NCBI RefSeq assembly: GCF_000196615.1
Contig: NC_014306.1
Location: 4,154,001 to 4,218,000, forward strand
Length of the DNA: 64,000 nucleotides
Reading direction: 5' to 3'
Source: Erwinia billingiae Eb661
GTDB lineage: Bacteria; Pseudomonadota; Gammaproteobacteria; Enterobacterales; Enterobacteriaceae
Shown: positions 1-64,000 of the stretch, piece after piece
Layout: each line of letters starts with the position of its first letter
How positions within the stretch are numbered: the stretch's first letter is position 1
Made by a program: the position numbers and the translations under genes
Notes under the pieces: model-generated
Told to the model about the DNA's origin: nothing
Seen by the model: only the letters and a program-made list of their open reading frames with translations
Databases searched by the model: none

Positions 1-410
1 AACCGATCGGTGCCACTAAGAATATTCTCAAGCAAAGAAATGACCGCAATAATATTTTTCCTTATAAGCACAAAATAGCTTTTAAAAATAAACATACGCA
101 TCCCTTCCGCTGGCGAGATAAAATTAAAAAAAGACGACTTAACACTAAAAAAATTAAATAGCGAATGCTTCAGATAATAATTAACTCTGAATCCTCATCT
201 GGTTAATCTGACTTCAGAACAGGATGAATCACCTGTCCTGACTGACACAGCATCTGACCGTCTAAACAAAGCCACCAGTTACGCTTTCCATTAGTGTGAA
301 GGTCAGATTAAACAGGCTGTGACCTGCGGCCATGACTGTGACGGGAAATACCACGCTGATTGCGGCGTCTGCCGCATTTGAAAGTCTGGGTGACGGGAAG
401 AAAATGTCGT
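1..410. other. AT-rich stretch without a recognisable gene
   Basis: The first 240 bases are strongly AT-rich with many stops in all frames. Bases 250-410 are more balanced but give only short frames, such as a minus-strand frame reaching into the end of the next gene, with no family I recognise. There may be a decayed gene end here or simply intergenic DNA. The left neighbour lies outside the window. Confidence 0.5.
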
Positions 411-440
411 GGGGAAAACCGGGGGCGAGTGTCGCCCCCG
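411..440 (-). terminator. Intrinsic terminator of the FbpABC-type operon
   Basis: Perfect 8-bp stem (GGGGGCGA, 421-428, with TCGCCCCC, 432-439) and a 3-nt loop, followed on the minus strand by GGTTTTCC. It lies 7 bases beyond the stop codon (447-449) of the ATP-binding protein gene, the last gene of the operon. Confidence 0.8.
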
Positions 441-446
441 TTCTGA

Positions 447-1517
447 TTAGCCTTTCGGGAAAATCCACACGTGCGCGGCTGGCAGTGACAGATGACAGTG
501 CGCCGGGTCGCGCAGTTCTGTGCCGTAGGCGCGGATCACAAAGTCATCGCCCGCCGTGCGGAACAGGTATTCCCAGCGGTCGCCCAGGTACATGCTGGTC
601 AGCAATGGCAAGGCCAGCGCATTCTCCTCCGGACCGTCGGTCAGGCGTACCCGCTCGACGCGAATGACCGCGGTGGCATCCTGTCCGACGGTCACCCCTT
701 CGGCTGCCCGTCCCCATAATGCCCAGTCCACGCCCTGAATCCGCGCTTTGCCCTCGCTGACCTCCGTCACCTTGCCGTGCAGGCGATTGTTGCTGCCCAT
801 AAACTCGGCGGTGAACAGCGTGGCAGGCGAACCGTACATCTCCTGCGGCGTGCCCTGCTGCACAATCACACCGTTGTTCAGCAACAGAATGCGGTCGGAA
901 ATGGCCATCGCTTCGTTCTGATCGTGGGTGACCATCAATGCCGACAGCCCCAGCTTGACGATCAGCTCACGCAGAAACACCCTCGCCTCTTCACGCAGCT
1001 TGGCATCCAGGTTGGACAGCGGTTCATCCAGCAAAATCACCGGCGGGTTGTAGACCAGCGCACGACCAATCGCCACGCGCTGCTGCTGTCCGCCCGACAG
1101 CTGGTGCGGATGCCGCTGGCCAAGATGACCGAGGCCCAGCTGTTCCAGCACCGACTGCACGCGCTGCTTAATCTCCGCCGAGGCGACCTTACGCAGCTTC
1201 AGCGGGTAGGCGACGTTCTCAAACACCGTCTTGTGTGGCCATAAGGCATAAGACTGGAACACCAGCCCAAGATTGCGTTCTTCCGCCGGGATCTCACTGC
1301 GCGGATTGCCGGCATAAACGGTTTTGTCGCCAATAACAATGTTGCCCTGCGTGGGTTTCTCCAGCCCGGCGACCGCGCGCAGCAGCGTGGTTTTGCCGCT
1401 GCCGGAAGGGCCCAGTAGCGACACCACCTCGCCCTTTTTCAGCTGCATAGAGACGCCTTTCAGCACCGGATTGTCGCCATAGGTCAGATGCAGATTTTCT
1501 ACGGATAGCTCAATCAT
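447..1517 (-). CDS. ABC transporter ATP-binding protein, FbpC/PotA type
   Basis: Cytoplasmic ATPase subunit that drives the importer encoded by the two genes upstream. The 356-residue protein has Walker A GPSGSGKTT at about 36-44, a Q-loop (VFQSY), signature LSGGQQQR at 140-147, Walker B VILLDEP at 160-166, a D-loop and H-loop His198. The last ~110 residues look like a TOBE-type regulatory domain, as in FbpC and PotA. Its start overlaps the end of the permease gene by 8 bases, so the two are translationally coupled. The family transports Fe3+, thiamine, polyamines or 2-aminoethylphosphonate; the ATPase sequence does not decide which. Confidence 0.92.
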   Translation of the reverse strand: MIELSVENLHLTYGDNPVLKGVSMQLKKGEVVSLLGPSGSGKTTLLRAVAGLEKPTQGNIVIGDKTVYAGNPRSEIPAEERNLGLVFQSYALWPHKTVFENVAYPLKLRKVASAEIKQRVQSVLEQLGLGHLGQRHPHQLSGGQQQRVAIGRALVYNPPVILLDEPLSNLDAKLREEARVFLRELIVKLGLSALMVTHDQNEAMAISDRILLLNNGVIVQQGTPQEMYGSPATLFTAEFMGSNNRLHGKVTEVSEGKARIQGVDWALWGRAAEGVTVGQDATAVIRVERVRLTDGPEENALALPLLTSMYLGDRWEYLFRTAGDDFVIRAYGTELRDPAHCHLSLPAAHVWIFPKG

Positions 1518-3279
1518 GTAATTTCACTCCAAAGCGCAGGGCGACACCAAGGCCAATCACCACCAGCAGGATATTGATAAAGGAGAGCGCCGCGACGATA
1601 TCGATCGCGCCCGCCGCCCACAGCGACACCAGCATCGAGCCAATGGTTTCGGTGCCTGGCGAGAGCAGATAGACGCCGGTGGAATATTCGCGCTCGAAAA
1701 TCAGGAACATCAGCAGCCAGGAGCCGATCAGCCCGTAGCGTGCCAGCGGGATGGTGACGTGGCGGGTGATCTGCGCGCGGGACGCACCGGTGCTGCGCGC
1801 GGCTTCTTCCAGCTCCGGCCCGACCTGCAACAGCGTCGATGAGATCAGCCGCAGGCCATACGCCATCCACACCACGGTATAGGCCAGCCAGACGCTGAAG
1901 ATGGTGCTGCGCAATGACCTCAGCCAGACGATAAAGTGTTCACGCAGCCATTCCGCCATCGGCAACGCCGAAAGCCAGCCATGCTTCAGCGACTGATCCA
2001 ACCACATCGGCAGGAACAGGAACACCCACAGAAACGCCAGACCGGCCAGCAGGCCCGGCACCGCGCGCGGCACCAGTACGCTGTAGTCGAGAAAGCGCGT
2101 GACGTTATCCGGCTTACGGTGCATGGCAATGCCGATAAACAGGTAGCAGGCCACCGCCAGCGCGCCGCCGAACACGCCGATTGCCATCGAGTTGACGATG
2201 GCGCGCAGCAGGTTCGGCTGCTGCCAGATGGTGCGGAAGGTACCGATCGACAGCTCATCCCAGATCGACACGCCGACGCCCCAGTTGGAGATAAATGCGC
2301 GCAGCACCACGCCCAGCAGCGGCACGCCAATGGTGATGGTCAGCCATGCCGCCACCACCGCACCGGCCACCCAGCGCCATTTGCCCAGCGGCAGCGCGCG
2401 GGCCTGCGACGCCTTGCCCTTCAGCGTCACAAAGCGGTTCGCGGTGCGCATCAGCCGCCGTTGCAGCATCACCAGTGGAATGGTAATGCAGATCAGCACC
2501 ACCGCCACCGCCGCCATCAGATGGTACGACGGCGTGCCCAGCTTGTTGGTCAGCTGATAAAGATAGGTCGCCAGCACCATATTGCCTTCCGGATCGCCCA
2601 GCACCAGCATCAGGCCAAACACCTCCAGCCCGAGGAAGAACAGCAGCACGCTGGCGTAGAGGATCGAAGGTCGCACCATCGGCAAGCTGACCGCGGTCAT
2701 CACCTGCAACGGCGAAGCACCGGCAATGCGCGCCGCTTCTTCCACGTCCGAACCGACGCTTCTCAGCGCCGAGGAGATATACAGATAGGCATGCGGCACG
2801 TGGGTCAGCCCGGCGATCACCACGATGCTCGGCATTGAGTAGATATTCCACGGCACAAAGCCAATCAGCTTTTCTGCCCACAGCGAGAAGAAGCCGACCG
2901 GCCCGGCCGCCACCACATAGCCGAATCCCAGTACCATCGGCGAGACGAATATTGGCACCAGGATCAGCGGTTCAATCAGCCGCCGGCCGGGCAGATCGGT
3001 TCGCACCATCAGAAAGGCGAGGATGCCGCCTAACGGAATGGCAATAATCACCAGGCCGAATGCCAGAATAAAGCCGGATTTCAGCGCCTTATAAAAATCG
3101 GGATCGGTAAAGATAAACCCGAAGGATTCGAGGCTGAACACTTTCGAAGGGGAAAAGAACGGGGCCGAGAGGAAGCTTTGAACCACAATAAACAGCAGCG
3201 GCACATAGATAACCAGCGCGGTTATCAGTACCACGATGCTGCGCGGCAGGCCCTGCCACTTTCTGCGCAATGCTATCAT
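1510..3279 (-). CDS. ABC transporter permease with two fused membrane domains, FbpB type
   Basis: Inner-membrane permease of 589 residues, about twice a single MetI-type domain. Each half has six or so hydrophobic segments and an EAA loop: EEAARIAGASPLQVM near residue 180 and EEAARSTGASRAQIT near residue 490. This fused layout is typical of iron(III) (FbpB/SfuB) and PhnU2-type aminoethylphosphonate importers. It sits between the binding protein gene (84 bases upstream) and the ATPase gene (8-base overlap), forming a complete importer. No Fur-like site was noticed upstream of the operon, so iron is not assured as substrate. Confidence 0.92.
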   Translation of the reverse strand: MIALRRKWQGLPRSIVVLITALVIYVPLLFIVVQSFLSAPFFSPSKVFSLESFGFIFTDPDFYKALKSGFILAFGLVIIAIPLGGILAFLMVRTDLPGRRLIEPLILVPIFVSPMVLGFGYVVAAGPVGFFSLWAEKLIGFVPWNIYSMPSIVVIAGLTHVPHAYLYISSALRSVGSDVEEAARIAGASPLQVMTAVSLPMVRPSILYASVLLFFLGLEVFGLMLVLGDPEGNMVLATYLYQLTNKLGTPSYHLMAAVAVVLICITIPLVMLQRRLMRTANRFVTLKGKASQARALPLGKWRWVAGAVVAAWLTITIGVPLLGVVLRAFISNWGVGVSIWDELSIGTFRTIWQQPNLLRAIVNSMAIGVFGGALAVACYLFIGIAMHRKPDNVTRFLDYSVLVPRAVPGLLAGLAFLWVFLFLPMWLDQSLKHGWLSALPMAEWLREHFIVWLRSLRSTIFSVWLAYTVVWMAYGLRLISSTLLQVGPELEEAARSTGASRAQITRHVTIPLARYGLIGSWLLMFLIFEREYSTGVYLLSPGTETIGSMLVSLWAAGAIDIVAALSFINILLVVIGLGVALRFGVKLHD

Positions 3280-3362
3280 CAGTCATCCCTTGGTTGGTCG
3301 GCTAAGACTGGCCGGACGGGGAAACGCAGGCGCGCCAGCACAGCGCGCGCCCGGACAGGAGC

Positions 3363-4451
3363 TTATTTCGCCGCGGCTTCGCGCCACTGTTTGATGTACT
3401 CAAGGCGTTTTTTCGGCTGCAGGTATTCCAGCAGCGATTCATCCACCGGGATCGGCTTCAGCGCGTTGCCCAGTCGTTTGGTCATGCCGTCGATATCGTT
3501 GGTGCCTTCAATATCGTTACGCAGTGAGGGAATGTCGGCCTGGCTGGCCAGAATGGTTTGTCCTTTTTCCGACAGCACATAATCCAGCCAGAGTTTGGCG
3601 GCGTTGGCGTTCGCCGCTTCCTTGCTGATAAAGGAGACGCGGGAAAGCACCAGCGTGTAATCTTTCGGATAGGAAATGCCTAACGACGGATCCCCTTTGG
3701 CACGCGCTTCGGCGTAGGAGCCAAGGATGTTAAAGCCAATCAGGTTTTCGCCAGACGAGACCCTTTCCATCATGGTGCCGGTGGATGACTGCACCGCCAT
3801 CCCGCCTTTCGCCACGTCGGCCAGGGTTTTGAAATAGTTCGCATCGGCCTTGCTGTCCTGCACGGAAAGCATAAAACCGAGGCCCGATTTTTCGATGTCG
3901 TAGGTGGTGACTTTCTTATTAAATTTGTCGGTCTGGCTGGCGATCAGTTTCGCCAGTGCCACATGGGAATCCGGCACGTCGCCCTGCGGGATCAGCCGTT
4001 TGTTATAGATAAACACCACCGGTTCGTAGGTGGTGCCATAGGCTTTTTGCTGCCAGACCGCCCATTTGGGGATCTTGCTGATTTCCGGCGAGGCATATTC
4101 CGCCGCATAGTCGGTGGCCAGCTTCAGGCCGGTATCCATCGAGGAGCTCCAGACCACGTCCCCGCTGGTGCCGCCGGACGCCTGCTCGCTGATATAGCGG
4201 TTATAGAGCTCGGTGCTGTTCATATCGTTGTATTCGACTTTGATGCCGGGATAGGTGGCCTCAAACCCTTTGATCAGCGGGGCGGCCGCCTTGGTATCGG
4301 TGGTGGAATAGATCACCACTTTGCCCTCTTTGACCCCGGCCTCGACCAGCTTCTGGTAATCCGCCGGATAGCCCTGTGGCAGATCGGCGAACACCGGAGA
4401 AGCACAGGCTGCTGCCAGGGAAACCATCATCGCACTCAACTTTACGGACAT
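3363..4451 (-). CDS. Periplasmic substrate-binding protein, FbpA/AfuA family
   Basis: First gene of the three-gene importer; a 362-residue extracytoplasmic solute-binding protein. I chose the ATG at 4451 because GAGG lies 8-9 bases before it and it gives a clean signal peptide (MSVKLSAMMVSLAAACASPVFA, cut after Ala). The mature part starts DLPQGYPADYQKLVEAG and carries the family pattern VVIYSTTD...LIKGFEATYPGIKVEYNDMNS. The tyrosine pair that binds iron in FbpA is not obvious in the C-terminal third (SQADIPSLRND region). The substrate could be a ferric complex, a phosphonate or another anion. Confidence 0.88.
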   Translation of the reverse strand: MSVKLSAMMVSLAAACASPVFADLPQGYPADYQKLVEAGVKEGKVVIYSTTDTKAAAPLIKGFEATYPGIKVEYNDMNSTELYNRYISEQASGGTSGDVVWSSSMDTGLKLATDYAAEYASPEISKIPKWAVWQQKAYGTTYEPVVFIYNKRLIPQGDVPDSHVALAKLIASQTDKFNKKVTTYDIEKSGLGFMLSVQDSKADANYFKTLADVAKGGMAVQSSTGTMMERVSSGENLIGFNILGSYAEARAKGDPSLGISYPKDYTLVLSRVSFISKEAANANAAKLWLDYVLSEKGQTILASQADIPSLRNDIEGTNDIDGMTKRLGNALKPIPVDESLLEYLQPKKRLEYIKQWREAAAK

Positions 4452-4631
4452 AAATTTAACCTCATGGTTACATTTGGAAAACCTTATCCCAACATATAGC
4501 CCTTGCGCGGCGAGGTGCAATCAACATGGCGGCTTATCTTTCGGTTTTGTGAGGTTCGGGGCGGTTTTACGACCTAAAGGCGGGGAAGTCAGCCCTGCAC
4601 TGCGGAGGCAGGCAGGGCGAAAGCAGAGGGA

Positions 4632-5369
4632 TCAGTGCTGGCGTAAATCGCTGAGGAAACGCTTCGCGCGCTCGTGTTGCGGATTGCTGAAGAAGCGCTC
4701 CGGGTTGGCTTTCTCCAGAATTTTGCCCTGATCCATAAACCAGATGGTGTCGGCCACTTCACGGGCAAAGTTCATCTCGTGGGTCACGCACATCATGGTC
4801 ATGCCCTCCTGCGCCAGGCCGCGCATCACGTTCAGCACTTCGCCGACCATTTCGGGATCCAGCGCGGAGGTCGGCTCATCGAACAGCATCACCGGCGGCT
4901 TCATCGCCAGCGCGCGGGCAATCGCCACCCGCTGCTGTTGACCACCGGAGAGCTGCGCCGGATAGGCATTGGCCTTATGCGACAGCCCGACCCTTTCCAG
5001 CAGTTCGCCGGCGTGGCGTTTGGCTTCAGACCGCTTAACGCCCAGCACTTTCATTGGCGACATCATGATGTTCTCCAGCACCGAAACGTGCGGGAACAGA
5101 TTGAAGTTCTGAAAGACAAAACCAATCCGCGTGCGCAGCTGATTCAGCCGGGTGCTGGTGCCGTGAATATCGGTGCCGTCAAACAGGATCTGGCCCTGCT
5201 CAATCGGCTCCAGGCGGTTTACCGTGCGGATCAGCGTCGATTTGCCGGAGCCGGACGGGCCGCACACCACCACCACTTCGCCGCTTTGAATTTCTGCACT
5301 CAGATCGGTCAGGGCCTGATACTCGCCGTACCACTTGTTGACCTGATTGAACAATATCATGGGTCTCAT
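4632..5369 (-). CDS. Polar amino-acid ABC transporter ATP-binding protein, GlnQ type
   Basis: Cytoplasmic ATPase of 245 residues with Walker [10 protein letters not shown] near 37-45, signature LSGGQQQR, Walker [16 protein letters not shown] and H-loop THE. Size and the [10 protein letters not shown] string match the GlnQ/HisP/ArtP family. The start at 5369 has AAGGA six or seven bases before it; a second ATG three codons in is possible. It is the last gene of a run 8960-4632 that includes two permeases, pxpA and a biotin-carrier-like gene, so the transported compound is probably 5-oxoproline, glutamate or a related amino acid (inference from context). Confidence 0.93.
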
Positions 5370-5382
5370 TTGCCTTCCTTTA

Positions 5383-6132
5383 TCAGTCAGTCTTGGTCAG
5401 AAGCAGGACCTGCGCGGTCTGCACGGCATCGGGCGTCACATTGCGGCGTTTGCGTGCAATGCGCTCTTCCAGTTTGTTGGCCAGCCAGGTCAGGCTGAAG
5501 CAGATCAGGTAATAGCTGATGGCCACAATCGCAAACACCTGGAAAGGTTTGGTCAGCAGCTGGTTATTCACCTGGTTGGCCGCATAGGTCAGCTCCGGCA
5601 CGTTAATCACGTAACCCAGCGTGCTGTCTTTGATAATCGACACCAGCTGGCTGACCAGGCTGGGCAGCGCGTTGTACAGCGCCTGCGGCAAAATCACCAC
5701 CCGCAGGGTTTTCAGGTAGCTCATCCCCAGCGCGCGGGAGGCTTCATACTGGCCGCCCGGCAACGCCTGAATGCCGCCACGCACGATTTCAGCGATATAG
5801 GCACTCTCGTAAATCACCAGCGTACACAGCATGGTGGCAAAGCCGCTGATGTTATGGCCAATCAGCAACGGCACGCAGAAGTAGGTCCAGAACACCACCA
5901 TCAACAGCGGGATGCCGCGCAGCACGTACACCCAGCAGGCGGCGGGCCAGCTAAACCAGCGCCACGGAGAAATCCGCGCCAGGCCCAGCAACACGCCAAT
6001 CGGGAAAGCCAGCAGCACCGCCAGTACCGAGATCAATAAGGTGCAGAGAACGCCGCCGAGCGGGCCGTTGGGATACTGGCCCATCAGCAGCAGCATGCCG
6101 TTATCGTGCAGAATGGTGAAGAAATCAGACAT
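5383..6132 (-). CDS. Polar amino-acid ABC transporter permease, HisM/GlnP type
   Basis: Inner-membrane permease of 249 residues with about five hydrophobic segments and the EAA-type loop ([19 protein letters not shown]) of the His/Glu/Gln family. It lies 4 bases downstream of a second, similar permease and 13 bases upstream of the ATPase gene. The pair would form a heterodimer, as in HisQM. The periplasmic binding partner is probably the one encoded at 13293-14132, beyond the regulator and aminotransferase genes, since none is adjacent. Confidence 0.92.
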
Positions 6133-6136
6133 CGGA

Positions 6137-6832
6137 TTACCTCGCGTAAGCCCGCTGGAAGCGACGGGCCAGTAACGCCCCCGCGGCCATCAACAGCAGT
6201 GAGAAGAACAGATAGCCCACGGAGGCCACCAGGTAGGCTTCGAAGGTCCGGAAGGTCTGGTTCTCGATATCACGGGTGACGTAGGTCAGTTCGGCCACGC
6301 CAATCACCATCGCCAGGCTGGTATTTTTAAACAGCAGCACGGTGTGGTTAAGCAGCGACGGCAGCGCATTGCGGATCGCCTGCGGCAGGATCACCGAACG
6401 CATTGAGCGCACGTAACTCATGCCCAGCGCGCGTGAGGCTTCGTTTTGCCCGTCAGGAATGGCGCGCAGGCCGCTGCGAATATCCTCGGAGAAATAGGCC
6501 GCCTGGCACAGGCCCAGCGCGCACATTGAGAACAGGAATTCGGCGTTGAAATCATTGACCCACATCTGCACCGACTCCGGCAGCAGCGTCGGGATGGCGA
6601 AATACCACATCATCAGCTGGATCAGCGTCGGCACGTTGCGGTGATAGGAGACATACGCCGAGACCAGAAAGACCGCCAGGCGTTTATTGGTTAAGCGGAT
6701 CACCACCAGCAGCAACGCCAGGGCCATTGCCAGCAGCCACGACCCCAGCGCCAGCTTGAGGGTGACCAGCGTGCCGTCGACGATCATCTGCCCAAACTGG
6801 CCGGTCAGAACGGCACTGAAATCAAGTGTCAT
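6137..6832 (-). CDS. Polar amino-acid ABC transporter permease, HisQ/GlnP type
   Basis: Second permease of the amino-acid importer, 231 residues, with five or so membrane segments and the loop [19 protein letters not shown]. The string SRALGMSY is shared with the partner permease 4 bases downstream, and both belong to the HisMQ permease family. It follows the short-chain dehydrogenase gene by 26 bases on the same strand. GAGG lies a short distance before the ATG at 6832. Confidence 0.92.
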   Translation of the reverse strand: MTLDFSAVLTGQFGQMIVDGTLVTLKLALGSWLLAMALALLLVVIRLTNKRLAVFLVSAYVSYHRNVPTLIQLMMWYFAIPTLLPESVQMWVNDFNAEFLFSMCALGLCQAAYFSEDIRSGLRAIPDGQNEASRALGMSYVRSMRSVILPQAIRNALPSLLNHTVLLFKNTSLAMVIGVAELTYVTRDIENQTFRTFEAYLVASVGYLFFSLLLMAAGALLARRFQRAYAR

Positions 6833-6858
6833 CGTCTGTTCACCCCTCGTGAAAGCTG

Positions 6859-7611
6859 TTATTCAGCGCGGTCGCCGGGACGCATGGTGGAAAGTCCACC
6901 CGGCACCTGCAGCGTTGGCGTAATTTCAATGTTGCCGATATTGACGGCGACCGGAGCCGACAGCGCAAAGGCAACGCAGTCGGCAATGTCCTTCGCCTGC
7001 GGCAGTTCGAAACCGTCGATAAAGCGGCGGCGCGCTTCTTCCTGATCGCCCATCACGTTGCCGAAGATCTCGGTGGCGACGCGGCCAGGGCAGATTTCGG
7101 TGACGCGCACGCGCTTGCCGTAGCAATCAACCCGCAGCTGACGCGACAGGGCATGCACGCCCGCTTTGGTGGCGTGGTAAATCGAGTTGCCGTTAAAGTT
7201 ATAGATGGCAGCAATCGAGGTAATGTTGATCACATGGCCACGGTCACGCTTCATCATGCCCGGCACCAGCAGACGGCACAGGTGCAGCACCGCACGCAGG
7301 TTGACGTCCACCTGGGTATCAATGCCCTCTTCGTCGGCATCCAGAATCGATCCCGGACGGGACACGCCGGCGTTATTGACCAGGATATCCACTTCCAGCT
7401 CGTTACACAGACGGGTGATGCCGTCTAAATCGGCCACGTCTAACGCGTGGGGAATACAGCCGGTGCGGGCCGCCAGCGCCGTCAGCTGCTCTGCGCGGCG
7501 GGCCACGGCATGGACGATAATCCCTTCCTGGCACAGACGTTCCACAATGGCTTCACCCATTCCGGCGGAAGCGCCGGTCACCAGCGCGATCTTATAATCT
7601 GAAAATGGCAT
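6859..7611 (-). CDS. Short-chain dehydrogenase/reductase (SDR), YdfG-like
   Basis: NAD(P)-dependent oxidoreductase of about 250 residues. The ATG at 7611 is chosen because AGGAGAGG precedes it and the reading in front of it is not SDR-like. Classical SDR marks are present: TGASAGMGEAI cofactor loop, NNAGVS, the catalytic Ser region (INITSIAAIYN) and YHATK active-site pair, then CPGRVATEIF. The family includes serine/3-hydroxy acid dehydrogenases such as YdfG. Being inside the oxoprolinase/amino-acid import run, it may process a hydroxy- or keto-acid from the imported compound (inference). Confidence 0.88.
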   Translation of the reverse strand: MPFSDYKIALVTGASAGMGEAIVERLCQEGIIVHAVARRAEQLTALAARTGCIPHALDVADLDGITRLCNELEVDILVNNAGVSRPGSILDADEEGIDTQVDVNLRAVLHLCRLLVPGMMKRDRGHVINITSIAAIYNFNGNSIYHATKAGVHALSRQLRVDCYGKRVRVTEICPGRVATEIFGNVMGDQEEARRRFIDGFELPQAKDIADCVAFALSAPVAVNIGNIEITPTLQVPGGLSTMRPGDRAE

Positions 7612-7728
7612 CTCGCCTCTCCTGTCGTTCCCGGCCAACCATTTCGCCGGGTTTAGCAATAAATCTGACTGTATCCAGTAATCCCCAACCGGCATAAGAC
7701 ATAAACGGTGTGAGGCAATAAGGGGGAC

Positions 7729-8526
7729 TTATAACGCCGGGTTCTCCGCGCTGGGCTGACGTAATTGCCGGGAAGGCGACAGCAGCGGGATGGCTAACTC
7801 GGCCAGCAGTTCCCGCAGCGTGTGCACCATGGCGATGGATTCCGGCGTGTCGCCATGAACCAGAATCGAACTGGCATTCACCGGCAGCGTGACGCCATCA
7901 ATGCTTTGCACCGTGCCGTCCAGCAGCAGCTGACGCACGCGGCTGCGCACCTGGTCTTTATCGTGGATCACCGCACCAGGCTTGCTGCGGCTGACCAGCA
8001 GGCCATCGCTTTCGTAAGCGCGATCGGCGAGAAAGGTACAGACCACCGGCAGCGCTAGCGCCTGCGCCATGCGATCGACCGCATTGCCCGGCATGGTGCT
8101 GATGATCATATTGGCATCGAAGGTTTTCACCGCCTGCAGCAGCGTTCGCGCCAGCGCCTCGTCTTCGGAAACCATGTTGCCGAGCGCGCCGTGAAAGCTC
8201 ATATGCGTCAGCGGATAGCGCGCCGCTGCGGCAAAGGCCGCCAGCGCCCCGAGCTGATAGGTGACGTAATGGGCCATCACTTCCGGCTCAATCTGCATCC
8301 GGCGGCGGCCAAAGCCCAGCAGGTCCGGGAAGCCAACGTGCGCGCCCAAATCCACCCCGTGTTGTTTCGCCAGCGCCACCGTGCGCGCCATGATCGCCGC
8401 GTCGCCGGCATGAAAACCGCAGGCCACATTGGCGGAGGTGATTAACGGCATCAGCGTGGCATCATCGGCAATCTGGTAATCGCCGTAGCCTTCACCGATG
8501 TCGGCATTTAAATCGAGATATTTCAT
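7729..8526 (-). CDS. pxpA: 5-oxoprolinase subunit A (LamB/YcsF family)
   Basis: Subunit A of ATP-dependent 5-oxoprolinase, which with PxpB and PxpC opens 5-oxoproline (pyroglutamate) to glutamate in the cytoplasm. The 265-residue protein begins YLDLNADIGEGYG, the hallmark start of the LamB/YcsF family, followed by TSANVACGFHAGD, HVGFPDLLGFGRR and SFHGALGNM, all family blocks. Its start overlaps the upstream biotin-carrier-like gene by 4 bases (ATGA). Unusually the partner genes pxpB-pxpC lie about 4 kb away, on the same strand but separated by a regulator and an oppositely oriented aminotransferase gene. Confidence 0.93.
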   Translation of the reverse strand: MKYLDLNADIGEGYGDYQIADDATLMPLITSANVACGFHAGDAAIMARTVALAKQHGVDLGAHVGFPDLLGFGRRRMQIEPEVMAHYVTYQLGALAAFAAAARYPLTHMSFHGALGNMVSEDEALARTLLQAVKTFDANMIISTMPGNAVDRMAQALALPVVCTFLADRAYESDGLLVSRSKPGAVIHDKDQVRSRVRQLLLDGTVQSIDGVTLPVNASSILVHGDTPESIAMVHTLRELLAELAIPLLSPSRQLRQPSAENPAL

Positions 8527-8960
8527 GCGGCCTCCTCAGCGGGAAGCAGCGTGAAGATTGGCTCGCCGTACTCCACGCATTCGCCCTGAGCAATCGCCAC
8601 CGACGCCACCACGCCCTTTACCGGGCTGCGCAGCGGCAGATAAACCGGCCCGACCTTCAGCAATCCCAGCAGCGCGTCTTTTTCCGCCAGCGCGCCGGGC
8701 GTGATATAAGGCCGATCGGCTAAAGGATGCTGCAACAGCACCACGCCAGGCATCGGCGCGCACAGGGATTCGTTTTTTTGTGGCGTGGCCGCAGGCGCAG
8801 GCACCGCCGCAGAAGGCTGGGGCACAGGCCGCGGTGACGTTTTCAGCCGCAGGCGATAATGGCCGTCGGTGAGTTCAATGCTGCTGAGGCCAGACGCCCG
8901 CATCTTGTGGGCGATCTGACGGATATCGCGGAGTGCTAGTGTTCTGTTTTCCATTTCCAT
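8523..8960 (-). CDS. Biotin carboxyl carrier-like protein without the attachment lysine
   Basis: A 145-residue protein shaped like AccB: an N-terminal helical stretch, a Pro/Ala-rich linker (about 43-60), then a biotinyl/lipoyl-type domain (LCAPMPGVVLLQ... to PIFTLLP). Aligning the strand after the hairpin (PLRSPVKGVV) with the usual P-I-R-A-P-V-x-G-V-V puts Pro105 where the biotinyl lysine of the A-M-K-M turn should be; the nearby Lys102 is out of register. It is therefore probably not biotinylated. First gene of the run with pxpA (4-base overlap). AccB/AccC-like genes are known near oxoprolinase genes, but no AccC is present here. Confidence 0.75.
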   Translation of the reverse strand: MEMENRTLALRDIRQIAHKMRASGLSSIELTDGHYRLRLKTSPRPVPQPSAAVPAPAATPQKNESLCAPMPGVVLLQHPLADRPYITPGALAEKDALLGLLKVGPVYLPLRSPVKGVVASVAIAQGECVEYGEPIFTLLPAEEAA

Positions 8961-9057
8961 CCCGCCGGGAAGACTGACTAAACCGTGGGATCACTGTAGC
9001 GTGGCCATCCCGGCGCCTGGTAAGAGCGTTTCGCTTTACGGTGATAAGGCAGACTTA

Positions 9058-9981
9058 TTACCCCACCAGCGTCAGCGGACGGTTGTCCACCGTGCGGTTC
9101 GCCATCAGCGACAGCAGAATGCCTTTCACCGCTTCCGCCGGCTGCGACAGCGGCAGGTGATCGGACATGCAGAACGACAGCGAGACCTGAATATCCGGCT
9201 GTTCAATCTTCGCCATCCACGCATCGGAGGCTTTTAACATCGCCCGCGCCGCCGATTCCGGCATCACCGTGCAGCCGAGGCCCGCCGCCAGCGCGGCATT
9301 CAGCGTGGTCTGCGACTCGATTTCACACTTCACGCGGTAGGCCAGCCCCTGATGAATAAAGGCCTCATCGATCACCTTGCGCATGATGTTATAAATGCGC
9401 GGCAGGAACAGTTCGGCGTTAGCGACGTCCGCAAGGCTGACGGTTTTCGCCGGTTTTGCCAGGCTGTGCGGGCAGACAAAATAGAGGTCTTCCTTAATCA
9501 GCGGCATAAAGCGCAGCCCGTGAATTTCGCGGTTGCCGTAGATCACCGCCATATCCATCCGGCCATTCATGATCAGCTCGCTGAGGGTAGTGCCGAAATT
9601 TTCATTGAAGTAGAGAATGATGCCGGGGAACTGGCGATGCACCTCTTCCATCAGCGGTAACGCCAGCTGCTGCGCTGCGGTGCCCGGCGCCAGGCCCACC
9701 GACACGCTGCCGGAGAGCGCCAGGCCGGAACCGTCGATGGCGCTTTGTGCCTGCTCGCACTGCCGCAGAATGGTTTGCGCGTGGACATACAGCGTTTTGC
9801 CGGCCTCGGTAGGCGTCACGCCGCGCTTGGTGCGGATCAACAGCTGCTGATTAACTTCCCCTTCCAGCGTCGCCAGCTGCTGGCTCAGCGCAGGTTGAGC
9901 AATATGCAGAATGTCAGCCGCCTGGGTCAGGCTGCCGACATCGACAATTTTAATAAAGTACTTCAGCCGACGGAGATTCAT
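9058..9981 (-). CDS. LysR-family regulator closely resembling Nac
   Basis: Transcription regulator of 307 residues. The start at 9981 has GAGGA seven bases before it and begins MNLRRLKYFIKIVDVGSLTQ. The winged helix-turn-helix (about 1-60) and the linker read almost like the nitrogen assimilation control protein Nac of enterics (HIAQPALSQQLATLEGE, LIRTKRGVTPTEAGK), and the C-terminus (NRTVDNRPLTLVG) also fits Nac. It sits between the divergent aminotransferase gene and the oxoprolinase/transport run, so it may tie this locus to nitrogen status. Whether it is the orthologue or a paralogue of Nac cannot be told from this window. Confidence 0.85.
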   Translation of the reverse strand: MNLRRLKYFIKIVDVGSLTQAADILHIAQPALSQQLATLEGEVNQQLLIRTKRGVTPTEAGKTLYVHAQTILRQCEQAQSAIDGSGLALSGSVSVGLAPGTAAQQLALPLMEEVHRQFPGIILYFNENFGTTLSELIMNGRMDMAVIYGNREIHGLRFMPLIKEDLYFVCPHSLAKPAKTVSLADVANAELFLPRIYNIMRKVIDEAFIHQGLAYRVKCEIESQTTLNAALAAGLGCTVMPESAARAMLKASDAWMAKIEQPDIQVSLSFCMSDHLPLSQPAEAVKGILLSLMANRTVDNRPLTLVG

Positions 9982-10333
9982 CACCGCGTCCTCAAAATGC
10001 GAAACAAAGTCTGATATAAGCAAAATTGATGCCAGGCACGGGCTGAATGCACAAATTGTGCGGTTTATCCGACCGTTACCGCCTGAAGCGTCGCGTTGGT
10101 GTTCCGGCCACCGTGCCGATTTTCGGCCCTGCAGGCCGTTACGCACCATACCAGTGCATAAGGCTGCCGCGCGGCGGGCTATTATTGTTTTGTGTTATGT
10201 CACCACAACAAAGCGCTATTGGCCTGGCTGCGCCATTCATTATTACCCTGCTTGAGTCCGCCCCCTTTTCAGCCAGATGGCCAGGCCACACGCATGGCGA
10301 TCGTTCTGGCCCTACTATTGGAACCCAAGCGCC

Positions 10334-11536
10334 ATGCCTGATATTGCCGACCGTTTAAAGAACGTCTCCGTCTCTGCGTCCGTCGCCATGACCCAGAAAG
10401 CCCGCGATCTGGCGGCCGGAGGCGTGCATGTTGTGGCGCTGTCGACCGGCGAGCCTGATTTCCCGACGCCGCTGCACGCCATCGAAGCCGCCTATGCCGC
10501 CGCGCTGGGTGGCGATACCCGCTATCCGCCGACCGACGGCACGCCCGCGCTGCGCACCGCCATCCAGAAAAAATTCCAGCGGGATAATCACCTGCACTAT
10601 GCCCTGAGCCAGATCCTCACCGCCGGTGGCGCCAAGCAGATCATCTTTAACGCCATGCTGGCCACCATCAATCCCGGCGACGAAGTGATCATCCCGTCGC
10701 CGTCGTGGATCAGCTACGCCGATATCGTTAAGTTCGCGGGCGGCACGCCGGTGCCGGTGGCCTGTCCGCAGGAGAACGGCTTTAAGCCCTATCCGGCCGA
10801 TCTGGACGCGGCGATCACCGACAAAACCAAATGGCTGCTGCTCAATTACCCCAGCAACCCGACCGGTTCCGTCGCCACGCGCCAGGAGTTACAGGCAATC
10901 GGCGAGGTGATGCTGCGCTATCCGCAGATCTGGATCATGACCGATGATATCTATGAACATCTGATCTACGACGACGTGACCTTCTGTACGCTCGCCGAAG
11001 TGGTGCCTGCGCTGTTTGACCGGGTGCTGACGGTGAATGGCGTCTCGAAAGCCTACTCGATGACCGGCTGGCGGCTGGGATTCTGCGGCGGCCCGCAGGC
11101 GCTGATTAACGCCATGAGCAACGTCAATACCCAGAACAGCGGCGGCGTCACCACCCTGACCCAGGCGGCGGCGGTGGCGGTGCTGGAAGGCCCGCAGGAT
11201 CTGCTGAAAGAGCGGGCGGCAATCTACCGCCAGCGCCGTGATTACGTGCTGGAGCGTCTGACCGCCATTGACGGATTACGCTGCCATAAGCCGCAGGGCG
11301 CGTTCTATCTGTTCGTCAATATCGCCGCGTTTATCGGCAAAACCACCGCCGGCGGCCGCACCATCAGCAACGATGCCGACTTTGTGCTGGCGTTGATCGA
11401 GGAGCAGCATGTGGTCACCGTTCAGGGTGCCGCCTACGGTATGAGCCCCTATTTCCGCCTCTCATATGCCACCAGCATGGACGTGCTGCAGGATGGCTGC
11501 GACCGGCTGGCCGCCTTCTGCGAAGGCATGCGTTAA
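10334..11536 (+). CDS. PLP-dependent aminotransferase, aspartate aminotransferase-like (class I)
   Basis: Cytoplasmic fold-type I aminotransferase, 400 residues. The start at 10334 (MPDIADRLKNVSVSASVAM) matches the usual family N-terminus. Recognisable blocks: STGEPDFPTP, the PLP phosphate site TAGGAKQIIF, NYPSNPTGSV, TDDIYEHLIYDD and the Schiff-base motif VSKAYSMTGWRLGF with Lys239. C-terminal Arg (YFRLSYA) would hold the substrate carboxylate. Divergent from the Nac-like gene and surrounded by oxoprolinase genes, it could transaminate the glutamate formed from 5-oxoproline. Only a weak ribosome site (GGAA, about 14 bases away) is visible. Confidence 0.9.
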   Translation: MPDIADRLKNVSVSASVAMTQKARDLAAGGVHVVALSTGEPDFPTPLHAIEAAYAAALGGDTRYPPTDGTPALRTAIQKKFQRDNHLHYALSQILTAGGAKQIIFNAMLATINPGDEVIIPSPSWISYADIVKFAGGTPVPVACPQENGFKPYPADLDAAITDKTKWLLLNYPSNPTGSVATRQELQAIGEVMLRYPQIWIMTDDIYEHLIYDDVTFCTLAEVVPALFDRVLTVNGVSKAYSMTGWRLGFCGGPQALINAMSNVNTQNSGGVTTLTQAAAVAVLEGPQDLLKERAAIYRQRRDYVLERLTAIDGLRCHKPQGAFYLFVNIAAFIGKTTAGGRTISNDADFVLALIEEQHVVTVQGAAYGMSPYFRLSYATSMDVLQDGCDRLAAFCEGMR

Positions 11537-11549
11537 GCGCTGAGCAGCA

Positions 11550-11590
11550 ATAAAAAAGCGGGCAACCTGTTGGGGTTGCCCGCTTTTTTT
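11550..11590. terminator. Bidirectional terminator between aminotransferase and pxpC
   Basis: A-run, GCGGGCAACC stem, 7-base loop, GGTTGCCCGC, then a run of seven or more T. It sits between the convergent aminotransferase and pxpC genes and should end transcription from both sides. Confidence 0.93.
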
Positions 11591-11595
11591 GTCGC

Positions 11596-12582
11596 TTACA
11601 GCCCGATGACGCGTTTCATCGGCAGGCAGGAATCGCGCAGGCGCGTCAGCCAGCGGGCGATCTCTGCGGCCACCTGAATCGCTTCCTGCGCATCACTCTT
11701 CACCAGCTGGATAAACTGGCCGGGCTGAACCTGCGCCAGACGCCACAAATCCTCTTCAATGATCCCGGCCACTTTCGGATAGCCTCCGGCGGTATTGGCA
11801 TCACTGAGCTGAATAATCGGTTCGCCCGCCGGTGGCACCTGCACAATGCCCGGCACCAGCCCGTAAGATCGCATTTCCACCACGTTGTCCGGCAGGATCG
11901 GTTCGCCCGCCAGACGATAGCCGGTGCGGTTGCTCTGCATCGACACCTTCCAGCTCTGCTGCCAGAAGCGCGCATGATCGGCGGCGAACAGCGCGTATTC
12001 TCCGGCCGGAATCGCACGCAGCTGCACCACGCCGCTGGCGCTGGTTGGAAACGCGTGCGCCATGGCGACCGCAGGCGGCTCAATACCCATTCCGGCGGCC
12101 GGCAACGCCAGTGAAAGCGTCTCGCCCTGCGGCAGCCGATCGCCCTTCTGCAACGGTCGGCCTTGATGACCGCCGAAATTGCCACGCAGCGCGGTGCTGC
12201 GCGAGCCCATCACCAGCGGCACATCAATGCCGCCCGCGACGCACAGATAGCTGCGCGCGCCCTGACGGGGAAAGCGGCACTCCAGCTCCTGCCCCGCGCG
12301 CACCGCGCATCCCCACCACGGCGGCAGGTCAACGCCATCAAGCTGCGCACGGCAGTCTGCGCCGGTCAGCACGATGCTGGTATCGGTCAGAAAGCGCACG
12401 CGGAACGGGAACATCTGCACCTCAATGCAGGCGGCGTTTTCGTCATTGCCCAGCAGGATATTGCCGGCCCGTAACGCCAGTGGATCCATCACGCCGCTGA
12501 CCGAGACGCCAATATGGCGGTAGCCGTTACGCCCCAGATCCTGCACGGTATTGAGCGCGCCGGTTTTAATCATTTCAATCAC
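11596..12582 (-). CDS. pxpC: 5-oxoprolinase subunit C (KipA/AHS2 family)
   Basis: Biotin-dependent-carboxylase-like allophanate hydrolase subunit 2 family, the third part of the PxpABC 5-oxoprolinase. The 328-residue protein begins MIEMIKTGALNTVQDLGRNGYRHIGVSVSGVMD, the family signature, and continues with LLGNDENAACIE, GADCRAQLDG and CVAGGIDVPLVMGSRST. It overlaps pxpB by 4 bases (ATGA), the usual pxpB-pxpC coupling. The end is 5-6 bases from the shared terminator. Confidence 0.92.
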   Translation of the reverse strand: MIEMIKTGALNTVQDLGRNGYRHIGVSVSGVMDPLALRAGNILLGNDENAACIEVQMFPFRVRFLTDTSIVLTGADCRAQLDGVDLPPWWGCAVRAGQELECRFPRQGARSYLCVAGGIDVPLVMGSRSTALRGNFGGHQGRPLQKGDRLPQGETLSLALPAAGMGIEPPAVAMAHAFPTSASGVVQLRAIPAGEYALFAADHARFWQQSWKVSMQSNRTGYRLAGEPILPDNVVEMRSYGLVPGIVQVPPAGEPIIQLSDANTAGGYPKVAGIIEEDLWRLAQVQPGQFIQLVKSDAQEAIQVAAEIARWLTRLRDSCLPMKRVIGL

Positions 12583-13289
12583 AGTTCAATCCTCGCAGGG
12601 ATAAAGCGCACGCTGTCGCCCGGTGCCATTAACGCAGGATTTTCTGCATGGGGATCGAAGACGTTAAGCTCCGCAAACCCCAGCGCGTTCCAGCCGTTCG
12701 GCCCGGTCAGCGCGGAGACGCCCGCCTGCGCGCCGCCGATGGTCACCGTGCCTTTCAGCATATGCAGCGAGGGGACTTTTTTTCGTGGCGTGGCCAGCGA
12801 GGGATCGAGGCCGTGCAGATAGCCAAAGCCCGGCGCGCTGCCCAGCGCAAATACCGTGTAATGGCCGTTGGCATGACGCCGCACCACTTCCGCCGCCGTT
12901 AAGCCGGTGTGCTGGCAGATAGCCTGAAGATCGGTGGCATGTTCGCCGCCGTAAATCACCGGGATTTCGATCAGCTTGCCGTTAGGATCCACCGCTTCGG
13001 CCTTGTCCCACAGCTCGCTGAGCATCCGCAGCGTGGCGTCGTAATCGGTCGGCGTTTGCACAAACACCACCAGCAGATTGGTGACGCCGGGGATCAGCGA
13101 GTCAACGTCCGGGCGGTCGCTGAGCGAGGCCGCCAGCGACCAGATCCGCCGTTGCGCCGGCAAATCAAAGGCACCCGGCGCTTCCACCAGCCACGCACGG
13201 CTGCCGATGGTCGAGATCTTCACCCGGTCGCCATGGCCGTGCAGATGAAAAGAGGCGCTCGAAGGCGCCTCACGTAACCGCATCGTCAT
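12579..13289 (-). CDS. pxpB: 5-oxoprolinase subunit B (KipI/AHS1 family)
   Basis: Second subunit of PxpABC 5-oxoprolinase, 236 residues. Family blocks visible: DSLIPGVTNLLVVF, EIPVIYGGEHATDLQAICQHTGLTAAEVV and the conserved GSAPGFGYLHGLDPSLATPRK. Gene order binding protein, pxpB, pxpC on the minus strand with gaps of 3 and -4 bases indicates one transcript. The link of the binding protein to pxpBC, and of pxpA to the permeases, supports an uptake-plus-opening pathway for 5-oxoproline or an analogue. Confidence 0.92.
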   Translation of the reverse strand: MTMRLREAPSSASFHLHGHGDRVKISTIGSRAWLVEAPGAFDLPAQRRIWSLAASLSDRPDVDSLIPGVTNLLVVFVQTPTDYDATLRMLSELWDKAEAVDPNGKLIEIPVIYGGEHATDLQAICQHTGLTAAEVVRRHANGHYTVFALGSAPGFGYLHGLDPSLATPRKKVPSLHMLKGTVTIGGAQAGVSALTGPNGWNALGFAELNVFDPHAENPALMAPGDSVRFIPARIEL

Positions 13290-13292
13290 CGA

Positions 13293-14132
13293 TTATTCCA
13301 GAGGTTCGAATTTCAGGCTGGACAGCGGCTGCACCTTCTCTTCGCGCACCATTTTGTAGTCGGTGTTGGGGCCAATCCATTTGTCCCAGATTTTGTCGAT
13401 GGTGCCGTCATCGTCCATCGCTTTCAGGCTGGTATTCACTTTGGTCAGCAGCGCGGGCTCGCCCTGCTTCATGCCAATGCCAATCGGCTCCAGCGCCATT
13501 GGCTCTTTGATCATCCCCAGCTCGATGCCGTCTTTGCCGGCCTGGGTAATCATCTTGATGCCGGTCATGGTGTTGGTGACAAAGCCAACGGCTTTATTCT
13601 GCTCCAGCGCGAGGAACGCCGAGGCCGCATCCTGGAAGGTTACCGCTTTGGCGCCCGCCAGATGGATTGACTGCTCGGAAGTGGTGCCTTTGGTGGCACT
13701 GATGCGCTTACCTTTAAAGTCGGCTTTGGTTTTGTCGACGTCCGGCTTTTTCACCACCAGCATCTCTTTCGCCACGTAGTACGGGTCGCTGAACTGGATC
13801 TGCTTGCCGCGCGTTTTGGTGTACGCCAGGTTGGCAATCAACACATCGGCACGGCCGGTGGCAATCACCGCGATACGGGCTTCAATCGAGGTCGGCATCA
13901 GGTTGAGCTTTAGCCCCATCTGCTGTGCCAGCGCGGTACAAAGGTCAACATCCATTCCCACCAGCTGGCGGGTTTTCGGGTCCGGTGATGAAAACGGAGG
14001 AACGTCTGAGTAAACGGCACAGTTCAGCTGACCGCGCGCCTGGATATCGGACAGGGCATCGGCCTTAGCGGAAGAAAACGCCATCATTAATGGCAGTGCA
14101 AGTACGGAACAAGACAGTAGCTTCAGTTTCAT
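13293..14132 (-). CDS. Periplasmic amino-acid binding protein (family 3)
   Basis: Solute-binding protein of 279 residues with a signal peptide ending ...MMAFSSAKA. The mature part shows the family 3 pattern: LNCAVYSDVPPFSSPDPKTRQLVGMDVDLCTALAQQMG, then ARIAVIATGRADVLIANLAYTKTR, and SATKGTTSEQ. It is the first gene of a unit with pxpB-pxpC, yet the cognate permeases and ATPase are 7-9 kb away in the other part of the locus. Binding residues fit an amino-acid-like ligand with a carboxylate (Arg in the YTKTR region). The ligand is inferred to be 5-oxoproline or glutamate from the neighbours. Confidence 0.9.
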   Translation of the reverse strand: MKLKLLSCSVLALPLMMAFSSAKADALSDIQARGQLNCAVYSDVPPFSSPDPKTRQLVGMDVDLCTALAQQMGLKLNLMPTSIEARIAVIATGRADVLIANLAYTKTRGKQIQFSDPYYVAKEMLVVKKPDVDKTKADFKGKRISATKGTTSEQSIHLAGAKAVTFQDAASAFLALEQNKAVGFVTNTMTGIKMITQAGKDGIELGMIKEPMALEPIGIGMKQGEPALLTKVNTSLKAMDDDGTIDKIWDKWIGPNTDYKMVREEKVQPLSSLKFEPLE

Positions 14133-14388
14133 CAGTAATTCCCCGGTCGGTAGCGATGACTTTCGTCCCCTGGCTCAGAATGAGCAAAAATAATGGGTTT
14201 GGCAGCGTTTTTACGGTGGCGGCTTTCGGCACCCTGATCTGACTATATAAGCCGCGTTTTGCCTTGTATAAGAGGGAAACCCTGTGTGGGGATATGCATT
14301 TTATATGACAGAAAATAACCTGCACGCTCTAAGGTAAAACGGACTTCCCCGTGGCGGGAACCGGGTTGCACGATGAAAAGCGAAGGTA

Positions 14389-15312
14389 ATGATGAATTCC
14401 AAACTGGGTGTGTTGCTGAAATTACTGTCAGCCCTCTGCGCGACATTAATGCTGGCCTGCGTCAAAGGGCTGAGCGGCACCATTCCGACCGGTGAAGTCA
14501 TTTTCTTTCGCTCGTTCGTCGCCCTGTTTCCGCTGCTGATCTGGCTGAAAATGCAGGGCAATATTCTGCCGCAAATCAAAACGCGGAATATCTTCGGCCA
14601 TTTGATTCGCGGCTTTTCCGGCACCGGCGGCATGTATTTCAATTATATGGCGCTGGTCTATCTGTCACTCGCCGACGCCACGGCCATCAGCTACGCCGCG
14701 CCGCTGTTCACGGTGATTCTGGCGGCGGTGCTGTTAAAAGAGACCGTTCAGCTCTATCGCTGGCTGGCGGTGGTCATCGGCTTCTCCGGCATTCTGGTGA
14801 TGCTCTCTGCCCATCTGAACGACGGAGGCTCGTTACTGGCCGGTAACGCCTTAAACCTGTCCGCCGGGTTGGGCATTCTGTTAGGGCTGATGGCCGCGCT
14901 GTGCACCGCGGTGTCGCTGGTGCAGATCCGCTTTCTGAACGGCATTGAAAAACCCGGCGCGATTGTGTTTTATTTTTCGTTGATGACCATGCTGATTGGC
15001 CTGTCGACGCTGTATTTCGGTTGGGTGATGCCGGATAGCACCCAGCTGTTGCTGTTGGTGGGCTGCGGCTTTTTCGGCGGCATGGCGCAAATTCTGGTCA
15101 CCCTCAGCCTGCGCTATGCCGACGCCTCGCTGCTGGCGCCGTTTGATTACACCACGCTGGTGTGGTCGATGCTGATTGGCTATCTGTTTCTTAACAGCCT
15201 GCCGGGGTCGTCGACGATTGTTGGCGCGGTGATTGTCGCCTCGGCGGGGATCTTCACCGTCTGGAGCGAAAGGCGCAAGCGCAAGCTGATGATGATCCGC
15301 ACCCTGACCTGA
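14389..15312 (+). CDS. DMT-superfamily (EamA) transporter
   Basis: Inner-membrane protein of about 307 residues with roughly ten hydrophobic helices in two EamA repeats; the first contains RGFSGTGGMYFNYMALVYLSLADATAISYAAPLFTVILA, the second SLRYADASLLAPFDYTTLVWSMLIGYLF. Proteins of this kind export amino acids or metabolites, but the substrate cannot be deduced. An ATG at 14392 is equally likely as start (GAAGG sits just ahead of both). It is divergent from the amino-acid binding protein gene, with 256 bases between them. Confidence 0.88.
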   Translation: MMNSKLGVLLKLLSALCATLMLACVKGLSGTIPTGEVIFFRSFVALFPLLIWLKMQGNILPQIKTRNIFGHLIRGFSGTGGMYFNYMALVYLSLADATAISYAAPLFTVILAAVLLKETVQLYRWLAVVIGFSGILVMLSAHLNDGGSLLAGNALNLSAGLGILLGLMAALCTAVSLVQIRFLNGIEKPGAIVFYFSLMTMLIGLSTLYFGWVMPDSTQLLLLVGCGFFGGMAQILVTLSLRYADASLLAPFDYTTLVWSMLIGYLFLNSLPGSSTIVGAVIVASAGIFTVWSERRKRKLMMIRTLT

Positions 15313-15416
15313 GTTCGCCGTGCCGACATTTACCGCTCAGCGCACAGGTTTTACTGGCAGCGCGCCAGGTCACACGTTAAGCTCTGCGCAAATTTTTACT
15401 GCCAGAACCGATCGCC

Positions 15417-15758
15417 ATGAAAACCAAACTGCTCGCCATCCTGATCCTCGTCGTTATCGCCATTGGTCTTTACCTCGCGCTGAAGCCCCACCCACAGAAT
15501 CCGCACTACTATGCGGCGGCCTGCGTGATGATTAACGATATCGGCCAGCCGAAAAACCCGGATGAATTTATGGCGAAGTTGCAGGCGGTGATCGTCAATG
15601 AAAACGCCTCCTATGCCTTTGATAAGGTGGAATTCGATCGCCATTCGGCGCAGGGTGCCAGCCAGCGTTACTACGCGCTGAGCCAGGCACAGCAGGCTGA
15701 TACCCGCAAAGGTCTGGATAATTGTCTGGCGGTGATGCTGCCCGCCGCCAGGCCGTAA
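15417..15758 (+). CDS. Small membrane-anchored protein of unknown function
   Basis: A 113-residue protein with one N-terminal hydrophobic helix (LLAILILVVIAIGLYLAL) and a soluble remainder, so probably an anchored periplasmic protein. Two cysteines (about 36 and 102) could form a disulfide. I do not recognise a family. The reading frame ends just before a strong terminator. The 100-base gap to the transporter gene and the absence of a terminator there leave co-transcription possible. Confidence 0.7.
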   Translation: MKTKLLAILILVVIAIGLYLALKPHPQNPHYYAAACVMINDIGQPKNPDEFMAKLQAVIVNENASYAFDKVEFDRHSAQGASQRYYALSQAQQADTRKGLDNCLAVMLPAARP

Positions 15759-15771
15759 TCGTTGAGGTTAA

Positions 15772-15808
15772 ATGACAGGCCAATTTCTCTGGCCTGTCAT
15801 TTTTATTT
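15772..15808 (+). terminator. Intrinsic terminator
   Basis: An 11-bp stem (ATGACAGGCCA with TGGCCTGTCAT) with a 7-base loop, followed by TTTTATTT, starting 14 bases after the stop codon of the small anchored protein. Confidence 0.92.
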
Positions 15809-16316
15809 CAGAGACATAAATATAATTTATTAGTATTAAAGTCCTACTGTATTAAGACCGCGTCTCAGGAATAGTATCAATAGCCATAAACAGTGATGTT
15901 TTTGGGCATCCAGGATAAAGCCGACTATTTATTCAATAAGAGCGCCAAATCATTAATAACCGCTGGGCGTAATTATTCTGCGTGCATTGCGGTTAATTCC
16001 TTGTAATTCAGTTACCCCGTCTTGCAGTAATCAGAAAAAACCCACCACTGCCATACCGGAGATTTCTTTATTAGTGCCACACTTCAGTAGCTTACGCCTG
16101 ATATGTTGCGGCAGGCCGCGCACCGTGGGGATGAATGAAATATCAGCACCCCAAATCAGAATAAGGCGAAATGATTACCCAGGCTTAACCACGCAGTCAG
16201 GGCATAATCTGTAAAATCCGGCCAGGCGGGCTGCGCGATATAGAATGTCAGTTAAACAATAGCCACTAAAAATAACTCACATGTCATTCAGACCCTTTTA
16301 TGAAGGAGGCGATAAA
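15809..16316. other. Gene-free AT-rich stretch, possible decayed frame
   Basis: About 500 bases with base composition clearly richer in A/T than the flanks and no convincing gene. On the minus strand (about 16186-16031) a frame of some 50 codons ends at TGA and is interrupted upstream by TAA; it reads ...WGADISFIPTVRG... and looks protein-like, but I cannot assign it. The end of the stretch carries the promoter and ribosome site of the next small gene. Confidence 0.4.
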
Positions 16317-16580
16317 ATGCCTGCCGAATATTATTATGTGACACAGCAAATAGATAAATCTGATTTTCACATGCTGCATCGGGCGGGATGTCCTTCCCTG
16401 CCCAGAAAGGAGACGCTGCACTTTATTGGCAGCCTGTACGATGCCTCTCAGGCCATGACCGTGGCCAAAATGCGCGTAGGGCAGCAGGTCAAAGCCTGTT
16501 TCATCTGTTGCCGCCCGCAAAATGAGGCGAACAAGCCGTTGCCCGACAAGATGCACGCGCGGCAACATTCGGGAAAATAA
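16317..16580 (+). CDS. Small cysteine-containing protein of unknown function
   Basis: An 87-residue protein. The start at 16317 is favoured over the upstream ATG at 16281 because AAGGAGG lies six bases before it. It begins MPAEYYYVTQQIDKSDFHML and shows H-R-A-G-C near residue 25 and C-F-I-C-C near residue 61, a His/Cys pattern that could bind a metal or form disulfides. There is no signal peptide. I do not recognise the family, and its neighbours (gap on the left, convergent reductase on the right) give no clue. Confidence 0.65.
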   Translation: MPAEYYYVTQQIDKSDFHMLHRAGCPSLPRKETLHFIGSLYDASQAMTVAKMRVGQQVKACFICCRPQNEANKPLPDKMHARQHSGK

Positions 16581-16675
16581 CACGCCTAAGGTCAATACGG
16601 GCCGGTTTCATCAGGGCGATGTCACCGGTTTGGGTCTGAACACGGGCAGGCGGGAAATCGCCTGCCCGTCACGCG

Positions 16676-17776
16676 TTACTGACTGACGCGGTAGCGATCC
16701 AGCCAGTGCGCATACGGTGCGGGCAGCACCCAGGACGCCTGCTCTTTCTTCAGGTCGCGTGCGGCCTGGTACGTCCAGTTCGGGTTGGCCAGATGCGCCT
16801 TGCCGACCATCACCAGATCCAGCTCGCCTTTCTCAATGGTTTGATTGGCAATAAGCGGCGCGTCAATGCCCCAGGCGGACGCCACGGCAATGTTCGCTTC
16901 GCGCTTCACGCGGACCGCAACCGGGGCCAGGAAAGCCGGTCCCCACGGAATGTTTGAGTCCGGCGTGGAGAAGCCGACGCTGACGCTCAGCAGATCCAGG
17001 CCGTTAGCGCGGAACTTTTTGGTCAGGTCGATGGCTTCGCTCAGCGTCTCTTCATCGCGGCCATCGTACTCAATCACGCCGAAACGGGCGGTCAGCGGCA
17101 GATTTTCCGGCCACTGGTGACGCACGGCATCCAGCGTTTCCAGCAGGAAGCGCCCGCGATTTTCGGCATTGCCGCCGTACTGATCCTGACGCTGGTTGGC
17201 GTGAACCGAGAAGAAGCTCTGCGCCAGATAGCCATGGGCAAAATGCAGCTCCAGCCATTCAAAACCGGCCTCACGCGCGCGGCGGGTGGCGTCGGCAAAG
17301 TCGTTGCGCACGCGGGCAATATCGGCCAGCGTCATTTCCTGCGGGACCTGCGGCAGGTTGCTGCCAAAGGCCACGGCGGACGGGGAAAGGGTCTCCCAGC
17401 TGCGCGGATCGGTTTTAACGATATGATCGTCACCTTCCCACGGCAGGTTGGCGCTGGCTTTACGTCCGGCATGACCAATCTGGATGCCAGGGATGGCACC
17501 GGCCGCTTTGATTTCGCGGGCAATCTGCGCCAGCTTTTCCGCCTGCTCGTCATTCCACAGACCTAAACAGCCCGGGGTGATGCGACCTTCTGGCGAAACG
17601 GCCGTGGCTTCCACAATCACCAGCCCCGCACCACCGCGCGCCAGGCTGTTGTAGTGCACGCGGTGCCAGTCATTACTGACGCCATCAACAGCGCTGTACT
17701 GGCACATTGGCGGCACGGCAATACGGTTACGTAACGTTACGTCTTTCAATTCAAACGGGGAAAATAGCCCTGGCAT
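16676..17776 (-). CDS. NADH:flavin oxidoreductase, old yellow enzyme family (YqjM type)
   Basis: FMN-dependent ene-reductase of 366 residues, a TIM barrel. The ATG at 17776 has GAGG seven bases before it and gives the standard start MPGLFSPFELKDVTLRNRI. YqjM-class marks: VPPMCQYSAVDG with the active-site Cys, IQIGHAGRKAS with the substrate-binding His, the catalytic-Tyr region HFAHGYLAQSFFS, and LDLVMVGKAHLANP for FMN phosphate. The class reduces activated double bonds such as N-ethylmaleimide or enones. It is divergent from an FMN monooxygenase gene, so a role in the same pathway or stress response is possible. Confidence 0.9.
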   Translation of the reverse strand: MPGLFSPFELKDVTLRNRIAVPPMCQYSAVDGVSNDWHRVHYNSLARGGAGLVIVEATAVSPEGRITPGCLGLWNDEQAEKLAQIAREIKAAGAIPGIQIGHAGRKASANLPWEGDDHIVKTDPRSWETLSPSAVAFGSNLPQVPQEMTLADIARVRNDFADATRRAREAGFEWLELHFAHGYLAQSFFSVHANQRQDQYGGNAENRGRFLLETLDAVRHQWPENLPLTARFGVIEYDGRDEETLSEAIDLTKKFRANGLDLLSVSVGFSTPDSNIPWGPAFLAPVAVRVKREANIAVASAWGIDAPLIANQTIEKGELDLVMVGKAHLANPNWTYQAARDLKKEQASWVLPAPYAHWLDRYRVSQ

Positions 17777-17987
17777 AGAAACCTCAGTAGTCGAAAACAA
17801 ATTCAGAAAATAGCGGGATACCATAACGCCCAATGGCACTGCGACCTGTAGCACCAAATGCCATCGGCGGCGTTGCGCGCGGTAACCAATCCCTTTTTCC
17901 GGCAATGCTTGGTCTTTATTCGCATTTCCTCTGCCCTTCCCCTTGGTTAATTCTGTTGACCCTTATTGGTCAATTTTGAGACACACC

Positions 17988-19121
17988 ATGGAAATTTATT
18001 GGTATTTAACCGCACCAGACGGTCACCAACCCTGGACGGCCTCCGGCAGCCGTCAGGTTAATTATGCTTACTTCCAACAGCTTGCCCGCGCGGTCGATCA
18101 CCTCGGTTTTACCGGCGCGCTGCTGGCGACCGGCGCGCACGATCCGTGGATCCTTGGCGCATCGCTGATCCCCTATACCGAGCGGATGAAGTTCCTGATT
18201 GCCATCCAGCCGGGGCTGATTTCGCCGACGCTGCTGGCCAAGATGGCCGTCACCTTTAACCAGTTCTCGAAAGGTCGGGTGCTGCTGAACGTGGTCAGCG
18301 GCGATAAAAACACCCTGAGCGCCTATGGCATGCATCTGGATCATGATGCCCGCTATGCGCTGAGCGATGAGTTTTTGCAGGTGTTGCGTCCGCTGCTCAA
18401 TGAGGAAAGCGTTAATTTCAAAGGGGAACATCTCGACGTTGAAAACGCCAAACTGGCGCTGAGCAACGGCGGCTATCCGCCACCGCCATTGTGGTTTGGT
18501 GGCTCCTCCGAATCCGCGCAGGAAGTGGCGGCTAAGCATATCGATACCTATCTGTCGTGGGGCGAAACGCCGCCGCAGGCCGCTGAAAAAATCGCGCAGG
18601 TGAAGGCCAAAGCCGAAAAGCATCACCGCCAGCTACGCTACGGCATTCGGCTGTACGTGATCGTGCGCGAGACCGATGAACTCGCCTGGCAGGCCGTAGA
18701 TGCGCTGTACGCCACCATGGATGACAAGGCGATCGCCGCCCGTCAGCAACTTGCCAACGGTTCCGATTCGGTCGGCCAGTCGCGGATGAGCGCGCTGCAT
18801 AATGACCAGAAACCGGCCGATCCGCGTGAACTCGAAATCTATCCTGGCCTGTGGGCGGGTATCGGCCTGGTCCGTCCGGGTCCGGGCACGGCGATTGTTG
18901 GCAGCCCGGAAACCGTTGAACGCACGCTGCGCGCCTATCAGGACGCCGGGGTTGAGGTGTTTATCCTTTCCGGCTTCCCGCTGCTGGAAGAGGCCTACCG
19001 GTTTAGCGAGCTGGTGATGCCGCGTCTTAACCTCAGCCAAAGCGAACAGCAGCCGGACAACAGCTTTACCTGGGGCAATCTGTGGGACCGTCCGCTGGAC
19101 CCGGAGGAAAAGCCGCGATGA
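17988..19121 (+). CDS. FMNH2-dependent alkanesulfonate monooxygenase-like enzyme (SsuD family)
   Basis: Luciferase-like (LLM) flavin monooxygenase, 377 residues, close in size to SsuD (381). The ATG at 17988 starts MEIYWYLTAPDGHQPWTASG. Family blocks: FTGALLATGAHDPWILGASL, FLIAIQPGLISPTLLAKMA, LLNVVSGDK, WFGGSSESAQEVAAKHIDTYLSWGE and VGSPETVERTLRAYQDAGVEVFILSGFPLLEEAYRF. SsuD splits C-S bonds of alkanesulfonates to release sulfite. The gene overlaps the next by 4 bases. The NADPH:FMN reductase SsuE and the SsuBC permease/ATPase are not present here. Confidence 0.85.
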   Translation: MEIYWYLTAPDGHQPWTASGSRQVNYAYFQQLARAVDHLGFTGALLATGAHDPWILGASLIPYTERMKFLIAIQPGLISPTLLAKMAVTFNQFSKGRVLLNVVSGDKNTLSAYGMHLDHDARYALSDEFLQVLRPLLNEESVNFKGEHLDVENAKLALSNGGYPPPPLWFGGSSESAQEVAAKHIDTYLSWGETPPQAAEKIAQVKAKAEKHHRQLRYGIRLYVIVRETDELAWQAVDALYATMDDKAIAARQQLANGSDSVGQSRMSALHNDQKPADPRELEIYPGLWAGIGLVRPGPGTAIVGSPETVERTLRAYQDAGVEVFILSGFPLLEEAYRFSELVMPRLNLSQSEQQPDNSFTWGNLWDRPLDPEEKPR

Positions 19122-19972
19122 AAATTCGTCTGGGCAGCCACCCCAACAATCTCTCGCTGTTTATTCTGCGCCATCGTGGAGTGATTGAACCGCTGGCCGC
19201 CGAACGCGACTGGCAGATCGACTGGTTTGATTATCCGCAGGGCGCGCGCAGCGGTGAGTGGCTGGCGGAAGATCGGGTCGATATTGTCGGCACCGGCTCA
19301 ACGCCGCCGATAACCGCCGGGGCGGGCGGGCTGGACGTCGCCTATCTGGCGGCCTCACCGCCGCGTGATAACAACTGCGCCTTGCTGGCGCTGAAGGGCA
19401 ACGCGCTGACGTCGCTGGCCAACACGCGTCTGTCGGGCATGCCGGGCTCCTTTACCGATCATTTTCTGGCGCGCCTGCTTCATCAACAGGGCCTGAGCCG
19501 CAAGGACGTGACGCTGGTGGATATTCAGGGCGACGCGGCGCTGCACGCGCTGCTGGCGGGTGAAATTGATGGCTGGCTGGCGGTGGATCCGTGGCTGGCG
19601 CGGGCGCTGACTCACCCGTCGACAGAAGCCCGGATGTCAGTCGGCAGTCAGATCGTTAACCGCTCGTTGTTCTGGACGCGCCGCGCCTGGCAGCAGGCGC
19701 ATCCCGACGCGGCCCGCTGGGTGGTTGAACAGCTGGCGCACAACGATCGCTGGATTGAGCAGAATCCGATCCCGGCGGCGCAGATCCTCAATCAGCAGCT
19801 TAACCCGGCGATCTGCCTGGCCGAATGGCAGCAGACCCTGCGCGCCCGGCCATGGGGGATCATCCCGGCCAGTGACGCCTTGCTTAGCGAACAGCAGCAG
19901 CAGGCTGATGACCTTTTTGCGGTGGGCTTTATTCCCGCTGCCGTATCGGTGTTTCCCAGGAGAAAAGCATGA
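19118..19972 (+). CDS. Sulfonate/nitrate-type substrate-binding protein homologue lacking a signal peptide
   Basis: A 284-residue protein of the SsuA/TauA/NrtA-like family. The start at 19118 (GGAGG about 11 bases before, ATGA overlap with the monooxygenase stop) gives MKIRLGSHPNNLSLFILRHRG, directly the mature-type fold with no signal peptide. The motif WLAEDRVDIVGTGSTPPITA matches the family ligand loop. With no export signal it would stay in the cytoplasm, where it might act as an enzyme, chaperone or sensor, or the true start has been lost. It is followed by a conventional, exported SsuA-like gene (4-base overlap). Confidence 0.72.
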   Translation: MKIRLGSHPNNLSLFILRHRGVIEPLAAERDWQIDWFDYPQGARSGEWLAEDRVDIVGTGSTPPITAGAGGLDVAYLAASPPRDNNCALLALKGNALTSLANTRLSGMPGSFTDHFLARLLHQQGLSRKDVTLVDIQGDAALHALLAGEIDGWLAVDPWLARALTHPSTEARMSVGSQIVNRSLFWTRRAWQQAHPDAARWVVEQLAHNDRWIEQNPIPAAQILNQQLNPAICLAEWQQTLRARPWGIIPASDALLSEQQQQADDLFAVGFIPAAVSVFPRRKA

Positions 19973-20919
19973 CCCGTTGGATAAAAAGCGCGGCCCTCAG
20001 CGCGCTGTTGCTGTGCGCCGGTGCGGCACAGGCGGCAGAGTCAATCACCCTGCGCATTGGATTTTTGCGTGGGCCGACCGATCTGGCATTAGCCAAAGAG
20101 AAAGGCTCGCTGGAAAAAGCGCTGGCGGCACATCAGGTTAAGGTGGTGTGGGCCGGTCCGTTCACCGCCGCTGCACCGGCGTATGAAGCGCTGAATGCCG
20201 GGGCTATCGACATGACTACCGGCAGCTCCACCGCCTTTGTGACCGCCATTGCCGCCGGCTCGCCGCTGCGTTTCTTTGCCTATCAGGCGATGCCTGCCGA
20301 CGGTGAAGGCCTGGTGGTGCGCAACAGCAGCGAGATCCATTCGCTGAATGATTTGCGCGGCAAAAAGGTGGCGGTCAACAAAGGCGGCACCGGCGAATAC
20401 CTGCTTTCACGCGCGCTAAGCAGCGCCGGCATCCCGGAAAACGCCGTGCAGAAGGTCTATCTCAGCCCGTCGGATACCGGCACCGCTTTTGTCGGCGGCC
20501 ATGTCGATGCCTGGGCCATCTGGGATCCGTTCCTGTCATTGGCGCGGCAGAGCTACGATGCGCGGCTGTTAAGCAATGGCAAACAGTTGGGCTCGGAGAA
20601 TGCCGCCGGCTATTTTGTCAGCGACGCGTTTTATCAGGCCCATCCTGACGTGCTGAAGTGGGTGTATCAGGTGTTGCAGCAGGAGAACAGCTGGGCCAAA
20701 GCGCATCCGCTGGAGGCCGGGAAAATCTGGGCAGCGCAGATGGGGCAAATGGGCGAGGCGCTGGCCGCGCAGTTAGGCCACGTTAACACCGTCCCGGTGA
20801 CGCCGGTTGATGACGCGGCAATCGCGCATATTGAACACATTGCCGACTGGTATCAGCAGCAGGGCTTGATCAAAAGCCGCCCGGATATTCGCCAGCATGT
20901 GGTGACGCTGACGCCGTAA
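19969..20919 (+). CDS. Periplasmic aliphatic sulfonate-binding protein, SsuA type
   Basis: Solute-binding protein of 316 residues with a signal peptide ending LLLCAGAAQA. The mature region has the SsuA pattern: LRIGFLRGPTDLALAKEKGSLEKAL, FTAAAPAYEALNAGAIDMTTGSST, KKVAVNKGGTGEYLLSRALSSAG and VDAWAIWDPFLSLA. It overlaps the preceding homologue by 4 bases, so three genes (monooxygenase, binding-like protein, SsuA-like) form one operon. No permease or ATPase gene is within the window, so it must share one encoded elsewhere. Its last codons are tandemly repeated after the stop. Confidence 0.87.
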   Translation: MTRWIKSAALSALLLCAGAAQAAESITLRIGFLRGPTDLALAKEKGSLEKALAAHQVKVVWAGPFTAAAPAYEALNAGAIDMTTGSSTAFVTAIAAGSPLRFFAYQAMPADGEGLVVRNSSEIHSLNDLRGKKVAVNKGGTGEYLLSRALSSAGIPENAVQKVYLSPSDTGTAFVGGHVDAWAIWDPFLSLARQSYDARLLSNGKQLGSENAAGYFVSDAFYQAHPDVLKWVYQVLQQENSWAKAHPLEAGKIWAAQMGQMGEALAAQLGHVNTVPVTPVDDAAIAHIEHIADWYQQQGLIKSRPDIRQHVVTLTP

Positions 20920-20954
20920 TTTTGGCAGCCTGTGGTGATGTTGACGCCGTAGTT
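20891..20954 (+). repeat. Tandem 33-base repeat across the stop of the SsuA-like gene
   Basis: Bases 20891-20921 and 20924-20954 match at about 26 of 31 positions and are offset by 33 bases, exactly 11 codons in frame. Each copy encodes ...VVTLTP or ...VVMLTP followed by a stop (TAA, then TAG). The gene end has been duplicated together with its stop codon. Confidence 0.85.
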
Positions 20955-21034
20955 ATGCCAGCAATGGAGGGTGCCAGGGATGGCGCCGGACTTTGCCATG
21001 CAGAATGCGGGTTTTCGGCCTGCGCCAGTCCCAC

Positions 21035-21928
21035 TCAGGAGAAGGTGTCGAACAGCTGCTGCCGTATCCAGCGATGCCCGGCCGACGTATGGGTGCGTTC
21101 ATGCCAGGCGACGGTTTTGGTAAAACCGGGGATCGCCAGCGGCGGCGCCAGCAGCGTCAGCCCGTGGGTATTCACCGCCAGCCGTTTTGGCACCACCGCA
21201 ATCAGATCGCTGTCGCGCAGGATTTCCGGCAGCACCAGAAAACTGGTGACCGACAGCGTCACCTTGCGCTTCAGCCCCAACGCCAGCAACGCACTGTCGG
21301 TCACGCCGGAAAACATCTCGCCTTCGTAGGAAACCAGCGCATGATCCAGCGCGCAAAAGCGCGTTAAGGTCAGCTTTTTCGCCGCCGCCGGATGTCCCTC
21401 CCGCAGCATACAGACATACTCTTCATCGAACAGCCGACGCGCGTGCAGCTCTGGCGGCGTGCTCTCCGGCGTGACGATAGCCAGATCGATTTCCCCGCGT
21501 TCAAGCTGCTGCTGCAACTGGCGGTTTTCCACCGGCCTGACGGCGATCTGTAGCCCAGGCGCCAGCGTGCGCAACCGGGCGAGAAACGGCACCACCACCG
21601 CCCGCAGCGCATAGTCCGTCGAGGCGATCGTCAGCTGCATCTCGCTTTGCGCAGGATCGAATGCCGCGGGCTGCAGCATCCCGTCGATATCCCGCAGGAT
21701 TTTTGCCACCGGCTCCGCCAGTTCCAGCGCACGCGGCGTCGGCACGATGCCGTGCGGCGCGCGGACAAACAGCGGATCGTTAAAGCTCTCGCGCAGTCGT
21801 GCCAGCATGCCGCTGACCGCCGGTTGCGTCAGCGACAGACGACGGGCGGCGCGGGTGACGTTGCGCTCCTCCAGCAGGGCGGAGAAGGCTTTTAACAGGT
21901 TCAGATCCAGCGTTCTGATATCAGCCAT
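21035..21928 (-). CDS. LysR-family transcriptional regulator
   Basis: Regulator of 297 residues. The ATG at 21928 (MADIRTLDLNLLKAF) is preferred to a TTG four codons upstream. The N-terminal helix-turn-helix reads ARRLSLTQPAVSGMLARLRESF, and the region from about residue 90 is a periplasmic-binding-like effector domain (MQLTIASTDYALRAVVVPF...). This NodD/PcaQ-like subtype often regulates a divergent gene. Here the divergent neighbour, 137 bases away, is an SRPBCC-domain protein, so that is the likeliest target. The sulfonate-type operon converges on it from the other side. Confidence 0.9.
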   Translation of the reverse strand: MADIRTLDLNLLKAFSALLEERNVTRAARRLSLTQPAVSGMLARLRESFNDPLFVRAPHGIVPTPRALELAEPVAKILRDIDGMLQPAAFDPAQSEMQLTIASTDYALRAVVVPFLARLRTLAPGLQIAVRPVENRQLQQQLERGEIDLAIVTPESTPPELHARRLFDEEYVCMLREGHPAAAKKLTLTRFCALDHALVSYEGEMFSGVTDSALLALGLKRKVTLSVTSFLVLPEILRDSDLIAVVPKRLAVNTHGLTLLAPPLAIPGFTKTVAWHERTHTSAGHRWIRQQLFDTFS

Positions 21929-22065
21929 GGTGATAACCAAAATAAAAAACGGTGATTAGATTTATGTCAGTCTGACACGCATGCTGTGGGTTATCCACTC
22001 GCTGCAGGCAGAAACGTTGCGACGCCAGCGGGTGACTCTCTCACCACTGAACACAGGAATTTCCC

Positions 22066-22578
22066 ATGCTTAACGCCATCATCTGGCCTGAAGGCTATCT
22101 GCCAGGCACCACCGATAACAGCGTCTCCAATGAAATCATCGTCGCCGGCATTACTGCGGCTCAGGTCTGGGCGCGGCTGAATAACACCGCGCTGTGGGCC
22201 AGCTACTACAGCAATGCCGACGATATCCGATTTCACGATGGCTCCGGCCCGGAATTGCGCGCAGGCGCACGCTTTCGCTTCACCACGTTTGGCTTCCCGG
22301 TTGAAGCGGAAGTGACGGAATACGTGCCGCCGGTGGCCGGTGAAGCGGCGCGCATTGCGTGGCATGGCTGGGTGGAAGGCGACGCGGATTCGCGTCTGGA
22401 TGTGCATCATGCCTGGCTGTTTGAGGATCTGCCGGGCAACCGCGTGCGCATCCTGACCCAGGAAACGCAGATCGGGAAACCCGCGCAGGAACTGGCGCAA
22501 ACCCGCCCTAACCCGATGCTGAATGCGCATCAGGAATGGATCGACGGACTGGCATCAGCCGCGCAAAAAGCCCAATAA
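22066..22578 (+). CDS. SRPBCC-family (START-like) protein
   Basis: A 170-residue cytoplasmic protein with the Bet v1/polyketide-cyclase fold pattern: VSNEIIVAGITAAQVWARLNNTALWASYYSNADDI at the start, a central FPVEAEVTEYVPPVAGEAARIAWHG strand region and a C-terminal amphipathic helix (NPMLNAHQEWIDGLASAAQKA). These proteins bind small hydrophobic ligands. AGGAA lies six bases before the ATG. The divergent LysR gene suggests that it responds to a xenobiotic or aromatic compound; that is inference only. Confidence 0.82.
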   Translation: MLNAIIWPEGYLPGTTDNSVSNEIIVAGITAAQVWARLNNTALWASYYSNADDIRFHDGSGPELRAGARFRFTTFGFPVEAEVTEYVPPVAGEAARIAWHGWVEGDADSRLDVHHAWLFEDLPGNRVRILTQETQIGKPAQELAQTRPNPMLNAHQEWIDGLASAAQKAQ

Positions 22579-22745
22579 ACAGCAACATGGCGCTAAAGTT
22601 TGCCTTAGCTAAGATGTCTTTTCTGTAACATCTTCAACAAATGTCACACTTTAGTGCCCGCATATGCATCTTTCGTGTCGTGATTTGGCCGGTAATCTCT
22701 ATCATGAGACCAGAAAACGACTAAAAATAATGCGATTGCCGGTTA

Positions 22746-24641
22746 ATGAAATTCAGAAATTTTGAAGAAGAAGAAAAGCTTTTTGTTCGCAGGGCCTTAG
22801 TCGCCTTTGGGATAGTAGTGGCAGGGTTTATTACGCTGGTGGTGAATCTGTACCACCTGCAAATTGAGCAGAATCAGTATTACCAGACCCGCTCCAATCA
22901 AAATGACATCAAAATGATCCCTATCGCCCCGACGCGAGGGATCATTTTCGATCGCAATGGCATCCCGCTGGTCAGAAACGTCACCTGGCATGACATTGAA
23001 ATCATTCCCTATAAAATCCAGGACATGAAGGCGCTGCTGACCGAACTGACGCCGATTGTCGACCTGTCGCCTGACGATATCGATACCTTTACCCGCGCGC
23101 TGCATGCCGGTAGCCGTTATAAACCGGTGGTGCTGAAAACCGAGCTGTCTGATGAAGAAGTCGCCCGCTTCTCGGTGAACCAGTACCGCTTTACCGGCGT
23201 TAACGTCAGCAGCTACGAAGACCGCCAGTATCCCTATGGGCCGGACCTGGCGCACGTAATCGGCTACGTGTCGAAAATAAACGACAACGATTACAAACGT
23301 CTTGATAAAGAAGGGGTTGGCGAGAACTATGCCGCCGACCACAACATCGGTAAGCAGGGTATCGAAGGCTATTATGAGTCGGTGCTGCACGGAAAAACCG
23401 GTTATCAGGAAGTGGAGGTGGATAACCACGGTCGGGTGATCCGCGTGCTGAAAGAAGTGCCGCCGGTGGCGGGCAAAAACCTCTACTTAACGCTGGACCT
23501 GCATCTTCAGCAGTATGTCGAAACGCAGCTGGTCGGTCAGCGTGCGGCGGTGCTGATCGAGAACCCCAAAGATGGCCAGGTGCTGGCGATGGTTTCCAGC
23601 CCGAGCTACGATCCCAATCCCTTTGTGAAGGGCATCAGCTACAAAGCCTATAAAGAACTGTTGGCGAACAAAGACCTGCCGCTGATTAACCGCGTGACGC
23701 AAGGTTTGTATCCACCTGCGTCAACGGTAAAACCGTATATGGCGATGTCCGCGCTGCTGACCCACGTCATTACGCCGCAAACCACCTTCTTCGGCGCACC
23801 GACCTGGACGCTGCCGGGCACCGATCGTAAGTATCGCGACTGGAAAAAAAGCGGCCACGGCACGCTGGATGTCACCCGCGCCATCGAGGAGTCGGCGGAT
23901 ACCTTCTTCTATCAGGTGGCCTTTATGATGGGCATCGACCGCATTCATACCATGCTCAGCCAGTTTGGCTACGGCAAACCGAGCGGCATCGATCTGAATG
24001 AAGAGTACAACGGCCTGCTGCCAAGCCGCGAGTGGAAGCAGAAGGTGCATAAAAAGGGCTGGTATCAGGGTGATACCGTCGCGGTCGGCATCGGCCAGGG
24101 TTACTGGATTGCCACGCCGATCCAGATGGTGAAAGCGCTGGATACGCTGATCAACAACGGTCGGGTGATCCAGCCGCACCTGCTGTATGAAGCCAAACAG
24201 GGCAAGAGCATCACCCCGTGGAAACAGACGTTGCCGGAACAGCAGATTGGCGATGCCAAATCGCCTTACTGGAGCCTGGTGCGCCATGCCATGTTCGGCA
24301 TGGCCAATGCGCCCAACGGCACCGGCTATAAATACTTCCACACCGCGCCCTACGGCATTGCGGCGAAGAGTGGGACCTCGCAGGTGTTCGGCCTGCGGCA
24401 AAACCAGGTGTATAACGCCAAGATGATCCCAATCCGTCTGCGCGACCATATCTTCTATACCGCCTTTGCGCCGTTTAACGACCCGAAAGTGTCGATGGCG
24501 ATCATCCTTGAGAACGGTGGCATCAACGGCGTCACAGCCGCGCCGCTGGCGAGGAATATTCTCGACCACATCTTCCTGCCACCGGACGTGGCCCCGATGC
24601 CGGTCACCGCCGATCCGACCAGCAACTTTACCGCCCAATAA
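22746..24641 (+). CDS. Penicillin-binding protein 2 paralogue (MrdA-like transpeptidase)
   Basis: Class B PBP of 631 residues, anchored in the inner membrane by a helix at about 18-38, with a periplasmic dimerisation domain and a transpeptidase domain. Catalytic motifs are intact: Ser326-T-V-Lys329, S383-A-D and K541-S-G-T. It resembles E. coli PBP2 (MrdA) along its length (VRRALVAF, IAPTRGIIFDRNGIPL, GYVSKINDND, TGYEEVEV-like block) but with many changes. It stands alone, without rodA, rlpA, dacA or rlmH, which flank mrdA in enterics. It is therefore probably an extra PBP2, comparable to the acid-adapted PBP2sal of Salmonella. Confidence 0.88.
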   Translation: MKFRNFEEEEKLFVRRALVAFGIVVAGFITLVVNLYHLQIEQNQYYQTRSNQNDIKMIPIAPTRGIIFDRNGIPLVRNVTWHDIEIIPYKIQDMKALLTELTPIVDLSPDDIDTFTRALHAGSRYKPVVLKTELSDEEVARFSVNQYRFTGVNVSSYEDRQYPYGPDLAHVIGYVSKINDNDYKRLDKEGVGENYAADHNIGKQGIEGYYESVLHGKTGYQEVEVDNHGRVIRVLKEVPPVAGKNLYLTLDLHLQQYVETQLVGQRAAVLIENPKDGQVLAMVSSPSYDPNPFVKGISYKAYKELLANKDLPLINRVTQGLYPPASTVKPYMAMSALLTHVITPQTTFFGAPTWTLPGTDRKYRDWKKSGHGTLDVTRAIEESADTFFYQVAFMMGIDRIHTMLSQFGYGKPSGIDLNEEYNGLLPSREWKQKVHKKGWYQGDTVAVGIGQGYWIATPIQMVKALDTLINNGRVIQPHLLYEAKQGKSITPWKQTLPEQQIGDAKSPYWSLVRHAMFGMANAPNGTGYKYFHTAPYGIAAKSGTSQVFGLRQNQVYNAKMIPIRLRDHIFYTAFAPFNDPKVSMAIILENGGINGVTAAPLARNILDHIFLPPDVAPMPVTADPTSNFTAQ

Positions 24642-24830
24642 GCCGTTTACTGCCCTGCCAGCGCGTTTGCTGGTGGGGCGATATATTCCGGTAGTTTCCA
24701 AAAAACATTCAGACATAAAATCTTCGTTAAAGAAGGCGTTACCCCTTGCCGATAAACGACAATGAGGTAATGTCTTATCTTCGTGAGGCCAGCGTTTAAT
24801 GGCGACTGAATCGGTTTTGCTGGAAAGTAA

Positions 24831-26984
24831 ATGACTAACGAACTTAGCCTGTTAAACGGGCTGCGACGCCACTTTATCCGTCATGTCGTCACGCCAATGA
24901 TTCTGGTGGTGCTGTTCACCTTCCTTGCCTGTGGATTTACCGCCTGGTGGGTCACCACCATCAGCAATACCAAGGCGTTGGAAAAACAGCAGCAGGTCAT
25001 CAGCAATATTTTTGCTCAGCATCTGGCTGAATATCTGCAACAGCATCAAAGCCTGTTGGGCTGGCCTGCGTTGCTGCAGCAGTTGAATGCCGCGCCGGCA
25101 GTGAGCAATCCCTTCGGACACTGGCTGAATACCCTGGCCGGTGATGGCGAAGTGTACCTGTTGGATGCGCAAAACCGTCCTCAGTCGGTGTGGCTCAAAG
25201 GCGAACGGGTGACCAGCGAGCGTTACCTCGACGTCAGAAACTCACTGCTGCCGTGGCTCGACAGCCTGCAACGTCTTTCCCGCACCGCTTCCCCGGCGTT
25301 TACCGGCGACTTTATTCGGGTCAACGGACGGGTGGCCGAAGTTGCCTTAGGCGAGGTGCCGGGCAGCGGCGGCAACAAGCTGATTTTCCTGCGCTATCTG
25401 CATTATAACTTTGTCGACTTCCTGCAACACCGTGGCGTGGTGAACGCCTTCCGCTTTACGCCCAGCTCGCCAGACAGTGTTAACAGCGCCGGTTTCCTGC
25501 TGCAATCCCATCTGAATATCCCGGTCAGCTACGTCTCCTGGCAACCGATGCGGCCCGGCAGCCAGATGCTGATGGTGACCGGACCGCTGGTGTTGCTGGC
25601 GATGCTGGCGATTACGCTGATGTGCATCAAGATGACGCGCCGGCTGTGGACCTCGTCGCTGAAGCTTTCCGAATCAATGCAGAAGCTGGAAGCCAGCGAA
25701 GCGCAGGCGCAACAGCTGGCGCTGCACGACGTGCTGACCGGCTTGCCCAACCGCGCGGCGATGGAACAACAGCTGACGCAGCGATTGAGCAACCTGTCCG
25801 CAGAGGGAGAAAATATTGGCCTGCTGCTGCTGGATCTCGACCGCTTTAAGATGATTAACGACACCTACGGCCATCACACCGGCGACGATTTGATTGTGGA
25901 AATTGGACAGCGGCTGTCGGCGCTGTTAAGGCCGGAGGATGCCGTGGGCCGGTTGGGCGGCGATGAGTTTGTGGTGGTGGTCAATCACCTGCAGGACGAT
26001 CGGCAGATCACCGCGCTGTGTCAGCAGATTATTGCCTGCCTGACCACGCCGATCACCTTGCAGGGCAATCGCCTGTGGGTGGGGGTCAGCATCGGCATTG
26101 CGCTGGCGCCGCAGCATGGTACGGAGCGCCAGGAGCTGATGCGCAAGGCGGATATCGCGTTATATGCGGCCAAGGCCGAAGGACGCGGGCGCTACCATAT
26201 GTTTGTTCCGGCGCTGGACGATGCGCTGATTAAGCGTCAGCAGCTGGCAGAAGAGTTGCGGCTGGCGCTGGAAAACACCTGCGGGCTGGCGCTGTGGTAT
26301 CAGCCGATTATGGATATCAGCGGCACAAAAATGCTCGGCATTGAGGCGCTGCTACGCTGGCAGCATCCGACGTTAGGGCCCGTTTCCCCTGCCGATTTTA
26401 TTCCCATCGCCGAAGAGACCGGGCTGATCATTCCGCTCGGCGACTGGGTGCTGCAACAGGCGGTGAAGCGGGCGAAAACCTGCCCGCATCTGAAGATGTC
26501 GATCAACGTGTCGCCGCTGCAATTCCTCGCCGGTGATTTTATTGCCCGCGTGAATGAGATTGTGCAGCAGCATGACGTTAACCCACGGCAGATTGAGCTG
26601 GAAGTGACCGAAGGCGTGATGCTGGAAGATAAGCAGCAGGCGCTGCATACCATTCAGACGCTGCGCGCGGCGGGCTTTAGCATTGCGCTGGATGACTTCG
26701 GCACCGGCTACTCCAGCCTGAGCTACCTGACGCAGTTCCCGGTGGATACCCTCAAAATTGACCGCTGCTTTACCCAGTTGCTGGGGATTCAGGCGCAGGC
26801 CAACACCATCGTCTCGTCGGTGATTAAGCTTGGCCACTCGCTGGGCCTGTCGGTGACGGCGGAAGGGGTGGAAACCGAGGAGCAGCGGCTGGCGCTGGCC
26901 GCCGCAGGTTGCGATAAGCTGCAGGGCTTCCTGCTCAGCCGCCCGCAACCCGCAGACGTGCTGTTCGCCGCCGAGGCGGTGTAA
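24831..26984 (+). CDS. Membrane-bound GGDEF-EAL cyclic-di-GMP enzyme
   Basis: A 717-residue inner-membrane signalling protein. A first helix (about 22-45) and a second (about 245-263) frame a periplasmic sensor domain; a coiled linker leads to the GGDEF domain (motif 376-380) with an I-site RPED five residues before it, then an EAL domain (motif 505-507) with DDFGTG, EVTEG and the catalytic Lys in LKIDR. Both catalytic sets look intact, so it could make and degrade c-di-GMP, the balance being set by the periplasmic signal. It stands alone between PBP2 and the convergent haem operon. Confidence 0.93.
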   Translation: MTNELSLLNGLRRHFIRHVVTPMILVVLFTFLACGFTAWWVTTISNTKALEKQQQVISNIFAQHLAEYLQQHQSLLGWPALLQQLNAAPAVSNPFGHWLNTLAGDGEVYLLDAQNRPQSVWLKGERVTSERYLDVRNSLLPWLDSLQRLSRTASPAFTGDFIRVNGRVAEVALGEVPGSGGNKLIFLRYLHYNFVDFLQHRGVVNAFRFTPSSPDSVNSAGFLLQSHLNIPVSYVSWQPMRPGSQMLMVTGPLVLLAMLAITLMCIKMTRRLWTSSLKLSESMQKLEASEAQAQQLALHDVLTGLPNRAAMEQQLTQRLSNLSAEGENIGLLLLDLDRFKMINDTYGHHTGDDLIVEIGQRLSALLRPEDAVGRLGGDEFVVVVNHLQDDRQITALCQQIIACLTTPITLQGNRLWVGVSIGIALAPQHGTERQELMRKADIALYAAKAEGRGRYHMFVPALDDALIKRQQLAEELRLALENTCGLALWYQPIMDISGTKMLGIEALLRWQHPTLGPVSPADFIPIAEETGLIIPLGDWVLQQAVKRAKTCPHLKMSINVSPLQFLAGDFIARVNEIVQQHDVNPRQIELEVTEGVMLEDKQQALHTIQTLRAAGFSIALDDFGTGYSSLSYLTQFPVDTLKIDRCFTQLLGIQAQANTIVSSVIKLGHSLGLSVTAEGVETEEQRLALAAAGCDKLQGFLLSRPQPADVLFAAEAV

Positions 26985-27021
26985 CCGGAACGGCAAGATT
27001 AGCCTCAACAAGGCAGTAACA

Positions 27022-27801
27022 TTAACGGCGCAGGACGATTTGCGGCACCGCATCCTGACTGTGGTGATGAACATGCAGATCGGCCTGATACCAACGGGTT
27101 AAGGTGGCTTCGGTCATCACCTCAGCGGGCGTGCCTTCTGCCACCAACCTGCCCTGATGCAACAACAGCATACTGTCAGACCACAACGCCGCCAGATTCA
27201 GATCGTGCAGCACGCAGCACACCGTCAGCTGACCTTTGCGGGTGAGCTGATGCAACAGGCGCAACGCGTGTTGCTGATGATACAAATCCAGCGCCGAGGT
27301 CGGCTCATCCAGAAACAACCAGCCACGCGGCCCATCATCGTGCCAGAGCTGCGCCAGCGCGCGCGCCAGCTGAACACGCTGCTGCTCGCCGCCGGACAGA
27401 TGGCGATAGTCGCGGTCGGCAAGGGTATCGCTGCCGGTTAAGGCCATCACCTCGTCCACCACCGCTTTGGTGCGCTGGCCCGGCCACGGCGAACGGCCCA
27501 TCGCCACCACTTCCCTGACCGGCAGAGGAAACTCGACGTGGCTTTGCTGACGCATCACCGCGCGGGTCTGCGACAGATGCTCGCGCGACCAGCTGCCGAG
27601 CGGTTTGCCTTCCAGCAGGCAATCGCCCGCCGCCGGTTGCAGATAGCCGGTCAGTAAGCGCAGCAACGTCGATTTCCCGGCACCGTTTGGCCCGATCAGC
27701 GACACCATTTCGCCGGCGCGCAAACTCAGCGAGACATCATCAATCAGCAGCCGCTGACCAACGCGCCAGCTGAGGTTTCTCCCTTCCAGCAGCTTAGTCA
27801 T
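27022..27801 (-). CDS. hmuV: Hemin ABC importer ATP-binding protein
   Basis: ATPase of the haem importer, 259 residues. Walker [10 protein letters not shown] near 37-45, Q-loop MRQQ, signature LSGGEQQR, Walker [13 protein letters not shown] and H-loop HDLN identify the FecE/BtuD/HmuV family. The start overlaps hmuU by 8 bases and it is the last gene of the receptor-HmuS-HmuT-HmuU-HmuV run on the minus strand. Energises transfer of haem from HmuT through HmuU to the cytoplasm. Confidence 0.93.
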
Positions 27802-28795
27802 AACGGCCCTCTTGGCGGCGCAGAATCAACCATAAAAACCACGGCGCACCCAGCAGACTGGTCAGCAACCCCACCGGCATTTCCGCCGGTGCGACCACCG
27901 TTCTCGCCAGCGTATCGGCAATCAGCATCAGGATCGCCCCGGCCAGACCGGCACCCGGCAACAGCCAGCGGTGATCGCTGCCAATGCACATGCGCATCAG
28001 ATGCGGCACCACCAGCCCGACAAAGCCAATCACCCCGCTCACCGCCACCGAAGCGGCCACCATCAGCGCGCTCAGCACCAGCAAAATGCGCTGAGTGTGT
28101 TTGACGTCCACGCCCAGATAATGCGCCTCTTCATCGCCCAGCTGCAGCAGGTTCAGCCGCCGGGCCTGCCACTGGGTGGCGACCATGGCGGGCAGGATAA
28201 TCACCGCGCTGGCGATAACCGTGGACCACTGCGCCTGCCCCAGCGAGCCCATTCCCCATAAGGAGAGCTGGCGCAGCTGCTGATCGTTGCTGATCCACGA
28301 GAGGACGCCCACGGCCGCGCCGCAGACGGCATTAATAGCAATGCCCACCAGCAACAGCCGTGAAAGGGTGCCGCTGCCAGAGCGGCTGAGGGTAAAGATC
28401 ACCACCGTGACTGCCAGGCTGCCGATAAAGGCCGCCAGCATTGGCCACCACAACGCTAACATCGCCGGCAGGCTCAGTGGGATCACCACTGAAATTGCCA
28501 CCATCAGCGCGGCACCACTGCTGATGCCCAACAGCCCCGGATCGGCCAGCGGATTGCGAAACAGTCCCTGCATCACGCCGCCGGATAACGCCAGCGCCGA
28601 GCCGACCAGCACCGCCAGCAACACGCGCGGCAAACGGATGTTCCACCAGATTTGCCAGACCATGCTGTCGCGGGTTGACTGCCAGACCATCGGCAATGAC
28701 AGGCGCATCGCGCCAATGTTGGCGGCAAACACCACGATGGCCACCATCAGAACCACCATCAGCACTAAGCGTCGCTGAATATGCTGTCCGTTCAT
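27794..28795 (-). CDS. hmuU: Hemin ABC importer permease (FecCD family)
   Basis: Inner-membrane permease of 333 residues with about ten hydrophobic helices. FecCD family blocks: [78 protein letters not shown] and [33 protein letters not shown]. It overlaps hmuT by 4 bases and hmuV by 8. Two copies would dimerise to form the haem channel. Confidence 0.93.
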
Positions 28796-29610
28796 TGCGC
28801 GAGGGCTTCCGCCGCTTTACGCAGTTTGGCAATCGCGCCTGGCGTTTGCAGGCCAAAGCCCAGCAGCGCCATTTCATCAACCACCAGCACATTTTGCTGC
28901 TTACCGGCCGGGGTCAGCGCCAGACCTGGCAGCTTCCACAAATTCTCTTCGCCGCCCATGCCCTTCAGGCCGTCCGCGCCAATCACAATCAGCTGCGGCG
29001 CACTGGCCACAATCCCTTCCTGGGTCAGTGGCTGATAATGCGGAATATTGCCCAGCGCATTTTGCAGCCCGGCGCCACGGATCGCGCCATCGGCCGAGGT
29101 GCCGCTGCCTGCGCCCATCGCTTTCATTCCGCTGTGGTTAAGGATATACAGCACCTTCACCGGCAGCGGTTTATCGGAAACGCCAGCCAGCTGTTTATCC
29201 AGCTTCTCCTCCAGCAGCTTGCCCTGATCTTCGCGGTGCAGCGCGGCGGCGATGGTGGCAATTTTGCTGTGGATAGCGCTCAGTTCAGGCTTGCCGGTGA
29301 CGGTAATCACCTTGACGCCGGCCTGCTCAACCTGCTGCAGGGCAAGAGAGGGTTTGGACAGCTCGCTGGCGATCACCAGCGTGGGCTTCATCGCCAGAAT
29401 CCCTTCGGCATTCAGCTGGCGCATGTAACCCACATTCGGCAGTTTGGTCGCCACGGCCGGTTGCAGACTGGTGGTATCACGGGCGACCAGATTTTGCTGC
29501 GCATCCAGCGCATAGATGATCTCCGTAACGTCGCCACCAATCGACACTACCCGCTCTTCGGCCAGCAGTGAAAAAGGCAGCGCCAACAGCGCAATCAGCC
29601 ACAGTTTCAT
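28792..29610 (-). CDS. hmuT: Periplasmic hemin-binding protein
   Basis: Haem-carrying binding protein, 272 residues, with a short signal peptide (LWLIALLALPFSLLA). The mature part opens EERVVSIGGDVTEIIYALD, where HmuT/PhuT proteins have the same start, and includes the tyrosine in VGYMRQLNAEGILAMKPTLVIA that is an axial haem ligand in this family. The gene overlaps hmuS by 4 bases and hmuU by 4. Passes haem from the outer-membrane receptor to HmuUV. Confidence 0.92.
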   Translation of the reverse strand: MKLWLIALLALPFSLLAEERVVSIGGDVTEIIYALDAQQNLVARDTTSLQPAVATKLPNVGYMRQLNAEGILAMKPTLVIASELSKPSLALQQVEQAGVKVITVTGKPELSAIHSKIATIAAALHREDQGKLLEEKLDKQLAGVSDKPLPVKVLYILNHSGMKAMGAGSGTSADGAIRGAGLQNALGNIPHYQPLTQEGIVASAPQLIVIGADGLKGMGGEENLWKLPGLALTPAGKQQNVLVVDEMALLGFGLQTPGAIAKLRKAAEALAQ

Positions 29611-30641
29611 GCCGCTTCTCCTGCACCGGTCAACTCGGCCAGCTGTTCACGCCAGCGGCGTTGTTCCGGCTGACCTTCGCTGCGCTGTCCGTACAGCTGG
29701 GCAATCTGCGTGCCGTCGGCGGCAAACAGTTCCAGGCTGGTGACAAAGCCGTCAGCGGTGGGCTTGCGGGTGATCCAGCTTTCGCTGATGGTATTTTCCA
29801 TCAGGTGCAGGGTGAAGGTTGGGTTGAAGATATTGATCCAGTTGTCCATCGGCACCAGCTTCTCAACCGCGCCGGTAAAGATCTGCACGCAGCCACGGTT
29901 GCCGATGAAAATCATGATTTCGTTGCCGTCTTGCTGCGCCAGTTTCAGCAGCGCGTTCAGCGTACCGTTATCGACTTTCAGCGCCAGATCGCTGGCCACC
30001 GAGCGGAACGCCTGCTGACGGGAGATATTGTGGCGCTTCAGTAAACCGAAGAACTGATGCACGTCGGTCATCGCACGCCATTCCTGCTCGATCACCGCCG
30101 CATCGGGCTGGTTGGTCTGGACAGGCACGGCTGGCGTCAGAGTCAGCGCCGGGGTTTCAGCCAGGGTGAATGCGGCAATCAGCGCATCCCACGCCGCCTT
30201 GTCGGTGGCCGCCGTGGTGTAAATTTTCAGCACTGCATCGCCGTGTGCATCAAAAATCTGGATGCTGTGACGCTCGCCGCGTTCCGTTTTCTCCACCAGC
30301 GAAAACGCACTCTTCCACTGGGACGGGAACAGGCGCTGATCGAGCGCGCGCGGGTTGAGGATCAGTCCGGCATGGCCGCCCAGATGCAGGTTTTCATACC
30401 GTCCCACCTGCTCATGTACCGCATAAGCATTGCGGGTGATCGACTGGGTTTCGCCCACCGCTTCCAGCGCCGGCAGCAGCGCGGTGAAGTCAGGACGCAG
30501 CGCCACCGCATCGTTCAGCGTTCTGGCCTGGGTCAGCTCCGCTTCACTGATGTTCATCAGATCCGCCAGGTCGCGGGCATACTTTTTCGGGTGTTCAGCT
30601 TTTAACGACTGATAACGCTGATAGAGGGTATTCAGTTCCAT
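29607..30641 (-). CDS. hmuS: Hemin-degrading/trafficking factor HmuS
   Basis: Cytoplasmic haem-handling protein of 344 residues of the HemS/ChuS/PhuS family, made of two similar halves. Each half has the block seen here as VGRYENLHLGGHAGLILNPRALDQRLFPSQW and IFIGNRGCVQIFTGAVEKLVPMDNWINIFNPTFTLHL. These proteins accept haem after import and some cleave it to release iron. It lies 57 bases downstream of the receptor gene and overlaps hmuT. Confidence 0.93.
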   Translation of the reverse strand: MELNTLYQRYQSLKAEHPKKYARDLADLMNISEAELTQARTLNDAVALRPDFTALLPALEAVGETQSITRNAYAVHEQVGRYENLHLGGHAGLILNPRALDQRLFPSQWKSAFSLVEKTERGERHSIQIFDAHGDAVLKIYTTAATDKAAWDALIAAFTLAETPALTLTPAVPVQTNQPDAAVIEQEWRAMTDVHQFFGLLKRHNISRQQAFRSVASDLALKVDNGTLNALLKLAQQDGNEIMIFIGNRGCVQIFTGAVEKLVPMDNWINIFNPTFTLHLMENTISESWITRKPTADGFVTSLELFAADGTQIAQLYGQRSEGQPEQRRWREQLAELTGAGEAA

Positions 30642-30698
30642 TTGCTCTCCTTGACGCCCTGCACGCGGTGCAGGGCAATGGGTAATAAAACAGGGTAA

Positions 30699-33098
30699 TC
30701 AGAAGTCGACGTTCACACCCAGCTGGAAGGTACGGCCAGGCATCACCGCCAGCGCGTTGTCATACGCATCCTGGTTGGTGGTGTTGGTCAGCTCGCGGCT
30801 GCTGAGGTAATCCCAGTATTTACGGTCGGTCAGGTTATAGATCCCGCCGCTGACCTTGACGTTTTTCGTCGCCTGCCAGTAAGCGGTCATATCCACCATA
30901 CCGTAACCCGGTACGCGCATATATTCTTCACTGGAATCGGTTAAGGTGCTGCCTGCCGCGTTGGTGTAGCTTTCACGGTTGGTGGCGGTGGCCTGCTTCC
31001 CTTTCACAAAGGTGGCGGTCACTGCGGCACCGTAGCGTTTGGCCGGATCGTCCCAGGCCACGCCAACAATGGCTTTCATCGGCGCGACGCTGTCCAGATC
31101 GACGTAGCTGTCGCCGGAGTAGCTGGACTTCGATTTACCTTCGCTGTAACCCAGTGCGAAGGTGGCGCTCAGGCCGTTAACCTCTTCAAACCAGGTGCCA
31201 AAGTTCACTTTGGTGGTCACTTCACCGCCATAGATATACGCCTTATCGCGGTTTTCTGCCTGGTAAACAGTGTAGATATTGGACGGCACGTTGGTAAAGC
31301 GGGCCGGGCTGCCGGCGCGGGTATAACGCGTGTAGGCAATGAAGTTTTCGTAGGTGTTGTAGAACACCGCGGTTTTCAGCGTGACGCCATCAACCACCTG
31401 CCCCTTCATGCCCCATTCCAGGTTGTTACTGGTTTCGGTTTTCAGATCGCTGTTACCAATCAACGCATACTGCGCCGGACCGGCATAGTTTGAACCGAGG
31501 TTCCACGAGCCGTACAGCTGGCTGGCGTTAGGGAACTGCGCGCCACGCTTGTACTGCACATAGGTCATCAGTGATGGCGTGATGTCGTAGTTGAAGCTCA
31601 GCGATGGCAGAACCTGGGTATCCGAGTTCTCTTTGCCATACAGGGTGTTCAGCTCGGATTCGTCCAGCACGGTGCTGCCGGTGGTCAGGCTGGAGAGGTT
31701 TTGTGGCTTGGTGGTCTGATGCGCTACCCGCACGCCCGGCACGATTGAGAAGCCGTGACCGTCCAGATCGAACTGGATTGCATCCTGCACAAAGGCACCC
31801 AGCGCATAGCTGCGGCTGTCGGACTCCGGCTGCATGATCGCCGAATAGACGCTTGGGGCCGGTTCTTCCCGGAACGGACGTTTCGTCTCGGTGACACGAC
31901 CGTTCAGGCCGGCGCTCAGCTCGTGGCGACCCAGCGCCTTGCTCAGCTGCGTTTCGAAGCCGTAGGTATCGACATCATAGTTTGAGTAGACGCGCTCCTG
32001 GCTGCTGGTGCTGATGGGCATCAGGGTGTTGTCGTGCGCCTGGGTCTGCTGGTAATAGACTTTGTTGCTGAGGGAATCGATAAACGCATTGGCTGGCGTC
32101 CACTCATCCTTCAGGCTGACGCCCCAACGGCGGGTATTACTCTGCTGTTGCGAGGTGCCGAGAATGCTGCTGCCCGCCGAGTTCCAGGTGTCGTAATGGG
32201 TGTGGTTGGTCTTGTCGTAATAATCGACGGTGCCGGTCAGCTTGTGCTCGTCATTGGGCTGCCAGATCGCGGAGGTCATCAGCGCATTGGAGTGCCAGTT
32301 GGCCGGATAGGCATCGATGGTGCCGCTGTTATTGCGGGTTTGCTGGCCGTCACGGCGGCTGTAAACAAACACGCCACGCAGCGTTTCGTCGCCGGCTGCG
32401 GCGGTAATGCCGTTATGCCAGCTGCGGTTGGCCGAGTCGTAATCAGACTGATAACCAAAGTAGGTCGATTTGTACGGCGACAGGTAATCGTCGGCGGATT
32501 TCGGCTGGAAGGAGACCGCGCCGCCAATGGCGGTGTTGGCCGTCGCCGTTGAGGTCGCACCGGATTCAATGTCCACCTGGCCGTACATATACGGGTCGAG
32601 ATAGTCACGGCCGATGCCGAAGGTGTTTAATCCGGCGCGGCTGACGTAGCTGCGGCCGGTGGCATCCGGCTGCGGAATGCCGTCCACGTCCAGTCCAACA
32701 CGGTTACTTTCCAGACCACGGATGTTGTAGCCGGTATAGCCGCTGCGGTCGAAGCCGCTTTTGCCTGCGGACGATCCGCCGCTGACGCCGGTAGCGCTGA
32801 TTAACGGCTCATAGCGCATCACCGAGCCAAAGTCGTTGGTGCCCTTTTGCTGCATTTCTGCGGCGGTAATGGTGGTTTTGCTGCCCGCCTGTTTTTCCGG
32901 CTCGGGCGCGGTCACCGTCATAACGGCTTCCGACTGGCTTTTCTTGCCGGAGATCGCCAGTGGCGTGCCAGAATGGCTGGCTTCGGGAAGTGGTGCGGTG
33001 GTGCGTGTTTCAGCAGCGATGCTAAAACCGGTGGTAACCAGCGTGCCGAACAGCACGGACTTCTGGATAAACCCCTGAGAATTGAAAGATTTGCGCAT
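30699..33098 (-). CDS. TonB-dependent haem/hemoprotein receptor
   Basis: Outer-membrane receptor of 799 residues, longer than HemR/HmuR (about 690). It has a signal peptide, a TonB-box-like VMTVTAP near 60, a plug domain (FGSVMRYEPLISATGVSGG... GYNIRGLESNRVGLDVDGIPQPD), and a 22-strand barrel ending in aromatic VDF. It belongs to the hemoglobin/transferrin/lactoferrin receptor group. The FRAP box of classical haem receptors is changed to AQFPNASQLYG and NPNL to GNSDLKTETSNN. It heads the hmu operon and has a Fur-like site about 127 bases upstream. Confidence 0.92.
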   Translation of the reverse strand: MRKSFNSQGFIQKSVLFGTLVTTGFSIAAETRTTAPLPEASHSGTPLAISGKKSQSEAVMTVTAPEPEKQAGSKTTITAAEMQQKGTNDFGSVMRYEPLISATGVSGGSSAGKSGFDRSGYTGYNIRGLESNRVGLDVDGIPQPDATGRSYVSRAGLNTFGIGRDYLDPYMYGQVDIESGATSTATANTAIGGAVSFQPKSADDYLSPYKSTYFGYQSDYDSANRSWHNGITAAAGDETLRGVFVYSRRDGQQTRNNSGTIDAYPANWHSNALMTSAIWQPNDEHKLTGTVDYYDKTNHTHYDTWNSAGSSILGTSQQQSNTRRWGVSLKDEWTPANAFIDSLSNKVYYQQTQAHDNTLMPISTSSQERVYSNYDVDTYGFETQLSKALGRHELSAGLNGRVTETKRPFREEPAPSVYSAIMQPESDSRSYALGAFVQDAIQFDLDGHGFSIVPGVRVAHQTTKPQNLSSLTTGSTVLDESELNTLYGKENSDTQVLPSLSFNYDITPSLMTYVQYKRGAQFPNASQLYGSWNLGSNYAGPAQYALIGNSDLKTETSNNLEWGMKGQVVDGVTLKTAVFYNTYENFIAYTRYTRAGSPARFTNVPSNIYTVYQAENRDKAYIYGGEVTTKVNFGTWFEEVNGLSATFALGYSEGKSKSSYSGDSYVDLDSVAPMKAIVGVAWDDPAKRYGAAVTATFVKGKQATATNRESYTNAAGSTLTDSSEEYMRVPGYGMVDMTAYWQATKNVKVSGGIYNLTDRKYWDYLSSRELTNTTNQDAYDNALAVMPGRTFQLGVNVDF

Positions 33099-33224
33099 TT
33101 AGTAAGCCTTTATTCTTTATTAGTATCGACTCATACATTGCGGCCGCAATCCAACAAGATTGCGAAAACTCCATACGCATCCGGCGCTATGTAGGTCATT
33201 CCATGACGACTGTCAAACGCGAAT

Positions 33225-33243
33225 GATAATGAGATCGATTCTC
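33225..33243. promoter_or_regulatory. Fur box
   Basis: GATAATGAGATCGATTCTC matches 14 of 19 positions of the Fur consensus (GATAATGATAATCATTATC). It lies between the divergent haem receptor gene and the SelW-like gene and could repress either or both under iron-replete conditions. Confidence 0.75.
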
Positions 33244-33360
33244 TATATCAACAACCTCCACAATTAATTCACAATGTTAAAAAAGCGTCAGCAACACCCA
33301 CTTGACAGTGCAGCAACCGACGCCGGAAGATGAGCGCCTGTTTTTAGAGAGGACATCGCG

Positions 33361-33642
33361 ATGAAAACCGCTCCTGCCATCACCATTCACTACTGCTCGC
33401 AGTGCAACTGGCTGCTGCGTGCCGGCTGGATGGCGCAAGAATTACTGCATACGTTCAGCACCGATTTAGCCTCGGTCAGCCTGGTGCCCGGCACCGGCGG
33501 CATTTATCAGATCTTGATTGACGAGCACATTATCTGGGACCGTAAAACCGACGGCGGCTTCCCGGAAGCCAAAGAGTTGAAGCAGCGCGTGCGGAACTTC
33601 TGCTTCCCGGAGCGGGAACTGGGACATATCGACACGAAATAA
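33361..33642 (+). CDS. SelT/SelW/SelH-type thioredoxin-like protein
   Basis: A 93-residue redox protein of the Rdx/SelW family in its all-cysteine form: CSQC near residues 12-15 replaces the C-x-x-Sec of selenoprotein W. Other family marks are RAGWMAQELL after the motif, the GTGGIYQILIDEHIIWDRK strand pair and the FPEAKELKQRVRNF helix. AGAGGA lies about 9 bases before the ATG. It is divergent from the haem receptor gene and shares its Fur-like control region. The physiological partner of this family in bacteria is not settled. Confidence 0.85.
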   Translation: MKTAPAITIHYCSQCNWLLRAGWMAQELLHTFSTDLASVSLVPGTGGIYQILIDEHIIWDRKTDGGFPEAKELKQRVRNFCFPERELGHIDTK

Positions 33643-33855
33643 CCCCTGCGCGGGCGGCATCATCCTTGTGTCATCCGGCGGCTTCACGCTAAACTTACCG
33701 CCGCATCGCTGCCCTTGCTGGCAGAAAGATGACACAAGGGCCGGAACAGGCCCGATAACAAGAATCACCCCTCACTTACCTGCCCTGCCTGAAGACCTGC
33801 GCTCCCGCCTGTGGCTGGAGTAACTTCTCATCGTTAATTAAGTGCACCCTTTTCT

Positions 33856-35070
33856 ATGGATACGTTAGATTCAGCTACACCCGTGCGTGGCGTCGGCCCG
33901 CTGCTCTTTTCCCTTGCGCTGGGCGCCTTTGCCATCGGCCTGAGTGAGTTCGTGATTATGGGACTGCTGCCGCACGTTTCCAGCGCGATGAACGTCAGCC
34001 TGGCGGAAGGCAGCAAATTTATCAGCTACTACGCGCTTGGCGTGGTGGTTGGCGCACCGCTGTTCTCCCTCAGCACCGCCCGTTTGTGCCGTAAACATCA
34101 GCTGATGATTTTTATCTCGCTGTTTTTGGTCGGCAACCTCAGCAGCATGCTGGCCAGCAATGCGCATATGCTGGTGATTTCCCGTTTCCTGAGCGGGCTG
34201 CCGCACGGTGCCTTCCTCGGTGTAGCCGCGCTGGCTGCGGCGTCACTGGTGGAAGAGAATCGCCGTGGACAGGCGGTAGGCAGAGTGATGTTGGGCCTGA
34301 CGCTGGCGTCGTTGCTAGGTAACCCGGCGGCGACCATGCTCGGCGAACATCTCGACTGGCGCTGGGCATTTGCCTGCGTCTCGGTGCTGACCGTGATTGA
34401 TGCGCTGCTGATCTACAAGCTGTTCCCGGTGCAGAAAGAGCATGAGCAGAGCTCGCCGTTGAAAGAGATCCGTGGCCTGGCGAACCTGCGCCTGTGGTTA
34501 ACGCTGGGGATTGCGGCGATTGGCTTTGGCGGCATGTTTGCGGTGATCAGCTATATCACCCCGATCCTGACCATGGCGGCGCACCTCTCCACCTTCTGGC
34601 TGCCGTTCGTGCTGTTCGCATTTGGTCTGGGCATGGTGATTGGTAATCTGGCGGGTGGCCGTATGGCTGACGGCAAAATCATGCTGTCGATTTTCAGCAT
34701 CCTGGCGTGGAGCGTGGTGGTGCTGACCATCTTCCCACTGCTGATTGGCACCATTACCGGCCTGATGCTTGGCGCGTTCCTGGTCGGCACTAACCTCGCC
34801 CTGTGCGCACCGTTGCAGGTGCGTCTGATGCAGGTGGCGGGCAAAGCGCAAACGCTGGCCGCCACGCTGAACCATTCGGCGTTTAACATCGCCAACGCGC
34901 TGGGTGCCTTCCTGGGAGCGTATGTGGTGCAGCAGGGTTATCCGATGACGCAGACCGCCACCTACGGGGCCATCCTGCCGGTACTGGGCATGATGATCTT
35001 TATGGTGGCGCTGCTGAAAGAAGTGGCTGACCGTAAAAACACCGGCGTGGGATCGACCGATTTGATCTGA
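33856..35070 (+). CDS. MFS transporter, DHA1 family (AraJ-like)
   Basis: Twelve-helix inner-membrane transporter of 404 residues. Signature elements: GLSEFVIMGLLPHVSSAMNV in helix 1, the helix 2-3 loop, RFLSGLPHGAFLGVAALAAASLV in helix 4, and the conserved helix 5 GLTLASLLGNPAATMLG. AraJ-like members export sugars or drugs; the substrate is unknown. No clear ribosome site precedes the ATG. It converges on the NepI-like transporter gene with a shared hairpin between them. Confidence 0.88.
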   Translation: MDTLDSATPVRGVGPLLFSLALGAFAIGLSEFVIMGLLPHVSSAMNVSLAEGSKFISYYALGVVVGAPLFSLSTARLCRKHQLMIFISLFLVGNLSSMLASNAHMLVISRFLSGLPHGAFLGVAALAAASLVEENRRGQAVGRVMLGLTLASLLGNPAATMLGEHLDWRWAFACVSVLTVIDALLIYKLFPVQKEHEQSSPLKEIRGLANLRLWLTLGIAAIGFGGMFAVISYITPILTMAAHLSTFWLPFVLFAFGLGMVIGNLAGGRMADGKIMLSIFSILAWSVVVLTIFPLLIGTITGLMLGAFLVGTNLALCAPLQVRLMQVAGKAQTLAATLNHSAFNIANALGAFLGAYVVQQGYPMTQTATYGAILPVLGMMIFMVALLKEVADRKNTGVGSTDLI

Positions 35071-35080
35071 TGTTGCTAAC

Positions 35081-35101
35081 GGCCAGGCGCCCTGCCTGGC
35101 C
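35081..35101. terminator. Hairpin between convergent transporter genes
   Basis: Perfect 8-bp stem GGCCAGGC/GCCTGGCC with a 5-base loop in the 41-base gap between the two convergent MFS genes. T-tracts are weak on both sides. Confidence 0.6.
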
Positions 35102-35111
35102 ATTCACTGTT

Positions 35112-36308
35112 TTACGCTTTCTCCGCCACAACCGGTTTGGTTCGCAACGCGGCATAAATCGTCAGCGTGGCAATCAGTAACGCCATGGCGCTGCCCATAA
35201 ATACCCCTTTCGCCCCGGTAATGTTGAAGATCACGCCGCCTGCCGCCGCACCGATGGTAATCGCTAACTGAATAGACGCCACCAGCAGACCGCCGCCGCT
35301 TTCTGCCTCATCCGGCATGGTCCGGGTGATCCAGGTGGACCAGCCTACCGGCACGGCACCAAACGCCATGCCCCACAGCGCCACCAGCACCGCATCCACC
35401 AGCGGAGCCGATCCCATCACCACCAGACCAACACCGAGCAGGCCCATCGCCAGCGGCATACCGATCAGCGTGCGGTGCAGGTTACGCTCCAGCAGGATGC
35501 CGGCAATCAGCGTCCCGGCGAAGTTCGCCACGCCAAAGCCCAGCAGGATCACCGACAGCCCGTTGACGCCGACGCCGGTGACGCTTTCGAGGAACGGACG
35601 CAAATAGGTGAAGAAGGCGAAGTGGCCGGAGAACACCAGAATGATCGCCAGCAACGCGGTCTGCATGCCGGGACGGCGGATCAACGCAAACATTGAACTG
35701 CTCTTGCCCACCTGCGTCGACGGCATTTTCGGCAGCGCGGCTACCTGCCAGGCCAGCGCCAGCAAACCAATCACCGAGGCGGCGACAAACACGTTTCGCC
35801 AGCCAATCAGATGACCAAAGTAGCTGCCCATCGGCGCGGCAACGATAGTGGCAACCGACACGCCGCTAAAGACGATCGACAGCGCGCGCGGGATCATCGC
35901 TTCCGGCACCAGCCGCATGGTGGTCGCCGCCGCCAGCGTCCAGAAGCCACCGATGGCAATCCCCAGCAGCACGCGGCCGGCGAGGATAAAGCCCAGGTTC
36001 GGTGAAAAGGCCACCAGCAGATTGGAGACGATCAGCATCACCGAGAACATCAGCATCACCCAGCGGCGATCCAGATTACGGGTGGCTGAGGCGCTGAAAA
36101 AGCTGGTCAGCAGTGCGAATACCGCGGTAATGGTCACCGCCTGCCCGGTTACGCCTTCCGTTACGCCAAGACTGGCGGCCATGGGCGTCAGCAGGCTGGC
36201 GGGCAGAAATTCTGCCGTCACCAGTCCAAACACGCCAAGCGCCATCGAAAATACCGCGCCCCACTGGGGCTTTTCCTCTGCCATGCCGGCCTGTTTGAGT
36301 GTGTTCAT
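35112..36308 (-). CDS. MFS transporter, NepI-like (purine ribonucleoside efflux type)
   Basis: Inner-membrane exporter of 398 residues, about twelve helices. It reads like NepI/YicM of E. coli in several blocks: VTAEFLPASLLTPMAASLGVTEG, LGIAIGGFWTLAAATTMRLVPEA, GHFAFFTYLRPFLE and AVPVGWSTWITRTMPDEAESGGGL. NepI exports inosine and guanosine analogues; the substrate of this homologue is not proven. It is divergent from an AraC-type regulator, 110 bases away, which probably controls it. Confidence 0.85.
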   Translation of the reverse strand: MNTLKQAGMAEEKPQWGAVFSMALGVFGLVTAEFLPASLLTPMAASLGVTEGVTGQAVTITAVFALLTSFFSASATRNLDRRWVMLMFSVMLIVSNLLVAFSPNLGFILAGRVLLGIAIGGFWTLAAATTMRLVPEAMIPRALSIVFSGVSVATIVAAPMGSYFGHLIGWRNVFVAASVIGLLALAWQVAALPKMPSTQVGKSSSMFALIRRPGMQTALLAIILVFSGHFAFFTYLRPFLESVTGVGVNGLSVILLGFGVANFAGTLIAGILLERNLHRTLIGMPLAMGLLGVGLVVMGSAPLVDAVLVALWGMAFGAVPVGWSTWITRTMPDEAESGGGLLVASIQLAITIGAAAGGVIFNITGAKGVFMGSAMALLIATLTIYAALRTKPVVAEKA

Positions 36309-36418
36309 TGCATGCTTTCCGTAAGAAGAAGTGAGTGTACAGAGTAGTGGGCTGCCGCCGGATGGTCTATGATGTTAAATCCGTATTTATTGATTCTCCG
36401 TCCGGAAGGATAGCCACC

Positions 36419-37390
36419 GTGATCACAGAAACCCACGATCTTGCCAGCGAGCTGCTGCTGGGAATGCGCCTGATGGGCGTGCAGTACAAGCGGATTGAGC
36501 TGGCGGCGCCGTTCGGCGTGGGCTTTATTAATGCGCCAGGTCAGGCACAGTTTCACTTTGTCAGCCGCGGTCCGGTGATGCTGAAAACCCAGGGCGGCAA
36601 TCTGTATACCCTGAATACCGGCGATGCGCTGCTGCTGCCGCAGGGCACCGATCATATGCTGCTCTCCTCGCCGGATGTGCCGTGCAAAGACGTGCGGTCG
36701 TTTGAATCGACGCCGGTGTGCGGCAACGTGCGCTGCGTGAAGGCCTGCCCGTCCGAGCTGCCGGAAGCCGCATCGGTGCTGATTTTCAGCGGCAGCATGG
36801 AGTTCGATCTGGGCGGCATGCAGATGCTCATCAGCGCCATGCCGGAAGTGCTGCTGGCCGATACGCTGATCCACAAATACCCGGAAGTTCAGCCGATGCT
36901 CGATGCGATGGAGCGCGAGTCGCTGAGCCGCAGAGCGGGCTACGCGGGGATCCTGTCCCGGCTGGCGGATGTGGTGGCGTCGTTTATCGTGCGCGGCTGG
37001 GTGGAATCGGGATGCGGACAGGCCGGCGGCTGGCTTGAAGCGCTGCGCGATCCGCGTCTGGGTAAGGCGCTGGTGGCGCTGCATCGCGAGCCGGGGAAAA
37101 ACTGGACGGTAGCGCAGCTGGCGTCCGAGATGGGCAGCTCCCGCTCGGTGTTTGCCGAGCGCTTCCTGGCGGTGACCGGCATGACGCCGGTGCGCTATCT
37201 GACCGAATTACGTATGCAGCTGGCCGTGCAATGGATCGGCCGCGATGGTGAAGCGATTGAAACGGTGGCCTGGCGTCTGGGATACGGCTCGCTGGCCGCC
37301 TTCAGCCGGGCCTTTAAGCGCACCGTTGGCAAAACCCCCGGCGCGCTTCGCAGCGAGGAAACGCAACGGCTGACGCAGGGCGCAGCCTGA
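36419..37390 (+). CDS. AraC-family transcriptional regulator (cupin type)
   Basis: Regulator of 323 residues if translation starts at the GTG 36419, which has GGAAGGA eight bases before it; the ATG at 36362 or 36335 would add 19 or 28 residues that are not family-like. The N-terminal cupin domain (RIELAAPFGVGFIN... GDALLLPQGTDHML) should sense a ligand. Two helix-turn-helix units are at the C-terminus (WTVAQLASEMGSSRSVFAERF and ETVAWRLGYGSLAAFSRAFKR). Divergent from the NepI-like transporter, its likely target. Confidence 0.88.
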   Translation: MITETHDLASELLLGMRLMGVQYKRIELAAPFGVGFINAPGQAQFHFVSRGPVMLKTQGGNLYTLNTGDALLLPQGTDHMLLSSPDVPCKDVRSFESTPVCGNVRCVKACPSELPEAASVLIFSGSMEFDLGGMQMLISAMPEVLLADTLIHKYPEVQPMLDAMERESLSRRAGYAGILSRLADVVASFIVRGWVESGCGQAGGWLEALRDPRLGKALVALHREPGKNWTVAQLASEMGSSRSVFAERFLAVTGMTPVRYLTELRMQLAVQWIGRDGEAIETVAWRLGYGSLAAFSRAFKRTVGKTPGALRSEETQRLTQGAA

Positions 37391-37406
37391 GCACCTTTTT
37401 TTACCG

Positions 37407-38294
37407 TTACGCCAGATACTTATTAAACCAGCCGAGGGTTCTTTCCCAGGCCAGATCGGCAGCTTTCTTGTCGTAGCGCGGTGTAGAGTCATTGTGGAAG
37501 CCGTGATTCACCTCCGGGTAAATGTGTGCTTCATACACCTTGTTACTGGCCTTCAGCGCGGCCTCGTAGGCCGGCCAGCCTTCGTTGATGCGCGTATCCA
37601 GCCCGGCGTAATGGATCAGCAACGGGGCCTTGATGCGTGGGACATCTTTGGCATCCGGCTGACGGCCATAGAACGGCACCGCCGCAGCCAGCTCGGGATA
37701 GGCCACCGCAGCGGCATTGGCCACGCCACCGCCGTAACAGAAGCCGGTGATGCCGACCTTTCCAGTGGTGCGCGGGTCCTGCATCATAAATTCGATGGCG
37801 GCAAAGAAATCGTTCATTAATTTGGTCGGATCGATCTGCGCCTGCATCTCCCGCCCTTTCTCATCATTTCCAGGATAGCCACCCAACACGCTCAGCCCAT
37901 CCGGTGCCAGCGCGATAAAGCCGGCTTTTGCCAGCCGGCGCGCCACGTCTTCGATATACGGATTCAGTCCCCGGTTCTCATGCACCACCACCACCGCCGG
38001 CAGCTTGCCGCTGGCCTTCGCCGGACGCACCAGATAGCCGCGCACGGTTTTATTGCCGTTGGGCGAAGGATAGTGAATGTATTCCGGCAGAATATCCGGA
38101 TCGGTAAATTCCACCTGTTCGGCCAGCGCATAGTTAGGGCTGAGCGAGGTCAGCAGCGTCGCCGCCGTCAGGCCGCCCACCGCAAACTTGCCCGCCAGCG
38201 ACAGAAATTCGCGCTTATTTATTTTGCCGTGAACGTAGTAGTCATAAATTTCGAGGAGTTCGGGGGAGAAATCTTTCGCGGTCAATCGGGACAT
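37407..38294 (-). CDS. yghX: Dienelactone hydrolase family protein YghX
   Basis: Alpha/beta hydrolase of 295 residues, nearly full-length match to E. coli YghX as I know it: [39 protein letters not shown] at the start, [20 protein letters not shown], and the nucleophile elbow GFCYGGGV with Cys, followed later by Asp and the His of VNHGFHND. An N-terminal hydrophobic segment (about 32-55), with no twin-arginine motif, suggests membrane attachment or export. In E. coli yghX is often a broken gene; here it is intact. Substrate unknown. Confidence 0.88.
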
Positions 38295-38469
38295 ATCAAT
38301 GCTCCTTACACGCCAGAGAAGGGGAAATGATGCTCAGTAACAGTCAGGCACATTGCCCACTTCGTCAAGCCTCACGGCCCGTAGAGCACTTTTTAACGAC
38401 GCAACGGGCGCTAAACTGCGTATGATCGTCAGCTGTTCACCCCTTTTCATTACGCCATTGAGCCCTGCC

Positions 38470-39510
38470 ATGACTGAAACTGCTTCACTGACGCCGATTT
38501 TTGACGGCCACAACGATTTGCTATTGCGCCTGTGGATGCCTGCGGAGCAGGATCCGGTGACGCAGTTTTTGCACGGCACCTTGCCCGGTCATCTGGATAT
38601 GGCGCGTATCGTTCAGGGCGGATTCGCCGGTGGCCTGTTTGCGGTATTTATCCCGCCGGTCGAGTTTGTGCAGCAAAGCAATCAGGCTTACAGCGAGGCC
38701 GTCCACGATCCGTTAGCCATCACCGAGGCGCAGATTGCGCTGCTGCACAGGATTGAAGCGGAGTCCGCTGGTCGGGCAAAAATTTGCCGCACGGCGGGCG
38801 AGATCCAGCGCTGTATTGAACAGGGCGTGCTGGCGATGGTGCTGCATATTGAAGGTGCCGGGGCGCTGGATGACCAGCTCAGCCAGTTGGATCGCTGGAT
38901 TGATGCCGGTCTGCGCAGCATCGGGCCGTTATGGAATCTGGCGAACCGGTTTGGTGTCGGCGTCACCGGCAGTTTCCCTGGCTCCCCCGATACCGGCGAC
39001 GGGCTGACGCCGCTGGGCCTGGCGCTGTTACGCACCTGCAACCAGAAAAAGCTGCTGATCGACCTGTCGCACATGAATGAGAAAGCCTTCTGGCAGACCG
39101 CCAAACACAGCAGCGCGCCGCTGGTCGCCACCCATTCCAACGTGCACGCCCTTTGCCCGCAGCCGCGCAATCTGACCGACAGCCAGCTGCAGGCGATTGC
39201 CGAAAGCGACGGCTTTGTCGGCGTGAATTTCGGCAATGCCTTCCTGCGCAGCGACGGCAAACGCGACAGCGACACGCCGCTCGGCGACATTCTGCGGCAC
39301 CTTGAAGGGCTGATGGCGGTGCTGGGTGAGGATCGCGTGGGTCTGGGGTCGGATTTCGACGGCATCAGCGTACCGGAGACGCTGAAAGATGCGGCCGGAC
39401 TGCCGCGTCTGGTCGACGCCATGCGCGCTGCGGGCTATTCGCAACAATTGATCGAAAAAATTAGCTGGCGCAACTGGTTAGCGGTTTTACAGAAAACATG
39501 GGGAGAATGA
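38470..39510 (+). CDS. Membrane dipeptidase-type zinc peptidase (M19)
   Basis: A 346-residue enzyme of the renal dipeptidase family (M19). The ATG at 38470 gives TPIFDGHNDLLLRL with the first metal-binding His-x-Asp. Further ligands are visible: HIEGAG (bridging Glu), ATHSNVHAL and GLGSDFDGI. No signal peptide, so cytoplasmic despite the family name. It lies directly upstream of pqqA on the same strand, with 183 bases between. An M19-like gene beside pqq genes could help trim PqqA-derived peptides; this is inference. Confidence 0.87.
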   Translation: MTETASLTPIFDGHNDLLLRLWMPAEQDPVTQFLHGTLPGHLDMARIVQGGFAGGLFAVFIPPVEFVQQSNQAYSEAVHDPLAITEAQIALLHRIEAESAGRAKICRTAGEIQRCIEQGVLAMVLHIEGAGALDDQLSQLDRWIDAGLRSIGPLWNLANRFGVGVTGSFPGSPDTGDGLTPLGLALLRTCNQKKLLIDLSHMNEKAFWQTAKHSSAPLVATHSNVHALCPQPRNLTDSQLQAIAESDGFVGVNFGNAFLRSDGKRDSDTPLGDILRHLEGLMAVLGEDRVGLGSDFDGISVPETLKDAAGLPRLVDAMRAAGYSQQLIEKISWRNWLAVLQKTWGE

Positions 39511-39693
39511 ACCACCTGGAACGTTCCGGTGACTGTTCTCTCAATATCCCTGCTGCTTACAGGGTTGATATCGCAAAAGCTTAGGCGCAACATTTGCGCG
39601 CCAAATCTTTCGATATTTGACAACAAGCGTATTACCTGCCGAACTTAACGAGCAGAGTCCTGTATTTTTCATAAACACCGTGAGGATCCCACC

Positions 39694-39765
39694 ATGTGGA
39701 CTAAACCTAAATTTGTTGATTTGCGCTTAGGTCTGGAAGTGACGCTGTACATCTCCAACCGTTAA
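39694..39765 (+). CDS. pqqA: PQQ precursor peptide PqqA
   Basis: A 23-residue peptide, [16 protein letters not shown] followed by TLYISNR. Glu15 and Tyr19 are the residues cross-linked by PqqE and cut out to become the PQQ skeleton. It starts at the ATG 39694 with GAGG about 9 bases upstream. It matches the Klebsiella type PqqA in length and sequence. A perfect hairpin separates it from pqqB, which may give it a higher transcript level than the enzymes. Confidence 0.97.
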
Positions 39766-39771
39766 TCCTTT

Positions 39772-39795
39772 ATGCCCACAGCCTGCTGTGGGCAT
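39772..39795 (+). promoter_or_regulatory. Hairpin between pqqA and pqqB
   Basis: A perfect 10-bp stem (ATGCCCACAG with CTGTGGGCAT) and CCTG loop, followed by pyrimidines CTTCTCTTCTTT. It can act as a partial terminator or as an RNA stabiliser that lets pqqA be made in excess over the downstream enzymes. Confidence 0.8.
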
Positions 39796-39820
39796 CTTCT
39801 CTTCTTTAGCTGGTCTACAC

Positions 39821-40732
39821 ATGCAGATTAACGTTCTCGGTTCTGCGGCGGGTGGTGGCTTCCCTCAGTGGAACTGCAACTGCAGTAACTGTCAGGGCGT
39901 GCGTAATGGCACCCTGAAAACCTCAGCCCGTACGCAATCCTCCATTGCCCTCAGTGACGATGGCATCAATTTTGTGCTGTGCAACGCCTCGCCAGACATT
40001 GCTCATCAGCTGGCGGCCACGCCTGCGCTGAGTAAAAAAGAGGTGCTGCGCGGCACCGCGATCGGTTCGATTATTCTGACCGACAGCCAGATCGATCATA
40101 CTGCCGGGCTGTTGAGCCTGCGCGAAGGCTGCCCGCATCAGGTGTGGTGTACGCCTGAAGTGCATGACGATCTGACCACCGGCTTCCCGGTGTTCACCAT
40201 GTTGACCCACTGGAACGGCGGGCTGATCCATCACGGCATTACGCCGGGTGAAGCCTTCTCGGTGGCGGTCTGTCCGGCGCTGACGTTCACGGCGATCCCG
40301 CTGTTGAGCAACGCACCGCCCTATTCGGCGTATCGCGGTAAGCCCCTGCCTGGCCACAATATCGCGCTGTTTATTGAAGACACCCGCACCGGTAAGACGC
40401 TGATGTACGCGCCCGGCCTGGGTGAACCGGACAGCGAGCTATTGGGCTGGCTGCACAAAGCCGACTGCCTGCTGATTGACGGCACGCTGTGGCAGGACAA
40501 TGAGCTGGCTAACACTGGCGTCGGCCGCAATACCGGTAAGGATATGGGGCACCTGGCGCTGGCAGAGGAACAGGGGCTGATTGCGCTGCTGGCCTCACTG
40601 CCGGCAGAACGTAAAATTCTTATTCATATCAACAACACCAACCCGATCCTCGATGAAGAGTCCGCGGAACGTCAGATGCTGACGTCGCTGGGCATTGAAG
40701 TCAGCTGGGACGGTATGGTGATTGAGGTTTAG
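39821..40732 (+). CDS. pqqB: PQQ biosynthesis protein PqqB
   Basis: Metallo-beta-lactamase-fold protein of 303 residues. The ATG at 39821 gives [20 protein letters not shown], the standard family start with its cysteine pairs (C-N-C-S-N-C). The metal site motif is partly changed as in other PqqB proteins ([13 protein letters not shown]). PqqB is an iron hydroxylase acting on the tyrosine of the cross-linked Glu-Tyr intermediate. It ends 11 bases before pqqC. Confidence 0.96.
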
Positions 40733-40742
40733 CGAGACGCAG

Positions 40743-41510
40743 ATGAAACCCGATAATTTCCCGGCCCAACCGATGACGCCTGAAGCCTTTGAACAGGCGC
40801 TGCGCGACAAAGGCGCGTATTACCATATCCATCACCCGTACCATATTGCGATGCATAACGGTCAGGCCACGCGTGAGCAGATCCAGGGCTGGGTCGCCAA
40901 CCGCTTTTATTACCAGACCAGCATTCCGTTGAAGGATGCGGCGATCATGGCTAACTGCCCGGATCCGAAAACCCGCCGCAAGTGGGTGCAGCGTATTCTG
41001 GATCACGATGGTCACGACGCCAGCGAAGGCGGTATTGAAGCCTGGCTGCGTTTGGGTGAAGCGGTCGGGCTGGACCGCGACGTGCTGCTCTCCGAGCGGA
41101 TGGTGCTGCCGGGCGTGCGTTTCGCCGTTGATGCTTACGTCAGCTTTGCCCGCCGTGCCGTCTGGCAGGAAGCGGCCTGTAGCTCGCTGACAGAGCTGTT
41201 TGCGCCGCAAATCCACCAGTCGCGCCTCGACAGCTGGCCGCAGCACTATCAGTGGATTGAAGCCGAAGGCTACGGCTATTTCCGCGGCCGTTTAAGCCAG
41301 GCCAACCGCGACGTTGAGCATGGCTTACAGCTGGCGCTGGAATATTGCACCACCGTTGAGAAGCAGGAACGTATGCTGGAGATCCTGCAGTTCAAGCTGG
41401 ATATCCTCTGGAGCATGCTGGATGCGATGACCATGGCCTATACGCTGCATCGCCCGCCTTACCACACCGTGACCGATAAAATGGCCTGGCACAAAGAGAG
41501 ATTACTGTAA
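40743..41510 (+). CDS. pqqC: Pyrroloquinoline-quinone synthase PqqC
   Basis: Cofactor-free oxidase that carries out the final ring closure and eight-electron oxidation to PQQ. The ATG at 40743 is chosen over a TTG seven codons upstream. The 255-residue protein has the family core [39 protein letters not shown] and [19 protein letters not shown], nearly identical to Klebsiella PqqC. Stop overlaps the pqqD start (TAATG). Confidence 0.97.
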
Positions 41511-41794
41511 TGCTCATCACCGAACAGCAGATCCCCGCCTTTCGCCGTGGCTATCGCCTGCAGTGGGAACAGGCGCAGGACTGCCATGTGATCCTTTACC
41601 CGGAAGGCATGGCAAAACTGAATGAGAGCGCGACCGCCATTCTGCAACTCGTGGATGGCGTACGCTCTGTGGCTGCCCTGATCGCTGAACTGAACGCGCA
41701 GTTTCCGGATGCCGGTGGCGTGGACGACGACGTCAAAGAGTTCTTTGGTCAGGCTTACGAACAAAAGTGGATAATTTTCCGTGAACCCGCTTAA
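41510..41794 (+). CDS. pqqD: PqqA-binding chaperone PqqD
   Basis: A 94-residue winged-helix RRE protein that presents PqqA to PqqE. Family pattern: [43 protein letters not shown]. Its start overlaps the pqqC stop, and its end overlaps pqqE by 14 bases, so the three are translationally coupled. Confidence 0.96.
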
Positions 41795-42920
41795 ACCTTC
41801 GGTCAATCCGCCGCTCTGGTTGCTGGCTGAGCTGACCTACCGCTGCCCGCTGCAGTGTCCTTACTGCTCCAACCCGCTGGACTTTGCCCAGCAGGAGAAA
41901 GAGCTGACCACCGAACAATGGATTGAGGTGTTTAAGCAGGCCCGCCAGATGGGTGCCGTTCAGCTGGGCTTCTCCGGCGGCGAGCCGCTGGTGCGCAAGG
42001 ATCTGCCTGAGCTGATCCGCGCCGCAAGGGATCTCGGTTTTTACACCAACCTGATCACCTCCGGCATCGGCCTGACCGAGAAAAAGATCGATGCGTTTGC
42101 CGAAGCCGGGCTGGATCATATCCAGATCAGTTTCCAGGCCAGCGACGAAACGCTGAACGCCGCGCTGGCCGGATCGCAAAAAGCCTTCCAGACCAAGCTG
42201 GCGATGGCCAAAGCGGTGAAGGCGCACGGCTATCCGATGGTGCTGAACTTTGTGTTGCATCGCCACAATATCGATCAGATCGATCGCATTATTGAACTGT
42301 GCATTGAGCTGGAAGCGGACGACGTCGAGCTGGCAACCTGTCAGTTCTACGGCTGGGCGCAGCTCAACCGTGAAGGCCTGCTGCCAACCCGTGAGCAGAT
42401 CGCCAACGCCGAAGCGGTGGTGCATCAATACCGCGAGAAGATGACCGCCAGCGGCAACCTCGCCAACCTGCTGTTCGTTACCCCGGATTACTACGAAGAG
42501 CGGCCGAAAGGCTGCATGGGCGGCTGGGGAGCGATCTTCTTAAGCGTCACGCCGGAAGGCATGGCGCTGCCGTGCCACAGCGCGCGCCAGCTGCCGGTGG
42601 AATTCCCGTCGGTGCTGGAAAACACGCTGCAGGAAATCTGGTACGACTCGTTCGGCTTTAACAAATACCGCGGGTTTGACTGGATGCCGGAACCGTGCCG
42701 CTCCTGCTCTGAAAAAGAGAAGGATTTCGGCGGCTGCCGCTGTCAGGCCTTTATGCTGACCGGCAACGCCGACAATACCGATCCGGTGTGCTCGAAATCG
42801 CCGCATCACGGCAAGATCCTCGAAGCGCGCGAGCAGGCGAACTGCACCAATATGCAGATCAGTCATCTGCAGTTCCGTAACCGCACCAACTCTCAGCTGA
42901 TCTTCAAGACTGAGGCCTGA
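41781..42920 (+). CDS. pqqE: Radical SAM enzyme PqqE
   Basis: Makes the Glu15-Tyr19 C-C bond in PqqA, with a [4Fe-4S] SAM cluster held by Cys22, Cys26 and Cys29 (C-P-L-Q-C-P-Y-C). The 379-residue protein begins with GTG at 41781. Later cysteines ([28 protein letters not shown]) form the SPASM domain for auxiliary clusters. The gene overlaps pqqD by 14 bases and abuts pqqF (stop and ATG share bases). Confidence 0.97.
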
Positions 42921-45517
42921 TGAGTCAGGCAGCGCCCGGCGAACAACATCGCACCTTAGCCAACGGTTTGCGGATCGCGCTGATCCACGATCCGTCGGCC
43001 AGCCGGGCCGCTGCTCTGCTCCAACTCTCCGCCGGCAGCCATCAGGCCCCTGAACAGTGGCCCGGACTGGCGCATCTGCTGGAACACGTGCTGTTTGCCG
43101 GCAGCGAAAATTACCGGGATGAAAACCGGCTGATAGCCTGGGGACCGGCGAACGGTGCCCGCTTAAATGCCACCACCCTTGCACATCACACCGCCTGGTT
43201 TTTTGATATTGCCAGTGCGCGCTTCGACGCGGGTTTGCGGCGGCTGGTGGATATGCTCGCCAGGCCGTTGTTAAGCCTCGAAGCGATTGCTCAGGAAGCG
43301 ACGGTGATCGACGCCGAGTTCCAGATGCTGACCCGCCATAGCGACAGCCTGTGTGAAGTCGCTCTGAGCCAGGCGGTGGCTGCGCCGCATCGCCTGCATG
43401 ATTTCCATGTTGGCAATCGGTCGGCCTTTGGCGAGGATACTGGCGCGCTGCAGCAGGCTCTGCGCGACTATCATCAGCGATTTTTCCGCGCGCCCAATCT
43501 GCAACTGTGGCTGCACGGGCCGCAGTCGCTGGATGCGCTGGGCGAGCTGGCTGAGCAGGTTGCGGCCGCGTTCACAGCACTGGCTGACGGCGATAACGGC
43601 CGCAGCGGTTTGCCGCAGCAACCAATCGCCAGGCGTCAGGATGCTGAGCAGATTTCTCTGCCTCAGCAGCCTGAACCGCTTTCCCCCCTGACGCTCACTG
43701 CCGCACGCCATTATGCTTTACGCCTGCCCTCAGCCCATCGCCTGCAGTTAAGCGTTGTCATCCCGGCTGCCGACCGGCAGATGCTGGCGCTGTTCAGCCA
43801 GCTGTTAACCGATAAAGCGCAGCACAGCCTGCTGGCGACCCTGCGCGACCTCAACCTGTGCGATGACATTTCGTTGCTGGAACCCTACCGCAGCCCGCAG
43901 CAGTCGCTGATTTCAGTGCAGTTCGACCTGTGCGAGTCGGCCAGTCCGGCGAGGGTTGAAGCGGTATTCAATCAGTGGCTACGCCAGTCGGCCAGTCTGA
44001 ATCCTGAGGCACTGGCGCATTATGCCAGGCTGGCCCAGCGGCATGTCGACCAGCTTTCCGGCCTCGATCGGCTGCGCACGCGTGCCTTCGGTTTTGCGCC
44101 CGCTGAGCGGTCGGTAAACCTGCTGGAAGGCTGGCGGACGTTACGCGCGGCGATGCAACCGGCCGCCCTCACCCGGCTGTGGGTGACGCCTGGGGTGGAA
44201 GTCGGTCGTAAGGCGGTGCAGGGATTCACGCTGGACACCGGCGAACTCAGCTGGCCGGAAGCGTCGTGCGACGCCCCGCAGATGACCTTTTATGCGCCCG
44301 GCCAGCCGCTCAGCCTGCCTGCGCTGCCGGTTGAAACGGCTGCGCTGCAATGGGTTAACGCCAGTTGCGCGCCGTTGCTGTTGCTGAATCCGCAGGTCGG
44401 TCAGCCGTTTTCCCGCCGGGATGCGGCGACGCTTAAAGCCGCGCTGCAACCGGTAATCGGCCTTTGCCAGCATCTTGGCGGCGAGCTAAGCCTGACGCAA
44501 CGCCAGGGCATCTGGCTGATCCAACTTAGCGGCAGTGCAAGCCTGATGCAGAATCGCGTGGCGGCGATGATTGAAGCGCTGAGCTCACCGTCAGCGGCGG
44601 CGATCGCGCAAGGCGACCGGCTGTACCGTAAAGCGCTGCGTTCAGAGCGTGCGGAGATTGCCATCCGCGTGCTGCTGGGACGGCTGCCGGAGGTGCTGAA
44701 CGGCTCCAAGTCTGAGCCGCTGACATCAACGGAGGTGCTGAGCGGCTCGTCTCAACCGCAGGATGCAGTGGACCGGTTAAGTGCCACGCCGTGGCAGGCG
44801 GCCACGGAGGGATTGAGCGGTACGCCCTGGCAGGCAACGCTGTACGGTGGCGATAACGATCTGCAGCTGGCGCTGTCACAGCTTCTGTCTCGCTGGCCTG
44901 GCGGGCTGGTCATGCCGTGCCCTGATGGCAGGCGGGTCACGCCGTGCCCAGATGGCGGGCTCATGCCGGGCCTTATGCCTCAACGCCCGCCCTTTTCCTT
45001 CCCAACAGAGAGTGACGAGGCGGCGTTATTGCTGTTCTGTCCGCTAACCGAAAACAGCGCACAGTGCCTCGCTGCCTGGCAATGGCTGGCGGGGCTGTTT
45101 GAACCCAGTTTCTTCCAGCGACTGCGAGTCGAGCTGAATATCGGCTATGTGGTGAGCTGCCGTTTCCATCAGTCTGCTGGCGTGGCCGGGATACTGTTTG
45201 TCCTGCAATCCCCAACCTTAAGCCAGCAACAGCTTAAGCAGCATATCGTCGATTTTATTGCGGATATGGCCGAGGTTATCGACACAATCACTGACGATGA
45301 GCTGCGGGAGAAATCCACCATGCTGAGTGATGCCCTGCCCGCCAGCGCCCCGCAGTCGCATACTCAGGTGCTCGATAGCTGGCAGCAGCAGCAACTGAAT
45401 TTACCGCCGCTAACGGCGGGTATTTTCGCCACCCTTTCAATGGAAAAAATTCAACAGTATTACCGCGCGTTTGCTACAGAAATTCAGCGCGGATTCTGGC
45501 TAAATAACGCCAAATAA
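42920..45517 (+). CDS. pqqF: PQQ biosynthesis M16 zinc protease PqqF, enlarged
   Basis: M16-family (insulinase-type) metalloprotease thought to free the cross-linked residues from PqqA. The inverted zinc motif is H52-L-L-E-H56 with the further Glu in the EATVIDAEF block. At 865 residues it is larger than the well-known Klebsiella PqqF (about 760). The extra length includes a low-complexity linker (about 590-690) with short in-frame DNA duplications (44689-44966). The N-terminal catalytic and C-terminal halves look intact (VVSCRFHQSAGVAGILFVLQSP). Confidence 0.93.
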   Translation: MSQAAPGEQHRTLANGLRIALIHDPSASRAAALLQLSAGSHQAPEQWPGLAHLLEHVLFAGSENYRDENRLIAWGPANGARLNATTLAHHTAWFFDIASARFDAGLRRLVDMLARPLLSLEAIAQEATVIDAEFQMLTRHSDSLCEVALSQAVAAPHRLHDFHVGNRSAFGEDTGALQQALRDYHQRFFRAPNLQLWLHGPQSLDALGELAEQVAAAFTALADGDNGRSGLPQQPIARRQDAEQISLPQQPEPLSPLTLTAARHYALRLPSAHRLQLSVVIPAADRQMLALFSQLLTDKAQHSLLATLRDLNLCDDISLLEPYRSPQQSLISVQFDLCESASPARVEAVFNQWLRQSASLNPEALAHYARLAQRHVDQLSGLDRLRTRAFGFAPAERSVNLLEGWRTLRAAMQPAALTRLWVTPGVEVGRKAVQGFTLDTGELSWPEASCDAPQMTFYAPGQPLSLPALPVETAALQWVNASCAPLLLLNPQVGQPFSRRDAATLKAALQPVIGLCQHLGGELSLTQRQGIWLIQLSGSASLMQNRVAAMIEALSSPSAAAIAQGDRLYRKALRSERAEIAIRVLLGRLPEVLNGSKSEPLTSTEVLSGSSQPQDAVDRLSATPWQAATEGLSGTPWQATLYGGDNDLQLALSQLLSRWPGGLVMPCPDGRRVTPCPDGGLMPGLMPQRPPFSFPTESDEAALLLFCPLTENSAQCLAAWQWLAGLFEPSFFQRLRVELNIGYVVSCRFHQSAGVAGILFVLQSPTLSQQQLKQHIVDFIADMAEVIDTITDDELREKSTMLSDALPASAPQSHTQVLDSWQQQQLNLPPLTAGIFATLSMEKIQQYYRAFATEIQRGFWLNNAK
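44689..44748 (+). repeat. In-frame repeat pair 1 in pqqF
   Basis: GGAGGTGCTGAACGGCTC (44689-44706) recurs as GGAGGTGCTGAGCGGCTC (44731-44748), one mismatch in 18 and an offset of 42 bases, 14 codons. Confidence 0.85.
44786..44835 (+). repeat. In-frame repeat pair 2 in pqqF
   Basis: ACGCCGTGGCAGGC (44786-44799) recurs as ACGCCCTGGCAGGC (44822-44835), 36 bases (12 codons) apart; the peptide T-P-W-Q-A is repeated within SATPWQA and SGTPWQA. Confidence 0.85.
44909..44956 (+). repeat. In-frame repeat pair 3 in pqqF
   Basis: The 21 bases at 44909-44929 recur at 44936-44956 with two mismatches, 27 bases (9 codons) apart; both encode V-(M/T)-P-C-P-D-G. Confidence 0.85.
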
Positions 45518-45615
45518 TAGTGTCAACACTGGCAACAAATAGATTCAATTATCCCACCTTAACTCCGTGAAAATAAGATATCGCTTATTGCAGGATAATA
45601 TTCTGTTTTCCGTTT

Positions 45616-45631
45616 TGTGAGTGACATCACG
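45616..45631. promoter_or_regulatory. CRP-like site upstream of the sugar porter
   Basis: TGTGAGTGACATCACG: TGTGA, six bases, TCACG, nearly the CRP consensus (TGTGA-N6-TCACA). It lies about 120 bases before the sugar porter start and suggests cAMP-CRP activation. Confidence 0.7.
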
Positions 45632-45751
45632 TTTTTGCCATGTTATAGCTATAAACAGTCTTTGATAAAAGAGACGCAGATAGCAAAAAAAATGGTGCCC
45701 CCTTCCTCGCTACCCTACTGATTTAAAATCACTTAAAGAGCAAGGATACTT

Positions 45752-47254
45752 ATGCCATTACAAAAAAAACCCGAAGAAAATTATCAGGATCCCGTCCTGT
45801 CAGTAAACGCTGATAATGAAAAGACCTCCGAGAGTTCCACCAGCGAAATAACCAGCTTCTTAAGCGCTGAGGCCTTTTTATTAACAGCAACCATGATCTC
45901 CGCTATCGCCGGTTTTCTCTATGGCTATGACACCGGCATTATTTCCGGTGCCTTACTGCAAATAAGCGCCGATTTCGCCCTGTCACCGCATGCGCAGGAA
46001 TTAGTGACCAGCGCCATTCTGGTCGGTGCGGTAATTGGTGCCCTGACCTGCGGCAAACTCTCCAGCGTTTTAGGCCGCCGCTATACGGTGATGATCGTCG
46101 CCGGCATCTTTGCGGTAGGCGTGCTGGCGTCCGGCATGTCACCCAGCCCCACCTGGCTGGGCGTATCGCGCCTGGTGTTGGGCTTCGCGGTGGGCGGTGC
46201 CTCGCAGATTGTGCCAGTTTATATCGCTGAACTGGCCCCGGCGGATAAACGTGGTCGCCTGGTGACCTTCTTCAATATCTCCATCGGCCTCGGCATCCTG
46301 ACTGCGGCACTGGTCGGCACCTTCCTGCAGGATATCTGGACCTGGCGCACCATGTTTTCCGTGGCGGCAATCCCGGCAGTGATCCTGCTGCTGGGTATGA
46401 TCCGTCTGCCGGAAAGCCCGCGCTGGTTGGTCAGCAAAAAGCGGCTGAAAGAAGCGCATATTGCACTGGATACCGTGCGGGAAACAGAATCTGAAGTGCG
46501 CCGCGAGATCCGCGCCATTCAGCGTGTGCATGACAAGGTGGATCGTAAATCTCAGGGAGGCTGGAAAGAGCTGAAGCAGCCGTGGCTGCGTCCGGCGCTT
46601 ATCGTCGGTTTGGGGATCGCCGCATTCACCCAGCTTTCCGGCATCGAAATGATGATCTACTACACGCCAACCCTGCTGACCAACACCGGATTTAGCCGCG
46701 ATGCCGCGCTGCATTCCGCGCTGGGTATTGCGGCGATTTATCTGATCATGACGGTGATCGGCAAGCTGATCGTTGACCACGTTGGCCGCCGTACCCTGAC
46801 CCTGTGGATGATGCCCGGCGCCATTATCAGCCTGGTCCTGCTGGGTGCGGTGTTCCGCATGGCGGGCGGGGTCAGCCATCATAGCTGGCTGATCGTCATC
46901 TGCCTGTTTGGCTTTATGATCTTTAACGCCGGCGGCATCCAGGTGATCGGCTGGTTGATCGGTTCAGAAGTCTATCCGCTGGGGATCCGTGAAAAAGCCA
47001 GCAGCCTGCACGCGGCGATGCTGTGGGGATCGAACCTGCTGCTGACTGCCACCGCGCTGACCACAGTGAATATCCTCGGCATCGGTGGCGCCATGTGGTT
47101 CTACGCGTTGCTTAACCTGATTGGCTTCCTGTTTATCTTCTTTATGATGCCGGAAACCAAAGGCCGCTCGCTGGAGGCGATCGAAACCTCGCTGAAAGAA
47201 GGACACTTCTACCCGCGTGGTCGTCAGCAGCAGAAGGCCGTTTCCCAGCAATAA
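45752..47254 (+). CDS. MFS sugar porter (GalP/XylE/IolT type)
   Basis: Inner-membrane sugar:H+ symporter of 500 residues, twelve helices, longer N-terminal tail. Sugar-porter marks: GFLYGYDTGIISGALLQI in helix 1, GRRYT loop, RLVLGFAVGGASQIVPVYIAELAP, RLPESPRWLVSKKR after helix 6, FTQLSGIEMMIYYTP in helix 7 and FMMPETKGRSLE at the end. The substrate could be a hexose, pentose or inositol. The CRP-like site upstream supports a carbon-source role. AAGGA lies about 6 bases before the ATG. Confidence 0.9.
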   Translation: MPLQKKPEENYQDPVLSVNADNEKTSESSTSEITSFLSAEAFLLTATMISAIAGFLYGYDTGIISGALLQISADFALSPHAQELVTSAILVGAVIGALTCGKLSSVLGRRYTVMIVAGIFAVGVLASGMSPSPTWLGVSRLVLGFAVGGASQIVPVYIAELAPADKRGRLVTFFNISIGLGILTAALVGTFLQDIWTWRTMFSVAAIPAVILLLGMIRLPESPRWLVSKKRLKEAHIALDTVRETESEVRREIRAIQRVHDKVDRKSQGGWKELKQPWLRPALIVGLGIAAFTQLSGIEMMIYYTPTLLTNTGFSRDAALHSALGIAAIYLIMTVIGKLIVDHVGRRTLTLWMMPGAIISLVLLGAVFRMAGGVSHHSWLIVICLFGFMIFNAGGIQVIGWLIGSEVYPLGIREKASSLHAAMLWGSNLLLTATALTTVNILGIGGAMWFYALLNLIGFLFIFFMMPETKGRSLEAIETSLKEGHFYPRGRQQQKAVSQQ

Positions 47255-47363
47255 CAGTCCCTTCCCCTCAGCCTCTGACAACGCGTCAGGGGCTGCTTAA
47301 AGTTAACTCACTTTGTACCGATAACCCTTTTACCAGGCTTATCTTCCCTACAGAGTGCGCACT

Positions 47364-49025
47364 ATGCTTAAAAATATTAAAGTCGTCACCAGCATCATCA
47401 TTATGTTGATTGTATTCAGTGCGTTACTGCTGCTCTCCAGCGGGCTCTCCTTTAACGCCATTCATCAGGACAAAGATAACTTCGTCCGCGCCAGCGTGCT
47501 GACCGAGCAACAGGGGCAGCTGAGCGATGCCTGGCAGACGCTGATTAAAACCCGCGTCACCATTAACCGTGCCGCCATCCGCATCCTGAAAAAACAGACC
47601 GATCCGGCCGCACTGGCGGGGATCACCAAACTGCTGGCAACCGCCAGCACCACGCTGGACGACGCGGCGTTTCATTTTGCTAACTACCAGAAAGCGCCAC
47701 AGCAAAGCGGCCAGAATGCTCAGTTAGCCACCACCGTGGCCAATAATTACCAGCAGATGTACGACACGATGAAAATGTCGATTCAGTATCTGGGTGCCAA
47801 TAATTATGAAGCCTACGGCAATCTGGATGCGCAGAAAGCCCAGGACGATCTGGAAACCAGCTACGACAGCTGGCGTACGCAGAACCGCCAACTGCTGGCG
47901 GTGGGCATGACCGAAAACCAGCAGGGCTTCAGCCATATGATGTGGACGCTGGCGACCGTGGTGGTGGTGTTGCTGCTGCTGGTTGTGGCGGTCTGGGTGG
48001 TGATTAAACGCGTGCTGCTGACGCCGCTGAAACAGGTGCTGGCGCATATCCAGCGCATCGCGGCGGGCGATTTGTCTGAAACCCTGGTGGTGGAAGGCCG
48101 CAGCGAAATGGGAATGCTGGCGAGTAATCTGACGGCGATGCAGCAGTCACTGATTGTCACCGTCGGCCACGTGCGTGACAGCTCCAACGCCATCTTCACC
48201 GGGGCCAGCGAAATCTCGCTCGGCAACAACGACCTCTCTTCCCGTACCGAGCAGCAGGCGGCGTCACTGGAAGAAACCGCGGCCAGCATGGAGCAGTTAA
48301 CCGCCACGGTGAAACAGAATGCCGAAAACGCCCGTCAGGCGTCACAGCTGGCGAAAAGCGCCTCCGAAACCGCCGGAAAAGGCGGCAAGGTGGTCGATGG
48401 CGTGGTGAAAACCATGAGCGAAATTGCCGGAAGCTCGAAGAAGATTGCCGATATCACCAGCGTGATCGACGGTATCGCTTTCCAGACCAATATTCTGGCG
48501 CTGAACGCCGCGGTAGAAGCGGCGCGTGCAGGCGAACAGGGTCGCGGTTTTGCGGTGGTGGCTGGCGAAGTGCGTAACCTTGCCCAGCGCAGCGCCCAGG
48601 CGGCAAAAGAGATCAAAACGTTGATCGAAGATTCGGTTAACCGCGTCAATGCCGGCTCTTTGCAGGTCGAAACCGCGGGCGAAACCATGCACGATATCGT
48701 CAACGCGGTGGTTCGCGTCACCGATATTATGGGTGAAATTGCCTCGGCGTCCGATGAACAGAGTCGCGGTATCGATCAGATTGGTCTGGCGGTCACCGAG
48801 ATGGATCGGGTAACCCAGCAGAACGCCTCGCTGGTGCAGGAATCCGCGGCGGCGTCAGCCTCGCTGGAAGAACAGGCCAGCCGTCTGTCTCAGGCGGTTG
48901 CGGTGTTCAAAATTGGTCAGCAAACGCTGTTGCCCGCCGTCAGCCAGCCGGTGAAAGCGATAGCGACCCTGCCCCGTAAGGCGCTGACCGTCAGCACCGA
49001 TCAGGGTAACTGGGAAACCTTTTAA
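47364..49025 (+). CDS. Methyl-accepting chemotaxis protein, Tsr-like
   Basis: Transmembrane chemoreceptor of 553 residues. The start at 47364 gives MLKNIKVVTSIIIML, a Tsr/Tar-type start. Helix 1 (about 8-30), a four-helix periplasmic domain, helix 2 (about 195-215), HAMP, then a signalling tip (IIDGIAFQTN-like VIDGIAFQTNILALNAAVEAARAGEQGRGFAVVAGEVR). The ligand-site string TRVTINRAAIR keeps the three arginines and the Asn68 equivalent of E. coli Tsr, so serine or a related amino acid is a plausible ligand. It ends NWETF, the CheR/CheB docking pentapeptide. Confidence 0.93.
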   Translation: MLKNIKVVTSIIIMLIVFSALLLLSSGLSFNAIHQDKDNFVRASVLTEQQGQLSDAWQTLIKTRVTINRAAIRILKKQTDPAALAGITKLLATASTTLDDAAFHFANYQKAPQQSGQNAQLATTVANNYQQMYDTMKMSIQYLGANNYEAYGNLDAQKAQDDLETSYDSWRTQNRQLLAVGMTENQQGFSHMMWTLATVVVVLLLLVVAVWVVIKRVLLTPLKQVLAHIQRIAAGDLSETLVVEGRSEMGMLASNLTAMQQSLIVTVGHVRDSSNAIFTGASEISLGNNDLSSRTEQQAASLEETAASMEQLTATVKQNAENARQASQLAKSASETAGKGGKVVDGVVKTMSEIAGSSKKIADITSVIDGIAFQTNILALNAAVEAARAGEQGRGFAVVAGEVRNLAQRSAQAAKEIKTLIEDSVNRVNAGSLQVETAGETMHDIVNAVVRVTDIMGEIASASDEQSRGIDQIGLAVTEMDRVTQQNASLVQESAAASASLEEQASRLSQAVAVFKIGQQTLLPAVSQPVKAIATLPRKALTVSTDQGNWETF

Positions 49026-49057
49026 GCTGTGACAGTCCGGCCTCGCTCCGGGGCCGG

Positions 49058-49993
49058 CTACTTTGCCGGGCGCTGCGTGCCGCCGATAACCGGCAGCACC
49101 TCGCGCATCAGCGCCAGAAACTGCCGCAGCTTGGCGGGATAAAAGCGCGCATACGGGTAAACCAGATACACCGGTAACGGCGCCGCATGCCAGTCCGGAC
49201 ACAGATGGCGCAAGCGGCCTTGTTCAATATCCTCTTTCACCGCCCAGGACGAGGCTATCCCCACCCCCATTCCCGCCAGCACCGAATTGCGTAAGGCATA
49301 CAGACTGTCGGTCAGCAGCTGCGGACGGATATCTATGCGCTGCGTATTGCCCTGTTCACTATTCAGCACCACTTCCTGACGGTAAAAGGTACTCAACGCC
49401 ACCCAGGGTAATTCGGCCAGCGCCGCCGGCTGGTCAATATCGCTGGCATTGTCGAGGAGCGCCGGTGCGGCCACCACAATGCGTGGCACCTCCGCCACTA
49501 ACAGCGCCACCACCGACGGATCGGTCAGCGCACCGACGTGCACCGCGCAGTCGATTCCTTCGGCGATAAAGTCCGGGCGACGATCGCTGAGCATCCATTC
49601 GATGGTCATTTTCGGGTAGCGCTGCAGATAGTCCTGCAGCGGCGCAATCATCTGGTCCTGACCAAAGGCATGTGGCACCAGCACCCGCAGCACGCCTTTC
49701 GGCTCTTCCGCCGCGCCGCGCAGGTCGTCCTCTATCGCCTGCCAGCGCTCGACCAGTTCCTGCGCATGAGCAAAACAGCGTTCGCCGTCATCGGTCAGCT
49801 TCATCACATGGGTGGTGCGCTGCAACAGCTTGACCCCGAGCAGGCGTTCAAGGGACTGCAGACGACGGCTGATGGTCGGCTGGGTGGTGCTCAGACGCAG
49901 CGCAGCCGCAGACAAACTGCCTGATTCAACGATGCGCACAAAGGTGTGCATTAACTCTATACGGTCAATGCCTGACAGAAGGGATTCTTTCAT
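49058..49993 (-). CDS. LysR-family transcriptional regulator (AaeR/DsdC-like subtype)
   Basis: Regulator of 311 residues with N-terminal helix-turn-helix SAAALRLSTTQPTISRRLQSLERLLG and the effector domain from about 95 (VLRVLVPHAFGQDQMIAPLQDYLQRYP). The pattern IDRIELMHTFVRIVESGSLS is that of the large LysR subgroup that typically controls a divergent gene; here that is an MFS exporter. A 6-3-6 inverted repeat (49992-50006) overlaps the start codon. No clear ribosome site is visible. Confidence 0.9.
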   Translation of the reverse strand: MKESLLSGIDRIELMHTFVRIVESGSLSAAALRLSTTQPTISRRLQSLERLLGVKLLQRTTHVMKLTDDGERCFAHAQELVERWQAIEDDLRGAAEEPKGVLRVLVPHAFGQDQMIAPLQDYLQRYPKMTIEWMLSDRRPDFIAEGIDCAVHVGALTDPSVVALLVAEVPRIVVAAPALLDNASDIDQPAALAELPWVALSTFYRQEVVLNSEQGNTQRIDIRPQLLTDSLYALRNSVLAGMGVGIASSWAVKEDIEQGRLRHLCPDWHAAPLPVYLVYPYARFYPAKLRQFLALMREVLPVIGGTQRPAK

Positions 49994-50006
49994 ACGTTAA
50001 ACGTAT
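49992..50006. promoter_or_regulatory. Inverted repeat at the LysR start, possible operator
   Basis: ATACGTTAAACGTAT, 6-base arms with a 3-base centre, overlaps the start codon of the LysR gene and lies 84 bases before the divergent MFS gene. A site of this kind could mediate autorepression and control of the transporter. Confidence 0.45.
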
Positions 50007-50089
50007 AACAGTTTTACCGATCGGGCGACTACCCTTTGATCACCGATCCGGTAAAAATGTGATCATCATCGCACAACAGAGCTAACACC

Positions 50090-51304
50090 ATGTCCATGAC
50101 ACAGACTGCCGACACCCACGAGAAAGGCATCACCGGCCGCACGGTCCTGATGCTCGCCACCGGCGCGGGCTTTTCCGTCGCCTCTATTTATTACAGCCAG
50201 CCGATGCTTGGCATCCTGGTTAACGAACTGCATGCGGGCGTCAGTACCGTCGGGCTGGTGCCGACGCTGACCCAGATTGGCTATGCGTTGGGCATTTTGC
50301 TGCTGGCACCGCTGGGCGATCGCCACGATCGCCGTCAGATCATTATTCTGAAAGGCGTGCTGCTCACGGCGGCGTTGCTGCTTAGCGCCTTCAGTGGCGG
50401 TATCAGCATGTTGCTGGTTGCCAGCCTGGCGGTGGGCATCGCGGCGACGATGGCGCAGGATATCGTTCCGGCCGCCGCCACGCTTTCGCCTGCGGCACAG
50501 CGTGGCAAAACGGTCGGCACGGTGATGACCGGCCTGCTGCTGGGCATTCTGCTATCCCGGGTGTTGAGCGGTTTCGTCGCGGAGTACTTCGGCTGGCGCA
50601 GCATGTTTGGCGCGGCGGCGGTGATGGTGGTGGCAATTACGCTGGTGATCTGGCGCAGCCTGCCTGCCATTCCGGCCAGCACTACCATGAGCTATCCGGC
50701 GCTGTTGGCCTCAATGCGTCATCTGTGGACCGAATACAAACCGCTGCGCAGAGCCACGCTGGCACAGGCGCTGTTGTCCGTCGGCTTCAGCGCCTTCTGG
50801 TCGACGCTGGCGGTGATGCTGCATGACGTCTATCAGCTGGGCAGTGCCACCGCCGGCATGTTCGGTCTGGCCGGTGCCGCCGGTGCACTGGCCGCGCCGT
50901 TAGCCGGTTCACTGGCCGATCGCCGTGGCCCGGAGCTGGTCACCCGCATCGGCACCGGGCTCGCCACCGTCTCGTTCGCGCTGATGTTTTTGCTGCCGCT
51001 GTTGCCTGCGCCTTATCAGCTGGCGCTGATTGTGATCTCGGCCATCGGCTTCGACTTTGGCGTGCAGTCCACGCTGGTGTCTCACCAGTCGATTATCTTC
51101 AGTCTTGAACCGGCAGCACGCAGCCGACTGAATGCGCTGATGTTTACCGGGGTGTTTATCGGCATGGCGGCAGGTTCGGCATTAGGGAGTGTGATTCTGG
51201 AACATGCGGGCTGGCAAGGCGTGGTCGCGCTGTTAACCCTGGCCGGATTGGGCAGCATGGTGGTGCGCTGGATGAGTAAAGGCTTACATCAAAAGGCGGA
51301 CTGA
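50090..51304 (+). CDS. MFS transporter, DHA1 family
   Basis: Twelve-helix inner-membrane exporter of 404 residues. Marks: GAGFSVASIYYSQPMLGIL helix 1, the loop GDRHDRRQIIILKG between helices 2 and 3, and the helix 5 motif TGLLLGILLSRVLSGF (family form of motif C). Related to YgaY-like transporters. It is divergent from the LysR gene and probably under its control. Substrate unknown. Confidence 0.88.
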   Translation: MSMTQTADTHEKGITGRTVLMLATGAGFSVASIYYSQPMLGILVNELHAGVSTVGLVPTLTQIGYALGILLLAPLGDRHDRRQIIILKGVLLTAALLLSAFSGGISMLLVASLAVGIAATMAQDIVPAAATLSPAAQRGKTVGTVMTGLLLGILLSRVLSGFVAEYFGWRSMFGAAAVMVVAITLVIWRSLPAIPASTTMSYPALLASMRHLWTEYKPLRRATLAQALLSVGFSAFWSTLAVMLHDVYQLGSATAGMFGLAGAAGALAAPLAGSLADRRGPELVTRIGTGLATVSFALMFLLPLLPAPYQLALIVISAIGFDFGVQSTLVSHQSIIFSLEPAARSRLNALMFTGVFIGMAAGSALGSVILEHAGWQGVVALLTLAGLGSMVVRWMSKGLHQKAD

Positions 51305-51383
51305 GGGCAAATTCAGGACGAGCCTTTCTCGCAGGCATCGTCTGCGGGTAGACATGAAGCGGTCAGTCAGAAAACGCTGGCCG

Positions 51384-51596
51384 TTATTTCTTTCGGTAAC
51401 GCGTGGGCCAGATCTGCTCTGGCCGGGCATCCAGGGCGGCGGCAATCAGCAGCTCGCCTTTGGGCCAGGGACGGCGCAAGGCATTGGAGAGGGTTGAAGA
51501 GGCCAGTCCGGATTCCCGGGATAAAGCCGACAAATTCGTGCCTCTTTTCTTTAACGCCGCAATAATGTCTGCGGGATGCCAATCATCTTTGTTCAT
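51384..51596 (-). CDS. Ner/SfsB-type DNA-binding protein
   Basis: A 70-residue regulator of the Mu Ner/Nlp family. The ATG at 51596 gives MNKDDWHPADIIAALKKRG; the helix-turn-helix is LSALSRESGLASSTLSNALRR, followed by WPKGELLIAAALDARPEQIWPTRY, which is the family's tail. Ner represses early promoters in phage Mu; SfsB/Nlp is the chromosomal form in E. coli. It stands divergent from the controller-protein gene, the two forming a small regulatory patch. Confidence 0.85.
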   Translation of the reverse strand: MNKDDWHPADIIAALKKRGTNLSALSRESGLASSTLSNALRRPWPKGELLIAAALDARPEQIWPTRYRKK

Positions 51597-51673
51597 TGCC
51601 TTCCCCAACCTGCAGATAAAAGTCTCACTTGTAGACGATGAGTCACAATCATATCACGTTATTTTCCTAATGT

Positions 51674-51700
51674 GACTAATAGTCCGTGGACTAATAGACT
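51674..51700 (+). promoter_or_regulatory. C-box operator of a restriction-modification controller protein
   Basis: GACTAATAGTC, then CGTG, then GACTAATAGACT. This has the form of the double C-box (GACT-n3-AGTC, a CGTG-type spacer, second copy) described for controller proteins such as C.Esp1396I and C.PvuII. It ends 22 bases before the ATG of the XRE-family gene and no Shine-Dalgarno is visible, which also fits C-gene promoters. The protein should bind it and autoregulate. Confidence 0.8.
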
Positions 51701-51721
51701 GCAAAGCGCAATGCTGAGCGC

Positions 51722-51940
51722 ATGGAAAAGCTAAACACCACCAAAGTTCTTTTTGGAAAAAGAGTTAAACAACTCAGACTGCAGGCAGGCTTGTCGCAAG
51801 AAGCATTCGCACATAAATGCGGGCTGGATCGCACCTATGTGTCTGGAATTGAGCGAGGTTTACGCAACCCGACGCTGGAAGTGATTGCCATTCTGGCCAA
51901 AGGATTGGGAATTGAACTTAAAAATCTGATTGAGTTTTAA
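51722..51940 (+). CDS. XRE-family controller (C) protein
   Basis: A 72-residue helix-turn-helix regulator: FGKRVKQLRLQAGLSQEAFA, then GLDRTYVSGIERGLRNPTLE as the recognition helix and next helix, then AILAKGLGIELKNLIEF. The L-D-R-T-Y-(V/I)-S-G-I-E-R block is that of C proteins from type II restriction-modification systems such as C.Esp1396I. Its operator is in front. No methylase or endonuclease gene is in the vicinity, so it is an orphan here. The gene is followed by an AT-rich 190-base gap, hinting at acquired DNA. Confidence 0.85.
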   Translation: MEKLNTTKVLFGKRVKQLRLQAGLSQEAFAHKCGLDRTYVSGIERGLRNPTLEVIAILAKGLGIELKNLIEF

Positions 51941-52141
51941 TCGCAGAAGCTAAATATTTTTATTTTTTTATACTGAGCTATTTCATCTGGTTGCAAGTAA
52001 GCGCCAAAATAAAACCTTTCTGACACGTTAAAAAAACCTTTTTCAGTTTTTACTTACGAAAATAATTAATTTTTTCGGATTTTACCCGTCACCTTTTTTT
52101 AAAAAAACTGAGCGGCACGCTGGCCGCTCGTTCTGTCAGCA

Positions 52142-52447
52142 CTAAAATCCGTAGCGAATGGCATCCTTACTTTGCTGCATTAATCCGTCTATCTTCAATG
52201 AATACAACTCCACACCTGCCCCGTCTCCCGCCTGTGAACATTCCCGACGTTTCGCGTTGTAGGCTTTCATCAGCTGTGCCTGAGCAAAACCGGGTTTACC
52301 GTAACAGGTCACGCTTTGCTCCCAGCACGCAATCGCGCGGTCGCTGTCCTGCTGTTCCTGGAAACGTTTCCCCAGCTCGTTAAGCGCAGTGGCGCACTCT
52401 TTGGCCGGAAGCCCTTGTTGCATGATGTCGTCTATTGCCTGGTCCAT
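52142..52447 (-). CDS. Small helical protein at the end of the PTS operon
   Basis: A 101-residue protein of unknown function with helical repeats that resemble a single pair of TPR-like helices (CATALNELGKRFQEQQDSDRAIACWEQSV) and five cysteines. GGAGG sits 4 bases before the ATG and immediately after the stop codon of the EIIC gene, so it is made together with the PTS. It may be a regulator or adaptor of the pathway. Nothing about the sequence fixes a function. Confidence 0.7.
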   Translation of the reverse strand: MDQAIDDIMQQGLPAKECATALNELGKRFQEQQDSDRAIACWEQSVTCYGKPGFAQAQLMKAYNAKRRECSQAGDGAGVELYSLKIDGLMQQSKDAIRYGF

Positions 52448-52457
52448 AACGCCTCCG

Positions 52458-53723
52458 TTAATGGAAGAAGTTGAGAATGTGGCCGAAGATCAGCCCGACG
52501 CTGATCACGTCGGAGTCACTGAAGGTGACGTTGGCCATACCGTATTGCCCCAGCAGCGGCAGCAGCAGCGCCGGCAGTAAGGTGATAAACAGCCCGTGGA
52601 AGACGCCACCGATGATCGCCCCGCGACGTCCGCCCACCGCATTAGCAAAGATCCCGGCCGTCCCGCCGGCAAAGAAGTTGGTTAACATGCCCGGCAGGAT
52701 CATCGCCAGACCGACCCACGGGAACAGCAGCATGCCGATCACCGAGCCGATGGTGGTGGAGATAAAGCCGATAATCACCGCGTTTGGCGCATACGGGAAC
52801 AGTACCGGACAGTCGAGAGCCGGAACGGCATTCGGTACGATACGCAGCGCGATACCGCGGAACGCCGGAACAATTTCGGCCAGCAGTAAACGCACCCCGG
52901 ACAGCAGCACATACACCCCAACCACAAACTGAATCGCCTGCAGGAAGGAATAGACCAGATAGTTAACGCCATTGGATGAGGCGGCGACCACTTCCGGGCC
53001 GGCAACGATCGCCGGGATCAGGTAGATCGGGATCATCACCACCATCATCGACAGGTAGGTATCCTGCAGGAAAGAGAGTGCCTGCGGCAGCTCCAGATCC
53101 TCGGTACTTTTGCTGACGTCGCCGGTCACTTTGGCCACGCCAGCCTGCACGATATAGCCGACGGTACAGAAATGGCCGAGCGCGAAATCATCGCCGCCGG
53201 TGATCTTGCGGACAATCGGCTGAGCCAGCGCCGGCATAAACACCGCCATCATTCCGGCAATCACCCCGCCCAACACGATCAGCTCGACGCCACGCAGTCC
53301 ACCCATATAACCAATTACCGAACAGACGGTCGCCATCCACAGCGACGCCTGCCCGGTCAGAAAGATATATTTGTAGCGGGTGAAACGGGCAATGGCGATA
53401 TTGACGATAAAGGCGATCACCATAATCAGTGCGGTCTCACTGCCCAGCGTTTGCTGAGCGATACCGGCAATCGAACCGACGTCGGTAACCACACCGCGCA
53501 TATGGAAGCCTTTCTGGAATATCTCACCCAGGAAGGTTAAGGTGCCGACAATAATATTGGCACCCGCCAGAATGACCAAAAAGCCTAAGAGGGTTTTTAA
53601 GGTGCCAGTAATCACCTGGCCCGGACTTTTCTTCAACGAGATCAGACCGATCATGGCGATCAATGAGATCAGTATTGACGCTTGTCCCAGCACATCATGG
53701 ACAATAAAGTTAAGGAAAGACAT
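52458..53723 (-). CDS. PTS EIIC component, ascorbate (UlaA/SgaT) family
   Basis: Inner-membrane sugar channel of the phosphotransferase system, 421 residues, about eleven hydrophobic segments. Family blocks: LGQASILISLIAMIGLISLKKSPGQVITGTLKTLLGF at the start, TGGDDFALGHFC and the C-terminal GGTAGIFANAVGGRRGA. Members carry ascorbate or related sugar acids/polyols, phosphorylating the sugar as it enters. The gene is followed by the small helical protein and preceded 48 bases upstream by the EIIB gene. With the aldolase nearby the substrate may instead be a ketose or deoxy sugar. Confidence 0.9.
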   Translation of the reverse strand: MSFLNFIVHDVLGQASILISLIAMIGLISLKKSPGQVITGTLKTLLGFLVILAGANIIVGTLTFLGEIFQKGFHMRGVVTDVGSIAGIAQQTLGSETALIMVIAFIVNIAIARFTRYKYIFLTGQASLWMATVCSVIGYMGGLRGVELIVLGGVIAGMMAVFMPALAQPIVRKITGGDDFALGHFCTVGYIVQAGVAKVTGDVSKSTEDLELPQALSFLQDTYLSMMVVMIPIYLIPAIVAGPEVVAASSNGVNYLVYSFLQAIQFVVGVYVLLSGVRLLLAEIVPAFRGIALRIVPNAVPALDCPVLFPYAPNAVIIGFISTTIGSVIGMLLFPWVGLAMILPGMLTNFFAGGTAGIFANAVGGRRGAIIGGVFHGLFITLLPALLLPLLGQYGMANVTFSDSDVISVGLIFGHILNFFH

Positions 53724-53771
53724 GGTAGTCCCCTGTTTCTGTCACAGTAAACGGATAAGTTTAAAAATGGA

Positions 53772-54071
53772 TCAGAGCATGTAGCCTTTTTCTTTTAGTA
53801 TCGGCTCAAGCTTGGTTTTAATTTCGTTCTTATCGACCAGACGCTTCAGATAAATAACGGTCGCGTTAATGGTGTAATGCTGAAACTGTGAACGGAAGTT
53901 CTCACCGGTCATAATAATGTCGGCGCGGGAGGAGGTGGCGCTGGAGATATCGCAATGCGAGAGATCGGCTTCAATGCCCAGATCCTTTAAGGCCGCTTCA
54001 ATACTCATTTCGCACGCAAAGCTGCTGCCCAGCCCTGCGCCACACACTGCAAGAATAGATAACTTTTTCAT
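53772..54071 (-). CDS. PTS EIIB component, ascorbate (UlaB/SgaB) family
   Basis: A 99-residue cytoplasmic phosphocarrier with the phospho-cysteine loop LAVCGAGLGSSFA, Cys10 being the phosphorylated residue. Fold pattern of the lactose/ascorbate-type IIB: alternating strand and helix with DIIMTGENF in the middle. It takes phosphate from EIIA (55087-55530) and gives it to the sugar bound in EIIC. The PFK-like gene lies 10 bases upstream. Confidence 0.92.
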   Translation of the reverse strand: MKKLSILAVCGAGLGSSFACEMSIEAALKDLGIEADLSHCDISSATSSRADIIMTGENFRSQFQHYTINATVIYLKRLVDKNEIKTKLEPILKEKGYML

Positions 54072-54081
54072 CAGGTATTCC

Positions 54082-55074
54082 TTAGTTGATCATCTGTAAG
54101 TTTCTTGCCGCTACCACTAAATGCGGATCGGGTTGTCTTTTACCTGCTGCGATAGCCTGCAGCCTGATACATGTTGTTTGTCCCCGTGCCATGCCAATCA
54201 CCAGCCCGCTTTCACCTTGCTGAAAGAGCTGCAAGGCCTGCTGACCGGAAGCGGAGGCCAGTAACCGGTCGGCTGTCACAGGCGTCGCCGCGCGCTGACA
54301 ATATCCCGGCAGGGTGTAACGCACCGGCACATCGAGCGTCGCTTCAAGCTGCTGCCCTAACGCCACCGCACCGCCCTGGCTTCCTGCCATTACCCTTCCG
54401 CTGCCTGCCACGCCTTCGGCACACACCACGATGCCGTAGCCAAAAGGCGCGTTGAGACAGTGGCGTAAGCGCTGCTGCAACCAGTGCATGTCCGGCGGGA
54501 TCTCCGGGATTAACACCGCATGTGCCGCGCCGGCCAACGCACCGCTGAGCGCCAGATGCCCACAGCCTGCACCGAACGCTTCCAGCAGATAAATCCGCCC
54601 CGGCATGTTGTGCGCCGTACCGTGCAGCTGGTCCAGCGCCTGCGCAATCACTCCCACCGCGCTGCTAAAGCCCAGCGTGTCATCCAGACCGGGGATGTCA
54701 TTGTCTACCGTCATCGGGATCAGCAGGACTGGCTGCCCCTCTTCCTGCAAACACCTTGCCGCCTGCAGCGAACCGCCGCCGCCAAACACCAGCAGCAGAT
54801 CGACGTCAAGTTCCCGTAACCGCCTGCGGATGCTGGCCCTTCCCGCCGGCTGCCAGGCAAGCTGACTGCGGGCGCTGCGTAAAACGTTACGGTTGCTGGC
54901 GACCGCCAGCCTGACCTCGGTTTCATTCAGCATAAAAGGCGCGTGATGAATAATGCCGTCATAGCCACCATGAAACGCCAGCACAGATTCAGCGTGCTGA
55001 ACCAGCGGCAAAATAGCCGAATTAATCCCTACGGCATCTCCGCCGCTGGCAATCAGTGCAATTTTTCGCTTCAT
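54082..55074 (-). CDS. Divergent ATP-phosphofructokinase family sugar kinase
   Basis: A 330-residue PfkA-family protein. Retained relative to E. coli PfkA: the catalytic Asp (D124 of TVDND), Arg160, Glu191 (IPEI), Arg252 and Arg261. Changed: GGDGS to GGGGS (98-102, loss of the Asp that helps hold Mg-ATP), MGR to FGA (167-169, loss of the fructose-6-phosphate Arg) and the His of GHIQRGG to Tyr258. So it may phosphorylate a different sugar phosphate. It sits in the PTS operon between the EIIA and EIIB genes, where it would turn the imported sugar-phosphate into a bisphosphate for the aldolase. Confidence 0.85.
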   Translation of the reverse strand: MKRKIALIASGGDAVGINSAILPLVQHAESVLAFHGGYDGIIHHAPFMLNETEVRLAVASNRNVLRSARSQLAWQPAGRASIRRRLRELDVDLLLVFGGGGSLQAARCLQEEGQPVLLIPMTVDNDIPGLDDTLGFSSAVGVIAQALDQLHGTAHNMPGRIYLLEAFGAGCGHLALSGALAGAAHAVLIPEIPPDMHWLQQRLRHCLNAPFGYGIVVCAEGVAGSGRVMAGSQGGAVALGQQLEATLDVPVRYTLPGYCQRAATPVTADRLLASASGQQALQLFQQGESGLVIGMARGQTTCIRLQAIAAGKRQPDPHLVVAARNLQMIN

Positions 55075-55086
55075 GATCGGGCTCTT

Positions 55087-55530
55087 TTAAAACTGGCTGA
55101 GAATATCCAGTACGGCGTGTTTACTTCGGGCATTCTTTAATTTATCCAGCACGTCATCTTCGCAAAAAAGCCGGGACAGGCTGGCAATCATTTCAATATG
55201 TGAATGACTGTCGATGGCCGCCAGGGCAAATACTACATAAACAGGATCGTTATCAGGGCTATTAAAACTGACGCCTTCGGAAATAATGATTAGCGACAGT
55301 GCTGTTTTAATCACGCCCTCTTCCGGTCTGGCATGGGGCATTGCGATGCCTTCACCTAACACATAATAGGGCCCTATTTCCCGATGCATATCATAGATGG
55401 CGTTCAGGTAGCGCGGCTCCACGGAGCCGTTGTCCACCATCGGTTGCACGGCCAGCTTCACCGCGTGTTGCCAATCATTAACATGGGTGAACAGTGAAAG
55501 ATTACTTTCGTTAATCCAGTCAGTCAGCAT
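55087..55530 (-). CDS. PTS EIIA component, mannitol/ascorbate (UlaC) type
   Basis: A 147-residue cytoplasmic EIIA protein with the active-site His in GEGIAMPHARPEEGV; it passes phosphate from HPr to EIIB. Family blocks ALSLIIISEGVSFNSPDNDPVYVVFALAAIDSHSHIEMIASLSRLF. It is the first gene of the EIIA, PFK-like, EIIB, EIIC, small-protein run. The 230 bases upstream up to the P-loop kinase are AT-rich and probably hold its promoter. Confidence 0.92.
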   Translation of the reverse strand: MLTDWINESNLSLFTHVNDWQHAVKLAVQPMVDNGSVEPRYLNAIYDMHREIGPYYVLGEGIAMPHARPEEGVIKTALSLIIISEGVSFNSPDNDPVYVVFALAAIDSHSHIEMIASLSRLFCEDDVLDKLKNARSKHAVLDILSQF

Positions 55531-55760
55531 AGTGTTCCTTATTTAGAAAATAAGCGTTAATTCAATATACTTTCCAGCCAAGGGTTAAAACGTGATCCAG
55601 TCACCTATTTTAAAATTAAATAAAAAATAATTTAGCCTAAAAAGAGATTGAAAAATAAAGCAATAAGATCACGCTGGTAATTTAATAAAAACCAGTGAAG
55701 TTTCATTTAAAATAAATGATATTGAGATCGTTTCTGCCATTAATTCAGGCGGAAAAGTTA

Positions 55761-56354
55761 TCAGTTATAATTAACTGTGGTTAAAACCTCTCTGGTCCAG
55801 GCAATAATATTTTCATTGTTGATAACCTGACTCTGGTCGGCAATATACACCGGACTTAACTGCATCGGCCCGGCACGTTCGGCCAGTGCAATCAGTTCAG
55901 GAATATATTCGGCGCCGGGATGACCGGGTAAACGATCGCCCAACCGGGCCGCATAACGTTGCGCCGCCAGTTCGCCGGTAAGCTGACACCAGATTTCGGC
56001 CAGGGATTTGACGTTCGCCTGCTGTAAGTAATTCACCAGACTCTCTTTGGGTTGGAAGCCAAACCACGCATCAACAATAAAGGTGCAGCCTTGTGGCGCT
56101 GCGGCAATCACAGACCAAATGGCCTGATAGCTGGCAATGCCCAGCCGACGATTAAGCGGACGATCCAGCTGTTCGAACTGCTGCATAAACGGTTCTTTGA
56201 TGCCGTCCACCGACAACACGGGCCAGCCGGTTGCCTGCGATACTGCCCGCGCGATGCTGCTTTTTCCCGAAGCGGGGATGCCGTTAACCATCACGACGCG
56301 TTTACCGGCGTTGACCGGGGCGGCGTGGCTGGCGGTTGCCCTTCCATCAGACAT
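55761..56354 (-). CDS. P-loop kinase-like protein
   Basis: A 197-residue nucleotide kinase-like protein: Walker A GIPASGKSS near residues 25-33, then VDGIKEPFM and a lid with arginines (AQRYAARLGDR). It resembles chloramphenicol phosphotransferase/zeta-like or AAA-type small kinases that act on sugars or small molecules. The start overlaps the aldolase gene by 8 bases, so they are made together. As second kinase in the locus it may phosphorylate an unphosphorylated sugar or intermediate. Confidence 0.75.
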   Translation of the reverse strand: MSDGRATASHAAPVNAGKRVVMVNGIPASGKSSIARAVSQATGWPVLSVDGIKEPFMQQFEQLDRPLNRRLGIASYQAIWSVIAAAPQGCTFIVDAWFGFQPKESLVNYLQQANVKSLAEIWCQLTGELAAQRYAARLGDRLPGHPGAEYIPELIALAERAGPMQLSPVYIADQSQVINNENIIAWTREVLTTVNYN

Positions 56355-57288
56355 GATTGACCTGCTCCTCGCTTTTCACTTCCGCCGTGGCGGCGGTAAA
56401 ATATTTCCCGATAACCGCCTGAATCTCCCGCAGTCTTGGCACCGCCAGGGTTTCCAGCTTTTCACGGGTCACCGTGCGGTCCAGCGAGATACAGTCTTTC
56501 CATAATGCACGGCCTGCAATCACACCGGAAGCCCCATTGCTCATGGCATCGGCCACCTGTCCGAGGAAGGTTGCGTGGTCAACACCGGCGGAGAGCACGG
56601 CCCACGGCACATCGCCGGAAATTTCAGTGATGGCGGCACAGGCGGCAGGCGATCCCGGATAAGGAATTTTCAGCACTTTCGCACCGCAATCCAGCGACAG
56701 TTTGGTGCCTTCAAAGATAAGCGACGGGACCTTGCTTTTATAGTCAGCATCGCTCTCGCCTTCTAACTGATAGGTAAGGAACTCGACCACCAGCAGCAGA
56801 TCTTCTTTGCTGAAGTCTTCGATACAGTGGCGGAGAATAGCGAGGTTATGGTCGTTGGCCTCCGGACGATCGGCACGCAGGTAGACCATGATTTTGCCGC
56901 CGTTGCCGCCCAGCTCACGCACGCGGCGGGCGTTGATGCCTTCCACCAGACGTGAATTGCGGTAGCCTTCGGCGGTGGTATCCCAGCCTGAGGCATCCAG
57001 CCCAATCAGCAGCGCGGTGTCGCGGGCAATGATGCCGTCATCCACCAAATCGGGGACCGCACAGACCGGATCCACCAGCACGCAGGAGGCCTGGCTTGCC
57101 AGATACTGGGTGATGTCCGCCTTGATGCGACCGAGTTGCTGTTCGGAAATGGCTTTCTGCTGATCCGGGTCGGATGAGAGCAGGCTGCGCATTGCGCCAC
57201 GCTGATCGCAGGCAATGACCAGCATTGCGCCGTTGCTGCCGCAAATCTGTTGATAACCACGCAGTTCTGACGTTGACATATGTGACAT
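56347..57288 (-). CDS. Class I ketose-bisphosphate aldolase, LacD/YihT type
   Basis: Aldolase of 313 residues from the family of tagatose-1,6-bisphosphate aldolase LacD and sulfofructose-phosphate aldolase YihT. The Schiff-base Lys207 is in AKVLKIPYPGS, the family position. Other blocks are MLVIACDQRGAMR, CVLVDPVCAVPD and PWAVLSAGVDHATFLGQVADAMSNGASGVIAGRALW. AGGAG lies 9 bases before the ATG. It should cleave a six-carbon sugar (bis)phosphate to dihydroxyacetone phosphate and a second aldehyde. Divergent from the SorC-type gene. Confidence 0.9.
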   Translation of the reverse strand: MSHMSTSELRGYQQICGSNGAMLVIACDQRGAMRSLLSSDPDQQKAISEQQLGRIKADITQYLASQASCVLVDPVCAVPDLVDDGIIARDTALLIGLDASGWDTTAEGYRNSRLVEGINARRVRELGGNGGKIMVYLRADRPEANDHNLAILRHCIEDFSKEDLLLVVEFLTYQLEGESDADYKSKVPSLIFEGTKLSLDCGAKVLKIPYPGSPAACAAITEISGDVPWAVLSAGVDHATFLGQVADAMSNGASGVIAGRALWKDCISLDRTVTREKLETLAVPRLREIQAVIGKYFTAATAEVKSEEQVNHV

Positions 57289-57547
57289 TATTTTTGTCTC
57301 CTGGACAGTTTTTCAGTTTTAGAACACGGTTACAGCCTCATTTTTCAGTGTGCGACTTCATACCCGATCCCCCTGGAGCATCAGTGCTGATGCGGCGTCC
57401 TGTCAGGGTTTTTGCCGGGTATACGCATTGCAATTTGTGGGGTGTTGCGCAATAATCCTTCAATCGATGAACTGAGTGTAATACATTGCAGAAAGGAATT
57501 TCAAGCTGAAAGAACCTCTTTTACAAGACGCCGCGACAACGCGGGCG

Positions 57548-58456
57548 ATGATGCATATGGTGGCAAAGTTGCACTATCAGTCAGACATGGCTCAGGTGGA
57601 CATTGCTAAAAAACTGGGCGTATCGACCGCCACCATCTCGCGGCTGCTCAACAAAGCCCGCGCGGCGGGGATCGTGCGGATCGAGGTGGTGGAACTGACG
57701 TCGCCTGAAGAGATCACCGCCGATCTTATCCAGCGGCTGGGGCTGAAAAGCGCCGCCGTGGTGGAGCCACCGCCGACCAATATCCTCGGCTCGCTGGCCA
57801 CGCCGCTGGCGGGTTTGCTGCAGCAGGCCGATCTGGCGGCCGGTTCGGTGATCGGCATTGGCTGGGGTCGTGCGGTGCGGGAAGTGACCATGGGCGGCCT
57901 GCCGAAAATTCCTGGCGTGATGACGGTAGCGATGAACGGCGGGATGCAGCAGGCGGCGGCGCATTTTCAGATCAATGAATTTGTCCGTCAGGCGGCGGAA
58001 CAGATGGGCGGCGTGCCGCATTTCCTGCATGCGCCCTACCTGACCTCGCCGATGCTGCGTGAGGCATTTCTGGCTGATGCCGGCGTGCAGCAAATTATTT
58101 CACTGTGGGATAACCTCGACGTGGCGATTGTCGGCGTCGGCTTAACCCATCATCTGCCGGCCCCGTCAGAAACCACCACCGCCACCGCCAACGAGCAGGC
58201 GCTCAGCCAGGCGGCGGGCGACGTGCTGCGGCATTACGTGACCGAAAGCGGTGAGATCCTGCACTGGGAAGGCGAAGAGCGGATGATCGCCGCCTCCACC
58301 GCCCAACTGCGCAATACCACGCTGAGTATTGGCGTGGCGGCCACGCCGGAAAAAGCGGCTGGCATCATTGGCGCGGTGCGCTCCGGGATGATCAACGCGC
58401 TGGTGACCGATGTCACCACCGCCCAGGCAATCCTCGACCGCTTAATGGTGGAGTGA
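57548..58456 (+). CDS. SorC/DeoR-type sugar-responsive regulator
   Basis: Regulator of about 302 residues: helix-turn-helix MAQVDIAKKLGVSTATISRLLNKARAAGIV and a sugar-phosphate-binding domain from about 60 (GSVIGIGWGRAVREVTMGGLP... NALVTDVTTAQAILDRL). It lies divergent from the aldolase/kinase operon and should control it and the PTS genes. The ATG at 57548 has no ribosome site; the CTG at 57506 in frame has AGGA eight bases before it and restores residues normally present in family N-termini, giving 316 residues. Confidence 0.88.
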   Translation: MMHMVAKLHYQSDMAQVDIAKKLGVSTATISRLLNKARAAGIVRIEVVELTSPEEITADLIQRLGLKSAAVVEPPPTNILGSLATPLAGLLQQADLAAGSVIGIGWGRAVREVTMGGLPKIPGVMTVAMNGGMQQAAAHFQINEFVRQAAEQMGGVPHFLHAPYLTSPMLREAFLADAGVQQIISLWDNLDVAIVGVGLTHHLPAPSETTTATANEQALSQAAGDVLRHYVTESGEILHWEGEERMIAASTAQLRNTTLSIGVAATPEKAAGIIGAVRSGMINALVTDVTTAQAILDRLMVE

Positions 58457-58457
58457 T

Positions 58458-58494
58458 AATAATTCCCCCTGATTTATTCGGGGGCGTTATTTTT
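58458..58494 (+). terminator. Intrinsic terminator of the SorC-type gene
   Basis: Stem AATAA..CCCCC with GGGGG..TTATT, 10-base loop, ending TTATTTTT, directly after the stop codon. Confidence 0.75.
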
Positions 58495-58538
58495 AGCAGC
58501 ACGTTATGCGTTTTTCAGAATTATCTTTCCGCGCAAAT

Positions 58539-58557
58539 AACAATAAGAATGGTTATC
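58539..58557. promoter_or_regulatory. Fur-like box upstream of ftnA
   Basis: AACAATAAGAATGGTTATC matches 13 of 19 Fur consensus positions. It lies about 190 bases before ftnA in an AT-rich leader. In E. coli ftnA is turned on by Fur-iron, so a binding site here would make sense. Confidence 0.5.
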
Positions 58558-58745
58558 AAAACCATTTGGAAAATTGAATAATTGGTATTAATGCGCGAAT
58601 AGTTATCACTTAACTATCATAATGTTACGAACACCAAATAATAAGATAAAAACCGCAACTAACGGTTTTTATTTAGGCAACATGCGTGCATAATTGCGCC
58701 CAATGACACTTCTAATAATATCCCATCATCGCTAATGGAGCCTTT

Positions 58746-59255
58746 ATGCTGACTGCCGACATGACCGCCAAACTGAACGATCAATTAAACCTGGAGTTCT
58801 ACTCTGCCAATCTGTACCTGCAGATGAGCGCCTGGTGTGCTGACAAAGGGTTTGAAGGGGCTGCGGCCTTTATGCGTGAACACTCCGTTGAAGAGATGCA
58901 GCATATGCAGCGTCTGTTTAACTACCTGAGCGACACCGGCGCGATGCCGGTACTGGGCAGCATTGCGGCTCCGCCAGTGACCTTTAACTCGCTGAACGAA
59001 GTGCTGGAGCAGGCTTACGAGCACGAGAAGCTGATCACTGGCAAGATCAACGAACTGGCGCACGCGTCAATGACCACTCAGGACTACTCAACCTTTAACT
59101 TCCTGCAGTGGTACGTTTCCGAGCAGCACGAAGAAGAGAAGCTGTTCAAATCCGTGCTGGATAAACTGGCGCTGGTTGGCACCGGTGGACAGGGCATGTT
59201 CTTCGTTGATAAAGATCTGATGAAGATGAGCACCACCAGCAACCCACAGGCTTAA
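58746..59255 (+). CDS. ftnA: Non-haem ferritin FtnA
   Basis: Iron-storage ferritin of 169 residues. The four-helix bundle carries the ferroxidase ligands ([32 protein letters not shown], and [14 protein letters not shown]). It matches E. coli FtnA over nearly the full length ([25 protein letters not shown]). GGAG is 5-8 bases before the ATG. The 289 bases upstream are AT-rich and contain a Fur-like site. Confidence 0.96.
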
Positions 59256-59286
59256 GCCGGGTCCGTCCGGGCGCGATAGCCCAAGT

Positions 59287-59330
59287 TAAAAAAAACGCCT
59301 GACAGCATTTGTCAGGCGTTTTGCTTTTTA
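59287..59330. terminator. Bidirectional terminator between ftnA and the dehydrogenase operon
   Basis: A-run, stem AACGCCTGACA with TGTCAGGCGTT, 5-base loop, then TTGCTTTTT. It serves the convergent ftnA and cytochrome c genes. Confidence 0.93.
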
Positions 59331-59338
59331 GTGGCAGG

Positions 59339-60640
59339 TTATTGCTGCGGTTGTTGCTGCTTGTCCGGATCCTTGCGCTCCACGGTCGACACCGTTTTAC
59401 GCAACGCTTTCACCTGCTCGGGTTTCACCGCCGGCGCATTATTCCCCCAACTGCTGCGAACAAAGGTCGACAGATCCGCCACCTGGCGATCGTCCAGACG
59501 CCAGCCGAAGTCCGGCATGGTCAATCCGGTCACCGCTTTATGCGTTACCGCCGCTTTGCCCCCGCGCAGGACAATGCTTATCAGTGACGACGGATCGTCG
59601 CTTAAGATCGCCGGGTTGTGTGCCAGCGCCGGGAAGGTTTTACTGTAACCTTTACCGTCGGTGCGGTGACAGGCGGCGCAGTTATCCATATACACCTGCG
59701 CTCCCGGTTTGCTCATATCCCCTGTTACCAGCGCTGCCTGGGTACGGCTGTCGGGTTCGGGTGCCACGGCTTTTGGATTCGACGATTTCAGGCTTTTCAG
59801 GTACACCGCCATCGCATTCACATCCCGATCGCTCAGATGCTGCGTGCTGTGCTCAATCACGTCGGTCATCGATCCGAACGCGGCGCTGTTTGCCGTCCAG
59901 CCGGTTTGCAGGAAGCTGACGATATCCTGCTGCGACCAGCTGCCAATGCCGGCGTGCACGTTGCCGGTCAGGTCCGGCGCGTGCCAGCCTTCCAGCGTGC
60001 CGCCGGTCAGGTAAGCCGAATCCTTCTGGTTCAACGCTTTTTCCTGGAAACCGATGCCGCGCGGCGTATGGCAGGTGCCGCAGTGCTCCAGCCCCTGAAC
60101 CAGATAAGCGCCGCGGTTCCATTCCGCACTCTGACTGCTGTCCGGCTGATATCGACTGTCGTCATGGAACGCCCAGTTCCACACCGTTAGCGGCCAGCGC
60201 ATGCTTAACGGCCAGGGAATATCGCTGTCGCGGTCGGCCTGATGCACGGCCGGCACTTCGTTCATAAAGTAGTCGTACAGCGCGTGCATATCCTCATCAG
60301 TGATCTTCGCGAATGCGGTGTAAGGCATCGCCGGATACAACCGGTGTCCGTCTTTCGCCACGCCGCCACGCACCGCGTTGGCAAAGTCGTCATAACTGTA
60401 ATCGCCGATGCCGGTTTGCTTATCCGGGGTGATGTTGGTGGAATAAATTGCACCTACCGGGGTGACCATCCTCAGCCCACCGGCAAAATTCGCGCCGCCC
60501 GCCGAGGTGTGGCACGCCGCGCAGTCACCGGCCTGTGCCAGATAATGCCCTTTGCTCACCGGCGCGTCTGTCGCCGATGCTGACGCGGAAGCCAGACCGG
60601 CAAACAGCAAAGACGCTAACCATCCAGAATGCTTGATCAT
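59339..60640 (-). CDS. Gluconate 2-dehydrogenase cytochrome c subunit
   Basis: Membrane-attached tri-haem cytochrome c of 433 residues. Three haem motifs are seen: CAACHTSAGG near 40, CGTCHTPRG near 190 and CAACHRTDG near 315. A signal peptide ends SASASA. The layout matches the cytochrome subunit of membrane-bound gluconate or sorbitol dehydrogenases. It carries electrons from the FAD subunit to ubiquinone. It is the last gene of the three-gene operon, 15 bases after the FAD subunit gene. Confidence 0.92.
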   Translation of the reverse strand: MIKHSGWLASLLFAGLASASASATDAPVSKGHYLAQAGDCAACHTSAGGANFAGGLRMVTPVGAIYSTNITPDKQTGIGDYSYDDFANAVRGGVAKDGHRLYPAMPYTAFAKITDEDMHALYDYFMNEVPAVHQADRDSDIPWPLSMRWPLTVWNWAFHDDSRYQPDSSQSAEWNRGAYLVQGLEHCGTCHTPRGIGFQEKALNQKDSAYLTGGTLEGWHAPDLTGNVHAGIGSWSQQDIVSFLQTGWTANSAAFGSMTDVIEHSTQHLSDRDVNAMAVYLKSLKSSNPKAVAPEPDSRTQAALVTGDMSKPGAQVYMDNCAACHRTDGKGYSKTFPALAHNPAILSDDPSSLISIVLRGGKAAVTHKAVTGLTMPDFGWRLDDRQVADLSTFVRSSWGNNAPAVKPEQVKALRKTVSTVERKDPDKQQQPQQ

Positions 60641-60655
60641 CTTTTTTCTTCCCTG

Positions 60656-62434
60656 TTAAGCCTGAACCAGCGGTCCGGGATTGGCCAGATACTGCGTACG
60701 AATGGCATTGGCCGCAAACAGCGCGGTTGCCCCCACGATCCCGGTCGGGTTATAGGCCAGGTTCTGCGGGAAGCAGCAGGCGCCCAGCACAAACACGTTC
60801 GGCACATCCCAGCTTTGCAGGTACTTATTCACCACGCTGTTTCTCGGGTTATCGCCCATGATCGCGCCACCGGTGGTGTGCGTGGACTGGTACGGACGCA
60901 CGTCGTAATGTGCGTTCATGCCCATAAAACCGACCTCGTAATGATCGGGTGCCATCGCCTTAACGATGCCTTCGGCTTTGTCCTTGATAAAGTTGGTCAT
61001 CTTCAGTTCGTTCTGTTGCCAGTCGAAGGTCATCCGCAGCAGCGGCTGGCCATGAACATCGCGATAGGTCGGGTCAAGGTCGAGATAACACTGCTTGTAC
61101 GGCATCACCGAACCGGACGATCCGACGCCCATCGCGTGCAGATAGTTATCCTTAATCGACTGCTTCCAGCCCGATCCCCAACGCGGCGCGTTTTTCGGCG
61201 TGCTCATTTGCTGAATAGGACGGCCGCCGGTGGTGGTGGCCGAGATGGTCGCGCCGCCAATGAATCCCAAGCTGCTGTGGTCGAAATTCTCGGCGTTGAA
61301 GTCGTCCATAAACACGCTGGTTGCGCCGGTTGCGGCAAACGGATTGAAGATTTTTTCTTTGTTGTAGAACAGCTTGATGCCGCCGTTCATCTGGTAGGCG
61401 TAGTTCTTGCCGACCACCCCTTCGCCGGTGATCGGGTCGTAAGGCTTGCCGATTTTCGACAGCAGCAGCAGACGCACGTTATTCAGCTGGAAAGTGCTCA
61501 GCACCACAATCGATGCAGGCTGCTCCACTTCCTGGCCCTGCGCATCGATATAGGTCACGCCGGTGGCTTTTTTGCCGCTGAAGTCGGTGTTCACCCGGAT
61601 CACCTGCGCCTGAGTGCGCAGCTCAAAGTTCTTGTGCTGATAGAGCGCCGGCAGCACGGTGGTTTGTGGCGAGGCTTTGGAGTAGTTAAAGCAGCCGAAA
61701 CGTTCACAGAAACCGCAGTAATTACAGACGCCCAGCTGCACGCCGTACGGGTTGGTATAGGATTCAGTGCAGATAGCGGCAGGCAGCGTAAACGGGTGAT
61801 AGCCCAGTCCCTCCGCGGCCTGGGAAAACAGCTGGCCGCCGAACTGACGCTTTTGCGCTTTGGTCGGATACGGATTCTGACGCGGCGCTTCAAAAGGATT
61901 GCCGGTTTCCTGCTTCTGGCCGTTGAGGTTGCCCGCATCGCCAGACGCGCCGCAAATCTTCTCAAACTTGTCGAAATAGGGCTCCATTTCCGCGTAGGTA
62001 AACGGGTAATCCTGCACCGTCATATCCTGCGGAATAAACGAGGCGCCGTAACGTTCAATCACCGTGCTGCGCATTTTCAGGTCGGCTTCCAGCGGACGCC
62101 ATAACATTCCGTTCCAGTGCACGCCTGCCCCGCCGACGCCATCGCCCGGCAGGAAAGAACCGAAGCGGCGATACGGCATGGCGGTATCCGCCGTGGCATG
62201 ACGCACCGTCACCGTTTCGCGCGCGGCATTCTGGAACAGCTTCAGGCGAATGCCGTAGGTCAGCTCATCGGTATTGCGCGGGTAAGCAAAATCAGGGTAG
62301 GTATCGCGTTGTTCGCCACGTTCAAGGGCGAGAATATTCAGCCCGCTGTTGGCCAGTTCCATCGCCATCAGGGATCCGGTCCAGCCGAAGCCGACGATCA
62401 CCATATCCACGGGATCTTTTTTGATTGCTGCCAT
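60656..62434 (-). CDS. Gluconate 2-dehydrogenase FAD (GMC) subunit
   Basis: Catalytic subunit of 592 residues, GMC oxidoreductase type. The FAD-binding loop is VIVGFGWTGSLMAMELANSG (14-33). A cysteine cluster GVCNYCGFCERFGC (about 233-246) corresponds to the Fe-S/disulfide region of FAD glucose dehydrogenases. The C-terminal part has HTTGGAIMGDNPRNSVVNKYLQSWDVPNVFVLGAC, with the catalytic His of the family. Oxidises gluconate to 2-ketogluconate at the periplasmic face. It has no export signal of its own and is expected to ride on the Tat-exported small subunit. Confidence 0.93.
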   Translation of the reverse strand: MAAIKKDPVDMVIVGFGWTGSLMAMELANSGLNILALERGEQRDTYPDFAYPRNTDELTYGIRLKLFQNAARETVTVRHATADTAMPYRRFGSFLPGDGVGGAGVHWNGMLWRPLEADLKMRSTVIERYGASFIPQDMTVQDYPFTYAEMEPYFDKFEKICGASGDAGNLNGQKQETGNPFEAPRQNPYPTKAQKRQFGGQLFSQAAEGLGYHPFTLPAAICTESYTNPYGVQLGVCNYCGFCERFGCFNYSKASPQTTVLPALYQHKNFELRTQAQVIRVNTDFSGKKATGVTYIDAQGQEVEQPASIVVLSTFQLNNVRLLLLSKIGKPYDPITGEGVVGKNYAYQMNGGIKLFYNKEKIFNPFAATGATSVFMDDFNAENFDHSSLGFIGGATISATTTGGRPIQQMSTPKNAPRWGSGWKQSIKDNYLHAMGVGSSGSVMPYKQCYLDLDPTYRDVHGQPLLRMTFDWQQNELKMTNFIKDKAEGIVKAMAPDHYEVGFMGMNAHYDVRPYQSTHTTGGAIMGDNPRNSVVNKYLQSWDVPNVFVLGACCFPQNLAYNPTGIVGATALFAANAIRTQYLANPGPLVQA

Positions 62435-62437
62435 GTG

Positions 62438-63166
62438 TTAAACGCTCCGTTTGCCTGAAATACTCACCGGTCCCAGCGGGTAAGGCTGGTTGGGACGATC
62501 CATTTGATCCTGGTAATCGGCGCGCGCACCGGGGAAACCAATCATTTTCCAGGAGGCCAGCGTTTGATTGCCGCCGTGCATCGGATCGGCAAGATAACCT
62601 TCCTTGGTGTTTTCCAGCAGTTGCTCAAAGAACAGCTTGCCCGGCACGTTCTCAAAGGTCAGCTTGCCGCCGTCCAAATCGTGCAGCACCGCTTCCTGCT
62701 GCAGGTTATCGAGGTCGGCAAACGCCTTTTGAAACTGCTGCTGACAGTGCTGATTAATGGCCTTGATCCCCTGGCGATAGGTTTCGCGCGGGACCAGGCT
62801 GGACTGGTAACCGAGTTCTGGCACAGCGTTGGCAAACGGCGGATGCATGTACCACAGGTGACCGTGACCGTAAGGCAGTTCCATCTGTTTATCGATATAG
62901 ACGGGAACCCCTTCGCTGACGGCACCGGGGCCGTTGCTGTCGGTCGGGATAAGGCGATCGCAGGCGGCCAGAATAAAGCGCCATTCATCGTTGTTGAAAT
63001 AGTTGGGAACGTAATGGGCGGAGACGCCCTCAGATTTGGCTTCAGCGGCGGGCGCGGCGAGGGCAACGACACTGCTTCCTCCGGCCGCTGCCAGTGGGAT
63101 CAGCGACAGGGTTCTCTGCAGGAAACGCCTTCGGGAAGGCACCTGCGCTTCTGTTTTTTTTTCCAT
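62438..63166 (-). CDS. Gluconate 2-dehydrogenase small (gamma) subunit with Tat signal
   Basis: A 242-residue small subunit (GluDH gamma family). The ATG at 63166 gives MEKKTEAQVPSRRRFLQRTLSLIPLAAAGG, with a twin-arginine motif S-R-R-R-F-L-Q; earlier in-frame codons give no such signal. The mature domain reads YVPNYFNNDEWRFILAACDRLIPTDSNGPGA, the family pattern. The folded small-large subunit pair is probably co-exported by Tat. The stop is 4 bases before the FAD subunit ATG, forming an operon of three. Confidence 0.92.
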   Translation of the reverse strand: MEKKTEAQVPSRRRFLQRTLSLIPLAAAGGSSVVALAAPAAEAKSEGVSAHYVPNYFNNDEWRFILAACDRLIPTDSNGPGAVSEGVPVYIDKQMELPYGHGHLWYMHPPFANAVPELGYQSSLVPRETYRQGIKAINQHCQQQFQKAFADLDNLQQEAVLHDLDGGKLTFENVPGKLFFEQLLENTKEGYLADPMHGGNQTLASWKMIGFPGARADYQDQMDRPNQPYPLGPVSISGKRSV

Positions 63167-63497
63167 GACGACATTTCCAATGCAAGCGCGCCGGGGTGCT
63201 CCCCGACACAATAGTTACTTGTGTAATAGTTTTAGTGCTAATTGTTTAGCGTTTATAAAATAGCCGTTAAAGATATTGTGTAAAAGTGAACGGGAAGTTA
63301 AATATGTTAATAAGTGTTTCTGGTATGGTAAATTTAAGACCATCTGAAAGCTGAATAACCGTGTCAACAAAATGAAAAATAAGGATATTTACAAAAAGTG
63401 CGGTTTATGCGTTTAGAGCATAACAGTGGCACTGAGTTTGGCTTAAGTTCAGTGCCTGTTTAGCAGAATGGCAGGTGTGGAGGAAATATCGCGGGGC
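63167..63497. other. AT-rich intergenic region with a hairpin
   Basis: It separates the dehydrogenase operon from the LysR gene. It should carry the operon's promoter. An 8-bp hairpin (GGCACTGA with TCAGTGCC, 63428-63456) lies about 40 bases past the LysR stop and could end that gene, but no T-run follows it on the minus strand. No small gene was found. Confidence 0.5.
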
Positions 63498-64000
63498 TTA
63501 CTGCTCTTCAAGCGGGAATTTGACGCCCTGGCAATGCATCCGGAACAGCCTGGCGAGGTGCGCGCCCATCGGGGTGAGCGTGGTGTCCTTGCGTTGGATT
63601 AAATAGAAGGTCGCTTTGGGCAGCGGCTCCTTAATCTTTAATGCCACCAGATGATTGCCGAGGATCGGATCGGAAATCACATCCAGCGAGAGGATGCTGA
63701 CAAAGTCACTTTGCGCCACCAGGCTGGTGCAGGCCATAAAGGTTTCGCAGGTGACGCTGATCGCCGGGGCCATGCCCATATCGGTAAACAGCTCGTGCAG
63801 CAAGCGGTAGTAACTGCCCTTCGGCGTCGGCATCGTCCAGTCGCAATCTTGCAACTCCGCCAGCGAGGTGGCGTGTTCAAGCGGATGCCCTTTGCGTACC
63901 ACCACCCGATATTCCCGCTCCATCAGACGCTCGTAGCTCAGCTCGTTATCCAGATGGCTCTGATAATAGGTATTGATGGTGAAATCCAGCTCGCCCTGAC
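63498..64000 (-). CDS. LysR-family regulator, 5' part missing (runs off the window)
   Basis: The reading frame is open to the window edge, so only the C-terminal 166 residues are seen; the DNA-binding domain lies beyond 64000. The visible part is the LysR effector domain: GELDFTINTYYQSHLDNELSYERLMEREYRVVVRKGHPL, then LQDCDWTMPTPKGSYYRLLHELF and VAQSDFVSILSLDVISD. Its 3' end faces the gluconate dehydrogenase operon (same strand, upstream of it), so it might regulate those genes. Confidence 0.85.
   Translation of the reverse strand, partial: QGELDFTINTYYQSHLDNELSYERLMEREYRVVVRKGHPLEHATSLAELQDCDWTMPTPKGSYYRLLHELFTDMGMAPAISVTCETFMACTSLVAQSDFVSILSLDVISDPILGNHLVALKIKEPLPKATFYLIQRKDTTLTPMGAHLARLFRMHCQGVKFPLEEQ

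Follow-up and report, generated by a model that had tools for sequence, protein, structure and literature searches.

Which pathway is encoded by an operon that joins a Ula-type PTS, two kinase-like proteins and a LacD-like aldolase under a SorC-type regulator? The operon lies in the window, meaning the whole stretch of 64,000 nucleotides of Erwinia billingiae Eb661 DNA that was analysed. The most likely answer is that this plant-associated bacterium uses it to import an unusual ketose, phosphorylate it twice and split it. Based on comparison with related loci, we consider it reasonably probable that the operon is self-contained and serves the catabolism of a free ketose by means of a PTS, a P-loop kinase and a LacD-like aldolase under SorC control. 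In the proposed route, the PTS (EIIA, EIIB and EIIC) would import the ketose and phosphorylate its terminal hydroxyl, the P-loop kinase would phosphorylate C1, and the aldolase, through a Schiff-base lysine, would cleave the 1,omega-bisphosphate to glycerone phosphate and an aldose phosphate. The PFK-like protein would have an accessory role, and the SorC regulator would control the divergent promoters. In the rhizobial counterpart, an ABC importer would take over the first step together with a ROK kinase, and this ROK kinase forms a fusion with the same P-loop kinase.

Layout of the operon and its control region

All eight open reading frames that an earlier sequence-only reading listed for 52142..58456 are present in their places. 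That reading described two divergent units; instead, the aldolase, kinase, EIIA, PFK-like, EIIB, EIIC and small protein genes all lie on the minus strand, and the regulator alone is on the plus strand. The aldolase and kinase genes overlap by 8 bases, and a gap of 230 bases separates the kinase gene from the EIIA gene. The features are:

57506..58456, plus strand: SorC-type regulator (Sugar-bind, PF04198), with a proposed CTG start at 57506-57508 replacing the ATG at 57548
57289..57505, no strand: control region between the regulator and aldolase genes, containing blocks that Erwinia-type and Rhizobium-type loci have in common
56347..57288, minus strand: LacD/YihT-like class I aldolase (DeoC/LacD, PF01791)
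55761..56354, minus strand: P-loop kinase (AAA_33/CPT), proposed C1 kinase of a ketose phosphate
55087..55530, minus strand: PTS EIIA with the PHARPE histidine motif (PTS_EIIA_2, PF00359)
54082..55074, minus strand: PFK-like protein (PF00365), putative accessory by residue table, loss from loci and dN/dS
53772..54071, minus strand: PTS EIIB with the VCGAGLGSS cysteine (PTS_IIB, PF02302)
52458..53723, minus strand: PTS EIIC of the Ula/GAT superfamily (EIIC-GAT; NCBIfam PRK12997.1-3)
52142..52447, minus strand: small TPR-like protein, a companion of this PTS (no family match; HHalign to a type D protein)
52129-52110, minus strand: terminator-like hairpin 3' of the small protein (hairpin scan, position only)
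58466-58484, plus strand: terminator-like hairpin 3' of the regulator (hairpin scan, position only)

The scan found 7 terminator-like hairpins, fewer than the mean of 8.7 obtained with shuffled sequence; the two listed here therefore count by their position alone.

The regulator appears to start at a conserved CTG codon, 57506. An in-frame start is found 7-8 nt past GAAAGGAA in 75 of 75 intergenic regions (72 distinct), and the codon is CTG in 72, GTG in 2 and ATG in 1. By this comparison, CTG 57506 seems better placed as the regulator start than ATG 57548. An alignment of 18 intergenics chosen from the 75 displays conserved blocks shared by Erwinia-type and Rhizobium-type loci. The 8-mers shared among the intergenics are mostly the regulator's ribosome-binding site, and a defined operator was not found among them.

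Locus types across genomes

The gene set is found again in other genera with its order conserved, which places the neighbourhood beyond chance. The best 80 of 330 loci were compared, and three arrangements were seen among them: type A is the window's PTS form, type B is defined by the replacement of the class I aldolase with a class II aldolase (13 loci), and type C is the rhizobial ABC/ROK form. A fourth arrangement, type D, was found in further genomes. Every arrangement combines a P-loop kinase and a bisphosphate-type aldolase with phosphorylating uptake, either by a Ula-type PTS or by an ABC importer with a ROK kinase, and in types A, B and C the kinase and the aldolase lie within one cluster. 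This comparison supports the phosphorylating uptake, second phosphorylation and aldol cleavage, probably of a ketose, that the sequence-only reading had proposed.

The 80 loci were retrieved with the kinase itself, so its presence there is by construction. Independent tests of its linkage are co-occurrence in 295 genomes and the type D loci. In the set of 295 genomes from the order, 12 have the kinase and 12 have the EIIC (at least 67% identity), and these are the identical 12 genomes. In the three type D loci examined, a different AAA_33 kinase, at best a distant relative of the window kinase (HHalign probability 15.8), adjoins a class II aldolase, and there is no PFK gene in the stretch examined.

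Besides the operon's own genes, no family occurs in more than 7 of the 27 type A loci, among the first 70 clusters listed. None of the 27 type A loci has ABC importer genes, and no ROK match was found in the type A layouts. One A. rubi locus (L018) has the kinase fusion, yet its ABC importer differs. The Klebsiella type B aldolase scores 220.6 bits on TIGR00167, a model of ketose-bisphosphate aldolases with a cut-off of 215.6 bits, and the DeoR-like neighbours in type B are weak matches (27-28%). For E. coli, a distant-mode blastn search with 54900-58400 gave no match in 20,395 records. Kinase relatives at 28% occur on a Streptomyces plasmid and on a plasmid of Cryobacterium (L020); the Cryobacterium locus was examined and has no such cluster.

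The aldolase, known pathways and candidate substrates

The nearest PDB matches of the aldolase are YihT, which is the best, and LacD. Residues K207 and E169 are present in 74 of 74 aldolase sequences, including the window's, and their counterparts in the YihT alignment are likewise K and E; we take them to be the Schiff-base lysine and its acidic partner. The window aldolase is orthologous to the ABC-linked aldolases of type C loci, with a protein identity of about 68-76%, and it falls below the curated LacD cut-offs (lacD, 62 against 432.2 bits; PRK12858, 154.9 against 184 bits).

Two known pathways are similar in part. The tagatose 6-phosphate pathway (LacC, LacD) also phosphorylates twice and then cleaves a ketose bisphosphate with a LacD-family aldolase, but LacC is a PfkB-type kinase, whereas a P-loop kinase is found here and the aldolase is far under the lacD cut-off. 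In the sulfo-EMP pathway (YihV, YihT), YihT is the protein that the aldolase matches best in the PDB, but the operon here has PTS uptake and a P-loop kinase, and no further enzyme gene is recurrent in the cluster. No sign of a sulfo-sugar, which the sequence-only reading had named among possible substrates, came up in these comparisons.

A third pathway is itself a prediction: PMC5507952 proposes a kinase-kinase-aldolase route for mannoheptulose in one Rhodobacteraceae genome, bin08. Both pathways would have two phosphorylations, a COG3684 (LacD-type) aldolase, one P-loop kinase and the same proposed chemistry, a likeness drawn from the description and from the sequences of rhizobial relatives rather than from bin08's own sequence. 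In bin08, the place of the PTS is taken by an ABC importer together with a ROK kinase, no PFK-like or small TPR-like protein is named in PMC5507952, and the kinase is called COG0529, while the kinase here is AAA_33/CPT by Pfam. The sequence-only reading did not recognise the gene set as a described pathway. This holds for the PTS form, since neither that form nor a named pathway was found in a literature search in which PMC5507952 alone bears on the pathway, but the ABC/ROK form had already been predicted as mannoheptulose utilisation. Going by its genes, we read the operon as a PTS variant of this predicted ketose-splitting pathway.

All 37 type C loci examined for it have a binding-protein gene, and the rhizobial binding protein of locus L014 closely matches PDB 5dkv (566 bits). 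We take the protein chain of 5dkv to be Avi_5339, and the deposition title names D-tagatose as bound. Both this title and the nearness of the aldolase to the YihT and LacD tagatose-bisphosphate aldolases favour the main rival, in which the same chemistry would convert D-tagatose to D-tagatose 1,6-bisphosphate and then to two triose phosphates. PMC5507952 quotes an unpublished observation that Avi_5339 binds mannoheptulose, and states that mannoheptulose resembles D-tagatose, which also suits the rival. The ligand evidence for mannoheptulose belongs to the ABC form and not to the PTS form.

Against D-tagatose is the type strain of Brenneria izbisi, KBI 423, whose seven operon genes have open frames and which is negative for D-tagatose (by API 50CH) and for L-sorbose in the available portion of PMC9730526. 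This is one strain, and a silent operon could explain the result. Altogether, we regard D-tagatose as an unlikely substrate, though one to be taken seriously. Two further reports, known from excerpts, were set aside as their strains are not tied to the operon: two Erwinia species are D-tagatose negative (PMC12722478), and one of three new Dryocola species is D-tagatose positive (PMC12671600). Two other systems were also rejected. The Klebsiella pneumoniae psicose locus, as given in an extract of PMC6020474, has other genes (a permease, a ribokinase-type kinase and a 3-epimerase), and the tagatose use described in the accessible part of PMC10101011, which evolved in the laboratory via the fructose PTS, is another system.

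The kinases, the PTS and what they may mean

The motifs GxPASGKS and DAWFGF are invariant in the P-loop kinase (10 sequences). A ROK kinase is fused in frame to a P-loop kinase in all 42 type C loci (41 distinct); this P-loop kinase is orthologous to the window kinase, with an identity of about 49-61%, and has the invariant motifs in common with it.

The sequence-only reading had made the PFK-like protein the needed second kinase and had given the P-loop kinase no step. The comparison does not support the first of these: of 27 complete type A loci, 22 lack the PFK-like gene, none of 37 type C loci has it in the stretch examined, and the P-loop kinase is the constant one. The PFK-like gene is the fastest-evolving of the set (dN/dS about 0.25), and its product passes the Pfam PFK model but not the models of ATP-dependent 6-phosphofructokinase, PfkA (PRK03202, 223.2 against 253 bits; PFKA_ATP, 174.3 against 371.35 bits). 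The GGDG aspartate is replaced by glycine in six of six type A copies; the window copy, which reads GGGG, also has a tyrosine at the H249 equivalent and an alanine at the R171 equivalent in the residue table. Because the PFK-like gene is mostly absent, evolves fastest and has lost this aspartate, the second kinase of the route is probably the P-loop kinase, and the PFK-like gene looks like an optional accessory rather than the core kinase.

Alternatively, the PFK-like protein could make the bisphosphate, and the P-loop kinase could phosphorylate the aldehyde product of the aldolase or do some other task. This would fit the type B loci, where PFK adjoins the P-loop kinase in 13 of 13 and the GGDG aspartate is kept in 12 of 12 tabulated copies (the split L070 copy excluded). 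As type B keeps both kinases and this aspartate, the P-loop kinase may act otherwise there. The aspartate is also kept in the Sodalis copy (L015), the tabulated PFK copies retain the equivalents of D127, R162, R243 and R252, and the housekeeping PfkA elsewhere in genome G000 could in principle serve. Given the losses in types A and C, the lack of PFK in three of three type D loci and the missing aspartate in type A, we think this scheme improbable, and continue with the P-loop kinase as the probable second kinase.

The EIIA motif PH[AS]RPE is present in 28 of 28 sequences, including the window's, and the EIIB motif VCG[AC]GLGSS in all 27 type A relatives. The top model for EIIC is the unspecific PRK12997.1-3 (743.8 bits, cut-off 657); EIIC also exceeds the cut-off of PRK09410.1-1, an ascorbate-named model (491.1 against 380 bits), but is below PRK12996.1 (426.2 against 890 bits) and PRK09548.1 (287.1 against 687 bits). 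The best model for EIIA is an ascorbate one, though below its cut-off (127.7 against 187 bits), and EIIB is also below its ascorbate cut-off (27.8 against 138 bits). An acid substrate such as ascorbate, which the PTS family name implies and the models matched by EIIC and EIIA recall, is thus very improbable: the EIIA, EIIB and EIIC superfamily is shared with ascorbate utilisation (Ula), but EIIC scores higher on the unspecific model, EIIA and EIIB miss the ascorbate cut-offs, and the adjoining enzymes are two kinases and a ketose-bisphosphate-type aldolase.

The small protein (101 aa) matched no Pfam or NCBIfam family. It aligns with a type D protein (HHalign probability 92.7%), which scores 23.6 bits against TPR_8, just under the cut-off of 25.7. 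More tentatively, it is possible that three things hold jointly: that the P-loop kinase phosphorylates ketose phosphates at C1 and belongs to neither the PfkA nor the PfkB family, that the Ula-type PTS is a heptulose PTS, and that the TPR-like small protein is an unrecognised PTS partner. If true, this would establish a new family of ketose-phosphate kinases and add a PTS that takes up a seven-carbon sugar.

The operon links the 2017 alphaproteobacterial prediction to a PTS-driven form in many Enterobacterales, and it points to the P-loop kinase for assay, with a first substrate candidate. If the reading is true, it would provide a fate for the plant sugar mannoheptulose in plant-associated bacteria.

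Operon layout and related loci

The seven genes form a compact operon, all on the minus strand from the aldolase to the small protein, with the regulator alone on the plus strand:

56347-57288, minus strand, LacD-like aldolase
55761-56354, minus strand, P-loop kinase
55087-55530, minus strand, PTS EIIA
54082-55074, minus strand, PFK-like protein
53772-54071, minus strand, PTS EIIB
52458-53723, minus strand, PTS EIIC
52142-52447, minus strand, small protein of 101 aa
divergent from the operon, plus strand, SorC-type regulator

The sequence-only reading had placed these genes correctly, as open reading frames were found at its coordinates, but wrongly split them into two divergent units. Its observation was otherwise sound, and its interpretation half right: we read the set as a PTS-driven variant of the predicted kinase-kinase-aldolase ketose pathway. 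The PTS form was not found in the literature searched, in which subscription journals were poorly covered.

The genome (3 contigs, 5.37 Mb) also encodes a second Ula-type EIIC, 48% identical (locus L109, 6686-9010; G000:C3 about 4767685-4770009), beside genes that look EIIB- and EIIA-like by eye. The operon resembles the loci of Erwinia typographi (L021) and Pantoea sp. BAV 3049 (L022), so its host probably belongs among bacteria of Erwinia/Pantoea type. Also by eye, a 72-codon ORF at 51722-51940 resembles an Xre-type DNA-binding protein, and three genes at 59339-63211 resemble membrane-bound gluconate 2-dehydrogenase.

Genome contigs were scanned with the kinase alignment, giving 330 coding relatives, and the best 80 of the 330 were kept. 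Among these 80, type A accounts for 30 loci, 27 of them complete and 3 truncated, from Erwinia, Brenneria, Rahnella, Rouxiella, Serratia, Hafnia, Sodalis and others; its gene order is regulator, aldolase, kinase, EIIA, PFK in some, EIIB, EIIC and small protein. The 13 type B loci come from Citrobacter, Buttiauxella, Cedecea, Enterobacter and Serratia and begin with PFK, EIIB and EIIC, then continue with a class II aldolase, the small protein, EIIA and the kinase. In the 37 type C loci, which belong to Rhizobium, Mesorhizobium and their relatives, regulator and aldolase are followed by the ROK-kinase fusion and an ABC importer. Five further type C loci came from plasmid records (L013, identical to record L052; L014; L016; L018, with an ABC importer of another kind; and L019), as did a Klebsiella locus with the B order and a Sodalis locus with the B order and a class I aldolase.

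Among the first 70 clusters of families present in at least 4 loci, none beyond the operon's own genes exceeded 7 of the 27 type A loci, which gives the pathway a self-contained look. The Erwinia typographi locus, L021, has three look-alikes of the gluconate 2-dehydrogenase-like genes, whose families each occur in 5 of the 27. A HAD-type phosphatase gene lies near the pathway in 23 of the 37 type C loci, in the Sodalis locus L015, and in L016 (12220-13725) and L018 (4232-5671), in the last two with a PdxJ-like gene.

Partners of the PTS in other genomes

As a test that does not depend on the kinase as anchor, kinase and EIIC were each sought in 295 genomes of the order. The kinase (E 1e-30 or better) occurs in 12 of them, and these same 12 have EIIC with at least 67% identity; four of the 12 have the class I aldolase. 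Five of the 12 were inspected besides the window's: two are type A without PFK, one has the B order with a class I aldolase, and two are type B. EIIC at 61-63% occurs in nine further genomes, all of one family and 2.2-2.9 Mb in size, in which the search of the 295 genomes did not find the P-loop kinase. The three of these nine inspected (L101, L102, L103) carry type D, in which the regulator is of PRD/EIIA type, EIIB and EIIC come with a TPR-like small protein, the aldolase is of class II, the AAA_33 kinase is a different one and PFK is absent. This different kinase is at best a distant relative (HHalign probability 15.8). The PTS is thus accompanied by a P-loop kinase and an aldolase of bisphosphate type even in loci that have exchanged both. 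Among solved structures, the P-loop kinase has its nearest relative in 2rhm, a 'putative kinase'.

Types A, B and D all have a member of the small TPR-like protein family with the PTS (window 52142-52447; L015, L017, L101). Aligned directly, the type A and B forms match poorly (17.8% HHalign probability); against the type D form they reach 92.7% and 87.8%, respectively.

The PFK-like gene and the regulator start

The PFK-like gene is missing from 22 of the 27 complete type A loci, which have EIIA-EIIB gaps of 41-179 bases, and a close copy (67-100%) is found in 3 of 36 genomes of the host's own genus. On a tree of five other proteins (branch supports not given) its presence is scattered while its place is always the same, which makes repeated loss likely. 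Copies were tabulated against seven PfkA proteins, with residue numbers and roles that we take to be those of E. coli PfkA. The equivalents of D127, D129, R162, R243 and R252 are retained, and those of M169, R171 and H249 altered, in all 19 copies. The GGDG aspartate is glycine in 6/6 type A copies and is kept in 12 type B copies and Sodalis L015. PFK-like dN was the highest among operon genes in 6/6 comparisons, and dN/dS, rough since dS is near 1, was 0.25 against Erwinia typographi (L021) and 0.26 against Pantoea sp. BAV 3049 (L022), where EIIC has 0.02 and the aldolase 0.07. The gene is constrained, but the least so in the operon. Type B keeps both PFK and the P-loop kinase, and its PFK may well be a working kinase. 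The gene is split in two in Klebsiella L017 (3712-4685) and Enterobacter L070 (about 5600-6600), perhaps through assembly error or decay.

All 75 regulator-aldolase intergenics contain GAAAGGAA, and 7-8 nt beyond it each has a start codon in frame: CTG in 72, GTG in 2 and ATG in 1. Three duplicate other records (L013 = L052, L104 = L054, L105 = L075), leaving 72 distinct intergenics with 70 CTG, 1 GTG and 1 ATG. With start codons exclusively at that place across two classes of bacteria, translation of the SorC regulator likely begins at CTG. In the window this conserved CTG, behind the GAAAGGAA ribosome-binding site of Erwinia-type and Rhizobium-type loci alike, is at 57506-57508.

Substrate

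A binding-protein gene is present in 37/37 type C loci. The type C representative from L014 matches PDB 5dkv with 566 bits over 303 residues; we take this entry to be Avi_5339, and its title presumably names D-tagatose. Avi_5339 is reported in PMC5507952 to bind mannoheptulose. Brenneria izbisi KBI 423, the only operon-bearing strain with a phenotype that could be linked, is listed as D-tagatose negative and L-sorbose negative in PMC9730526. Its seven operon genes (L029) are open, and this phenotype, from one strain and weak alone, argues against tagatose as the substrate.

Mannoheptulose phosphate lies outside the pentose-phosphate intermediates, which would explain why the pathway needs a bisphosphate aldolase.
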